Part shown: positions 1 to 64,000 of the stretch, piece by piece | How the letters are laid out: the number at the start of each line of letters is the position of its first letter | Numbering within the stretch: the stretch's first letter is position 1 | NCBI GenBank assembly: GCA_027490195.1 | Contig: JAIXYN010000012.1 | Location: 1-64,000 of the forward strand | Direction: 5' to 3' | DNA length: 64,000 bases | Source: Verrucomicrobiaceae bacterium | GTDB lineage: Bacteria > Verrucomicrobiota > Verrucomicrobiia > Verrucomicrobiales > Verrucomicrobiaceae | Notes under the pieces: model-generated | Seen by the model: the letters and a program-made list of their open reading frames with translations, nothing else | What the model was told of the DNA's origin: nothing | Database searches by the model: none | Program-made: the position numbers and the translations under genes

Positions 1-327
1 GCCATCATCGGCATCATCGCCGCTATCGCGATCCCAAACATCGGCAACCTGAACGACAGCGCCAAGAGTGCTGCCGCCAAGCGCAATGCTCAGACGGTCT
101 CCTCCGTGCTTAACGCCGCCATCGCTGCTGGCGTTGACACCACAGGCTGGGCCACTGGCAACCTTCTGACCAAGGCCCAGGCTGGCGTGACGCCAGGAAC
201 GGGTGCCTTCTCCGGCAAGACCTTCACCTCCGGTCCGATCAACGACACCGAGGAAGCTGCTGTCGCCGCCTACCTTACCTGGGACGACACCAACAAGCAG
301 GTCAAGTATGATCCAGGTACCTACTAA
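1..327 (+). CDS. Type IV pilin-like / major pseudopilin, 5' truncated by window edge
   Basis: Frame 1 is open from base 1: AIIGIIAAIAIPNIGNLNDSAKSAAAKRNAQ..., the hydrophobic alpha1 helix of a class III signal-peptide prepilin. Stop at 325-327. The listed ORF at 106 is an internal start. Confidence 0.8.
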   Translation, partial: AIIGIIAAIAIPNIGNLNDSAKSAAAKRNAQTVSSVLNAAIAAGVDTTGWATGNLLTKAQAGVTPGTGAFSGKTFTSGPINDTEEAAVAAYLTWDDTNKQVKYDPGTY

Positions 328-385
328 TATGGGTGCTGACGCGCCCGGCGCTGGGGTTTGAACTCAGTTTCGGACGATTCACGTC

Positions 386-418
386 CGCCGGGGAGGTGAC
401 TCCCCGGCGTTTTTTTTT
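386..418 (+). terminator. Rho-independent terminator after the first pilin gene
   Basis: CGCCGGGGAG-GTGA-CTCCCCGGCG (perfect 10-bp stem, GNRA-type loop) followed by a run of 9 T. Confidence 0.9.
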
Positions 419-444
419 CAAAAGGGAACAAGGCGGCGCTGGTT

Positions 445-933
445 ATGAACATGACAATTCGCAAACAGAGAAGGGCAGGATTCAGCTTTGTTGAGGCGAT
501 CTTCACGATTGCCATCATTGGCATCATGTCATCCATCGTGGTGGCAGCCATTTCGAATGCCTCACGAGATGCTCATCGTGTCATGGCACGGCAGCAGCAG
601 ACAGCGGTGCAGAGCGCGCTGACGGCTTGGGTGATGGCGCAGATGCGCGTGGGCAACACGGCCCAGCATCGCGGCCTTGAGAGCGTGCGCACCGAGTACA
701 ATTCCAAATCCTCCAGTCAGTTGCGTTTCAATCTGCTGATTCCCAATCCTTCGTCGTCGGATCTGAATCTGCGCGCCGGGTTCCTTGATCAGACGACAGC
801 GGATCATTTTGCGGAGTACACGACCAATGCCAATCAACTGCAAACCGCCGCTCTGTACAATGCGCAGCAATACCTGACTCTGCCGGACTGGCAGATTGGC
901 GATTTTCCCCATGTGGACCTGGTTAATCAATAA
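445..933 (+). CDS. Prepilin-like (pseudopilin) protein
   Basis: MNMTIRKQRRAGFSFVEAIFTIAIIGIMSSIVVAAI: basic leader, G|F cleavage site, conserved E5, hydrophobic helix. Confidence 0.85.
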   Translation: MNMTIRKQRRAGFSFVEAIFTIAIIGIMSSIVVAAISNASRDAHRVMARQQQTAVQSALTAWVMAQMRVGNTAQHRGLESVRTEYNSKSSSQLRFNLLIPNPSSSDLNLRAGFLDQTTADHFAEYTTNANQLQTAALYNAQQYLTLPDWQIGDFPHVDLVNQ

Positions 934-957
934 TTCGGACTTCCGCTGAAATTCATC

Positions 958-1362
958 ATGCACACTTCTTCTTCACAATCTCGCTCACGCATTCGCGGTT
1001 TCTCGCTGGTGGAGATGATGGCCTGTGTGTCGATCATCGGCATCATCGCCTTCATGGCGATCCCTTCGGTCACCCGCATGCGAGGTGACAGTGAACGCAA
1101 TCTGGCGATCGCCCGCGCGGAGTCGCTGAACCTGGCCCAGGCGAGCTACATTCAGGTGCGTGGCCGGACGCAGGCGGCGCTGGAATGGGCCGCAGCCTCA
1201 TCTGCCGACTCAAAGTACACCCTGCTTCGCCCCTACCTGAGTTTTGCGGAGACGACGCTGAGCGCCTACATGCCGTCTGGGTACTCGGTGACTTTTCCTC
1301 CTTCCATCACGTCCATGACGAAGGTCGCTCTCACCAGTCCGACCGGGCCCCTTTATTACTGA
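958..1362 (+). CDS. Prepilin-like (pseudopilin) protein
   Basis: RIRGFSLVEMMACVSIIGIIAFMAIPSV prepilin N-terminal motif. Confidence 0.85.
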   Translation: MHTSSSQSRSRIRGFSLVEMMACVSIIGIIAFMAIPSVTRMRGDSERNLAIARAESLNLAQASYIQVRGRTQAALEWAAASSADSKYTLLRPYLSFAETTLSAYMPSGYSVTFPPSITSMTKVALTSPTGPLYY

Positions 1363-1373
1363 CACATTCCGGC

Positions 1374-1898
1374 ATGACTCTTTTCCAACATCGTGGAATT
1401 CGAACCACCTTCCTGCCTGCCGGCAAGGAGCGTGGGTTTTCCATGTCGGAGATGGTCGTGGTGATTTGCATTCTCTCGGTGCTTTCGGGTATTGCTATGC
1501 AGACGTTTGGTCAGTTTTTAGGCGGTTCCGAAGATGCACTGGCCATTTCACGACAGGAGACGCTCAACCAGTCGCTGAGTCGTTTCGCCCAGCAGAACTA
1601 CGAGCTGATGTTTGATGCCGTGAGAGATTCCGTGGCGGATGAATTGGTCGTTTTGCGCACGCTGCAATACCGCGATCCGAACATCAACCGCGCGCAACCG
1701 GGCTCACCTTACGTGGACCCACGGTACAACCCGGTCGCTTCTAGTGATGCCTCCGTGCATCGTTTGCGCTGGTCGGGGAAACTGTTTGAACTGCTCAAAC
1801 CGGGGCAGAGCGGTACTGGATTAAAGATGAATTTCGAAGGCACAGACTTCACCACGGCATTTGTTTTTCCGCCGAACTTCCAAATGGCCGGACGCTGA
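1374..1898 (+). CDS. Prepilin-like (pseudopilin) protein
   Basis: Start trimmed from listed ORF 1185 to in-frame ATG 1374: MTLFQHRGIRTTFLPAGKERGFSMSEMVVVICILSVLSG; G|FSMSE prepilin motif. Confidence 0.8.
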   Translation: MTLFQHRGIRTTFLPAGKERGFSMSEMVVVICILSVLSGIAMQTFGQFLGGSEDALAISRQETLNQSLSRFAQQNYELMFDAVRDSVADELVVLRTLQYRDPNINRAQPGSPYVDPRYNPVASSDASVHRLRWSGKLFELLKPGQSGTGLKMNFEGTDFTTAFVFPPNFQMAGR

Positions 1899-1917
1899 TC
1901 CTGCCACGCTATAACTC

Positions 1918-4092
1918 ATGTCTGCCACTCTCCAGATCCCGACGAACCCGCCAGCACCAAAATCCTTTGGTGCTGCGAGTAATCCGCCAAACACGATAGT
2001 TGAGGCGAGGCAGACGGCGATCTTGTCCATTCAATCCATTGAAGGACTGGCGCTGCAGCATGGCATGCTGCCAGTGACACTCCTGCGTGAGAGCTGCTCT
2101 CCGGATGCGGAGCGTCTGATCCGCAAGCTCGGCCGGGTGCCCTATGTGTCTGACCCGTGGCTGCCGGTGAGCACCATCGGCCCGCTGCTGGTCATGGCGC
2201 ATCACAACCCGCGTGCGGGAGATTTGTGGGGCGTGCCGCATTTCCTCACGATCCGCGTACTGGTCACGCCGGAGCAGTATCAAAACACGCGCAAAGATCT
2301 GGTGCAGCGCTTTGGGCAGATGCCGATCTCCCAGTCCAATGCGATGGAGCAACTGCAGCCGCCGGTATTTTCCGATCTCGGGCTGGATGGCACCTTCCAG
2401 TGGCTGCTCGAACGCTACCCTTATGAGCCGGCTGAAATCACCAAGCTGAAAGGTTTCTACGAAGCGCAGAGTGGCAAGGCGGAGACGCTGGGAGTGACGC
2501 ATTTCAATGTGGTGCAGCGCAACATGGGCATTGCCTTGCAGCATCTGGTCAGCGGCTGCCGCACTCTGGTGTACAGCGCCACCGAGGCGCAGCGCCAGAC
2601 TTTCTTCCCGATCCCGCTGCTGGAGCGGCACAATGTGTATCCGCTCTACATCGGCAAGCAGGTCGTCTTTCTGCTCAGTGAGAGCCGCGACTGCTATGCC
2701 TTCGAGGATGAGTGGCTGTCCATGGGCAATCCGGCGGTGAAGATCGTCCCGGTGCTGGCGGATCTGGCGAGCATTCGCGAGGCGATCAACCGTGCGGGTG
2801 CCACCTTTGACCCCGGCGCGGTGGCTTCGATGGATGGAACGACACTCTCGGTGGCCGATGATGCCAGCGTGGTGGAGATCTCCCCGGAAGACATGGCGCG
2901 GATCAATCCGCAGAATCCAAACCACGAGCCGGAGCAACTGGTGCAGTGGGCGCTGTTTACGGCGATCCGCTGCCGTGCATCTGACTTGCATCTGGAGAAA
3001 TTTTACAGCTTCACGCGGTTCCGTGCGCGCATGGACGGCACCATGAAAACCATCATGACCGCACCGGAAAGCCAGCTGAACCGCTATGTGGCGCTGCTGA
3101 AGAACTACGCGGGCATGAGCCAGAACCGGCAGGAGTGCCAGGACGGACGCATGGCGCTCTCCATCGGCCGGCGCCGGGTGGATGTTCGTGTCGCCGCAGT
3201 GCCCACGCGGCGAGAATTCCAGAAGGTGATCATGCGTTTCCTCGACAAGCAGGACGGGGTGAAGCGCCTTTCCGACTTCAATCTCTCGCAGCGGCAGATC
3301 GACATCCTCACGCGGACGATGCAGCGCGACCAGGGGCTGGTGCTGGTGACCGGCCCGACCGGCTCCGGTAAAACGACCACGCTGTATGCGCTGCTGAACA
3401 GCGTGAATGACGAAAGCGTCAACATTCAAACGATTGAAGACCCGATCGAATACGAAATCGAGGGCATCAATCAGACGCAGACGAACAATGCGCGGGGCCT
3501 GGACTTTGCGAACGGTCTGCGCTCCCTGCTGCGTGCCGACCCTGACATCATCCTGATCGGTGAGTCGCGCGATGCGGAAACGGCGGGAGCTGCGGTGAAT
3601 GCCTCCCTCACAGGACATCTGGTGCTGACCACGCTGCATGCGAATGATTCGCTGCGTGCTGTGTCACGACTGCTGTCGATGGGGGTGGAAAAATACCTGC
3701 TCGCAGACTCACTGGCCCTGAGCCAGGCCCAGCGTCTCGTGCGCCGGCTGTGCACCTATTGCAAGCAGCCCATGCAGGCACCGCAGGACGTGCAGGATCT
3801 GATGGCCAAGCAGGCCGTGATCACCGCGCCGATCACCACGCCCATCTACACTGCACGCGGCTGTGATGAGTGCCATGGCACCGGCTATGCTGGACGCGTG
3901 GCGCTGATGGAGCTGTGCGAAGTGAACAATGAGCTACGCGACCTCGTGGAGGAGGGAGCTCCGCTGAGCGCGATGCGCGCAGCCGCCTTCAAAAATGGTT
4001 TCCGCTCGCTCTATCAGGAAGGCCTGCAGCAGGTCATCGGCGGGCACACATCACTCGATGAGATCAAATGTCTCAGCTACACCGCCATGTAA
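1918..4092 (+). CDS. PilB/GspE-family type II/IV secretion ATPase
   Basis: Walker A GPTGSGKTTTLYALL, IEDPIEYEIEGINQTQ Asp box, LRADPDIILIGESRD, and zinc tetracysteine CTYCKQP...GCDECHGTGYAGRVALME. Confidence 0.93.
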   Translation: MSATLQIPTNPPAPKSFGAASNPPNTIVEARQTAILSIQSIEGLALQHGMLPVTLLRESCSPDAERLIRKLGRVPYVSDPWLPVSTIGPLLVMAHHNPRAGDLWGVPHFLTIRVLVTPEQYQNTRKDLVQRFGQMPISQSNAMEQLQPPVFSDLGLDGTFQWLLERYPYEPAEITKLKGFYEAQSGKAETLGVTHFNVVQRNMGIALQHLVSGCRTLVYSATEAQRQTFFPIPLLERHNVYPLYIGKQVVFLLSESRDCYAFEDEWLSMGNPAVKIVPVLADLASIREAINRAGATFDPGAVASMDGTTLSVADDASVVEISPEDMARINPQNPNHEPEQLVQWALFTAIRCRASDLHLEKFYSFTRFRARMDGTMKTIMTAPESQLNRYVALLKNYAGMSQNRQECQDGRMALSIGRRRVDVRVAAVPTRREFQKVIMRFLDKQDGVKRLSDFNLSQRQIDILTRTMQRDQGLVLVTGPTGSGKTTTLYALLNSVNDESVNIQTIEDPIEYEIEGINQTQTNNARGLDFANGLRSLLRADPDIILIGESRDAETAGAAVNASLTGHLVLTTLHANDSLRAVSRLLSMGVEKYLLADSLALSQAQRLVRRLCTYCKQPMQAPQDVQDLMAKQAVITAPITTPIYTARGCDECHGTGYAGRVALMELCEVNNELRDLVEEGAPLSAMRAAAFKNGFRSLYQEGLQQVIGGHTSLDEIKCLSYTAM

Positions 4093-4122
4093 TACGGGGA
4101 AAACTTTTCAAACATCCAACTC

Positions 4123-4611
4123 TTGACCACCATGTCCCAGACAAGTCAGATTCTGCCTCGTGAATTTGCCGCTCGTGCCATTGCACGAGTATTGATCATT
4201 GATGACGAACCCCATGTGCTGGCCGTGGGAAAGGCGGTGCTGGAGGCCCACGGGTTTGAAGCCGTTGTCTCCCGCAGCGGAGAGGAGGCGCTGGAACTCG
4301 TGCGCGTGGGAGTGGAGGAGGGGCAGCGTTTCACCGCCGCCATCCTGGATCTCACGATGCCAGGCGGTGCCTCTGGCTTTGAAGTGCTCGAATGGCTGCG
4401 TGCGTGTGATCCGCGGCTGCCCGTCATCGCCTGCAGCGGGTACTTCCAGGAGGATGTGAAGGATCTGTGCCAGGCGATTGGTTTTGTGGATGTTCTGCAC
4501 AAGCCCTTCAATCTCGAAAGTCTCTGTCTGGCAGTGCGGCGTGCCATGGTGCAGGAATCGGATATGACGGAGTCGGGTTTCTCGTCCTTCAAACCTGGCG
4601 CTATCTCATGA
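4123..4611 (+). CDS. Stand-alone response-regulator receiver protein
   Basis: [39 protein letters not shown]...[22 protein letters not shown]...[10 protein letters not shown]: CheY-like REC residues present. Confidence 0.88.
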
Positions 4612-7385
4612 GGTTTCACTTTCAGATCGCCAACCGCTTCACCCTGCTCGGTATGTTTGCCGTGCTGGTGGGGGCAGGGGCGACTGCCACCGGCTTCATC
4701 TGGCAGGAGTTTATCACTCTGCGCTTCGTGCAGAGCTCCTACCTCGGTGCGGTGTCTCTGGCAGGTCAGATGGAGCTGAACCGCCAGGCGCTCAGTGAGA
4801 ATGAGATGGCCGGAGTGGCCCCGCTGAACTGGGAGAACGAAACCCGCCTGCGGATGCGCCTTCAGACTGTGGACATCCCGCCAGCCCTGCAAAATCTCGG
4901 CCTGCAGGTCGAGGTGGTGGCACCACGTCAAACGGAAGGTGCGAGTGGGCCGCCGGTGGCGAAGTCGCCGCCCATCATTATCATGCCCGGCTGCCAGAAT
5001 TGTGTCATTGAGGAGCCCTCTCCGGTGCACATCAACAACCTCATCTACCGCGTGATGGCAGGAAGTACGTTGGTGATGGATGACACCAGCGATAGCCGTG
5101 ATCTGGAAATCAATGGGGGGGATCACTGGCTTATCAGCGCCGCGCCTCTGTACTCCCGCAGCGGGCATGTGGCGGGAGCTTTCTTCGCCCGCCAGCCGTT
5201 GGTACAACTGCGGCATCTCTTCAATTCCCAGCGACTCACTGTGCCCATTCTCGGAGCCTGCGCCGGTCTTGCCCTGGCTGTGTTTAGCTTCTACATCATC
5301 GGCCGTCGGATCACGAAGAAGACCCATGCACTCGTCGATGCCTTCCGTGCCATGCGTGCGGGGAATCTCAATGTGCGAGTTCCCGCCAGTGGCAATGATG
5401 ACCTGGATCTTGTGCAAGAGGAGTTCAACACGATGATCTCCCATGTGCAGGAGGATGACCAGCGCAAGCACACGCTGCTCGTCGAATACGAAGCTGCCAA
5501 GCGGCAGGCGGAAACTGCCACCGCCGCGAAGGGCAGCTTCCTCGCCAACATGAGCCATGAGATTCGTACGCCGATGAATGGCATCATCGGCACCACCAGC
5601 CTGCTCATTGAGATGGGGCTGGACCCTGAGCAGGAGGAACTGATCCGCATGATCCGCTCCAGCGGTGAATCGCTCCTCCACGTCATCAATGACATCCTCG
5701 ACTTCTCCAAGCTGGAGTCCGCCAAGATGGACATGGAAAAGCTTCCGGTGGACATCGAGAAACTGCTTGGTGAAACCACCGACGTCTTCTCTCACAAGGC
5801 TGCGGAGAAAAACATCGAGCTCAATGTCCACATTGACTCCGCACTGCCGCGCAAGGTGCTCGGCGACTTCCAGCGCATCAAACAAATCCTCGTCAACCTC
5901 GTCGGCAATGCCATCAAGTTCACCGAGAAGGGGGAGATCCTGATTCTAGTGCGGCAGGTTTCGCGCCAGACGCCGCAGGGTGACAAGACGCTTCTGCATT
6001 TCTCCGTGCGAGACACTGGCATCGGCATTCCACCGGAAAAAATTGGCCAGCTCTTCCAGGCCTTCAACCAGGCTGACAGCTCCACCACGCGCAAGTACGG
6101 TGGCACCGGTCTGGGCCTCGCCATTTCCAAGAAGCTCATCAAGATGATGCAGGGGGAGATCAGCGTCGTGAGTGAGGAGGGGAAGGGGTCGGATTTCTTT
6201 TTTGAACTGCCTCTTATCGTCGCCCCTGATGATGAATCGCGTGAGGAAGAACTGGCCTGGCTCGATGGGGTCAAGGCGCGGCCGGTCACCGTGTACAGTG
6301 CGCATCCCACCACTTCGCAGGTGTTAAATCAGTCGCTCATGCAATGGGGCATGACCGTGAGGCTTCTGCGTGACCGTTCTCTGGTCGAACTCGATGCAGT
6401 GATCGAAGAAGCCGGTCTCTTTATTCTCGATGTCACTGGCCTCCGGCATGAAGAGGCGGTTCTCATGCTGAATACCGCCGCCATGCGCGGCACTGCGATC
6501 ATCACCATCATGTCCATCACCTGTGCGAAGCTGGACCGTGAACGGTTCAGCCCGCCCGCCGGCAGCCGGCACATGCGGCTGTCCAAGCCCATTAAACGCC
6601 GTGAGCTCCTTCGCACCATGGCCGAACTTTACCGCATGCCGCGCCGGGTGATCCTGACTCCCATCGTCACTGCGGCAGCCCCACCCGACAGGCCAATCAC
6701 GGCACCAGCTCATGTGCCAGCGCCGCCGCTGCGCCCGACCACCACACCCGTGCAACAGCCGCCGCCTGCTTACTACCAGCCCCCGATGGCGCAACCGATG
6801 GCGCAACCGATGGTGGCCACGTTTGATTCCCCTTCGGTACTGGAGACGCCCGCGCCTCCGTCCATATCAAATCAAGTTTCTGCACGTGCTGCTGCTGGCG
6901 GACATGATATCCAGGTCTCTCAAGCTACGAACCGTGCCATTGCCAAAGCCGCCAAGGCGGAGTCTGACAACTTCGCCAGCCAGTACCCGGCACAAATCCT
7001 ACTTGTCGAGGATCAGCCCTTGAATCAGAAAATCGCCACAATGCTGCTGCAGCGTCTGGGCTATGTGCGGATGGACATCGCCAACAACGGGGAGGAGGCT
7101 GTCAGCATGATCGCGCAAGGAGGTTATGACATCGTCTTCATGGACCTGCAGATGCCAGTCATGGGCGGGGTCGAAGCTACCCGGCGCATCCGCGGGAACT
7201 TCCAGCTCAAACATCAGCCCGCCATCATCGCCATGACGGGGCATGCCCTCACTGGAGTCAAAGAGGAATGCCGCGAGTGTGGCATGAATGCGTTCCTGAC
7301 CAAGCCCGTTTCGCTCGACGATTTCCGCCGCGTGATCCCGCCCTCGCTTTCGGTCGAAGCTTCGCAGATACCGATGAATTTTTGA
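4608..7385 (+). CDS. Hybrid sensor histidine kinase (HAMP-HisKA-HATPase-degenerate REC-REC)
   Basis: ATGA overlap with the upstream receiver gene (ATG 4608, TGA 4609-4611). [20 protein letters not shown]-box, [15 protein letters not shown]-box, [32 protein letters not shown]-terminal [16 protein letters not shown]...[13 protein letters not shown]. Listed ORF start 4467 is upstream read-through. Confidence 0.93.
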
Positions 7386-7459
7386 TCGGAGAATGCCAAA
7401 GCGGAATGCGTCAATGCGGAGAAGAGAAGTGCTGGCCCAGAGGCCTCAATGTGAATGGC

Positions 7460-8203
7460 TTAAAGATGGCTGCCCATTTCGGCATCCATGATCACGCGCA
7501 GGGGATCACCCACTGGAACGGACTGGCGTGCAGCATCGGCCATGTCGAGCAAATCACGGCCGTCGAAGTGAGGGCGGATGTTGCGAATGACCTGATCTGC
7601 CACGGTGCTGCCACCACTGAGATTGTCGATGAGGGTCTCCCAGTTGAAGAGCACGCGCCATTGATGATAGGCAAGAAAGCTCCGTACCGATGCCGGAGTG
7701 GAGCTGTCCATCGCTGACTGTGCGGCATTCAGCGACTTCCAGGCACCGAGGTAGGCGCTTTCCACAGGAGCGTACTGCTCCGCCGAGTAGGCCATGCCGG
7801 ACGCTTTCCAGGCGGTGATGATCTGAGAGTCCGTGACCAGCGCAGGGATCATGGTCAGCAGGACTTGCTCGCGCGAATGGAGGCGCGGGCTGGCGGCGAG
7901 ACCACTGACAGAGCTTGAGGTGGCATGGGCGAAGCTGCCCGTGCGCCACGCAGCTACGGCACGCATCATCCAGGCACGGGGGCGCTGCTCGGGATCGAAC
8001 TTGTTGATTCTCGCTGTCGAGAGCGATTGCATGACCTGATGATAACCGGCAGGAGCAGCCGAAATGCGGCCGGTATAGAGGTGATCGCTGCGGAAAGCCT
8101 GTTCGAACTCAGTCTGCACCCGTGTGAAATCCAGTGAGGGAGAAATTTCCGAGCAAGCAGCTAGCAGAAGGCAGGCGAGGAGGAAGGAGCGATGGCAGAG
8201 CAT
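7460..8203 (-). CDS. Putative lipoprotein of unknown function
   Basis: MLCHRSFLLACLLLAACSEISP: signal peptide with lipobox LLAAC. No family recognised. Confidence 0.65.
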   Translation of the reverse strand: MLCHRSFLLACLLLAACSEISPSLDFTRVQTEFEQAFRSDHLYTGRISAAPAGYHQVMQSLSTARINKFDPEQRPRAWMMRAVAAWRTGSFAHATSSSVSGLAASPRLHSREQVLLTMIPALVTDSQIITAWKASGMAYSAEQYAPVESAYLGAWKSLNAAQSAMDSSTPASVRSFLAYHQWRVLFNWETLIDNLSGGSTVADQVIRNIRPHFDGRDLLDMADAARQSVPVGDPLRVIMDAEMGSHL

Positions 8204-8317
8204 GAGGATGTGACAAGTTCGAAGACAGGGGGGACTTGGTCGGCAGCGTCAGTACCGAACGTAGCAGACTGGAAGAAGTGAAAACGATGAAAATAAAATA
8301 GCAAGGGGGTGAATGCA

Positions 8318-8338
8318 ACTAAATGACAGGCATTTAGT
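8318..8338. repeat. Perfect 8-bp inverted repeat 27 bp upstream of transposase ORF
   Basis: ACTAAATG-ACAGG-CATTTAGT. Confidence 0.6.
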
Positions 8339-8365
8339 CATTGATTTCGCCGAATTGTTGGCGAC

Positions 8366-9511
8366 ATGTGGTTTATGAATTCTGCTCAAACCATTGATTC
8401 ACAGGCGCTCCCGATCGAGGAACAGCTCGTTGGTGTGAATGCGAAAACGGTGCTCTATCCAGGCGCGCGTTCGTGGTCGGGGGGGAGGCATCGCATCTTG
8501 GGCAAGGGGCCGTTGGAGTCTTACTGTTACCATGTCATGTCTCGCACCTGCGGTGGCGAGGTGTTTTTTGATGACGTGGAGAAGGAGGCTCTGCGGCGGG
8601 TGATCTGGCGCATGGCGGAGTTCTCGGGCATCAAGGTGGTGACTTACTGCCTCATGGGGAATCATTTCCATCTGCTGGCCGAGGTGCCGCAGCGGGGGTT
8701 GTGGTTGCAGCGCTTTGAGGGGACCGACGGTGAGGCGAAGTTGTTTGAGCATCTGAGCATTCTCTACAGTCGGGACTACCTGAAGCTGCTGCGTGATGAG
8801 ATGGCGGACTGGCGTGCGCGTGGCATGGCGGTGATGGCGGAACAGAGGCTGGAGTCGCTGAAGAAGCGCTTCTGCGATTTGTCCTTGTTCGTCAAGGAAG
8901 TGAAGGAACGATTCAGTCGCTGGTTTAACAAACGGCGCGGGCGTCGAGGCACGCTGTGGATGGATCGCTTCAAGAGCGTGCTGGTGGAGGGCAGGGGCGA
9001 AGCGTTGCGCACGATGGCGGCGTACATTGATCTGAATCCGGTGCGTGCTGGATTGGTCAAGGACCCAAAGGAGTATCGCTGGTGTGGGTATGCGGAGGCG
9101 CTGGGCGGCAGCCGCAGGGCGCAGCGTGGCCTGTGTAAAGCTCAGGGTAAACCTGTGGATGGCTGGAAGAGCGCCGGGGCGGCGGAAGCGTACCGCTGCC
9201 TGCTGCATGCGGAGGGGCGCGAAGTGAAGGACGCGCAGAATGAGAAGGTGGTCGAACGCGGTGTGAGCGCGGAGTCAGCACGGGCCGTGTTGGCGGAGAA
9301 AGGCAAGCTTAGTCTGGCGGAGCTGGTGCGTCTGCGTGTGCGCTATTTCAGCGACGGGTTGGTGCTGGGGAGCCGCGAGTTCGTTGAGAGTGTGTTTGAT
9401 GGGAATCGGGAGATGTTTGGTCCGAAGCGCAAGCGGGGCAGCCGTCGGATGGTGGAGTCTGAGGTGCCGTTTTACACGCTGCGTCAACTGCGTCTCAAGC
9501 CGCTGGGGTAA
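8366..9511 (+). CDS. REP-associated tyrosine transposase-like protein (Y1/HUH superfamily)
   Basis: SYCYHVMSRTCGGE...GIKVVTYCLMGNHFHLLAEVP (HxH motif) and YIDLNPVRAGLVKDPKEYRWCGYAEALGG, typical of RAYT proteins. Confidence 0.88.
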   Translation: MWFMNSAQTIDSQALPIEEQLVGVNAKTVLYPGARSWSGGRHRILGKGPLESYCYHVMSRTCGGEVFFDDVEKEALRRVIWRMAEFSGIKVVTYCLMGNHFHLLAEVPQRGLWLQRFEGTDGEAKLFEHLSILYSRDYLKLLRDEMADWRARGMAVMAEQRLESLKKRFCDLSLFVKEVKERFSRWFNKRRGRRGTLWMDRFKSVLVEGRGEALRTMAAYIDLNPVRAGLVKDPKEYRWCGYAEALGGSRRAQRGLCKAQGKPVDGWKSAGAAEAYRCLLHAEGREVKDAQNEKVVERGVSAESARAVLAEKGKLSLAELVRLRVRYFSDGLVLGSREFVESVFDGNREMFGPKRKRGSRRMVESEVPFYTLRQLRLKPLG

Positions 9512-9590
9512 GGTACAAGGCGCAGAATTAAAAGGGTCTGATGGGCGCAATTTTTGTGGGCGTGTTGGTTTGCGCCGGTCGTTGTGTGTG

Positions 9591-9730
9591 TGCTGGATGC
9601 TGGATGCTGGATGCTGGGTGCTGGGTGCTGGATGCTGGATGCTGGATGCTGGATGCTGGATGCTGGATGCTGGATGCTGGATGCTGGATGCTGGGTGCTG
9701 GGTGCTGGGTGCTGGGTGCTGGGTGCTGGG
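9591..9730 (+). repeat. 20-copy tandem heptanucleotide repeat TGCTGG(A/G)
   Basis: Read unit by unit: 3x TGCTGGA, 2x TGCTGGG, 9x TGCTGGA, 6x TGCTGGG = 140 bp. Confidence 0.95.
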
Positions 9731-9845
9731 TGTGGCGGAGAAGAAGGGCTTGATCTCGGTAAGGCTGTCTTGAGTGATGTGCGGAGTTGAGATATACCGG
9801 TGGAGCAGCGTATGAAGCGCTGTAGTTTTAGGTTCCTCATCCAGC

Positions 9846-12038
9846 ATGCCGCCTCCATCCTTGCAACGTCGTCACATTCTGAAAATTGTCGTGCTGACCG
9901 TGTTCGGCACGCTACTGGCATGGTATTTGAGCGCGATCCTGAGCTTTGCGGGCAACTCCTACGGCTTCAACAACCGCTTCTCGGAAGTGGCGATCCAGCA
10001 CCACTGGTGGTACCTTGTGTGGAGCAATCTGGTGGTGCTGAAGGGCTACCTGCTGGTGGCTGCCGGGTATGTGCTGCTGATCTACCCGCTGGTGCGGCTA
10101 TGGGGAAAGGCGAGGTCCTTTGCGCGCTGGGGAGTCGTCTGGCGCACGCTGCTATTTGCGTGCCTGCTGTACGGTTTTTTCATCTTCAAGCTGATGCTGG
10201 AGAAGCCGTACTTCGGTGACTACAGCTATCTGCTGGGCTGGTATGATGCGCTGGGGCGGGTGTGCGGCACGGGAGTGCAGGATGCGGTGCATGCGCTGAT
10301 CACGCAGGTGTTTCCGCTGACAGCCATTGTGTGCGCAGCCGGTTTTTATCTCTTTGAGCTGCGCCGCTGGTTCACCCGCGCCGCACGACCGCTGCTGTTC
10401 AGTTTTGCGACGGTGGGGGGCTTGCTGGCACTGTTTGTTGTGAGCGGCTATGGCGTGAGTCGTGCACCAGATATTGAGGGGCTGGCAGGCGGTAGAAAGC
10501 GGCCTAAAAACATTGTTATCCTCGGCTCGGACTCGCTGCGTGCAGATCATCTCTCGTGCAATGGCTACCACCGCATGACGTCGCCGAACATCGACCGCAT
10601 CGCGGCGAAGGGGGTGAACTTTGAGCGCTGCCTGACGCCGATCGCCTCGACGCTGGAGTCGCTCACGAGCATGTTTTCCTCACAGTATCCGCACACGCAC
10701 GGGGTGAGGCACATGTTCCCGAGCCGAGCGATGGTCGACCGGGCCAATCTGGAAGCGCCCTCGCTGGGCGCGGAGTTGAAGCGTCTGGGCTATGACACCT
10801 CAGTGATCGGCGACTGGTGCGCTTGTGGATTCAACGAACTGCCGATGGGCTTCGAGAAGATCATCGTCTCCGACTTTGACAACTTCCGCGTCTATATGAG
10901 CGAGGTGGTCTTTCTGCATCATCAGATCCTGCCGTTGTTTTTTGACAATCGTGTGGGCCATATGCTGTTTCCCAAGCTCAAGTCATTCGCCAACTACATG
11001 ACTCCGGAGGTGGTCACGGATCAGGTGATTGATCGCATCCAGCAGCGAGCGGGGGACAGGCAGCCGTTTTTGCTCCTGGGCTATTACTCCTGCACACACC
11101 TGCCTTACAAGACGCCCACGCATTATGCGAAGCTGTGGACGGACCCGAAGTATGACGGCCCGCACAAGCATGAGCTGGCGCTGAACGTGGATGAGTTCAT
11201 CGGCGGTACCGACATCAATGAAAAGTGGAGCAAGTTGCCACGCAAGGAGGTGGAGCAGATCACCGCGCTGTATGACGGCTGCGTGCGAATGTTTGACGAT
11301 TCAGTGGGCCGCGTGGTCGCAGAACTCGAAAAGCAGGGGCTGCTGGATGATACGATCATTTTGATCACCGGTGATCATGGCGATGATCTTTTCGAGCCGA
11401 ACTGCACCTTCGGGCATGGCACCACTTTCAACGGCGGTGATCAGGCGAACCACGTGCCGGCGATCTTCCATGTCCCCGGTGTGGACAAGCCGCAGCGGCA
11501 TCCGCAGCTCGCACGTACGCTGGACTTTGCGCCCACGCTGCTCGATCTCGTTGGCGCGCCTGCGCAGCCGCGCTTTGAAGGCACTAGCCTAGCGCCGCTG
11601 ATCCGCGGGGAGAAGAAGAGCCTCGGCCTAGCCTACTTCGGCGAGACCAGCTATCTCTTTTTCCGCCGCACCATTCCAGGTGAAGATCCGCTGTTTATTC
11701 CGCCGATGGATGAGACCACCTTCATCGATCCAGACTTCGACTTTCACTTTGTGCTCAAGGACAAGTTTCAGGACGCGGTGCTGAAAACGAAAGAGCACTG
11801 CGTGCGCACGGAGCGCTTCAAGTACATCCGCACCCCCGGCGCGCAGCATTCCATCGAGCGCCTGTTCGATCTGCGCGAAGACCCGCACTGCGAGCGTGAT
11901 GTGAAAACGCGCTATCCTGAAGTGAAGGCGCGCCTTTCCGCTGCCATGGACGAGTGGCTGACCACGCACAAGCAGAGCACCACGGCGGAGATTTACGGCA
12001 TCCTGGGAGAAGACACGCTGCAGCCCACTGCGCCATGA
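9846..12038 (+). CDS. Membrane-anchored sulfatase / alkaline-phosphatase-superfamily protein
   Basis: N-terminal TM helices; KNIVILGSDSLRADHLSCNGYHRMTSPNIDRIAAKGVNFERCLTPIASTLESLTSMFSSQYPHTHGV; DDTIILITGDHGDDLFEPNCTFGHG metal-binding region. Confidence 0.88.
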   Translation: MPPPSLQRRHILKIVVLTVFGTLLAWYLSAILSFAGNSYGFNNRFSEVAIQHHWWYLVWSNLVVLKGYLLVAAGYVLLIYPLVRLWGKARSFARWGVVWRTLLFACLLYGFFIFKLMLEKPYFGDYSYLLGWYDALGRVCGTGVQDAVHALITQVFPLTAIVCAAGFYLFELRRWFTRAARPLLFSFATVGGLLALFVVSGYGVSRAPDIEGLAGGRKRPKNIVILGSDSLRADHLSCNGYHRMTSPNIDRIAAKGVNFERCLTPIASTLESLTSMFSSQYPHTHGVRHMFPSRAMVDRANLEAPSLGAELKRLGYDTSVIGDWCACGFNELPMGFEKIIVSDFDNFRVYMSEVVFLHHQILPLFFDNRVGHMLFPKLKSFANYMTPEVVTDQVIDRIQQRAGDRQPFLLLGYYSCTHLPYKTPTHYAKLWTDPKYDGPHKHELALNVDEFIGGTDINEKWSKLPRKEVEQITALYDGCVRMFDDSVGRVVAELEKQGLLDDTIILITGDHGDDLFEPNCTFGHGTTFNGGDQANHVPAIFHVPGVDKPQRHPQLARTLDFAPTLLDLVGAPAQPRFEGTSLAPLIRGEKKSLGLAYFGETSYLFFRRTIPGEDPLFIPPMDETTFIDPDFDFHFVLKDKFQDAVLKTKEHCVRTERFKYIRTPGAQHSIERLFDLREDPHCERDVKTRYPEVKARLSAAMDEWLTTHKQSTTAEIYGILGEDTLQPTAP

Positions 12039-12436
12039 ACGCCGCCGATCTTCCACATCTCGTTATCGGCGCATGCATGAACGTGCACCGCACGCTCGGG
12101 CCGGGGCTAACACAGGACGCGTATGAGGAATGCGTGGCCATTGAGCTGCGTGATCTGGAGTTTGATTTCAAACGACACGTGCCGCTGGAGTTTAAATACC
12201 ATGGGCGCACGGTGCAAACCGCGACGCGGCTGGACTTTGTGGTGGGTGAGTCACTGCTGCTGCTGGTGCGGTCTCAGGAAGAAATCAGCCAGCTGCAGCA
12301 GCAGGAGCTGGAGGCGAAGGTCAGGCTGGGTCGCTTCACCGCAGGGCTGATCGTCAATTTCAACGTCGGCACGCTGCGCAAAGGCATTCATCAGATCACG
12401 GTGAAGAGGCGGGTGGAAGGTGAGAAGAGAGTGTGA
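12035..12436 (+). CDS. GxxExxY-family protein (degenerate PDDEXK-like core)
   Basis: Start trimmed to ATG 12035 (ATGA overlap with sulfatase stop). MNVHRTLGPGLTQDAYEECVAIELRDLEFDFKRHVPLEFKYHG...GRFTAGLIVNFNVGTLRKGI. Confidence 0.8.
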   Translation: MNAADLPHLVIGACMNVHRTLGPGLTQDAYEECVAIELRDLEFDFKRHVPLEFKYHGRTVQTATRLDFVVGESLLLLVRSQEEISQLQQQELEAKVRLGRFTAGLIVNFNVGTLRKGIHQITVKRRVEGEKRV

Positions 12437-12675
12437 AAAGCTGATGGACCTGAGTTTGGAACCCAGCGCGCCAAATGCACCAGGCTTTCTCCGAGCTACA
12501 TTCCGGAACCTTGGCAGAAATCTTCGGGAATCACCCCGTCACAGATCAAGCGGGTGGCTTCCTCACCATTGCCCACTGAGTAGTTGAGGGGAATTGCAAG
12601 AAACAAACCAAAAGGACTCTGCAAAGATTGTGCAAGAATGTGAAAAGGTTGTGCAATTGGCACGTTTGTTCGAAC

Positions 12676-15162
12676 ATGAAGAAACTTTTTGCCCTCCCCC
12701 TCTTAGCGCTCGTTTCGCTGTCTTCTGCCAAGGCAGCGGGTCAGATGGACACTGCTGCTGCTGCCAAACAGCTTGACGCGGTTCTGGCCAAAGATTGGGC
12801 GGCCAACAAGCTCAAGGGCAACCCGCAAACCGACGATAACACCTTTGTGCGTCGCATTTATTTGGATGTCATCGGGCGCATCCCGACCACCCGTGAAACG
12901 GAGGAATTCCTGAACTCCCAAGAAGCCAACAAGCGCGCAAAGCTGATCGACAAGCTGCTCGCCTCCGAAGCTTACGTGCAGCATTCCTTCAACTACTGGG
13001 CGGATGTGCTGCGTGTCACCTCCAATGGCAACCAGACGGGAGGCATCACCGGAGCGGCGTATGCGAACTTCGTCAAAGACAGCCTGCGGAAAAACCAGCC
13101 TTACGATCAGTTTGTGCGCGAAATGGTGGCCGCACAGGGCAAGGCTTGGGACAACGGTGCCATTGGTTATTACATGCGTGACCGCGGCATGCCGCTGGAC
13201 AACATGGCCAACACCGTGCGCGTCTTCCTCGGCACCCGCATCGAGTGCGCGCAATGCCACAATCATCCCTTCGACAAGTGGACGCAGATGCAGTTCTTTA
13301 AGATGGCCGCCTTCACCTATGGCGTGCAGACGCAGGACTACGGCGGCGACACCATGGGTGGAGTGAATGATCTCCTGCGCGAAAAGGAAAACGCACTCCG
13401 CACCTCCATCAAAGAGCCTCAGCGCCCGCAGCGCGTGAAGAACACCGGCAAGATGACCAAGGAGGAAAGAGCCGCACTGGAGGCAAAGTACGTCAGCGAG
13501 CAGAAGAAGTACGAAGAGGAGATGAAGGTGGTGAACAAGAAACGTGAAGATGCACGTCAAGTTCTCCGCAAGGAACAGCGCGGCTATCAGGAGGCCATGA
13601 ACGATGTGCGCGACACCATGCGTTACACCTCTGTGAGCAGCAGCCCGCGCAAGCCGACACTGCCGCATGACTATCAGTACACGGACGCCAAACCCAAGTC
13701 CGCCGTGGAACCCGGTACGATGATGGGGCATGAGTGCATCACCCAGCCGGACGAGACACCTCTGCAGGCCTATGCACGCTGGATGACCAGCCCGGAGAAT
13801 CCCCGTTTCACTACCGTTATCGCCAACCGCCTGTGGAAGCGCGTGTTTGGCCTGGCCCTCATCGAGCCGCTGGACGAACTCATGGACACCACGGTGCCGA
13901 TGATTCCTGACATGGAGAAGCAGCTGGAGAAGCTGGTGGTGGACATGAAGTATGACATGAAGGGCGTCCTGCGCGTCCTTTACAATACGAAGGCCTACCA
14001 GGCCCAGGTCACCCGCGAAGAGCATGCCCCCGGCAACGTGTACCACTTCACCGGACCGCTGCTGCGCCGCATGAGCGCGGAACAGATGTGGGACTCTTTT
14101 GTCACTCTTATCAATCCCAGCCCGGACATGATCAACCAGACCAACCGTGATGTCATGGAGCAGCGCATCCTGCAGGCCAAGAAGATCGCCGACGGAGTCG
14201 AGGCGCTTACTCCAGAAGAAGCTCTCGCCGGTCTCAAGAAAGCTGCTGACATCTACAGCAAGAACCGTGAGCGCACCGAAGTGCAGCAGAAGCTCTTTTC
14301 CGAGGCCCGCCTCGCCACCAAGGAAGCCCGCGATGCGGCCGATGCCATGCCCGATGGCCCCGCCAAAGTGGCCGCTCTGGCCAAAGCAGATGAAATCAAG
14401 AAGAAGGCCGATGTCATTCGCGCGGAGGTCAATCGCATTCAGAACGAAGGACGCCGCGTGACTTACGCCGAGGTCATCGCCCCCGGAGAGAAAAAGCTCT
14501 TCGAAAAAGTCACCGGCAAGCCCTACCAGACAGTTTCACTGACCAAGAACAGCGGTGGCGACTCCTCTCCCGCCATGATGAGCGGCGGCGGCGACATGAT
14601 GATGATGGCCAACGGTGCCAAGGCTGAGAAAATCAACATCCCTGGCTATGACCGCAAGGAACTCAGCAAGGATGAGCAGAAGGTCGTCGCCCAGAAAGCG
14701 CGCGATGCCTATGCCGAAGAGGCTGACTTCTTTGGTATCACCAATGAGAAAGAACGCCGGGCTTACATCAGTAACCGTGAGCAGGTCAGCCGCAGCATGC
14801 TGCGTGCCGCTGAACAGGAAAGCCCCGCTCCGCGCGGCCACTACCTGCGCGAGTTCGGCCAGAGCGACCGTGAAACCATCGAAAACGCGAACAATGATGC
14901 CAGCGTGCCGCAGGCTCTGGCCATGATGAACGGTAGCCTCCTGCCGCAGATCGCCAGCAAGTACAGCCAGCTCATGCTGACCGTGAACAAGGCCCCGTAT
15001 CCAGATGACAAAGTGGATGCAGCCTACATGACCCTTCTCTCCCGCAAGCCCACTGCCGCAGAAAAAGCGGTCTGGCTCAAGGCGCAGGAAAGCGGACTCT
15101 CCAGCATGGAAGACCTTGTCTTCTCGCTGCTGAACACCCAGCAGTTCATTTTCATTCAGTAA
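12676..15162 (+). CDS. DUF1549/DUF1553 (PSCyt2/PSD1-type) protein with signal peptide
   Basis: MKKLFALPLLALVSLSSAKA signal; DNTFVRRIYLDVIGRIPTTRETEEFL (DUF1549), IECAQCHNHPFDKWTQ, PRFTTVIANRLWKRVFGLALIEPLDE (DUF1553). Start 12676 preferred over listed 12628. Confidence 0.88.
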   Translation: MKKLFALPLLALVSLSSAKAAGQMDTAAAAKQLDAVLAKDWAANKLKGNPQTDDNTFVRRIYLDVIGRIPTTRETEEFLNSQEANKRAKLIDKLLASEAYVQHSFNYWADVLRVTSNGNQTGGITGAAYANFVKDSLRKNQPYDQFVREMVAAQGKAWDNGAIGYYMRDRGMPLDNMANTVRVFLGTRIECAQCHNHPFDKWTQMQFFKMAAFTYGVQTQDYGGDTMGGVNDLLREKENALRTSIKEPQRPQRVKNTGKMTKEERAALEAKYVSEQKKYEEEMKVVNKKREDARQVLRKEQRGYQEAMNDVRDTMRYTSVSSSPRKPTLPHDYQYTDAKPKSAVEPGTMMGHECITQPDETPLQAYARWMTSPENPRFTTVIANRLWKRVFGLALIEPLDELMDTTVPMIPDMEKQLEKLVVDMKYDMKGVLRVLYNTKAYQAQVTREEHAPGNVYHFTGPLLRRMSAEQMWDSFVTLINPSPDMINQTNRDVMEQRILQAKKIADGVEALTPEEALAGLKKAADIYSKNRERTEVQQKLFSEARLATKEARDAADAMPDGPAKVAALAKADEIKKKADVIRAEVNRIQNEGRRVTYAEVIAPGEKKLFEKVTGKPYQTVSLTKNSGGDSSPAMMSGGGDMMMMANGAKAEKINIPGYDRKELSKDEQKVVAQKARDAYAEEADFFGITNEKERRAYISNREQVSRSMLRAAEQESPAPRGHYLREFGQSDRETIENANNDASVPQALAMMNGSLLPQIASKYSQLMLTVNKAPYPDDKVDAAYMTLLSRKPTAAEKAVWLKAQESGLSSMEDLVFSLLNTQQFIFIQ

Positions 15163-15209
15163 GTCATTCAGCAAAGAAACGTCAAACCAACACCACACGC
15201 GCCCCTCCC

Positions 15210-16517
15210 ATGAAACAGGAACTTGCCTCCAAACTCGTCCGCTCAGGTGAAATCACCCGGCGTGATTTCGCTGCCAAGACCGCCAGCTCCCTCCTCGGAG
15301 TCGGTCTGCTTGGCCAGTCGCTCACCACCAAATCCTTTGCGGCCTTTGAGGGTTCCTCGAAGCTCAAGCAGGCAGCCACAGCGAAGAACGTCATCTATCT
15401 CTACATGAGCGGTGGTCAGTCCCACATGGACACCTGGGATCCGAAGGAAGGCGTAGAAACCGCCGGCCCGACCAAGCCCATCAAGACCAGCGCGGACGGC
15501 GTACGCATCTCCGAATACCTGCCGCTCACTGCGCAGCAGATGCACCACGGCACGGTGATCAATTCCCTCACCTCCACGCAGGGCGCGCACGAGCAGGGCA
15601 ACTACATGATGCACACCAGCTATGAGATGCGCGGCACCATCCGTCATCCCGCCATGGGTGCCTGGCTCAATGTGTTCCAAGGCGGTGGCAACAGCACGCT
15701 GCCGAACTTCGTTTTCATCGGCAATGACAGCCGCCATCCCGGCGCGGGCTTCTTCCCTGCGGCGCAGGCCCCGCTGTTTGTCAGCAATCCTGAAAACGGA
15801 CTCAAGAACATCAAGAACGGCAGCCCTGAAGACAAATTCCAAGCCCGCATGAAGCTGGCGGATGAGCTCGATAAGGATTTCCGCACCACCTTCCCGCACC
15901 GCAATGTGAAGGCCTATGCCGACATGTATGATGATGCCATGGCCATGATGAAGTCCGAAGACCTCAAGGCCTTCGACCTCACGGAAGAGCCCGGCGAACT
16001 CCGTGCCGCCTACGGCAAGGAAGCCTTCGGTCAGGGCTGCCTCCTCGCCCGCCGTCTGGTGGAGCGCGGTGTGCGCTTCGTCGAAGTCTCACTTGGTGGC
16101 TGGGACACCCACAACGCCAACTTTGTGGCTGTGCCAGACCGTTGCGAAACCCTCGACAAGGGCCTCGCCACACTCGTCGCCGATCTGCACAATCGCGGTC
16201 TGCTTGAGGATACTCTCATCGTGCTGAACTCCGAGTTCGGCCGCACGCCTGACATCAATCAGAATGCCGGTCGTGACCACTATCCGAAGGCGTTCTCCGG
16301 CGTCATGTTCGGTGGTGGCGTCAAAGGCGGCTTCACCTACGGCAAGACCGACAAGGAAGGCCGCGAAGTTGTCGAAGACAAAGTCAAGATCATGGACTTC
16401 AACGCCTCCATCGCCTACGCGCTGGGTCTGCCGCTGGACCAGGTCATCTACAGCCCGAGCAAGCGTCCGTTCACGATTGCCGACAAGGGGCAGCCGATTA
16501 CGAACCTCTTCGCGTAA
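15210..16517 (+). CDS. DUF1501 family protein, Tat-type signal
   Basis: ITRRDFAAKTASSLLGVGLLG twin-Arg; YLYMSGGQSHMDTWDPK, GWDTHNANF, LNSEFGRTPDINQNAGRDHYPKAFS. Adjacent to the DUF1549/1553 gene as is usual for this pair. Confidence 0.9.
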   Translation: MKQELASKLVRSGEITRRDFAAKTASSLLGVGLLGQSLTTKSFAAFEGSSKLKQAATAKNVIYLYMSGGQSHMDTWDPKEGVETAGPTKPIKTSADGVRISEYLPLTAQQMHHGTVINSLTSTQGAHEQGNYMMHTSYEMRGTIRHPAMGAWLNVFQGGGNSTLPNFVFIGNDSRHPGAGFFPAAQAPLFVSNPENGLKNIKNGSPEDKFQARMKLADELDKDFRTTFPHRNVKAYADMYDDAMAMMKSEDLKAFDLTEEPGELRAAYGKEAFGQGCLLARRLVERGVRFVEVSLGGWDTHNANFVAVPDRCETLDKGLATLVADLHNRGLLEDTLIVLNSEFGRTPDINQNAGRDHYPKAFSGVMFGGGVKGGFTYGKTDKEGREVVEDKVKIMDFNASIAYALGLPLDQVIYSPSKRPFTIADKGQPITNLFA

Positions 16518-16540
16518 GCGGGGATTTTGCCGTGAGTTTG

Positions 16541-16572
16541 AAACACGCGATGCCGGAAGGTGTCGCGTGTTT
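16541..16572 (+). terminator. Possible terminator hairpin after DUF1501 gene
   Basis: AAACACGCGA ... TCGCGTGTTT perfect 10-bp stem, 12-nt loop; only a short T run follows. Confidence 0.45.
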
Positions 16573-16585
16573 TGCGTTGGGGGGG

Positions 16586-16684
16586 CGAAAGCCCAACGGG
16601 CTTTCGTATTTGAGCCCAGGGTTCGAAGAACCCTGGGTTACCGATCTACCGTGGCCTCTTTCGCGTGCAACTCCAACGGAGTTG
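16586..16684 (+). repeat. Left hairpin array flanking Y1 transposase
   Basis: Three hairpins: CGAAAGCCC-AAC-GGGCTTTCG (16586-16606), CCCAGGGTTC-GAA-GAACCCTGGG (16615-16637), CAACTCC-AAC-GGAGTTG (16668-16684). Confidence 0.85.
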
Positions 16685-16697
16685 AGTCCGCCGTCGA

Positions 16698-17171
16698 ATG
16701 ATCCAAAACTTGCGCATGCCACAATCCATTGCCCGAGTTTTGATTCACACGGTGTTCTCCACCAAGGGGCGTGAACCCTCTTTCCACGATCCGGCGTTTC
16801 GCTCTGAGGTGTACGCGTATCTGGGCGGGTGCGCCAAGACGCTCGACTGCCTGCCCATCCAGATCGGCGGTGTCGCGGATCACGTGCATCTTCTGACCAC
16901 GTTGTCTCGCACGTTGGCGATGGCGGAGTTTGTGAAGGAGATCAAACGTGTCTCCACCAATTGGATTCAGAAGCGAGGTGGATTGTTCGGCCAGTTTCAC
17001 TGGCAGGCCGGGCATGGATGTTTCTCGGTGTCCGAATCTAATTTGAGCGCCGTATCGCGATACATTTCGAGACAGGAAGAGCACCATCGAAAGATCACGT
17101 TTCAGGAGGAATACCGTGAGTTGTTGCGACGCCATGGACAGACCTGGGATGAAGCATATGTGTGGGATTGA
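16698..17171 (+). CDS. Short IS200/RAYT-like Y1 transposase (157 aa)
   Basis: ARVLIHTVFSTKGREPSF...IQIGGVADHVHLLTTLSRTLAMAEFVKEIKRVSTNWI...FHWQAGHGCFSVSESNLSAVSRYISRQEEHH: HVHLL HUH motif and C-terminal catalytic Tyr region. Start could be 16716. Confidence 0.85.
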   Translation: MIQNLRMPQSIARVLIHTVFSTKGREPSFHDPAFRSEVYAYLGGCAKTLDCLPIQIGGVADHVHLLTTLSRTLAMAEFVKEIKRVSTNWIQKRGGLFGQFHWQAGHGCFSVSESNLSAVSRYISRQEEHHRKITFQEEYRELLRRHGQTWDEAYVWD

Positions 17172-17201
17172 AGATTGCCTGTGGCGCGGCGGCGGTGGAC
17201 A

Positions 17202-17300
17202 CAACCACGTTGTGGTTGGTCCTTGAGAGAACAAGATGATGGGGCCTGTACCCAGGGTTCTTCGAACCCTGGGCTTAAATACGGAAGGCCTTTGGCCTTC
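17202..17300 (-). repeat. Right hairpin array, mirror image of the left one
   Basis: CAACCAC-GTT-GTGGTTG (17202-17218), CCCAGGGTTC-TTC-GAACCCTGGG (17251-17273), GAAGGCC-TTT-GGCCTTC (17284-17300). Confidence 0.85.
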
Positions 17301-17335
17301 ATGGAACCTGCTCACGGCATACTATACCCGGCACT

Positions 17336-17370
17336 CGGTACATGCACACGGTACATGCACACGGTACATG
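17336..17370 (+). repeat. 13-bp tandem repeat, about 2.7 copies
   Basis: CGGTACATGCACA CGGTACATGCACA CGGTACATG. Confidence 0.85.
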
Positions 17371-17383
17371 TCTTGCCACAGCC

Positions 17384-17830
17384 TCACCCCTTCGTCTTCT
17401 TCACCAGCTTCACACCCTCGATGCGCATCTTTTTGTCCGCTGCTTTGCACATGTCGTAAATGGTGAGGGCGGCGATGGAGACGGCGGTGAGGGCTTCCAT
17501 TTCGACGCCGGTGGGGGCGACGGTGATGGCGGTGGCGGTGATGTGGATGGCTTTGGGCCGTACTTCAAAATCGACCTGCACTTTGCTCAGCGGGATCTGA
17601 TGGCAGAGGGGGATGAGGTATTGCGTCTGCTTGGCGGCCTGGATGCCGGCGATGCGGGCGATGCTGAGGACGTCGCCTTTTTTGACCTGGTTTTTGCGGA
17701 TGAGATCGAGCGTGGCGGGCTGGAGCAGGATGCGGCCTTCGGCGATGGCTTCACGGCGCACGGGGGGCTTGGCGGAGACATCGACCATGGCGGCTTCGCC
17801 TTTGCGATTGAGGTGGGTGAGCTGGCTCAT
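17384..17830 (-). CDS. moaC: Cyclic pyranopterin monophosphate synthase MoaC
   Basis: LTHLNRKGEAAMVDVSAKPPVRREAIAEGRI...IPLCHQIPLSKVQVDFE...TGVEMEALTAVSIAALTIYDMCKAADK. Confidence 0.96.
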   Translation of the reverse strand: MSQLTHLNRKGEAAMVDVSAKPPVRREAIAEGRILLQPATLDLIRKNQVKKGDVLSIARIAGIQAAKQTQYLIPLCHQIPLSKVQVDFEVRPKAIHITATAITVAPTGVEMEALTAVSIAALTIYDMCKAADKKMRIEGVKLVKKTKG

Positions 17831-17943
17831 GGGAAGGAGGATGCTAAGGATGAGGGGAGGGCGGGGAAAGTGGTATTTTGATTCCGTGACTGAGGTGGCT
17901 GTGGGCGAGGCGGGAGCGGGTTGTTGTTAGGTCGGTTGGTTTT

Positions 17944-18072
17944 GACAGGATTTACAGGATCGCAGAATTATGCAGGATTAAGGTGTTGTGATTTGGGGGC
18001 GCGGGCTGATGGCGGGATGGATTGAACTGATGACGCGAATTTTGTTAATTCTGCCATCGTGTTAATCCTGTC
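17944..18072. repeat. Imperfect 27-nt inverted repeat pair in moaC-moaA intergenic region
   Basis: GACAGGATTTACAGGATCGCAGAATTA (17944-17970) versus reverse complement of 18046-18072, GACAGGATTAACACGATGGCAGAATTA. Confidence 0.75.
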
Positions 18073-18237
18073 CAGACTTGAGCATGGGATGCCGATGCTG
18101 CGGGTGCGACGTTGCTTTTGCAGGGCGGGTTCAGAACGAAGTGCGTTGTTCACCATGCGAAAGCGGTAGCTCCGATGCAGGCTTGCGCCTTGCATCTTCG
18201 CGACCGCACTCCAAAACGCTGTCGCGCGTTTGTGGGC

Positions 18238-19236
18238 TCACCCCCCAATCGCTATCATTCGCCGGTTGGGCTGGTAGTTGTGGCGGAAGTCGTGTTCCTT
18301 GGGTTTGCGGGCGACGACGTTTTGGAAGAAGGCGGCGAGTTCGGGGTCGGTGCAGCCGGCGCGGAGGACGGTGCGGAGGTCGAACTCTAGGTAGCTGCCG
18401 AGGCAGGGGCGGAGCTTGCCGTCGCAGGTGAGGCGGAGTTTGTTGCAGTTCTCGCAGAAGTGCAGGTTCGTCATCGCGCCGATGAAGCCGATCTTCTGGC
18501 CGGTGGCGGGGATGAGATGGTAGGCGGCGGGGCCGTTGGTCTTGAAATCGGGCAGGGGGGTGAGCGGGCCTGTGGTCTGCTCGACGAGCTGCTTGGCGAT
18601 GCCGATAGGGAGGAAGTTGTCCTCGCTCAGGACGTCCTGGGTGCTGACGGGCATGAGCTCGATGAAGCGGAGGAGGGCGTTCTTTTCGCGGGCGAAATTG
18701 ATGAGGGCGGGCAGTTCGTTCTCGGTCTGGCCTTTCATCAGGACGCAGTTGAGCTTGATGGACTGGAAGCCGGCGGCGATGGCGGCGTCGATGCCTTCGA
18801 GGACGCGGGGGAGGAGGTCGCGGCTGGTGGTGTGCTGGTAGGTGGCGCGGTCGAGGGAATCAAGGGAGATGTTGGCGGTGCGGACACCGGCTTTGACGAG
18901 GCGTTCGGCCATGGTGACGCCGTCTTCGACTTTGGCGAGGAGGGTGCCGTTGGTGGAGATGCCGATGTCGTCGATGCCGGGGATCTGGGCGAGATTGGCA
19001 CAGAAACCGTCCACGCCGGGGCGGGTGAGGGGTTCGCCGCCGGTGACGCGGATTTTTTTGATGCCGAGGGTGGCACCGACTCGGACGGTGCGCAGGAGTT
19101 CCTCATAGCTGAGGGTTTCGTCCTTGGCGAACCAGGCCTGCTCCTCTTCGGGCATGCAGTATCGGCAGCGTTCGTTGCACCGGTCGGTGATTGAAACGCG
19201 CAGGTAGGAGATGCGATGGCCGAAGAGGTCTTCCAC
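18238..19236 (-). CDS. moaA: GTP 3',8-cyclase MoaA (radical SAM)
   Basis: ISYLRVSITDRCNERCRYCMPEE (CxxxCxxC), VTGGEPLTRPGV, C-terminal CENCNKLRLTCDGKLRPCL second Fe-S cluster. Confidence 0.96.
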   Translation of the reverse strand: MEDLFGHRISYLRVSITDRCNERCRYCMPEEEQAWFAKDETLSYEELLRTVRVGATLGIKKIRVTGGEPLTRPGVDGFCANLAQIPGIDDIGISTNGTLLAKVEDGVTMAERLVKAGVRTANISLDSLDRATYQHTTSRDLLPRVLEGIDAAIAAGFQSIKLNCVLMKGQTENELPALINFAREKNALLRFIELMPVSTQDVLSEDNFLPIGIAKQLVEQTTGPLTPLPDFKTNGPAAYHLIPATGQKIGFIGAMTNLHFCENCNKLRLTCDGKLRPCLGSYLEFDLRTVLRAGCTDPELAAFFQNVVARKPKEHDFRHNYQPNRRMIAIGG

Positions 19237-19341
19237 AGGAGGGGGGTTCTAACCACAGACTACGCTCCGGCTCAAGCTTGGGTATGAAGTCAATGTTTTG
19301 GGAGGGGGCTGTGATTCCATGCTTCCTCTGGGATTCAGCTG

Positions 19342-19422
19342 AAATGACGAATGAGTAAATCCGAATGACGAAGTAACTCCGAATGCCGAAGCTCGAACTT
19401 CGGCATTGGTGATTCGTCATTT
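19342..19422. repeat. Nested palindromic intergenic repeat
   Basis: Outer arms AAATGACGAAT / ATTCGTCATTT; inner perfect hairpin AATGCCGAAG-CTCGAA-CTTCGGCATT; about 18-bp imperfect direct repeats (CCGAATGACGAAGTAACT / CCGAATGCCGAAGCTCGA) inside. Confidence 0.8.
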
Positions 19423-19450
19423 GGCCGACGTCGAATGCATCAGCGTTTCG

Positions 19451-20701
19451 CTAAGCCTGCTGCAGTGGCAGGCGCATCGTGAAGGTGGTCTCGATGCCGG
19501 GGGAGCTGGTGAGTTCGATGGTGCCGCCGTGGGCTTCGACGGCGCGGCGGACGATGGAGAGGCCGAGGCCTGTGCCTTTGATCTGGGAGGAGTGGTGCTT
19601 GTTGCCACGGTAGAAGCGTTTGAAGACGAAAGGCAGATCGTGCGCGGGGATGCCGATGCCGTTGTCGCTGACTTTGAGGATACAGGTGTCTTTCTGCCAT
19701 TCTCCGGAGACGCGGATAAGGAGGCCGGGTTTGGTGTTCTCCTTGATGGAGTTTTCGATGAGGTTGGTGAAGATCTGATCCCAGTAGAAGCGGTCGCCGG
19801 TGAGCAGGCAGTCGCTTTTGGGGAAGTCGAGCACGATGCGGGCATCACGGCCTTCGAGCATGGGGGCGAGGTGATCTGCGGCGTCCTCGGCGCAGTCGTG
19901 CACATCAAAGGGCTCTTTGTTGAGAGAGCTGCTGGCGTCTTCCAAGCGAGAGATGGCGAGCATGTCCTCAATGATGCGGGCAATGCGCTTTCCGTGCTTT
20001 TCCATGACATCGAGGCTACGTTTCATCGTGGGGGATGATTTGGCCGCGTCATCCTGCAGCATTTCGATGTAGCCGTTGATGAGGGTTAGCGGGGTGCGCA
20101 GCTCATGGGAGGCATTGGCGACGAAATCCCGGCGAATCTGCTCGGTCATGGCGGACTCGGTCACGTCCTGGATCATGAGCCAGGCGCCGCCACCCACATC
20201 GGCACCCAGCGGGGCGGCTTCGATGATGAAATAACGGCCACCCAGATTGGACCCGGCCCCCACGTCTGAGGGGAGCATCTGGATGCGGCGCGTGGTGTGA
20301 CGTTTTTCGGTAATGGATTCCTGTACGAGGTCGGAGATCTGGTGATCGCGCACATCCTCAATGAGTGGGCGTCCGACGTGGATATCCTTGCGGTGCAGCA
20401 GTTCTTTCAGCGGCGCATTGGCGTAGCGGATGCGCAGGTGGTTGTCCACCAGCACCAAGCCCTGGCTGATTTCATCGAGCAGGGATTCAAAGACGCGGCG
20501 CTGCTCGGCCTGCTGCTCGGCCTGCTGGCGGGCGAGAAAGACCGTGGTGGAATGCAACGGCAGCAGATCTGCATCGCGCGCTCTCAGGCCGAGGTTTTTG
20601 GCCACTCCCTCCCAGCGTTTCGTCCAGTGCTTCTCACGCCGTGCCCAGGCAAAAAGGCAGATGCCAAGCATCAGGGCGAGAAAGAGGGCGAGGGTGGTCA
20701 T
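19451..20701 (-). CDS. phoR: PhoR-like sensor histidine kinase (TM-PAS-HisKA-HATPase)
   Basis: N-terminal TM; DFVANASHELRTPLTLINGYIEML H-box, NLIENSIKEN, SDNGIGIPAHDLPFVFKRFYR, GTGLGLSIV; next to phoB-like and phoU genes. Confidence 0.85.
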   Translation of the reverse strand: MTTLALFLALMLGICLFAWARREKHWTKRWEGVAKNLGLRARDADLLPLHSTTVFLARQQAEQQAEQRRVFESLLDEISQGLVLVDNHLRIRYANAPLKELLHRKDIHVGRPLIEDVRDHQISDLVQESITEKRHTTRRIQMLPSDVGAGSNLGGRYFIIEAAPLGADVGGGAWLMIQDVTESAMTEQIRRDFVANASHELRTPLTLINGYIEMLQDDAAKSSPTMKRSLDVMEKHGKRIARIIEDMLAISRLEDASSSLNKEPFDVHDCAEDAADHLAPMLEGRDARIVLDFPKSDCLLTGDRFYWDQIFTNLIENSIKENTKPGLLIRVSGEWQKDTCILKVSDNGIGIPAHDLPFVFKRFYRGNKHHSSQIKGTGLGLSIVRRAVEAHGGTIELTSSPGIETTFTMRLPLQQA

Positions 20702-21396
20702 GCAGGCTGGGAGGCGGGGAGTTCCGTCTGGAACTGGAAGCCGGTGCCACGAATGGTGACGATATGTTCGCCTGCTGCACCGAGTTTTTCACGCAGGCGC
20801 TTGATATGTGTGTCGAGGGTACGGGTGGCGACATCGCTGTTGTAGCCCCAGACATCGCGCAGGAGGTCGGCGCGGCTGTGTACGGCGGTGTCGTTTTCCA
20901 TGAGGGTGGTTAGCAGCTTGAACTCGATGGTGGTCAGGTCCAGGGCCGTGCCGTCCAGGAAGAGCTTCATGTTTTTGCGGTCCAGCATGAAGCGGCCACG
21001 TTGGATTTCCGAAACGTGGGTGACCTTCTTCACACGGCGGAGCACCGCGCTGATGCGCAGGTAGAGCTCGCGCGGGCTGAAGGGCTTGGTGAGGTAGTCG
21101 TCCGCGCCGAGTTCGAGGCCGGCTATCTTGTCGGTGACCTGGCCTTTGGCGGTGAGGATGATGACGGGGATGGGAGCGGTACGAGTGTCTGCACGCAGGC
21201 GCTTGAAGATCTGCAGGCCGTCCAGGCCAGGCAGCATCAGGTCCAGCACAATGATCTCCGGCTGCTGAGCCAGCACAGCAGGCATGACCTGCAGACCATT
21301 GCCGATGCAGATCGCCTCATGCCCTTCACGACTGAGATGGAGGGAGATAAGTTCCGCTATGTCAGATTCATCCTCAACGATTAGTATCTTGCTCAT
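20698..21396 (-). CDS. phoB: PhoB-like OmpR-family response regulator
   Basis: SKILIVEDESDIAELISLHL...IIVLDLMLPGLDGLQIFKRLR...GADDYLTKPFSPREL; winged-helix DVWGYNSDVATRTLDTHIKRLREKLG. 4-bp overlap with phoR-like gene. Confidence 0.87.
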   Translation of the reverse strand: MSKILIVEDESDIAELISLHLSREGHEAICIGNGLQVMPAVLAQQPEIIVLDLMLPGLDGLQIFKRLRADTRTAPIPVIILTAKGQVTDKIAGLELGADDYLTKPFSPRELYLRISAVLRRVKKVTHVSEIQRGRFMLDRKNMKLFLDGTALDLTTIEFKLLTTLMENDTAVHSRADLLRDVWGYNSDVATRTLDTHIKRLREKLGAAGEHIVTIRGTGFQFQTELPASQPA

Positions 21397-21407
21397 GGAG
21401 TGGCTTT

Positions 21408-21515
21408 GTGACGTGGCCGTGCCATCGGCAAACCGATGATGGCAACGAAGGCGTCACATGGCAACAGTCTTGCTTTCTTCACAGATAACAAGCGTGACGG
21501 ATTCGTCACGGTGAC
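21408..21515. promoter_or_regulatory. Cluster of GTGAC/GTCAC motifs in divergent promoter region, candidate regulator sites
   Basis: GTGAC 21408, GTCAC 21453, GTGACG-GATT-CGTCAC dyad 21494-21509, GTGAC 21511. Spacing does not match the classical 11-bp Pho box. Confidence 0.35.
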
Positions 21516-21573
21516 AAAGTTGGACTGCATTCCCGGATGCGCTTCATCCATCACTCGTTAAATATCTCCCATC

Positions 21574-22695
21574 ATGAGGGTTCTCATCGTCACCGACACG
21601 TATCCGCCAGACATCAATGGCGTGGCGCGGACGCTGCACACCCTCGGGGTGGGACTGGTGCGCCGGGGGCATGTGGTGGAGGTGGTGACCACGGTGGAGT
21701 CGGAGGAGGGACTGCAGCGCCATGTGATGCACTCGATGCCGCTGCCCGGCTATCCGGGGCTGCGATTTGGCTTTGCCTCTACGCGCCAGATGCTGGAGCT
21801 CTTTGACAGCTTCAGGCCGGACGTGCTGTACGTCGCCACGGAGACCCTCATGGGCATCTCCGCCATCCGTGCGGCGGGGAAGCGCGACATCCCGGTGGTT
21901 TCAGGCTTTCACACCAATTTTCAAAACTACCTGGAAGACTACCACCTGCCGGGTCTGGAAACCGTGGCGCAGGGCGTGCTGCGGACGATCCACAACCAGA
22001 CGGCGCGGACGCTGACTCCTTCCGCAGACACGGCTGCCATGCTGGAGCGCTGGGGCATCCAGAACGTGGGAGTGCTGGGGCGCGGGGTGGACACGGAGAT
22101 GTTTGACCCGATTCGCCGGGATGCGGAGCTGCGGCAGAGCTGGGGCGCGGATGAGAGCACCCCTGTGGCCATTTATGTGGGCCGTGTGGCGGCGGAAAAG
22201 AATCTGGAGCTGGTGGTGCGCTCGTTTGATGTTTTCAAAGAGGTGCAGCCGAAGGCGCGCATGGTCATCGTGGGCAATGGGCCGCGCCTGGAGTCCCTCA
22301 AAGAGGAGCGCCCAGAGTTTCACTATGCCGGAGCGCGCACGGGGGAGGATCTGGCGGTGCATTATGCCTCGGGGGATGTGTTTCTCTTTCCCAGCATCAC
22401 GGAGACGTTTGGCAATGTGGTGCTTGAAGCGATGGCGGCGGGGCTAGGCGTGGTGGCATATGACTATGCCGCACCGCGCCTGCTGATCCGTTCGGGTGAA
22501 AATGGCTGGCTCGCGCCTTTCAATGAAGAGGGGGCCTTCTTGGCGCAGACTCGCGTGGCCGCCGCTGAATGGCAGAATGAGGCGCTGCGCTTTGCTGCAC
22601 GGCAGTCGGCCTTTGATCTGGGCTGGGAGCGGGTGATTGAACAATTTGAACACGAACTGGCATCAGTGATGCCTAAAATGAACGTTTTGATGTGA
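21574..22695 (+). CDS. GT4-family glycosyltransferase (SqdX/Agt-like)
   Basis: MRVLIVTDTYPPDINGVARTLHTLGVGLVRRGHVVEVVTT...YVGRVAAEKNLELVVRSF...FLFPSITETFGNVVLEAMAAGLGVVAYDYAA. Confidence 0.9.
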   Translation: MRVLIVTDTYPPDINGVARTLHTLGVGLVRRGHVVEVVTTVESEEGLQRHVMHSMPLPGYPGLRFGFASTRQMLELFDSFRPDVLYVATETLMGISAIRAAGKRDIPVVSGFHTNFQNYLEDYHLPGLETVAQGVLRTIHNQTARTLTPSADTAAMLERWGIQNVGVLGRGVDTEMFDPIRRDAELRQSWGADESTPVAIYVGRVAAEKNLELVVRSFDVFKEVQPKARMVIVGNGPRLESLKEERPEFHYAGARTGEDLAVHYASGDVFLFPSITETFGNVVLEAMAAGLGVVAYDYAAPRLLIRSGENGWLAPFNEEGAFLAQTRVAAAEWQNEALRFAARQSAFDLGWERVIEQFEHELASVMPKMNVLM

Positions 22696-23564
22696 TGAGT
22701 GAAGCTGAACCAGTTCTGAACCCCGCCACCGGAAAGTCGAAGCTGCGCTTCAAGACCCTCTTCATTTCCGATGTGCATCTGGGCATGCCGGACAGCAAGG
22801 CCGCACAGGCCTCCCACTTCCTGCGCAACTGCCTGTGCGATAAACTGGTGCTCAATGGCGACATCATTGACGCCTGGCACCTGCGCCGCATGGGCGGCTG
22901 GAACAAGGGCCACACCAACTTCATCCGCACCGTGCTGCGCAAGATGGAGAAGGAGAGCACCGAGATCATCTACCTGCGTGGGAACCACGATGACGTGCTG
23001 GACCGCTTCATCCCGATCCAGTTCGAGCACTTCATCATCACGGACGAGCACATCCACCATACGGCGAAGGGAGACTACCTCGTAGTGCATGGAGACGGCT
23101 TTGATGCCATCAGCTCGAACCACGCTTGGCTGGCGCAGCTCGGCGGGCTGGGGTATAATTTCCTCCTGCGCATCAATCGTCTCTACAACGCGTATCGCGG
23201 GCTGCGCGGGAAGGAGCCCTTCTCCTTCAGCGCATGGGTGAAGCAGAAGGTGAAGTCCACCATCGGTGCTGTGGGCAAGTATGAAGATCAGTTGCAAAAC
23301 CTCGCCAAGCAGCGCGGCTGCATCGGCATCATTTGCGGCCACATCCACAAGGTTGACAACAAGATGGTCGGCACCACGCACTACCTCAATTCCGGTGACT
23401 GGGTCGAGTCCATGACCGCCATCGCTGAAAACCTCGACGGCACCTTTGAGATCATCACCTACCCCGAATTTTGCGAGCGTACGCACCGCGATCCGAAAGG
23501 CGCCGTGGCGGAGGTGGAGGAGGAATCTCCCCCGCCGGTGGAATCTTCTGTAATTCCAATGTAG
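22695..23564 (+). CDS. LpxH-like calcineurin-type metallophosphoesterase, resembling PlcP
   Basis: LFISDVHLGMPDSKAAQ, LNGDIIDAWHLRRMGGWNKGH, YLRGNHDDVLDRF, VHGDGFDAISSNHAWLAQLG, ICGHIHKVDNKMVG, YLNSGDWVESMTA. Overlaps glycosyltransferase stop (TGATG); GTG 22692 is an alternative start. Confidence 0.87.
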   Translation: MSEAEPVLNPATGKSKLRFKTLFISDVHLGMPDSKAAQASHFLRNCLCDKLVLNGDIIDAWHLRRMGGWNKGHTNFIRTVLRKMEKESTEIIYLRGNHDDVLDRFIPIQFEHFIITDEHIHHTAKGDYLVVHGDGFDAISSNHAWLAQLGGLGYNFLLRINRLYNAYRGLRGKEPFSFSAWVKQKVKSTIGAVGKYEDQLQNLAKQRGCIGIICGHIHKVDNKMVGTTHYLNSGDWVESMTAIAENLDGTFEIITYPEFCERTHRDPKGAVAEVEEESPPPVESSVIPM

Positions 23565-23594
23565 CGAAACCGTCACATTGAGTCATTTTAAGCC

Positions 23595-24296
23595 ATGCAC
23601 GAACACATTCTCTCCAGCTTCAACCATTCGCTCGACAAGCTGCGTGGCGACGTCCTCGCCATGGCCAGCATGGCGCGCAAGAACCTCGCCAGTGCCATGC
23701 GGGGGCTTTTGGAGCGTGACACCGACTTGTGCAACGCGGCCATCGCGGCAGATCAGGACGTGAACGAACTGGAGAAGAACGTCGATAAACACGGCATGCA
23801 GATTTTGGTAAAGTTTCAGCCCACCGCGCACGACCTGCGGCAGGTGATGGGGACGATCCGCGTGGCGAACAATCTTGAACGCATCGCCGACCAGGCGTCG
23901 AGCATCGCCAAACGTGCGCGCATCATCAACAACCTGCCCGAGTTTCCCGAAGTCAAACTCATCCAGCCCGTGTATTCGCTGTGCGACCGCAATCTGGACC
24001 TGAGCCTGGAAGCCTTCCTGAATGCCGACCCTGATGCCGCTGCAGCCGCCCGTCTGCTGGACAAGGAACTCGATGCCGCTGAGAAATCGCTGGATCGTCA
24101 AATCATCACCGTGATGGAGTCCCAGCACGCCGAGCTGGAAGGCTATATACACCTCATTTTCGTAGCGCGGTTTTTGGAACGCGTGGGCGACCACGCAAAG
24201 AACATTTGCGAAGACACGATCTTTATTGAGCGCGCCGAAGACATCCGCTTCAGCAAGGACAAGCGTGCGGAAGTGGCTGCTGCGGCGACGATGTGA
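23595..24296 (+). CDS. phoU: Phosphate-signalling protein PhoU
   Basis: MASMARKNLASAMRGLLERD...LRQVMGTIRVANNLERIADQASSIAKRA...LIFVARFLERVGDHAKNICEDTIFI. Confidence 0.93.
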   Translation: MHEHILSSFNHSLDKLRGDVLAMASMARKNLASAMRGLLERDTDLCNAAIAADQDVNELEKNVDKHGMQILVKFQPTAHDLRQVMGTIRVANNLERIADQASSIAKRARIINNLPEFPEVKLIQPVYSLCDRNLDLSLEAFLNADPDAAAAARLLDKELDAAEKSLDRQIITVMESQHAELEGYIHLIFVARFLERVGDHAKNICEDTIFIERAEDIRFSKDKRAEVAAAATM

Positions 24297-24313
24297 AGTG
24301 GGGGCTGTTCCTG

Positions 24314-24952
24314 ATGTCTTCGCCACTTCTCAAGCTTGATCGGCCGTATCAAGCCGTCCTATTTGACATGGACGGCACCCTGCTGGACTCCCGCGCCGCC
24401 GTGGAGCGCGTCTGGCACGAGTGGGCTGCCGGGCACGGACGTGATGCGGGCCCCGTTTTGGCCGTGTGCCATGGGCGGCGCACCATTGACACCGTCCGTG
24501 AGTTTGCCATCCCAGGTCTGGATGAGGAAGCGGAGGCGCGGAAGCTCGAAGCCCAGGAGATCGCCGACACTGACGGCGTCGTCGCCATTGCGGGTGCTGC
24601 GGAGCTTCTCGCACGGCTGCCAGTTGGTCGCTTCGCCGTCGTCACCTCCGCCAGTCGTGCGCTTGCCACGGCCCGTCTCACTGCTGCGGGTCTGCCGATC
24701 CCTGAGCTCATGATCAACGCCGAGATGGTGGCGCACGGCAAGCCTGATCCTGAGGGCTATATGAAGGGGGCCGCGCTCTGCGGCACCACGGCGGAACAAT
24801 GCCTGGTCTTCGAAGACGCCCCTGCTGGCATCGAGGCTGGCCGCCGCGCTGGCAGCGATGTTGTGGCCATCACCGCCGCGCGCCCGTTTCCTTTTGAGGC
24901 GGGGTGTCATGAGGTGCTGGATTACCAGCATGTGGAGTTTGAGCTGGCGTAG
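24314..24952 (+). CDS. HAD-superfamily sugar-phosphatase-like hydrolase
   Basis: AVLFDMDGTLLDSRAAVERVW motif I, VVTSASRALATARL motif II, GKPDPEGYMKGAA...CLVFEDAPAGIEAGRRAGSDVVAI motifs III/IV. Listed start 24293 also possible. Confidence 0.88.
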   Translation: MSSPLLKLDRPYQAVLFDMDGTLLDSRAAVERVWHEWAAGHGRDAGPVLAVCHGRRTIDTVREFAIPGLDEEAEARKLEAQEIADTDGVVAIAGAAELLARLPVGRFAVVTSASRALATARLTAAGLPIPELMINAEMVAHGKPDPEGYMKGAALCGTTAEQCLVFEDAPAGIEAGRRAGSDVVAITAARPFPFEAGCHEVLDYQHVEFELA

Positions 24953-24966
24953 CGTAAAGTACTCAT

Positions 24967-25026
24967 GAGCTTTAGCTCATTCTGGAAGGTGCGGAATTTC
25001 CAGAACTCCAGAACGAGCTAAAGCTC
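24967..25026. repeat. 20-nt inverted repeat (one mismatch) with nested inner repeat
   Basis: GAGCTTTAGCTCATTCTGGA (24967-24986) versus TCCAGAACGAGCTAAAGCTC (25007-25026); inner TTCTGGAA / TTCCAGAA. Confidence 0.85.
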
Positions 25027-25042
25027 GAGACTAATTTTGCAT

Positions 25043-25070
25043 AAAAAAGGCGCTGTGTTTCCACAGCGCC
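25043..25070 (-). terminator. Rho-independent terminator of the ThuA gene
   Basis: On minus strand GGCGCTGTG-GAAA-CACAGCGCC followed by TTTTTT: perfect 9-bp stem, GNRA loop. Confidence 0.88.
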
Positions 25071-25097
25071 CTGGCTTGAATCAAACTCACTTCATCC

Positions 25098-26144
25098 TCA
25101 AGGAATGTTGCCCGGAGTGGAAACGCCTTCTTCGAGTTTGAGGGCCCACTTGATGCCGGCGAGGATCATTTCCTGGTAGGTCTCGGCGATCTCGGGACTG
25201 TTTTTGCGATCCTTGGTGCCGACTTTCCAGGTCGGATCCCAGACGTCTTCGCGGTGGCCGAGGGAGTTGTAATAGACACGACCTGCGCCGAATTCCTTGC
25301 ACCAGGAAACGGGGTAGTAGCGGCCTTTTTGGGCTTCGACATCCTTCAGGTCGGCATCCTTCTTGGGGTCTTCGATGTTCTTTTCCTTACGCTGTGCGGC
25401 TTCCGCTTTCAGCTGCTCAAGATTGGGGTGGGAGTTCAGACCGAGGAGGCCGTGGACCTTGGCTTTGTCGAAGGTCTTGATGATGTAGATTTCGTCGAAG
25501 ACTTTCCAGCCGAGGGGAACGGTCTTGGTGATGGGATGGGCAGGGTCATGAACGACCGGCTGGATTTCAACCTGGGATTTGTGGGTTTCGAATTCGCCGC
25601 CGAGCATGTCGATGTAGCCACGGAAGGGGTGGTAGGTGTCGGAACCGGAGTGCATGGCGATGAAGGCCTTGCCGCCTTCGATGAGCTTGGTGAAGCCGTC
25701 GCGGTCTGGGAAGAGGAGATCACCGGTGGTGTTGGCAAAGACGAAGCCGTCGTAGCCTTTGATTTTATCCAGCGCCATCTTGTCGGCCATGTAGGCTTTG
25801 ATCTTGTCGTTCCAGATCTTGTTGGCTTCATTGAAGTCTGCAGAAGCCTTGCTGAAGGCCTCCGCCTTCGCCTTGAAGGATTCTTCGGATTCCTTCTCAC
25901 CACGCACGGGGGCCTTGCCGGGATTCTTCGGCTGGCCTTCGGGCTGGTGGACGAAATCGACGGTGAAGGCACCGGACTTGGCACCGAGTTCGGCGAGGAC
26001 TTTCTCGGCGGTCTCGATGGAGGAATGACGGAAGCCAGTGGTGACAGTGACAACAAGGAGCTTCTTCGGCTCCGCATAGGCGGAGAGCGACAAAGCAGCG
26101 ACGAGCAGGAGCGTGAAGCGTTTGATCATGGGTGGTAGAGGCAA
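25098..26144 (-). CDS. ThuA-domain (trehalose utilisation-like) secreted protein
   Basis: MIKRFTLLLVAALSLSAYA signal; KKLLVVTVTTGFRHSSIETAEKVL...GKAFIAMHSGSDTYHPFRGYIDMLGGEFETH...VSWCKEFGAGRVYYNSLGHREDVW. Likely start 26129. Confidence 0.9.
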   Translation of the reverse strand: MPLPPMIKRFTLLLVAALSLSAYAEPKKLLVVTVTTGFRHSSIETAEKVLAELGAKSGAFTVDFVHQPEGQPKNPGKAPVRGEKESEESFKAKAEAFSKASADFNEANKIWNDKIKAYMADKMALDKIKGYDGFVFANTTGDLLFPDRDGFTKLIEGGKAFIAMHSGSDTYHPFRGYIDMLGGEFETHKSQVEIQPVVHDPAHPITKTVPLGWKVFDEIYIIKTFDKAKVHGLLGLNSHPNLEQLKAEAAQRKEKNIEDPKKDADLKDVEAQKGRYYPVSWCKEFGAGRVYYNSLGHREDVWDPTWKVGTKDRKNSPEIAETYQEMILAGIKWALKLEEGVSTPGNIP

Positions 26145-26216
26145 ACGTGGCGTGATGGGGATGTTTTGCAGGTGGAAAGTTCGATGAAAGCGAAGAACGG
26201 GGGCGTTTGAGGATAG

Positions 26217-27440
26217 ATGAAAACGATCTTCTGCCTCCTACTGCTGTCTCTGGTGATGTCCCATGGTCAAACGGCCCCGTCTGTGGCGGCGGTGGATGCG
26301 GCTAAGCATCCGCACTTGCAAGCCGCGCTTGATGCCGTGCCGGAGGGCGGGGGACTGGTGACGATTCCGCCGGGCCTCTATGTGATCACAGAACCGCTGC
26401 GGGTGAAGACCGCAGAGACGCGCATCGTGGGCAGTGGTGCCGCGACGCACATCATCAACAAGAATGAGGCGGGCGCCCCCGCCTTCATCCTGCGCCCGCC
26501 GAATCTCGACACCGACAAGAAGGCGCAGCTCTGGCGGGTGCAGATGGCGGACCTGCGAGTGAGCGGCAATGAGAAGAGCGGAGACGGCATCTTTGCCGAA
26601 GGCATCCAGGAGATCTACTTCGAAGGCGTTTCCGTGGATCACCACGGCGCCCACGGCATCCACATGGTGAACTGCACGGAGGACCCCCGTGTGGCGGACT
26701 GCATCCTCACCTACAATAAGAAGAGCGGCATCGAGATCCATGGCGGGCATGACATCGTGGTGAATGCGAACCACTTTGAAGAGAACTGGGACGGGCTGCG
26801 CTGCATCGATGCCTTCAATCTGTGCATGAACGGCAACAATATCGACGACCATTTGGGCAACGGCGTGATCATTGAGAACACCTACGGCTCCGTCCTCAGC
26901 GGCAACATGATCGAAGAATGCAATGGCACCGCCATCATCCTGGACCGCGACTGCTATGGCATCACGCTGAGTGCGAACGTCATCGCCCATCACCTTAAGG
27001 GAGGCATTGATCTGCGAGACGCCTGCGGCTGCACACTCAGTGCGAACACTTTTGTGCTGGCTCATCAGTTCTCCGTGCGGGTAGGCAAGGACTCGGAGCG
27101 CAATACGATCAGCGGCAATACCTTCTGCAACACCTACATCGGGGCAGGCAAAGACAAGCGTCCTGCAGTGGACAAGACGCCCATGGGGATCGATGCAGGC
27201 ACGGGCGTGCTGGTGGAAGGCGGAGTCAACGGCCTGGTCCTCAATGGGAACACTTTTTCTGGGCTGTCCACCGCCGCCGTGTGGAGCACAGGAAGGGTGA
27301 AAAATGTGCTGGTGACGTCCAATCTATGTCTGGATTGTGGTCGTAAACTTGCTAAAAAAAGCCTCTGGCTTGCCTTCGAGGACAAGTCGGGTGTCATGAT
27401 CAAAAACAACTTGGACGAAACATACCCCACCGCCCCCTAA
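26217..27440 (+). CDS. Secreted right-handed parallel beta-helix protein
   Basis: MKTIFCLLLLSLVMSHGQTA signal; beta-helix-like repeats (IVVNANHFEENWDGLRCIDAFNLCMNGNNIDDHLGNGVIIENTYGSVLSGNMIEECNGTAIIL). Confidence 0.8.
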   Translation: MKTIFCLLLLSLVMSHGQTAPSVAAVDAAKHPHLQAALDAVPEGGGLVTIPPGLYVITEPLRVKTAETRIVGSGAATHIINKNEAGAPAFILRPPNLDTDKKAQLWRVQMADLRVSGNEKSGDGIFAEGIQEIYFEGVSVDHHGAHGIHMVNCTEDPRVADCILTYNKKSGIEIHGGHDIVVNANHFEENWDGLRCIDAFNLCMNGNNIDDHLGNGVIIENTYGSVLSGNMIEECNGTAIILDRDCYGITLSANVIAHHLKGGIDLRDACGCTLSANTFVLAHQFSVRVGKDSERNTISGNTFCNTYIGAGKDKRPAVDKTPMGIDAGTGVLVEGGVNGLVLNGNTFSGLSTAAVWSTGRVKNVLVTSNLCLDCGRKLAKKSLWLAFEDKSGVMIKNNLDETYPTAP

Positions 27441-27446
27441 AGACTC

Positions 27447-27881
27447 ATGCTTGATGTGCAGCACCGCCGCGGCGCCAAGTGCCGTGAAGAAATCGACTTC
27501 ACGCGCAAGGTCATGTGGGCACACATGATTTTTGGAGCGGTGGTGATGACGCTGTTTTTGTTTCATGAGATGTTTCGCTGGTTTGCCGGCTCCCTTGTCT
27601 GGTATGGCCTCAGCGTGGCTGCGATGTATGGTTTCATGAGCGGGCGGCGGTCCTGCCGCTGGCTGCTGGCACTGGTGTTTCTTGCGGGAGCAGGGGCGGG
27701 GCTGTATTTCCTCATCCGCGTCCTGCCAGACACCACGGAGCCACGCGCGGCCTTGGTGCCGCATGCGCTCATTCCGCTCTGGTTGGGATTTGCCAATCTG
27801 ACCTATGGGGTCGGGGCGCTGTTTGTGCTGTGCAGCGGACGCATCCGCCGCGCTGGTGAGGCGGGGTTTGTGCTGTGGTGA
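27447..27881 (+). CDS. Small hypothetical membrane protein
   Basis: Hydrophobic segments (MIFGAVVMTLFLFHEMF, WLLALVFLAGAGAGLYFLIRV, FANLTYGVGALFVLCS). Confidence 0.55.
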   Translation: MLDVQHRRGAKCREEIDFTRKVMWAHMIFGAVVMTLFLFHEMFRWFAGSLVWYGLSVAAMYGFMSGRRSCRWLLALVFLAGAGAGLYFLIRVLPDTTEPRAALVPHALIPLWLGFANLTYGVGALFVLCSGRIRRAGEAGFVLW

Positions 27882-27976
27882 GGTGGGGGCAGGGAACCAT
27901 CTTTTTGCGGGTGGTATTGTCTGCCTGAATCAATGCGCGTGTCTTTGCGCTGATTTGAGAATGCTCAAAATAACAA

Positions 27977-28001
27977 CGCCGAAGAGGGACTCTCTTCGGC
28001 G
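27977..28001 (-). terminator. Terminator hairpin downstream of argG
   Basis: CGCCGAAGAG-GGACT-CTCTTCGGCG perfect 10-bp stem; T-rich TTGTTATTTT follows on the minus strand. Confidence 0.7.
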
Positions 28002-28036
28002 CGTTGATTAGCTAAGTCGAAACTCGCGAAACCTTC

Positions 28037-29269
28037 TTACTTCTTGCGGTCGCGGATGGCACCGGTTTTGAGGCGGAGGCCGTTCAGGCGGATGAAGCCG
28101 GTGGCGTCGTCCTGGTTGTAGGCCTTGGTCGGGTCGGCTTCCATGGTGGCGATCTGCGGATTGTAGAGGCTGAACACGCTCTTGCGGCCGGCGGGGATGA
28201 TGTTGCCTTTGTAGAGCTTCACACGGACGGTGCCGCTGACCTTCTTCTGGCTCTCGGTGACTAGGGCTTGGAGGGCGAGGCGCTCGGGGGCGTACCAGAA
28301 GCCGTTGTACACCAGCGTGGCGTACTTTGGAATGAGGCTGTCACGCAGATGCATGACTTCGCGGTCCATGGTGAGGCTTTCGATCTGGCGATGGGCGAAG
28401 TGCAGGATGCTGCCGCCGGGGGTTTCGTACACGCCGCGGCTCTTCATGCCGACGAAGCGGTTTTCCACCATGTCCACGCGACCGACGCCGTGCTTGCCAC
28501 CGAGCTTGTTGAGGAGCTTCATGACGCCGAGCGGGGAGAGGAGCTTGCCGTTGACGGCGATGCAGTTGCCCTTTTCGAATTCGAGGATGACGGTTTCAGC
28601 CTTGTCCGGGGCGTCTTCGGGGAAGACGGAGAGGGTGTTGAAGTAGCCCTTGTGCTTCGGATCGCTGGCGTCAAACCAAGGGTCTTCGAGGATGCCAGCC
28701 TCATAGCTGATGTGAAGGAGGTTGCGGTCCATCGAGAAAGGCTTCTTCGCGCTGGCCTGCACCGGGATCTTCTTTTCCTCGCAGTAGGCGATCATCTCGG
28801 CGCGGCCGGGGAACTGGGTGCGGAAGCGCTCGTCGCGCCATGGGGCGATGGTTTCGATCTCGGGGGCCAAAGCGGCGGTGGTCAGCTCAAAGCGTACCTG
28901 GTCGTTGCCCTTGCCGGTGGCGCCATGGGCCACGTAGCCGGCCTTTTCAGCCTTGGCGATTTCGACCATGCGCTTGGCGATGAGGGGGCGGGCAATGCTG
29001 GTGCCGAGGAAGTACTCGCCTTCGTAGATGGCTCCGGCCTGGATCATCGGGAAGATGAAGTCGGTGGCGAACTCTTCCTGGAGGTCGTCGATGTAGATCT
29101 TGGAAGCTCCGGTCTTTTTGGCCTTGGCGTTCAGGCCTTTAAGCTCATCGTCCTGGCCGACGTTGGCGCAGAAAGCGATGACTTCAGCGTTGTAGGTTTC
29201 CTTGATCCAGGAGAGAAGGACGGAGGTGTCGAGGCCGCCGGAGTATGCGAGAACGATTTTTTTGCTCAT
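28037..29269 (-). CDS. argG: Argininosuccinate synthase
   Basis: [39 protein letters not shown]...[19 protein letters not shown]...[24 protein letters not shown]. Start 29269 preferred over listed 29311. Confidence 0.97.
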
Positions 29270-29455
29270 GTATGACCGCTTTTTTGAAGGGGGTGCGGAG
29301 AATAAGGGCAATCGAAGGTGTGTCGAGCCCCGGAGTGGGCCTTTTTCACAAAATTGGGGGGGAATAACCGGGTAATAAAGAAAAGTTAAATAAATCCTCT
29401 CTTTCTATTGAAATTATAAAAGGTATGGTTAGGATGGGTTTATTCACAAAAAAAC

Positions 29456-32400
29456 ATGGGTCTTCCTCAGGGATACAGCGCTCTTTCGAACGTTTCTAAA
29501 GAAACAGGCGAATCGATGGCCGCGATTCTACGCACCAAAGGGTGGGTGAGGGGATTTTGCGCCCGAGGTCAGCGCTCTTTGACCGCAGGCATCCTACTGT
29601 TTGTGGCTTCGGCTGCGTCGGCGCTGGCAACGACGGATCTCAGTGACTACAGCGTCTTCTCCAGCGCCAGCAGCACGGTCAATTCCAACCTCAAGATTGG
29701 CGCGACCACGGACATTGAAACCGCTATCACCGCCAATGCCACCGCAACGGGTGACGATGTCACCGGCACCGACGATGAAGACGGCGTGACGCTGCCCGCC
29801 TCAATCATGCTCGGCTCCGCCAGCACCATGACGGTGAACGTCACCAACACCAGTGGTGCCACCGCGTATCTGAATGTCTGGATCGACTACAATCGAAACG
29901 GCGTCCTGACCGACAGCGGCGAACAGATCGCCGCCAACACGGTCGTTGCCAGCGGCACTTCCAACTCCAACAGAACGATCAGCTTCAACGTGCCCGTAAC
30001 GGCCACCCTCGGTACCGCAGGTGTGCGTGTGCGTCTGACCTCCACCAGCTCACCCAGCTCCATCGGTCTGAGCGGCAATGGTGAAGTGGAAGACTATACC
30101 GTGACGATCGCACCCAGCCTCGGCATCGGCAGCCTCGTCTGGAACGATGCGGATGAGAACGGCCTGTTTGATAGCGGGGAAAGCGGCATCAACAACGTGC
30201 TGGTGGAATTGTGGAGGCCAGGGGCAGACAATGCAATCGGCGGGACCGGCGGCAATGCGGATACCTTGGTTTCCTCCATGAACACCGCAGGCGGGGGCTT
30301 GTACAACTTCTCGGGTCTCGCTGCTGGCTATTATTATGTCAAAGTGCCCACACCGCCGCTCTCACGCACCAGCCTCGTCGTGGATAGCACCGACAACGGC
30401 CAGGATGGCGACAACAACGCCTCTCAGCCCGGCGGCTCCGCCACTGCGGCCTTCAGTCCGGTGATTCAGCTTGCCGCTGGGACGGAGCCCGGCTCGACTG
30501 GCACCGGCAACATCGACAACACCATCGATTTCGGCTTCGCCTCGAACATCGGCTCACCCTTCGTCTGCGACAACCGCTTCTACATCATGCAGAACGCCGA
30601 GACGTCTCCTGGGTCCGGTGTTTGGGATGCCACGCTCTATTTCATCGGCCCCAATCAGACGCTGGTGCCGATTTTCATCTTCAACGGCTACAAGCTCAAC
30701 GGCCTGGCCGCTTATGGTGGTTACCTCTACTGCGTGGATCAAAACGGCAGCAATCTCTACCGCATCAACTCACAAGGCGTGCTGGTGGACATGGGCATCA
30801 TTCCCGGCCTGCCCGTGCCTGGCACTTCCGGCCAGTGGTCCGGCGCCACAGCACTGACCAACGGGCGCATGATTTTGAACCTGTGGAATTTCAGCCCTTC
30901 CACGACGGCGCTGTACACGATCGATCTGACCTCGGCCACGCTCATCGGCGGCGGCGTCAACTGCACCTATTCCACAGGCGGAAACATGTCCGGCAACATG
31001 GGGGACATCGCCTGGGATCCGCTGACGAATAAAGTTTATGGCTACAACACCACCGATTCGAGCAACATCGGTCTGTTTGAGATCAATCTCACCACGGGCG
31101 TCTGTACCCGTGTGGCGGCTGCGGTGCCGGGCGCATGGGGATCGATGGTGATTGATGCCAATGGTCTGGCCTATGGCTACGGCAGTGCAGGGGCCTCCGG
31201 CAGCCAGGACACGCTTTATGTCTTCAATCGCACCAATGGCGTGCTGAATGGCAGCGTCACGGCCGTTGGTACCGGGCCGGCGGTCTCGAACTCTGACGGA
31301 GCCGCCTGCCCCGGTGCTGCACCTTCGATGAAAATGGGCAGCCTGGTCTGGAACGACGTCAATAATAACGGCATCAAGGACGCGAGCGAGGCCGGCATCG
31401 ACGGTGTCAGCTTGCAGCTCTTCCTCGGTGGGCAGAATCCCCTCACGGCCGCTCCGGCAGCCACCGTGACCACCGCAGGTGGAGGCTTGTATTCCTTCAA
31501 CAATCTCTCTCCGGGCCAGTACTTCATTTACATGCCCACACCGCCTGCGGCCTTCCCGCTGAGCAGCACCACCACGGTCACTCTGGACAACAATGTGGAC
31601 AATGACGACAATGGCATTCAGACCTCCCAAGGGTTGCCAGTGCAGAGTCCGCTGATCGGTCTTGCGGCTGGTACGGAGTCCGTCACCGATGGAGACACCG
31701 ACTTTAACACCAATCTGACCGTTGACTTCGGCTTCGTGGCCTGCCCCACCATCACGGTCAATCCCACCAGCATTGCTGCAGCAACGGTTGGCACCGCCTA
31801 TTCCCAAACCTTCACCGCCAGCGGCGGGACCACGCCCTACACCTGGTCGGTGAGCGCTGGCACGCTGCCAGCGGGGCTTGCGCTGAGCACGGCGGGCGTC
31901 CTCAGCGGTACGCCGACCAGCGGTGCGGCCACCAATTTCACCATCCAGGCCGCCGACAAGAATGGCTGCCGCGGCACCCGAGCCTACGCATTCACCCCAG
32001 GATGTGCGACGATGACGGTGACACCGTCGTCATTGCCGGTCGCCACGGTTGGCACGGCTTACAGTCAAACGTTCAGCGTCAGCGGCGGGACCACGCCCTA
32101 CACCTGGGCGGTGAGCGCCGGCACGCTGCCAGCGGGCCTCACGCTGAGCACGGCGGGCCTCCTCAGCGGCACGCCGACCACAGGCAATGCCGCAGGAACC
32201 AGTGTCACCTTCCGCAGCACGGATGCCTCCGGTTGCCAGCAATCAGTGACCATCAACCTGAAAGTCTGCCCGTTGGTCTCTCTGAGCCCCACGACTCTTC
32301 CAGCACCCACGATGGGTTCGGTTTACAGTCAGACCATCACCGCCAGCGGCGGCACCGCCCCCTACACTTACGCCATCACCACAGGCAGCCTGCCCACAGG

Positions 32401-35400
32401 ACTGAGTCTGAACACCAGTACGGGTGCGATCTCGGGAACCAACACGAGTGCGACTGCAGCCACGTTCACGATCAGCGCTACGGATGCTAACAGCTGTGCG
32501 GGCACCCGCAGCTATACGATCACTCCTGCGACCACGGACTTTGGCGATTTTACCAGCTTTGGCAGCGCCAGCAGCACGTTCAACTCTGCCCTCAAGATCG
32601 GGGCGCTGACTGACACGGAGTCCGCCGCCACCACCAACACCACCGCCACTGGCGACGATATCACCGGCGCCGACGATGAAGACGGGGTGACACTGCCTGC
32701 CAGTCTGGTCGCTAGCGCCAGCGGCAGCATCACCGTGAACGTGACGAACACCAGTGGATCGAACGCCTTTCTCAACGCTTGGATCGATTACAACAATAAT
32801 GGCCTGCTCACCGATGCTGGCGAGCAGATCGCCGCGAATACGGCGATTGCCACCGGCACGTCGAATTCGAACAGGGTGATCACCTTCACCGTGCCCTCCA
32901 CCGCAGCAGCAGGTTCGGTGGGCGTGCGCGTGCGTCTGACCTCCACCAGCACACCTGGCTCCACCGGATTGAGCGGCAATGGTGAAGTGGAAGACAGTCT
33001 GGTCCAGATCTGCCCTGCCGTCACGCTCTCGCCGGCCAGTCTGGCCAGCGCCACGGTCGGCACCGCCTACTCGCAGACGATCAGCGCCACCGGCGGCACC
33101 GCGCCCTACACTTACAGTGTGAGCAGCGGCACGCTGCCCACCGGACTGACGCTGACCAGCGCGGGTGCCTTGAGCGGCACGCCGACCTCCGGGGCCAGCC
33201 AGACCTTCACCATTCAGGCCGTGGATGCCGCAGGCTGTGCCGGTACACGCAGCTACACCTTTGCGCCCGCATGCACCAGCTACGTCATTTCACCGTTCGC
33301 CATGGGTTCGTGGGAGCTGTCGGCAGCGGTCAATATCACGCTGATTGCCACCCCGACCTCCGGCAGTGCGAGTACGCCCTACACGTGGTCGTTGACCTCG
33401 GGCACGCTGCCCACGGGGCTCTCGCTGAGCAGCGCGGGCGTCCTGAGCGGTACCACTACGGCCAAGGGAACCTTCAGCTTCACCATCCGGGTTTCCGACT
33501 CCTTTGGTTGTACCGCTTCGCAGTCGTATCAGATGACGGTGGCTTCCGGCACCAGCTACTCCGGCTTGCTGTATTTTAGCACCGGCGGCGGCAGCGTCGG
33601 CTATCTTGAGACCTATGATATCCCCACCGGAGCCAAAAAGCTCGTCGGGCCGACCAATGACTCCACCACCCGCTATCTGACTGACCTGGCGTGGTCGCCC
33701 TCTGGTATCCTTTACGGCATCGACTTCAATAACATCTACCAGATCAATCCGGCGACCGGAGCCTTGACGAGGTTGGGAAGTTTTGGCAACAGCTTGAACG
33801 GCTTGGTGTTTGATGCGGCTGGCAAGCCCTACATCAGCAGCCTCAACGATGGCGACATTTACACCTTCAATCTGGCCTCGCTGAGTACCAGCACCACCAC
33901 GGCGCTGACGCTTGCCTACAGTTCGCCAGCCACCACTCCGAATGGAGAGACGCTGAAGAGCGCAGGTGACCTTGCATGGATCGGCAATGAACTTTATTAC
34001 ACCACAGCGGGCAGCGGCTTCACGGCCTTCTATCTTTACAAAGTGCCAGAGGGAGGTTCGGCTACGCAGCTTGTTGGGCAGATCAGAACCACCGGTGGAG
34101 TGGGCATCAGTAATGTCTTCGGTCTTGCCACGGATGGTTACGGCACGCTGTATGCCCAGGCTGGCACCGTGCTCTACACGCTGGACAAAACCACGGGTGT
34201 GGCCACCACGGTGAACACCAGCGCTGCGGCCAATGCCATCTCCGGCGGTGCCATGATGTATGAGTTTACGCAGGTGCTGGATGACTTCGGCGACTACTCC
34301 CTATTCCCAGTGGCGCGCAATACCGTCTTCGGCTCGCTGATGATGGGATCGCTCGTTGATTACGATATTCCAGCGGCCTTCAACACGGCGGCAAATGCGG
34401 ACGACCTGGCGTGGACGGATGACGAAGACGGTGTCACGCTGCCCGCCAGCGCGGTGCAGGGTGCCACGGGCGTGAGTGTGACCGTGAAGGTGACGAATAC
34501 TTCCGGCGCGCCTGCCTTCCTGAACGGCTGGATTGACTTCGGTAATAACGGATCGCTGACGGACAGCGGCGACCAGATCATCAACAATGTCACCATCCCT
34601 TCTGGCACGAACAATGTTAGCCAGAGCTACACCTTCAATGTGCCTGCGACTGCAGCGGTGGGTGCTCTCGGCGCACGTTTCCGGCTTACCACCGTGACCA
34701 ATCCCGGCCATTCGGGGGCCAGCGGCCCGGGTGAGGTGGAAGACTATTTGTTCAATGTGATCTGCAGCAGCATCACGCTGACTCCGGGCACGCTGCCCAC
34801 TCCCACGGTGGGCACCGCCTATTCGCAGACGGTTACAGCCAGCGGCGGCAACGGCCCTTACACCTACGCGGTGGCCACCGGGGCGCTGCCCGCTGGTCTC
34901 ACGTTGAATGCCAGCACGGGTGTGATTTCTGGAACCGTTACCAATTCCAGCGTGGCCAACTTCACGCTGCGCGCGACGGATGCGAGAGGCTGCACCGGCA
35001 CTCTGACCAGCTCCATCACGCCGAACTGCCCAACGGTGACGGTCACTCCGCCCACTCTCAACACGCCGACGGTGGGCACCAGTTTCTCACAGACGCTCAG
35101 CGCTGCGGGCGGCATTTCCCCCTACACCTGGGCGGTCACTGCCGGCACGCTGCCCACGGGACTGACTCTCAGCACCAGCAATGGGACGCTTAGCGGTCTT
35201 CCCACGAGCTCCGCCTCGACGAGCTTCACGGTGCGTGCCACGGATGCGGCGGGCTGTATTGACACTCAGGCTTACACTGTCGCGCCTGCCTGCCCGACGA
35301 TCAGCATCTCGCCAAGCACGCTCGCTGTGGGAACGGTGGGCACCGCTTACTCGCAGACCTTGAGCGCGAGCGGTGGCACCGCAGCCTACAACACCTGGAC

Positions 35401-38400
35401 TGTGACGAGTGGCACGCTGCCTGCGGGTTTGACGCTGAATTCCAGCACCGGCGTCATCAGCGGTACGCCGACGGCCTCCGCCAGCCCCTCGACCACCGTG
35501 ACCGTGCGCGTGAATGATGCCTACGGCTGCCAGGGCACGCGGGTGGTGACGCTGCAAATCTGCCCGGTCATTTCCGTCTCGCCCGCCATCCTGCCGACGC
35601 CCACCGTGGGCACGGCCTACTCCCAGACACTGACCGCTTCAGGTGGGACTGCAGCCTACGCTTTCACTCTTGCCAGCGGTGCGCTGCCTACCTGGGCCAC
35701 CTTGAGTTCTGTAGGCGTGCTCAGCGGTACGCCCAACAGCACCGCGGCAGCCACTTTCACCGTGCGGGCCACGGATGCCAATGGCTGCTCCACCACGCTC
35801 CCTTTCACGGTCACACCGGTCTGCCCGACGGTCACCATCACACCCGCATCTCTCGCCACAGGCACGGTCGGCAGCTCTTACTCGCAGACGCTTTCCGCCA
35901 CAGGCGGTGTCGCGCCTTACAGCTCGTGGACGGTCACCGCAGGCACGCTGCCAGCGGGTCTGACCCTCAATGCCAGCACGGGGGTGATTAGTGGCACGCC
36001 GACGGCCTCCGCCAGTCCCTCGACTTCCGTCACGGTTCGAGTGAATGATGCCAATGGCTGCCAGGGATCACGTGCGATCACGTTCCAAATCTGCCCGGTC
36101 GTCACGTTCTCACCCACCACGCTGGCCACCACGACGGTGGGCACGTCTTATTCTCAAACCATCACGGCCAGCGGCGGCACCGGCCCTTACACCTTCACGC
36201 TGGCCAGCGGCACGCTGCCCACCTGGGCTTCGCTGACTTCCTCCGGTGTGCTCAGTGGCACGCCGAATTCCAACACCACGGCCATCTTTACGCTGCGCGT
36301 CACGGATGCCAATGCCTGCACGGCCACGCTGGCCTACACGTTGACGCCGCAGTGCCCGACGATCTCGATCACGCCCTCGGCTCTTGCCGCAGGCACGGTG
36401 GGTACAGCTTATTCGCAGACTCTCGCCGCGAGCGGTGGCACCGCGCCTTACGGCACCTGGACGGTCACGGGCGGCACGCTGCCAGCGGGTCTGACCCTCA
36501 ATGCCAGCACGGGTGTCATCAGCGGCACGCCGACGGCCTCCGCCAGTCCCGCGACCACCATCACGGTGCGTGTGAATGATGCCAATGGCTGCCAGGGGAC
36601 GCGGGCCGTGACGTTGCAGGTCTGTCCGGTCGTTTCCATCTCTCCCACCACTCCGGCCACGGGTACCGTGGGTTTCGCCTACTCGCAGACCCTCACGGGT
36701 TCGGGTGGTGCTGAACCCTACACGTATGCGGTCGTTAGCGGTACCCTGCCAGCAGGTCTTGCTCTCAATACCAGCACAGGTGTGGTGAGTGGCACGCCGA
36801 CGGGCCCGACCGCTGCCAACGTCACCATTCGCGCCACGGATGCAAATGGCTGCCAGGGCACGCAAGCCATGACCTTTACCACGAGTTGCTCGGCCATCAC
36901 CATTTCCACGGCCACGCTGCCGCAGGGGACGGTGGGCAGTGCCTATTCACAAACGCTTGCAGCAAGCGGAAGTGCAGGCACCTACACCTGGGCGGTCAGC
37001 AGCGGCACGCTGCCTGCCGGACTGACCCTGAGCAGCGGTGGCGTCCTCAGCGGCACACCGACCACCAGCAATGCGGGCGGCGTCAGCGTGACTCTATCTG
37101 CTACGGACAGCTTCGCTGTTTGCGCTGTCACGAAGACTTTCACGCTGCAGATCTGCCCGGTCGTCACGCTCTCACCCACCACGCTGCCCGCCCCGACGGT
37201 GGGCACGGCGTATTCGCAGACCCTCACGGCATCCGGCGGTGCGGCCTCCTACACTTACACGCTGGCCAGCGGCACACTGCCCACTTGGGCGACCTTGAGC
37301 AGTGTAGGGGTGCTGAGCGGTACGCCCACGACCACCACGGCGGCCACCTTCACGGTGCGCGCCACGGATGCGAACGGCTGCGCTGGCACACGCTCCTACA
37401 CGGTGACACCCGTTTGCCCAACAATCACCATCAGCCCCACCTCGCTCGCCCTTGGAACCGTGGGCACGGCTTACTCTCAGACGCTTGCCGCCAGTGGTGG
37501 CATCGCGCCTTACAGTTCTTGGACGGTCACGGCTGGTGCGCTGCCAGCGGGCCTAACACTCAATGCGGGCACGGGCGTCATCAGCGGCACACCGACAGCT
37601 TCCGCCAGTCCGGCGACCACGATCACCTTCCGCGTGAATGATGCCAATGGCTGCCAGGGCACGCAGGCAGTGACGCTGCAAGTTTGTCCCGTCATCTCCA
37701 TCTCTCCCACCACTCCGACTACGGGCACCGTGGGTGCCGCCTACTCGCAGACCATCACTGCTGCGGGCGGCTCTGCCTCTTACACGTATGCGGTCGTCAG
37801 TGGCACGCTGCCAGCAGGTCTCACCCTCAATACCAGCACGGGTGTGGTGAGTGGTACTCCCAGCAGCCAGACCAGCGGCAACGTGACCATCCGCGCCACG
37901 GACGCCAACGGCTGCCAGGGCACGCAGGCCATGACCTTTGCCATGGGCTGCCCGGCTATCACCATTTCCACGGCCACGCTGCCGCAGGGGACGGTGGGCA
38001 CTGCTTACTCACAAACGCTGGCAGGAACCGGCGGCTCAGGCACCTACACCTGGGCGGTCAGTAGCGGCACGCTGCCTGCCGGACTGACCCTAAGCAGCGG
38101 TGGAATACTCAGCGGCACGCCGACAATCAGCAATGGGGCTGGAGTCAGCGTGACCTTCTCCGCCACTGACAACGCTAGTGTCTGCGCCGCCACGAAGACC
38201 TTCACGCTGAAGATCTGCCCTGTCGTCGCGCTCGCGCCCACCACGCTGCCCGCCCCGACGGTGGGCACGGCCTATTCGCAGAGCATCACTGCTTCCGGCG
38301 GAGCTGCGACCTACACCTACACTCTGGCTAGCGGCACGCTGCCCACCTGGGCGACCTTGAGCAGTGCAGGGGTGCTGAGCGGTACGCCCACGACCACCAC

Positions 38401-41400
38401 GGCGGCCACCTTCACGGTGCGCGCCACGGATGCGAACGGCTGCGCCGGCACACGCCCCTACACGGTGACACCCGTTTGCCCAACGATCGGCATCACGCCA
38501 ACCTCGCTCGCACAAGGCACGGTGGGCACGGCTTACTCGCAGACGCTTGCGGCCAGCGGTGGTATTGCGCCCTACAGTTCTTGGACCGTGACCAGCGGCA
38601 CGCTGCCCGCCGGTCTCACGCTCAATGCGAGCACGGGCGTCATCAGCGGCACGCCGACGGTTTCCGCCAGTCCCGCGACCACGATCACCTTCCGCGTGAA
38701 TGATGCCAATGGCTGCCAAGGCACGCAGGCCGTGACGTTGCAGGTTTGTCCCGTCATCTCCATCTCTCCCACCACTCCGACTGCGGGAACAGTGGGCTTC
38801 GCCTACTCGCAGAGCATCACCGCTTCGGGTGGTTCTGGCGCCTACACGTATGCAGTCGCCAGCGGCACGCTGCCGGCAGGCCTCACCCTCAACAGCAGCA
38901 CGGGTGTGGTGAGCGGCACGCCGAGCAGCCCGTCCAGCGGCAGCGCGACCGTCCGCGCCACGGATGCGAATGGCTGCCAGGGCACGCAAGCCATGACCTT
39001 TACTACGAGCTGCTCGGCCATCACCATTTCCACGGCCACGCTGCCGCAGGGAAGGGTGGGCAGTGCCTATTCACAAACGCTCGCAGCAAGCGGCAGTGCA
39101 GGCACTTACACCTGGGCAGTCGCCAGCGGCACGCTGCCTGCCGGGCTGACCCTGAGCAGCGGTGGCGTCCTCAGCGGCACACCGACCACCAGCAACGCGG
39201 GTGGAGTCAGCGTGACTCTCTCTGCCACGGACAGCTTCGCTGTTTGCGCCGTCACGAAGACTTTCACGCTGCAGATCTGCCCGGTCGTCACGCTCTCACC
39301 GGCCACGTTGCCCGCACCGACGGTGGGCACGGCGTATTCGCAGACTCTCACGGCATCCGGCGGTGCGTCGGCTTACACTTACACGCTGGCCAGCGGCACA
39401 CTGCCCATCTGGGCGACCTTGAGCAGCGCCGGCGTGCTGAGCGGTACACCCACGACCACCACGGCGGCCTCCTTCACGGTGCGCGCCACGGATGCGAACG
39501 GCTGCGCCGGCACGCTTTCCTACACGATTTCGCCTTCGTGCCCAACGATCAGCATCAGCCCCACCTCGCTCGCACAAGGCACCGTGGGCACTATTTACTC
39601 GCAGCCACTGGCTGCCAGCGGCGGCACGGCACCATACAGTGCTTGGACGCTCATCAGCGGCACGCTGCCCGCAGGTCTCACGCTGAATTCCAGCACCGGA
39701 GTCATCAGTGGCACACCGACGGCAGCGGCCAGTCCGGCCAGCTCGATCATCGTGCGTGCGAATGATGCCAATGGTTGCCAGGGATCACAGACCCTCACGC
39801 TGCAAGTCTGCCCGGTGGTCTCTCTTGCGCCAGCGACACTGACGACACCAACGGTGGGTGTGGCTTATTCGCAGACCGTTTCCGCAAGCGGTGGTGCATC
39901 GCCCTACACCTTCACGCTGGCCAGTGGTTCGTTGCCAGCCTGGGCCACTCTGAGCTCCGCAGGGGTGATCAGTGGTACACCGACCAGCACGACCACGGCA
40001 GCTTTCACTGTGCGTGCTACGGATGCCAACGGTTGCGCTAAAACGCAGGCCTGCACCCTTGCGCCGGTCTGCCCAACGATCAGCATCCTGCCTGCCGCAC
40101 TGGCGCAGAGCGTTGTGGGCACCGCCTACTCGCAGACGCTGACGGCCAGCGGTGGCAGCGCCTCTTACACCTGGGCGCTGACCAGCGGCACGCTGCCAAC
40201 GGGACTCACGCTCAATGCCAGCACCGGCGTGATCTCCGGCACACCCACGGTGGTGAATGCGACGGGAGCAAGCCTCACCCTGCGCGCTACGGACGCCAAT
40301 GGCTGCCAGGCTTCTAGGACTTTGACCCTGCAGGTCTGCCCGGCCATCAGCATCACGCCCACCACGGCGACGGCAGCCACGGTCGGAACGTTTTACACTC
40401 AGGCTCTCGCCTCCAGCGGCGGCACTTCGCCTTACACGTATTCCATCAGCAACGGCACGCTGCCCGCAGGTCTGCTGCTCAGCAGCAGCGGAGTCATCAG
40501 CGGCACGCCCACGACTGCCAATGGTCTGGGTGCCAGCTTCACGGTGCGTAGCATGGATGCCAATGGCTGCTCGAAGGACCAGATCATCAGCCTCAAAATC
40601 TGCCCAGTCATCTCCCTGACTCCTATGACCGCCTCATGGATGGTGGGTTCGAGTTCGTCGCAGACACTGAGCGCGAGCGGCGGCACTTCGCCGTATGTCC
40701 TTGCCCTCGCCAGCGGCACGCTGCCATCGGGAGTGACCTTCAACGCAAGCACCGGCGTGCTGAGCGGCAGGCCTACGAGCGCAACTGCACGCAGCTTTGT
40801 CATCAGCGCCACGGATGCGAACAGCTGCGTGGGTACGCAGAGCTACACGATCACGCCGCAGTGCCCGGTCATCAGCGTCAGCCCTGGCACGCTGGCCGTG
40901 GGCATGGTGGGCTCGACTTATGCGCAGACTTTCATCACCGCAGGCGGCACGGCCCCATATACGTATGCGATCACCGGCGGTTCGATGCCCGCGGGACTAA
41001 GCTTCAACACATCCACCGGTGCGATCAGCGGCACGCCGACTGTCGCGGGCAGTTCCACGCTCACGGTGAGAGTCACCGATGCCAACAACTGCCAGGCGAC
41101 GATCACGCGCAGCATCATCATCTCCGCCACCGTCACTACGAACTGCCCCACGCCGCTCAATCAAAGCGTCGGCGGCGCCTATCTGGTGACGCGTCTCGGT
41201 CGTGACGTGCTCGGCGGTGAAAACAACGGAATCGGTAACTGCCTTTACAACATGTCGCCGAACGGCCGTTGGATCACCGGTCTCCGCGTCGCCACCAAAT
41301 CCTACGGCTTCACCATGAACATGCTCACAAATGTGAATGTGAACGTGCCATTGCTGGATGCGACACATCCGTATGCCATGGGCCGTGATATCAACGACAG

Positions 41401-44400
41401 CGGTGATGCGGTGGGTTATGAGAAATGGACGGTTGCTAGCAAGCTGAGCATCGTCCCTTGGTATTACAGCCAGACGAGCGGTACCACAGTGCGGCTGTTG
41501 ACTCCGTTTGACGCGAACGCCAGCATGAGCGCCATTCCCTCTGCGCTGACGAGAGACAGCGCGTATGCTTTCGGTACGGTGGATCCTGACGGTCCCGGCG
41601 GCCCGGTGCTGGCGCAGGGCGGCTACTGGAATCTCAACACACGTGCCTGGACGGCGATCTCTGGAGTGCGTGAAGTGATCGATGCCTCCGCCGATGGTAC
41701 GAAGCTTCTGGTCACGGACAGCAGCGGCGTGAGCAAGGTGCTCAGCGGCAGTCCTGCAACAGGCTACAGCACGGTGCTTGTGACTTTCACGGGTGGTTCT
41801 TTGAATGCGGGCCGCATCAGCCCGAATGGACGCTATATTGGTTCTAGCCAGCGCCTATCCGGCGTGCCGACACCGTTTGTGTATGACACGCAGACCAGCA
41901 CGCGGACCAATCTGCCGCGCATCCTGCCCCAGGACAGTCTGGGCGGCATCGTCGGTGCGGTGAGCGACACGGGCCGTGTGCTCGGCACGATCTACAGCAG
42001 TGGATCCACGGGCAGCTTCGCGGTGATGTGGGACACGCCGCAGGATTTGTACACGCGCATCTCCGACCTGCTCGTCTCCGACGGTCACGTGGCGCAGGAC
42101 AGCGCCTACTCCTTCTGGAACCTCTACAATGGTGGTGACGGCATCTCCGCCGACGGCAAGACGATGGGCGTGTTCGGCGACAATCCCTTCGGTCAGGAAG
42201 ACTCGATGGTGTTCCAAAAGGTGGATGTGGCGGACTCACGGCTTTGCCTCGGCAACTCGGTATGGCAGGACACAAATCGCAACGGCATCAAAGACTTCGG
42301 CGAACCGGGTGCTGCAGGTGCGGTGGTGCGTCTGTTCCATCCAGGCGCGGACGGCGTGCGCGGCGGCACCGGCGTGAATGCCGACTACGAGATTTCGACC
42401 CCGGTCACCATTTCCAGCAGCGGTGTTTATCTCTTTAGCGATGTTCCCTCTGGCACCTACTACGTGCAGGTCACCCCCCCCGCCTCACTGCCGCTGACCT
42501 CCGGCGTGGTGGTGGCACTGGACAACGGCGTGGACAATGACAACAACGGCATGCAGCCCGGCGGTCCAGGCACGCCGATTTACAGCCCGATGATCACGCT
42601 GATTCCCGGCACGGAGTCCGTGAACGATGGCGACTCCAACACCAACACCGACTTCAGCGTCGATTTTGCGCTGGGCGATGGAGTGAGCCTGGGCGATCTC
42701 GTGTTTGCCGATCTCAACGGCAATGGACTCTATGAGTCCAACACGGAATCCGGCCAGGCAGGCATCACGGTGCAGTTGCTGGATGCCACCACGAGCAACG
42801 TGCTGCTGACCACCACGACCGACGCCAGCGGTGCCTACTATTTCGGCGGTCAGGCACCAGGAACCTATCGCGTCAACATTCCCACGCCGCCCGCGATCTA
42901 CACCTCCGCCACGCTCACGGTCTATGAGGACAATGGCGTGAACAATGACAGCAACGGCGCGCAGAACGGCGGCGCCGGCACGCCGACCATCAGTCCGGTG
43001 ATCACGCTGGCCGCCGGCAAGGAGCCGGGGTCCACGGGGAGCTCGAGTTTTGAAAACACCATCGACTTTGGTTTCCGCTCCTGCCCGGTCATTGTGATGA
43101 CACCCACGACACTTTCCAACGGCCTCGTGGGCACCGCGTTTGCACAAACGATGAGCGCCAGCGGCAGCAGCGCGACACCTTACACATGGAGCACTTCCTC
43201 AGGCACGTGGCCGGAAGGTTTGAGCCTTAGCAGCACGGGCAGCATCAGCGGTACGCCGACGGCGTCCACCAACGGAGTGAACGGCACCACCGTCACTGTG
43301 CGCGCCATGGATGCGACCACCTGCTTTAGAGATCAGGCTTTGCAGATCAAGATCTGCCCAGTGATCACGTTGAATCCAGCCACGCTGCCAGCGCCGCTGA
43401 TTGGCTCACCCTACGCTCAGACGATCACGGCCTCCGGCACGACAGCCATGCCAGTGGTGTTCAGCGCCACGGGACTGCCTGCATGGTTGTATCTGAATGC
43501 GAGCACCGGCGTGCTCTCAGGGACGCCGACAAACGCTACCGCCGTCACCTTCACGGTGACCGCCACAGACGCCAATCTTTGCTCCGCATCCCGGACCTAC
43601 ACGCTGCCACCTGTGTGTCCCGCAGTCACCATCACTCCATCTTCACCCGCCATCGCCACGGTGGGGGTGCCTTATAGCCAGGCGCTCAGAGCTTCTCCGG
43701 CATCGGGTCTGACCGGGCAGTATTTCTCGGGCTCGGACTTCAGAACGCTGGTGCTGACACGCCAGGAGACGTCCATCAATTATGACTGGGTGAATGGCTC
43801 TCCAAATGCGCTGGTTCCTGAGGACGGCTTCTCAGTTCGTTGGAGCGGATTTGTCCGCCCGGCGACCACAGGCACGTACACCTTCCAAAGCACGAGCGAT
43901 GACGGCGTCCGCGTCTGGGTGAACAACACCCTCGTCATTGACCGCTGGCAGGATCAGTCCGCCACCAACTACACTGCCACGGTGAATCTGACAGCAGGGG
44001 TCGTGGTGCCCATCCGGGTGGAATATTATGAAGCCGCTGGTCAAGCAGTGATGAAGTTGCAGTGGTCCGGCCCGAACCTGACGCTGCAGCCTGTGACGGG
44101 CTGGCTGGATTATGTCTGGGGTGTCTCCGGTGGCGTCCTGCCTGCGGGATTATCACTGAACGCGACCACCGCAGTGATCAGCGGTACACCCACTGCTGCG
44201 AATGGCGTCGGGATCAATCTCACCATCACCGCCACCGATGCGAACGGTTGCGTTGGCTCTCAGGTTTGGCCAGCATTGCAAGTCTGTCCCGCCATGACCA
44301 TGTCGCCTGCGACCTTGCCACCGGCGACGGTGGGGCAGCCGTATTCGCAGACGGTTGCGGCCACGGGCGGCACGGCACCTTATCAATACAGCGTTGTCAG

Positions 44401-47400
44401 CGGAGCATTGCCAACCTGGTGCACGCTGAATGCCACCACCGGCAGGCTCTCCGGAACGCCGACTGACAGCAGCCCGGGCAGCTTCACCATCCGCGCCACG
44501 GATGTCAATGGCTGTGCGACCACGCAGATTTACACTCTGGACCCACGCTGCACCATCTTCACCGTGACCCCGGGCACACTGCCCACCGCTGCGGCGGGCA
44601 CCGCGTATTCGCAGACTCTGACGAGCAGCGGCGGCACCGGCCCCTACACTTACACGTTGAGCAGCGGCACACTGCCTGCCGGAATCACGCTTTCGAGCGA
44701 CGGCGTCATCAGCGGCACGGCCGCGACGGGAAATGGCAGCAGCTCCAGCATCACGGTGGGGATCACGGATTCAACGGGCTGTCTCGGCAGCGCCAGCTAT
44801 CAGGTGAAGGTGTGCCCGGTGATCACACTCAGCCCGACCACGCTGCCTACGCCGTTCCTTGGCCTCAGCTACTCGCAGACGATCACCGCAAGCGGTTCGA
44901 GTGCGACGCCGCTGACCTGGAGTGCAACGGGTCTGCCCTCATGGCTTAGCCTCAGCAGCAGCACGGGGGTGCTCAGCGGCACGGCCACAGCAACTACGCC
45001 GGTCACATTCACTCTCACCGCCACGGACGCGAGCGGCTGCTCGGCTTCACGCACATACAGCCTCACGCCAGTCTGCCCCGTGATCACGGTGGGCGGCACC
45101 GCGCCGCCCAACGGCTATCTCAAAACGAGCTTCTCCGAAAACATCACCGGCAGCGGCGGCACCGCGCCCTATTCGTTTGTGCTGGTCAGTGGTAGCCTGC
45201 CGCCCGGACTTAGCCTCGCCAGCAATGGCACCGTGAGCGGCACGCCGACGGCGCTCGGTACCTACACCGTCACCGTTCGTGCCACGGACGCCTACAGTTG
45301 TCAGAGCACCGCGACTGCGGTCACCTACAACATCAAAGGCATGGGCATCGGCAATCAGGTGTGGGTGGACATGGATGATAACGGCCTGCGTGGTTCAAGT
45401 GAAAGCGGCGTGCCCAATCTGCCCGTCCAGCTGTGGTCGCCGGGCATCAACGGCGTGGTGAACAACGGCAGCGGTGATGACGTGCTGGTGGCCTCCACCA
45501 CCACCGACTCCGACGGTCTCTATCTTTTCAACGGCCAAGCTCCAGCCACCTACTACGTGCGCATTCCGACACCGCCGACCTTCTATCCGAAGGTGAGCAC
45601 CAGCCAGGTGAATCTGGACAATGGCGTCAACAATGACAACAACGGCATCCAGGCGGTGTCAGGACTCGCCGTGGTCACACCGCTGATCACCCTCTTCCCC
45701 AACACGGAGCCTGGCGCTGGAGTGGATGGCGACGACACCGACTTCGACAGCACCATCGACATCGGCTTTGCTAATTCGAATCCATGTCAAATCACCAATC
45801 TCATCGACAACCCAAGCTTTGAACTGCTGGGAGTGCCGAATGCGACGGGCACCGCTACCAGCGTGATGGGCTATGATGGCACGGGCACCGCTTTTGGCTC
45901 CGGCATCAATGCCTACCAGTGGCTTGGCGGCACAAACGGCACCAGCGGCATCGGCGAACCCATTCAGCGCGTGCAGGTTGCCGCAGGCAGCAGCGGTTCC
46001 AAAGTTTCATGGATGGAAAGTGTGAAGAGCCGCCATGGCAAGCGCATGGTGCTGCTGCAGGGAACGAACTCTGCCGTCAATCTGCTTCCTGCAGGCGGTG
46101 GCAACTGGAGCACCGTGCTACAGGCCGGCAAAGAATACGAATTGAGCGTGTGGGCTTCCAGCGCCTCATCAGGAGCGGCTTCGATCCTGTGGAATCTCGG
46201 TGCGAACGCGCAGATCTTCCAGATCATCACCGGAGCCACGCCGGGCCTGTATCAATACTACACGGTGCCGCAGGGTGATATGAGCGCCACGGCTCCAGGC
46301 GTGAGCCAGTGCTGCGGATACAACGGTGGCACGGTGTCCTACTCGGCCTTTGGTGCATCGGATTACAACAACTGGACGGAGGCAGGCGCGAACAGCACGC
46401 AGCCGCTCTGGCGCCAGTTCACCTATCACTTCCGTGTGGCCAATGGCGCTACGCAATCGCAGATCGACACCGCCACGCTGGCGCTCTCCGGTGGCAGCAG
46501 CACCAATGCCGTGGCGGCTGACCTTGTCTATCTCTGCCAGGTGAACACCACAGCCACGCTGACGATCGGGAATCTGATTTGGAATGATGCGAACAACAAC
46601 GGTGTGCGTGACACGGGCTCCAACCCCGAGATCGGCATCAGCAGCGTCGTGGTGGACCTCTTCCGCAGCACCAACGACACCGCCGGAGATTCGGATGACT
46701 TGTTGATCGCCACCACGACCACCAACTCCTCCGGTGCTTACAACTTCACCGGACTGGCCGACGGCAAATACGTCGTGCGCGTGACACCGCCCGCGAGCAT
46801 TCCCTCGACCGGCGGCAATGTCGTCGCATTGGACAATGGCGTGAACAATGACAACAACGGCAGCCAGCCCGGCGGCCCCGGCACTTTCATCTACAGCCCG
46901 GTCATCACGCTGGCCAGCGGCACGGAGCCGACGAACGATGGCGACACCAATCCTGACACTGAACTTAGCATCGACTTCGGTTTGTTCTCCGGCATCCAGC
47001 TTGGCAATCAGCTCTTCATCGACGCCAACAATGACGGTGTTTTCAGCAGCGCCACTGAAAGCGGCGTGGGCTCTGGAGTCACGGTGGAACTGCTCCATGG
47101 CACGGTGAACACAGTCATTGCCAGCACCACGACGAACAGCTCGGGCGTGTATGGTTTCACGGTTTATCAGCCTGCAAACTATCGCGTGCGTGTGCCCACA
47201 CCGCCGTCGGCCTATCCGCTGGTCTCGGGTGTGGTGGATCTTTTGGACAGCGGACGTGATAATGACAGCAACGGGATCCAGACCGGCGGCATCGGCACGG
47301 CGGTGATCAGTCCGGTCATCAGTCTGACAGCAGGTGGCGAGCCTGGCAGCTCGGGCAATTCAAACGTGGAGAACACCATCGACTTCGGTTTCCGCGCCTG

Positions 47401-50400
47401 TCCGGTCATCACCATCAGCCCTGGCACCGTGGCTGTGGCCACGCAGTATGTGGCCTACAATCCTCTCTCGCTGACCTCCAGCGGCGGCTCGGGCGGCTAT
47501 GTGTATGCCATCAGCAGTGGTGCTTTGCCAAATGGCATGACGATGAACAGCGCAGGCCTCATCAGCGGCACACCCGGCGCCTCCGCTGCGCCAGGCAGCT
47601 ACAACTTCACAGTTCGCAGCACCGACAGCATCGGCTGCTCTGGAACTCAAAACTACACCCTGACGCTGAGCAACGCGATCGTGACCGTTAATCCGGCCAC
47701 GCTGCCCGCCGCGACGCAGTATGCAGCCTACACGCAAAATCTGGCAGCCACGGGCGGCACCTCACCTTACGCCTGGAGCTTCGGACCTTCCGCTCTGACC
47801 GGAGCCGCCGCCTGGTGGCCGGGTGAAAACAGCGCGACGGAGGTCGCCGCTGGCAACAACGGTGCCCTCATGAATGGCGTGGCCTTCACCACTGGTCTCG
47901 TTGGCAGCGCATTCAGCTTTGACGGAGCAAATGACTACCTGCAGGTGGCGGATCAGTCGGTGATGCGTCCGGCGCAGATCAGTCTGGAAGCCTGGGTGCG
48001 TCCGGCCAGCGGCACACCTGCGGCAGATCGGGTCATTATCGCGAAGACGACGACTGCGACCGCTCCGACCAATGGTTACGGTTTGATCCAGCGCAGCGGC
48101 ACCAACACCGTGCGCTTCTGGATCAATGGCACAGGTTCGGTGGCAGGAACGTCCGAATTTGTGGATGCAACGCTGACGGTGGGCAGCTGGAGCCATGTGG
48201 TGGCCACGTATGACCTCACGAATATCCGCCTCTATGTCAACGGCGTGCAGATCGCCTCGAAAGCCTTCACCACAGCCATCAATCACTCGTCGCAGCCGCT
48301 GGTGATGGGCGGCAGCGCAACGACAAGCACCTGCTGGAATGGTGCGCTGGATGAAGCCGTCCTCTACAGCCGTGCGCTAAGCGCGGCTGAAGCTCTGGCA
48401 CGTTATACCATCACCAACACTGGCAACAACGGCATGCCGACAGGGCTGACGCTCAATGCCACGACTGGCGTGCTGAGCGGCACCCCCACGGCGGTGCCTG
48501 CGAGCTATCCCTTCACGGTGCGCGCCACGGACTCCTACGGCGGCATCGGTCTGCGCAGCTACTCGCTGACGGTGGGCTGCCCAACCCTCAGCATCTCTCC
48601 GGGCACCTTCACGGATGCGATTCAGTATTCGGCCTACACGGCGGTGACGATGACCGCAACGGGTGGTACGGCTCCCTATCAGTGGGACATCACCAGCGGC
48701 GCACTGCCAACGGGCATGAGCCTGAGCAGCGCAGGCATCATCAGTGGCACGCCGGGCTCCGCACCTGCGACCTACTCCTTCACGGTGCGTGCGCGCGATG
48801 CCAACAACTGCGTGAGCACGAGGGCACTGACCGTGAAAGTCATCTGCCCGACGATTTCTCTCACGCCTGCCACTCTGCCAAACGCGCAGCAGTTTGCCTC
48901 ATACTCCGCCGTGCTGCTGGATGGTACGGGCGGCAGCTCTCCCTACACCTTCAGCATTCAGAGCGGTGCGCTGCCAACGGGCATGAGCCTGTCAGCATCC
49001 GGTCTGCTGAGCGGTACGCCCACAGCCACACCGGGAGACTACACCGTGGTGGTGAGGGGCACAGACAGCGCAAGCTGCTCCGGCACGCGAAGCTACACGC
49101 TGCGTGTGGTCTGCCCGGCCATCGCGATCAGCCCGACCACCCTGCCAAATGGTCGTCAGTATCAGGCTTACAGCCAGACCTTGACTGCCAGCGGTGGCAA
49201 CCCTGCCTACACCTGGTCTCTGGTCAGCGGTGCGCTGCCCACGGGTCTCTCGCTCAGTAGCGCAGGCGTCATCAGCGGCACGCCGACTGCTGTGCCGGGA
49301 ACCTACACCTTCCGCGTGCAGGCGACGGATTCGTTCGCTTGCGTCGGTACCCGTGACTACTCCATCCTCTTTGACTGTCCGCTGATCAGCATCACGCCGA
49401 CGACGTTGCCACAAGCCACGACGACGGTGGCCTACAGCCAGCAGCTCACGGCGACCGGCGGTTCTTCGCCTTACACCTGGACGCTGGCTTCTGGAGCGCT
49501 GCCTTCCGGCATCACCTTCTCCTCCGCAGGTCTGATCAGCGGCACGACGTCGGCAGTGGGCTCGTTCAACTTCACTGCGCAGGCCAGAGATCTGAACGGC
49601 TGCGTGGTGCAGCAGGCGCTGGCATTGGGCGTGAACTGCACGGCCATCACCATTTCGCCTTCTTCCCTGACCACCGCGACGGTGGGCACGGCCTACTCGC
49701 AGCAGTTTACCTCCAGCGGCGGAGTGGGCACGAAGACCTGGACGGTCAAAACAGGCTCGCTGCCGGTCGGCATGACGCTGAGCACGGCAGGTCTGCTGAG
49801 CGGTACTCCCACGGACACCGCCGGCACCTTCAGCTTCACCATTCAGGCAATGGATCAAAACAACTGCCCCGGCACCTCTGCCTACACTCTGACTTTGCAG
49901 TGCCCCACGGTCACCATCACACCGAGCAGCGTGCCGAACGGCACCGTCGCAACAAGCTACTCCACGACGCTGACAGCTTCCGGTGCCACGGCTCCCTACA
50001 CCTGGAGTCTGCAGTCGGGCAGCACCTTGCCATCCGGTCTGGCCCTGAGCCCCACCGGCGTCATCAGTGGCACACCGACGGTGCCCGGCAGCTACAGCTT
50101 TGGTGTGACCGCACGCGGTATGTATTCCTGCGCTGGCACGAATACCATTACCATGACAGTGGTTTGTCCGACTCTGGCCCTCAGCCCCACCAGCCTGGGC
50201 TCGGGCTATCGCGGTGTCGCATACAGCCAGACGGTCACCGCCAGCGGCGGCATCAGTCCTTACACCTATTCAGTCACAGCCGGCAGCCTGCCACCAGGCG
50301 TGACCTTGAACACCAGCAGCGGCGTCATCAGCGGCACACCGACAGCTGCGGGCAGCTACAGCTTCACCGTGCGCGGTGTGGACAGCGCGACCTGCTCCGG

Positions 50401-53400
50401 AACGCGTGACTACATTGCCGTCATCAACGGCCTCTCTCTCGGCAATCTGGTATGGCAGGACACGGATCAAAGCGGTACGCGCAATGTGGGCGAGCAGGGC
50501 ATTGGCAGCGTCTCATTGCAGCTCATCTCCACGACGGACTCAGTGATCGGCAATGGCGATGATTTGTCCCAAGGCACGACGACCACGGACGGTTCCGGTG
50601 CTTATGCCTTCACCGGACTCGCCCCTGGAAAATACTTCGTGAGGATCGCCACGCCGCCGACTGCCTTCCCTCTCTCCTCCGGCCCTCAGGCCGCGCTGGA
50701 CAATGGCGTGGACAATGACAACAACGGCGTCCAGGCAGGCGGCGTGGGCACCGCCATTGTCAGCCCCATCGTCACACTCGCCGTGGGCCGTGAACCCGGC
50801 GATGTGGTGGGCGGTATTGATGCGGACAACAGCGTGGACTTTGCTCTGCGTGCAGTTCCTGCCTCGCCCACCAACCTGCTGGAATACGAGCTGAACACCG
50901 CCAGCGGCGGCCTGCCTGCTCCTCCTAGCCTCAAGAGCTCCGCCGTGGTGAACGCCGCGAAGATCCAGATCGAGGACGACATGAACGGCCTCACCGACAT
51001 CAGCGAACCGACCAACAACGGCCCCATCCGCAGTGGTGCGCTCTCACGCCGCATGCGCGACTGGGATGCCGCCTATGACACGGGATATGATTCGACGCCG
51101 GGCACGCTGGTGCAGCGTCCGGACAACCTTTGGATTCGCTTTGACATGGACCCAACGGCCACGGGCAACATCGGCAATCTTCTCTTTGACATTTACCGTG
51201 TCGGCAGCACCGCGCCGGTGCAGGGGAGGGCCTTCCTTTCCTGGATGGAAGGATCGACTGTGCGCACGGTCACGACCAACATCTTCCAGCTCCCATCCAC
51301 CGCATCTTGGTACTCCTTGAATCTGGCATGGACCTCTTCCATCGGCGGCGCGACCACCGTGCCCACGGGATCGCAGCTCGCAGGCAAGTCCTTCATGATC
51401 GAAATCTATCTCTGGGGCGGTGATGGCTCTGGGTATGTCGACATTGACAACATCCTGCTGCAGGGCAGTGCCACCACCAATCCGCAGTCGCTGGCCATTG
51501 GCGATTTCGTCTGGGCGGACACCAACGGCAACGGCATTAAAAATCCACGCGAGCCCGGACTGCAAAACCTCACGGTGCAGTTGCTGAGCCCCGGCGCAGA
51601 CTCGCAGGCCAATACGGGTGATGATACGCTCCTCTCCACCACCACCACGGATGCAAACGGCTACTACCTCTTCAGCGGTCTGACGACGGGCAATTACTTT
51701 GTGCGTCTGCCAACGCCTGATACGATGTGGCCGACGGCCTCTCCGGGCGTGAACTTGGACAACGGCGTGGACAATGACAGCAACGGCATCCAGTCCGGCG
51801 GCGCAGGCACGGCGGTTTCCAGTCCGGTGATCAATCTGGCCTTGGGCAAGGAGCCGGGCAACCTCACCAGCGGCGGCGGCAATCAGGACATGACGGTGGA
51901 TTTCGGCTTCACCGCCGCGATGACCATGAGTAACTTTGTCTTCTCCGACAACAACAACAACGGCCTCGTTGATGTGGGTGAGACCGGCGTTGCAGGCGCT
52001 CAACTGGAACTCTTCTCCTCCACCGACACCACGGTGAACAATGTTGATGACGTGAAAGTCGGAACGACCTTCACCACGGGCAGCGACGGCCTCTACAGCT
52101 TTAGCAGACTCAGCACGGGGAGGTATTACATCAAGCTCACACCGCCGATCACGCATCCACGGCGCAGCACCACCAGCAGCAATGCGGATAATGGCATCGA
52201 CAACGACAACAACGGCGTCACGCAGTCCGCTACAGGCGCGCCGATCTTCTCGCCGATGATCACACTCTCTGCGCTGACAGAGCCGGGCAATCTGCTGGCG
52301 CCTTTTGGCGGCAACATTGACAGCACCATCGACTTCGGCCTGCGCCCCACCTTCTGCAGCCTCGGCAACCTGGTGTACAAAGATGCCAACAACAACGGCG
52401 TCTATGATGTTGGTGAAGGCGTCGGCGGTGTGCGCGTGGAATTGCTGAATGGCTCCGGTTCTTTTGTGACGAGCACGATGACGAGTACTAGCTCCAGCGT
52501 GCGCGGGCGGTATCAGTTCACCAGTGTTGTTCCGGGCTCGTATTATGTGCGTGTCCCCGCCTCTGAATTTGCCACTGGCAAGGCCTTGGTGAACACGGTT
52601 TCCATCTTCCCCGCCAGCTCGTCTGACAACGGCATTGATGACAACATCGTGGGCAATGATGACGGCATCGACAACGCGCTTCCTGCGACCAACGGAATCA
52701 GCAGCTCTCTGCTCACCTTGGTTGACAGCGGCGAGCCGATCAACAGCAACGGAGAGAGCGGGGCGTTCAACACCATCGACGACGCCGATGACAACAATGG
52801 CAACATGACCGTTGATTTCGGCTTTAAATCCAGCGGTCCGAGCGCCACAGGCTGCTATCACTTCCTGGCCATGGACTCGAACGCCGACGGCGTGCTGAGC
52901 GGGGCCACGGAATGGACTCCGGCGCAGGCCTATGATTTCAACTACACTCAGGGCGGCGTGGCTACGATGAGCAAAGCGGACATGATCTATGATGCCGCAC
53001 TCAGCCGCTTGAATCTCGACATGACGTTCAATCAGATCGGTGCCTCCAAGGTGGATGCGCTGTGGTTCCTCGTCAGCACGGGCGCGAATCCAGCGAATGA
53101 GGATCACGCCATCGTGTATGTGGACGGCATCACGCGCGCCAGCCCGACGGTGACCATTTACAAGTATGATGCAACGCTGGGCAGCCAGAGCTGGCAGACG
53201 GCGGCTAACCTGATGGTAAGCACGGTGGCCGGCAACAGCACGGCGGGAGACGTGATGCTGAACAAGGTCACGGAGGCCGGCAGCAGCGTGCGCTTCCAAT
53301 GCGTGATCGATGTGAGCCGCGTGAACAACGCGACGAACTGGAGCGCGATGGGAGTCAATCCCGGAACTTGGGAAGGCATCCAGACTGGCGGCACCACGGG

Positions 53401-56400
53401 CATGGAACTGCACATGGTGGATCTCAGCAGCGCACCGACTTATGACAGCAACGGCGCACTGACTGCATTCAGCTATGCCACGGAAGGCTCCTTCGCGACC
53501 GATCCATCCGGTGTGTTCACCATCGCCACGGAGCCGTGCTCGGTGTCGCCATGGGTGAGCGTGGGGAACGTGGTGTGGAATGACGCCAACAGCAACGGCT
53601 TGCGCGATACCGGGGAACTCGGCATCAGCGGTGCGACGGTGCAGCTCTTCAGCCCAGGTGCGGACAATGCCATCGGCGGCAGTGGCGCAAATGCCGACAC
53701 GCAGGTCGGTGCCAGCGTTCTCAGCAGCAGCACCGGGGTGTATTCCTTCGCCAATCTCGTGCCGGGTAGATACTACGTGCGTGTCACACCAACGGTGAGC
53801 GTGCCGGGTGTCAGCAGCATGGTGGTGACGCTGGACAATGACGTGGACAATGACAACAACGGCAGCCAGCCAGGCGGTCCGGGCACCTTTGTTTTCACTC
53901 CGGTGGTCGATCTTCAAGTGGGCACGGAACCCGCCACTGGCGTGGATGGCGACGGCACCAATGGCAACAACACCCTCGATATCGGCCTCTTCACCGGCAT
54001 CACCGTGGGTGACCTCGTGTGGAATGACGTCAACAACAACGGTCTTAAGGAGACCACGGAAGCCGGGGTGAGCGGCGTGCAGGTGGATCTCGTGAGCCCC
54101 GGGGCGGACAATGCCGTGGGCGGCACCGGCTTGAATGCAGACACCGTGCTGCAGACGAGCTCCACACTGAGTGGCGGCTCCTACAGCTTCAGAGTGTACA
54201 CCGGCGGCAACTACTACGTGCGCCTGACACCGCCCGCCGCCTTCTCTTTGGCCAGTAGCACCATCGTCACCGCTGACAACGGGGTGAACAATGACAGCAA
54301 CGGCTCGCAGCCGGGTGGCGCGGGTTCCGTGGTCAGCAGCATGGTGTTCGCACTGACTCCTGGTGGTGAGCCCGGCAGCACCGGCCTAACCAACACGGAA
54401 AACACCATCGACTTCGGCCTGCGCTCCTGCCCGGCGATCACCCTCTCGCCCGCGACTCTGACCAATGCGTTGAGGGGCTCAGCCTACTCCGCTACGTTCA
54501 GCGCCGCTGGCGGCAACTCTCCTTATGTATGGAGCATCAGCAGCGGTGCGCTACCGGGTGGACTGACGCTTTCGAGCGCAGGTTTGCTCAGCGGCTCGCC
54601 TACCGCAGCCACTGGAACCTACAGCTTCACGGTGAGGGCGGTGGACGCTTCCAACTGCTCCGCCACGCAGGCGATGACGATTGGTGTGGTATGCCCGGCT
54701 TTGGTTCTCTCCCCGACCTCACTGTCCTCGGTGGCGCAAAACACCGCCTTCAGTCAGCAGTTCTCCACGAGCGGCGGCACCTCGGCCTACACCTACACGC
54801 TGGCGTCTGGCACGCTCCCCACTGGCGCGACACTCTCCAGCAGCGGCCTGCTCTCCGGCACCATCACAGGTGCGCCGGGCAGCTACTCCTTTGTCGTTCG
54901 CTCCACTGATGCGAATGGCTGCGCGCTCGACACCTCCTTTACCTGGTCGGTCACCTGTCCTGCCATCTCGCTCTCGCCGACGACGGTGCCTGCGGCGACG
55001 CAGTATGCAGCCTACTCCGCGCAGACACTGACCGCCAGCAACGGCACCAGCCCCTACATCTGGAGCTTCACCGGCACCATGCCCACTGGCATGACACTGA
55101 GCAGCGGCGGCGTGCTCAGCGGCACGCCTTCCAGCGCACCGGGCAGCTACAACATCACCATCACTGCCACGGATGCCAACGGCTGCGCCAAATCCGGCGT
55201 GTATTCCATCACGGTGAACTGCCCTTCCTTCACCATAACAGCGCCGACCTTCCCGAGCGCGACGAAGAACGTGGCCTATCCGAGCCAGCAGCTCAGCGCC
55301 TCTGGCGGCACTTCACCTTACAACTGGACCCTCTCTTCTGGTGCGCTGCCCGCTGGTATGTCGATGAGCACCGCCGGTCTCATCTCCGGCACTCCGACAT
55401 CTGTCCCAGGCACCTACAATTTCACTGTCCGCGCCACGGATGCCGTGAGCTGCTCCGTCACTAGGGCACTGTCGATCGTCATTGCCTGTCCGACGCTAAA
55501 CATCACTCCGGCCACCCTTCCTGCTGGTGTGCAGTATGCCGCCTACACTCAGACACTGACGGCGGCCAGCGGCACCTCCCCCTACACGTGGACCTTGTCT
55601 TCAGGTTTGCTGCCCACCGGCATGACCTTGAGCAGCGGCGGCGTACTTGGCGGCACCCCCACAAGCCTCGGCAGCTTCACTTTCACGGTGAAGGCCACGG
55701 ACGCAGACGGCTGCTTCTCCACGAAATCCTACACCTTCACGGTGGACTATCCGCCGATCTTTATCACGCCGTCCACTCTAGGCAACGCCACGCGTCTGGT
55801 GCCTTACTTCACACAGCTCACCGCTACAGGCGGCACCGCGCCTTACACTTTCAGCAGGCTGACTGGCGCCCTGCCGACCGGCCTGTCGATCTCTACCTCA
55901 GGCGCCATCTCCGGCACCACCACAGCGGCTCCCGGCGACTACTCCTTCACGGTGCAGGCGCTGGACGTGAACGGTGCGCCGGGCACGCAGCCCTACACCA
56001 TCACCATCGTCTGTCCGACAATGACCATCTCTCCGACGACGCTGACGAACGGCGTGGTGGGTACGGCTTACACGGCCTCACTGACGGTTTCAGGCGGCAG
56101 CGCTCCCTACACCTGGAGTGTGGCCAGTGGCACGCTGCCCGCCGGACTTTCGATGAGCTCCAGCGGCCTCATTTCCGGTACACCTACCCAGGCGACGACG
56201 GCCTCCTTCACGGTGCAGGCGGTGGATTCATTCAACTGCTCCGCCTCAAAGCTCTACACGCTGGCCGTCAACTGTCCGTCCGTGAGTATCACGCCCACAT
56301 CGCTGAACAGCGCCTACTACAACATTGCCTATAGCCAGCAGCTCAGCTCCAGCGGCGGCACCGGACCCTACACGTATGCGGTGATCGCGGGCTCTCCTCC

Positions 56401-59400
56401 TGCAGGTATCACAGTCTCTTCCAGCGGATTGATTTCCGGCTCGGCCCAGGTTTATGGAGCGGCCAATTTCACCGTCCGCAGCACGGATGCCTACAACTGC
56501 TCCGCCACTCAGTCCTACTCGCTGCTGGTCAAGGGTCTCAGCCTCGGTGACACCGTCTTTGAGGACAGCAACTTCAATGGTCTGCGTGACGTGGGTGAGC
56601 CGGGCCTGAGCGGCATCACGGTGGAACTTTGGGAACCTGGTGCGGATAATGCCATCGGTGGCAGCGGCCCGAACAGCGATCTGCTTTACACCAGCACCAC
56701 CACCAATGGGCAGGGTGTTTACACTTTCATCAATCTCCAGCCCGGCACCTACTTCATGCGCGTGCTGATGCCCTCGTCCCTGAACATCATCGGCGGCAAT
56801 CCGGTGAACCTCGACAACGGCGTGGACAATGACAACAACGCCGCCTCCCAGCCCGGCGGTCCCGGCACTCCGGTCTTCTCCCCCATCGTCACACTCAGCA
56901 ACGGTGGCGAGCCGACGGTGGATGACGGCGACGCGGATACAGACAACACCATCGACTTCGGCCTCTTCCGCGGCATGAATGTAGGCAACCTCGTCTGGCA
57001 GGATACGAACGACAATGGAGTCCATGACAACGGTGAGCCCGGCATCAATGGCGTCACCGTGGAACTGTGGAATGCAGGTGCAGACAATAGCATCGGCGGC
57101 ACGGATGATGTACTGCTGAGAACCACCACCACGAGCGGTGGCGGGGCCTATCTCTTCACTTCGGTGCCGCCGCTGAAAGTCTATGTGCGCATTCCGCGTG
57201 CGCCCGCAGCGCAGCCGCTGTCCAGCAGCACCACCGCCTTTGTGGACAATGGAGTGGACAACGATGACAACGGCCTCCAGCTCAGCGGTGGCGCGGTGAA
57301 CAGCCCCGTGATCACGCTGAGCGCCGCCGATGAGCCAGGCACGGGTGGCGGCACCTATAATGAAACCACCATCGACTTTGGCTTCGTCAACATGACGCCA
57401 AGCATCTATGTGTCCGCCACGCAGGCGGACAGCATCCAGTCTTTCAATTCCAGCACGGGACTCTACTCCGGCTCTCTGGTGCCTGCCTTTGGCAACAGCC
57501 TCAGTCAGGGCAATGCAGACTATGGCGACGTGCCTTATGGCATGGAGCTGGGTCAGGACGGCAACTGGTATGTGGCTCACTACGGCGCCAGCAATCTTCG
57601 CAAGATCAGCCCCACCGGCACCGATCTCGGCACGGTGCTCAACAACAGTGCCACCAGCATGAGTTTGGTGACGCAGTTCGCCATCGGTCCAGACGGCAAC
57701 TTCTATGTCTATGATGTGAACGGCGGCCGCATCGTCCGTTTCCAGGGACCTACGGGCGCTATTCCGGGCAAGCCGATCGGTACTTCGGCACCCTACACCT
57801 TCATCACCCAGGCGGGTGTGGAAGACATGAACTTCGGCCCGGATGGCAACCTCTACCTCGTGGTGCAGACCAACGATACCCGCGAAGTGCGCCGCTACAG
57901 CACGACGACCGGCGCGCTGCTTAACACCATCGTCACAGACACTCAGCTCATTGCCATGGTGCCCGGCGGACAGTCCATCGCCTTGATCTCGGGCATCGAC
58001 ATCGAAGGCAGCACGCTCTACGGCGTCAATCGCTCCGATGGTGAAGTCTTCAGTGTCAATCTCAGCACGCCTGCCGCACCAGGACTGCCGCAGCTCATCG
58101 CCACCCTCTCCAGCGCCGGGAAAGGTGAGGTGGATACACGCGACATAGAATTCAACCCATCGAACAACAAGCTCTACATCAATGGGTATAGCTGGGGCAA
58201 GCCGGTCAACGCGGGCAGCTACAACTCCGGTGCGCTGATCAGTGTGGACATCACCGGTGCGCCCAATGGCACGGTCAATGTGTTTGAAGTGCCGATCCCA
58301 CGACCACCGGGTCCGAACTTTGAAATCTGGTCTGGACCACGTGACCTCGCTATCGGGCGGCCGTTTGCACCGCTGCCGAACTCCGTCTCCATCGGCTCTT
58401 TGGTCTGGAATGATGACAATGCCAACGGCATCCAGGATGCTGCTGAGCTCGGCATCCCCGGCGTGCGCGTGGACCTCTGGCAAGATCTGAACGGCAACTC
58501 CGCTGATGGTGCCGAGTTCCTGGTCGGCTGGACCTACACGGACAACAAAGGCTTCTACTACTTCTCCGGCCAGGCTCCGGGCGTGTATCAGCTGCAGATT
58601 CCGGAGTCGAATTTTGTGGACGGTCTGCCGCTGGCAGGCAGCGGCTTCAGCAGTCCTATTTCGTCCGTTCTGGATGACCAGATCGACGGTGATGACAGCG
58701 GTCGTCAGCCCGGCGGACCAAAGACGGTGGTGAAGAGCCCGCTGATCACGCTGACTCCTGGTGCCGAGCCCGTGGGCAACGGCTCCTCCGGTGCGGAATT
58801 TGGCCGTGGTGGCGAACTGGACAATTACACCGTGGATGCCAATGGCGACATGACGGTGGACTTCGGCTTTGTGGAGCCCGGCATCATGGGTATCGGCAAC
58901 CTCGTGTTCCTCGATGACAACGGCAACAACCGCTTCGACGTGGGCGAAGGCCGTGATGATGTCACCATCGAACTCTATCGCTGGGGCGATACTCCAGGAG
59001 TGACGTCACCTGTGGCCACGGCGGTCACCGCCAATGGTGGTCTCTACCTCTTCAGCAATCTGTGGCAGGGGCAGTACTTCATCCATCTGCCTGCCTACCA
59101 GTTCGAAGTGAGCGGAAATCTGCGCGGCCTCTATAGCCTGCCCGTCGTCACTGCAGGTGACGACAACACCGGCCAGGATGCGCTGCCGTCCGACACTCCA
59201 TGGATCACAGGCGTGAGCACTGGCATCATCAATCTCGTGCGTGATCAGGCTCCGACGGATGCGGCCGGTGAAACCGGGTTTGACTCCTCCACTGACCTCA
59301 ATGACCTCAACATCGACCTCACGGAAGACATCGGTCTCTTCCGTCCGGTGGCTCTGGGCAACATGATTTTCGGGGATAATAACTCGAACGGCCACTATGA

Positions 59401-62400
59401 CTCGGGCGAAGGCCTGCCAGGAGTGAGCGTCGAGCTCTACACCGACACGCAGTTCCCTGAGGTGGACAATCCGCTGTCCATCACCACGTCAGATGCCACG
59501 GGTCGCTACGGCTTCAGCTTCCTGCGTCCCGGCAACTACATCGTGCACATCCCGTCCTCGCAGTTCCAGTCCGGTGGCCCGCTCTACCAGCGCATCAGCA
59601 TTCTCGAAGGTCTTGTGGGTGATGACGACGTCGGTGAAGACGGCGTCAATGATGGCCTCCCAACGGACAACGGCGTCTCGTCGCTGGTGATCAGTCTCTA
59701 TCCCGGCAATGCGCCGACCAATGACAGTGGTGAGACCGGCTTTGAATACACATCTGATGACCAAAACGATGCTGCGATCGACATGACCATCGACTTTGGT
59801 TTCCAGACTCCGGTCGGCGTGGGCAATCTGGTGTTCGTGGACTCCAACCAGAACGGCAAGGCCGACTCGGGCGAAGGCGTGGACGGTGTGAATGTGGAGC
59901 TGTACCGCAGCAGCCAGACACCTGGCTTTGGCGTGCCGCTCTTCAGCCGCATCACCAGCAATGGAGGCCGTTACTTTTTCGATTCGCTGCCTGCCGGCGA
60001 CTACGTTGTGCACATTCCATATTCGGAGTTTGAGCCAGGGCGTCCGCTCAACGGTCTCTCCTCCCTCACGGGTGCCAGCAGCGCTTCCGTGGCGGTGGAT
60101 GATGAAGTGCCTGGCAGTGAAAACGGCATTGATAATGCCTCACCGTTCCTCAACGGCATCAGCAGCGCGGTCTTCACCCTGGCGGTGGATTCCGAGCCGA
60201 CGAATGCCACCGGTGAGAGTGGCAGGTTCAATGACATCGACTCGTTTGACGACAACAACTTCAACCTCACCATCGACTTCGGCTTTGAAGCCAACAATCC
60301 GAACGGCGTCGGCGTGGGCAATCTGGTATTCGTGGATCTCAACGGCAACAATGTCTATGACGCGGGTGAAGGCATCGACGGTGTCAAAGTGCAGCTCTTT
60401 AACGCGTCTGCCGATGTGAGTGTGGCCAATCCGATCGCCACTGTGATCTCGAACAACGGCGGCACCTACAACTTCAGCAATCTGGTCGAGGGCGACTACA
60501 AGATCTTCATTCCAGCTTCGGAATTCGCCGCCGGCAAACCACTCTCCGGCTGGCGCTCGTTGCCAGGTGATGGCAGTGACAATGGCGTGGATGACAACAA
60601 TGATGAAAACGGCATCGATGTGCCTGATCCCTCCGCCACCGGCGTCGTCTCCGCTCTTTTCCACCTCTCACCAGGAGATGAGCCCACCGACTCTCTCGGC
60701 GAGTTCGGCAGCAACGCCTACATGGACAATGTGAACGATGCCAACACCGACCTGACCATCGACTTCGGCTTCTTCCGTTCCGTCGCAGTCGGCAATCTGG
60801 TCTTCCAGGACGCGAACTACAATGGCCGTGCGGATGCCGGCGAAGGCGTGAGCGGTGTCACACTGGAACTCTACACCGAAGGCGCGTTCATTCCTTTCGA
60901 TGCACCGGTGGCCACCACCACCACGAATTCAGACGGCAGCTACCTCTTCTCCGACCTCACACCGGGCCGCTACTTTGTGCGCGTGCCTTCCTCGCAGTTT
61001 GACTTTGGCTCGCCGCTGTATGGCTATGCCAGCATCCTCGGCACGCAGACCAGCGATGACAATGTGGGCGAAGACGGCCTCGACGACGCCAGCCCGTCCA
61101 TCAATGGCATTCAGACCGCCGTGTTCGAACTCACCCCGACCAATGCACCGACCGGCAGTCAGGAAGGCGGCTATCAGGGCTCCAGCGACGACCTGAAGGA
61201 TGCTTCCACCAATCTCACCATCGACTTCGGCTTCGTGCTCCGCTCGGGCGTTGGCAATGCAGTCTTCAATGATCTCAACAACGACGGCATCTTTGATCCA
61301 GGCACTGAATACGGCATCGATGGCGTCACCGTCGAGCTGTGGTCCAGTCAGGCGAACGCGACGTTGGTGGGCAGCACCACCACCTCTGGTGGCGGTTTGT
61401 ACAGCTTCAGCGTGGCGCCGGGCAGCTACTATGTGCGCATTCCTGCCAGCAACTTCCAGGTTGGTGGCGCGCTGGCCAATCTGGTGCCGTCGAAGCCGGT
61501 GGCGGCAGGTTCCGGAGTGCCCACCACGACGGCGGGTGATGATGACACGAAACAGGACGGCTACACAACCGGCTCTGTGCTGGTGGATGGAGCACGCACA
61601 GCGGTCTTCACCCTCGTGCCGGGCCAGTCGCCTACCACAGCCACCACGGAAACCGGCTACTATTCCGAGTCCGATGACTTTGACGATGCAAACGTGAACC
61701 TGACGGTCGATCTTGGCTTTGCACCGAAGCCGCTGAGCGTGGGCAATCTGGTCTTCCGTGATGTGAATTCGAACGGACACTACGACAGCCAGGACTTCGG
61801 TGTGGCCGGGGTCAAAGTGCGCCTTTTCAAGGTGGGTGACAATCCAGCCACCGCCACGCCCGTGATGGAAACGACCACCGGCATCGACGGTACCTTCCTG
61901 CTGAACACCTATGAGGAAGGGCAGTACTTCCTCTACATCCCGGCCACACAGTTCACGAGCGGCGGCGCACTCTTTGGCACGACTTCCGTGACTGGCGTCG
62001 GCAGTGACGACGGTCTGGATGACGATGTGGATGAAAACAGTCAGGATGCCCTCAATCCGACGAGCACTGGCGTGAGCTCCACGGTGTTTGCACTCGGCTA
62101 TGGGACAGAGCCGCAGGGTGAGGCGGGCTTCCTCAATTCCATGGACGAGTACAATGATGCCGATGTGGATCTCTCGATCGACATGGGCTTCACAGGTGGC
62201 TCGCTGCCCAGCCTGATGAACATCGGCAACCTCGTCTTCAATGACGCCAACAACAACGGCGTGGCGGATGCGGGTGAAGGGGTCTCCGGTGTCTGGATGC
62301 TGCTGTATGCCGGCAGCGGCACGGCGGGGTCCACCAGCTTCATCCGCAGCACCCTCACGGATGCCAGTGGCCGCTACTTCTTCACCAATCTCAGCCCAGG

Positions 62401-64000: not shown

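Follow-up and report, generated by a model that had tools for sequence, protein, structure and literature searches.

Mirrored three-hairpin arms around a Y1 transposase gene in Verrucomicrobiaceae: a probable REPtron-like unit

What kind of element is formed when a small HUH/Y1 transposase gene stands between two hairpin arrays that mirror each other? The question was raised by a sequence-only reading of a 64,000-nt stretch of Verrucomicrobiaceae DNA (hereafter, the window), which described six hairpins around such a gene. The mirrored architecture was confirmed and lies far from chance. Every letter of the six hairpins is present, and their order and loop polarity are as claimed: they run H1-H2-H3 and then H3'-H2'-H1' around the gene, with three perfect hairpins in each arm (16586-16684 and 17202-17300) and A-rich loops on the strand reading toward the gene (Table 1). 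The claim that the array is mirrored with its core kept in inverted orientation is borne out by a 50-nt inverted repeat between the arms, 90% complementary. A small correction concerns the string given there as CGTATTTGAG, whose leading CG is part of the 9-bp stem of the left H1. The core pattern has 0 chance occurrences expected within the 64-kb window, and folding of the arms as single-stranded DNA gave z-scores of -5.8 and -6.4 against shuffled sequences. A search of the unit against Rfam returned no family match.

Table 1 Features of the unit, with positions in the window
Feature	Position	Strand	Sequence or remark
Left outer hairpin H1	16586..16606	+	CGAAAGCCC-AAC-GGGCTTTCG
Left spacer H1/H2	16607..16614	+	TATTTGAG; conserved AG foot of H2 at 16613-16614
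Left central hairpin H2 (core)	16615..16637	+	CCCAGGGTTC-GAA-GAACCCTGGG
Left inner hairpin H3	16668..16684	+	CAACTCC-AAC-GGAGTTG
Tag 3' of left H3	16685..16689	+	AGTCC (most relatives: CGTCC)
157-aa HUH/Y1 single-strand transposase	16698..17171	+	Pfam Y1_Tnp, E 4e-19
Tag after right H3	17197..17201	-	TGTCC (minus strand)
Right inner hairpin H3'	17202..17218	-	CAACCAC-AAC-GTGGTTG (minus strand)
Right central hairpin H2' (core)	17251..17273	-	
Right spacer	17274..17283	-	CGTATTTAAG, AG-ended (minus strand)
Right outer hairpin H1'	17284..17300	-	GAAGGCC-AAA-GGCCTTC (minus strand)

The unit sits in the gap between two convergent genes, one at 15210-16517 (+), presumably of the DUF1501 type, with its 3' end facing the unit, and one at 17384-17830 (-), which we take to be moaC. 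In another genome (G018), a homolog of the unit (L028, 2742-3422) likewise has a DUF1501 gene upstream of it, one that shares 64% identity with that of the window, though moaC is elsewhere; this setting reflects either the same ancient site or a site preference. The right arm is adjoined by a tandem repeat of about 13 nt in three copies (GCACACGGTACATG, 17331-17370), and the matching side in G029 carries a run of about eight GGCACAT units. Y1_Tnp also matched weakly (E 7e-5) at 8522-8692 in the window, inside a 388-aa frame; the grammar search described below found no three-hairpin flank around it.

As for the protein, the 157-aa frame named in the earlier reading does match the Y1 family. Its predicted structure (mean pLDDT 84) is closest in fold to the TnpA proteins of IS608 and ISDra2 (E about 1e-7), followed by the REP transposase 4er8 (1e-4), and its best profile relatives are TnpA proteins of IS200/IS605. 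It falls below the cut-offs of both the NCBIfam IS200 profile (48.8 vs 55) and the REP_Tyr_transpos profile (17.8 bits vs 80). The motifs DHVH, WQ and YISRQEEHH are present, and the catalytic residues, with Y122 as the predicted catalytic tyrosine, are invariant among the homologs, 183 of 188 of which carry Y---Q--[HR]H and none of 188 the RAYT motif Y---NP. A conserved C-terminal segment ends in DERYVWD in most of them. These traits agree with subclass 1.2 of TnpA-Y1 as published, with the motifs DH[IV]H, WQ and Y---Q--HH, a length of about 148 aa with a short conserved C-terminal extension, and a low copy number with copies of low identity within one genome (PMC6006769). The own genome has four matches to the protein but no near-identical second copy; for the two others measured in full, identity to the window copy is 43-45%. 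By its sequence, the window protein is thus assigned to subclass 1.2 and not to the classical RAYTs (class 2), whose Y---NP it lacks. One published trait does not fit: subclass 1.2 was described as lacking REP and, in general, terminal structures too, in a sample mostly of Cyanobacteria and Bacteroidetes (PMC6006769), and arms occur around most homologs here.

The affinities of the protein in profile and fold, and the empty sites seen in several relatives, would be explained if the unit were an ordinary autonomous insertion sequence of the IS200/IS605 kind whose subterminal hairpins are unusually complex. The two ends of an IS200/IS605 element have a single hairpin apiece and are not known to mirror each other, whereas those of the present unit do. 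The divergence of the own-genome homologs, where measured, and the missed IS200 cut-off also speak against such an element. Comparison of the DUF1501-moaC site found the unit in one orientation in the own genome (G000) and in G020, deletion remnants in G001 and G027, and neither unit nor remnant in G011, G047, G012, G030, G003 and G010. Only the left boundary can be placed from these empty sites, as the rest of the intergenic region diverges; precise excision was not seen, and the G001 remnant resembles an ordinary deletion. Most other orthologous pairs, among copies with recognisable orthologous flanks, keep one site and orientation, and a match over 80% of the protein was found in just 2 of 72,556 plasmid records and in one distant phage record. 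The locus is therefore mainly inherited vertically, like RAYTs, and the window copy is a low-copy locus kept at one site. An ordinary insertion sequence is, on balance, distinctly unlikely.

The arms are not a peculiarity of the window. Mirror flanks were detected in 87 of 108 homologs from 96 related genomes (protein identity 41-100%), where the left flank had to align better with the reverse-complemented right flank than in all 10 shuffles, and in 69 of 78 homologs from GTDB records, compared with 20 shuffles; these homologs and arms are of common ancestry, so the counts are not independent. The titles of the 78 records name Verrucomicrobia, Planctomycetota, Hydrogenedentota, Calditrichota, Armatimonadetes, Acidobacteria, Bacteroidetes and others, and titles of MAGs can be wrong. 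Roughly one homolog in five from the relatives has no detectable mirror flanks, and neither does either Flavobacterium copy, Bacteroidota being covered by a few loci. Since the published sample consisted mostly of Cyanobacteria and Bacteroidetes (PMC6006769), and the Flavobacterium copies are without mirror flanks, there is no conflict with the present data.

The hairpin letters vary among subfamilies, and a common grammar runs through them: H1, 6-15 nt, H2 with an AG foot, 15-50 nt, H3. With the AG included, 176 of 376 arms (129 of 188 loci) conform to it, compared with 0 of 736 ordinary stretches of the own and related genomes and 0 of the 13 further Y1 loci in the own genome. When the AG condition is dropped, 192 real arms follow the grammar, against 4 of 1128 shuffled flanks, and AG directly precedes H2 in 171 of these 192. 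The foot of H2 reads TGAG and TAAG in the window, where the GT[AG]G expected of RAYTs at the 5' foot of the hairpin is lacking; GTAG occurs in some subfamilies (e.g., L152 and L106), and AG alone is general. A second signal lies in the tags, as those of H1 and H3 match at 2.65 of 5 positions, compared with a permuted mean of 1.59 and a maximum of 1.84. The likeness of tags and H2 stems climbs with protein identity, which fits the prediction for a cognate pair. The data support the arms as a general property of subclass 1.2, cognate to the transposase and kept across many phyla. The sequence-only reading had judged this a specific architecture worth defining, and with arms that are cognate to the enzyme, conserved in many phyla and found gene-less in relatives, that judgement was justified. 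A search of the open-access literature turned up no description of flanking elements in subclass 1.2. CGTCC, the usual tag after H3 in the window's subfamily, resembles the CGTC-tagged REPs, which have no known transposase (PMC3733652); a link between the two is only an idea.

Arms of this kind could also act mainly as RNA or transcription elements, i.e., as terminators or mRNA stabilisers of the transposase or of its convergent neighbours. The position between convergent genes would suit such a role, and secondary functions of this kind are common among REPs in other settings (PMC3733652). However, the stems behave differently from RNA helices, which would tolerate wobble. In the 24 arms of the window's subfamily, 99.1% of the stem cells pair, and 57 stem changes are double and 0 one-sided. 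The absence of any G-U step among them favours DNA over RNA hairpins. Moreover, the arms covary with the protein, and the DUF1501 gene already has a terminator-like hairpin of its own ahead of the array, at about 16543-16574. A primarily RNA-level function is highly improbable.

Do the arms also occur without the gene? The earlier reading proposed to count the core genome-wide, with and without the transposase, and held the occurrence of the core only here against its own idea. In the own genome, the core lies at two places, both flanking the window transposase, so dispersal was sought in relatives. There the outcome differs: the core is present in 26 of 48 genomes of the genus, often away from the transposase gene. 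"Only here" is thus literally true of the own genome and fails in the genus. Complete mirrored units of six hairpins without the transposase, about 260-310 nt long, were found in relatives, for example at L156, L157, L158, L245, L252 and L257. One of them (L157) has an empty counterpart in G007, where the genes on either side adjoin at the orthologous site with no unit between them. The stretch absent from G007 begins and ends close to H1 and H1', with these limits accurate to about 15 nt, given an identity of about 80% between the two species in this region. The comparison rests on G007; G032 was shorter and the G016 stretch did not align, and neither was used. REPIN-like dispersal is therefore seen in relatives and not for the window's own core within its own genome. 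The own genome does show it, as dispersed H2, for a sister subclass 1.2 transposase (L003, G000:C24:147541-148587), which has about 30 dispersed hairpins of its cognate H2 type, compared with 0 in the control. These hairpins (CAGCCCAGGGC...GCCCTGGG, 30 places in G000) are a moderately abundant REP-like family.

The units have also been rearranged in place. At the DUF1501-moaC site of G029, the centre (H2-H3-gene-H3-H2) is inverted, and both outer H1 hairpins are unmoved. A second, independent inversion separates L037 from L175: the flanks are colinear and a 660-bp centre is flipped with the same geometry. The breakpoints of both fall in the arms, which have about 30-38 bp of identity, and host recombination across these repeats explains both inversions as well as the enzyme does. 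The transposase might be a domesticated or decaying passenger, with inversions and gene-less units arising only from host recombination and deletion between long inverted repeats, and the remnants in G001 and G027 would agree with this. Against it stand the purifying selection on the gene (dN/dS 0.04-0.24), the covarying arms and the discrete gene-less unit of L157 with its empty orthologous site, which point to a system that is active, or was so at least in the past. A mere passenger is unlikely.

The unit is most probably a REPtron-like system built on a subclass 1.2 HUH/Y1 transposase, with a tripartite "REP" and miniatures moved in trans. Counting against this reading are the two core copies of the window family in its genome, the lack of a precise excision among the sites compared and the homologs without mirror flanks. 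Most likely, the arms on either side of the gene would be bound and cut by the protein when folded as single strands, e.g., on the lagging-strand template, with each arm serving as a tripartite recognition site and the two arms delimiting the unit in mirror image. Where TnpA_REP and IS608 TnpA cleave is guided by a tetranucleotide that lies 5' of the hairpin, and in TnpA_REP the AG of GTAG has been proposed to select CT for cleavage (PMC8266576). The AG foot of H2 would correspond to the last two bases of this GTAG guide, and because it is conserved in that place, H2 would be the REP proper. H1 and H3, which appear to bear a common, subfamily-specific tag, may be added recognition modules and could mark cleavage sites. 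Six-hairpin units without the gene would be miniature elements mobilised in trans, as REPINs are thought to be moved by RAYTs. A further-reaching version, in which subclass 1.2 uses a REPIN-like two-part code across phyla (the AG-footed H2 and the H1/H3 tag) and the enzyme, by cutting the mirrored arms, can invert the gene that encodes it between the outermost hairpins, is tentative and rather doubtful.

An orphan subclass of single-strand DNA transposases thereby gains a concrete cognate substrate with a readable grammar, which makes its activity directly testable. IS200-like (class 1) enzymes are tied to a REPIN-like lifestyle so far known from class 2, a link that bears on how RAYTs became domesticated. 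Furthermore, cleavage sites may become predictable from the tag common to H1 and H3.

Among known systems, REPtrons, i.e., REPINs (defined in PMC3116915) with their class 2 RAYTs, come close in several respects. In both, inverted palindromes enclose an HUH/Y1 protein, gene-less mirrored pairs of the cognate palindromes are dispersed as well, the gene is mostly low-copy and vertically kept, and the hairpin has an AG or GTAG foot. In contrast, the window transposase has Y---Q--HH instead of Y---NP, and its arm of about 100 nt holds three ordered hairpins and a second type of tag instead of one hairpin of 20-40 nt with GT[AG]G. The label "REPtron-like" is therefore apt by analogy, for the cognate arms and gene-less units, and not by family definition. 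TnpA-Y1 subclass 1.2 (Quentin et al. 2018, PMC6006769) shares all motifs, the length of about 150 aa with a C-terminal extension and the low copy number; unlike its published description, mirrored arms are the rule in Verrucomicrobia, Planctomycetota and other records. IS200/IS605 elements such as IS608 and ISDra2 share the fold, the catalytic residues and subterminal hairpins, but the window unit is without TnpB and is not multi-copy. TIRtrons, with their TIRYT genes, resemble it in flanking a Y1 gene with long terminal inverted repeats, some of which contain palindromes; many of these TIRs have GGGGWSAS in common, and no three-hairpin grammar appears in the text consulted (Di Nocera et al. 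2013, PMC3733652). Moreover, 20 of 26 TIRYTs belong to subclass 2.1, with HTH tails (PMC6006769). By this comparison, the REPtron/REPIN-like working would be the known part, and the arms for subclass 1.2 and the tripartite recognition unit appear to be what is new here.
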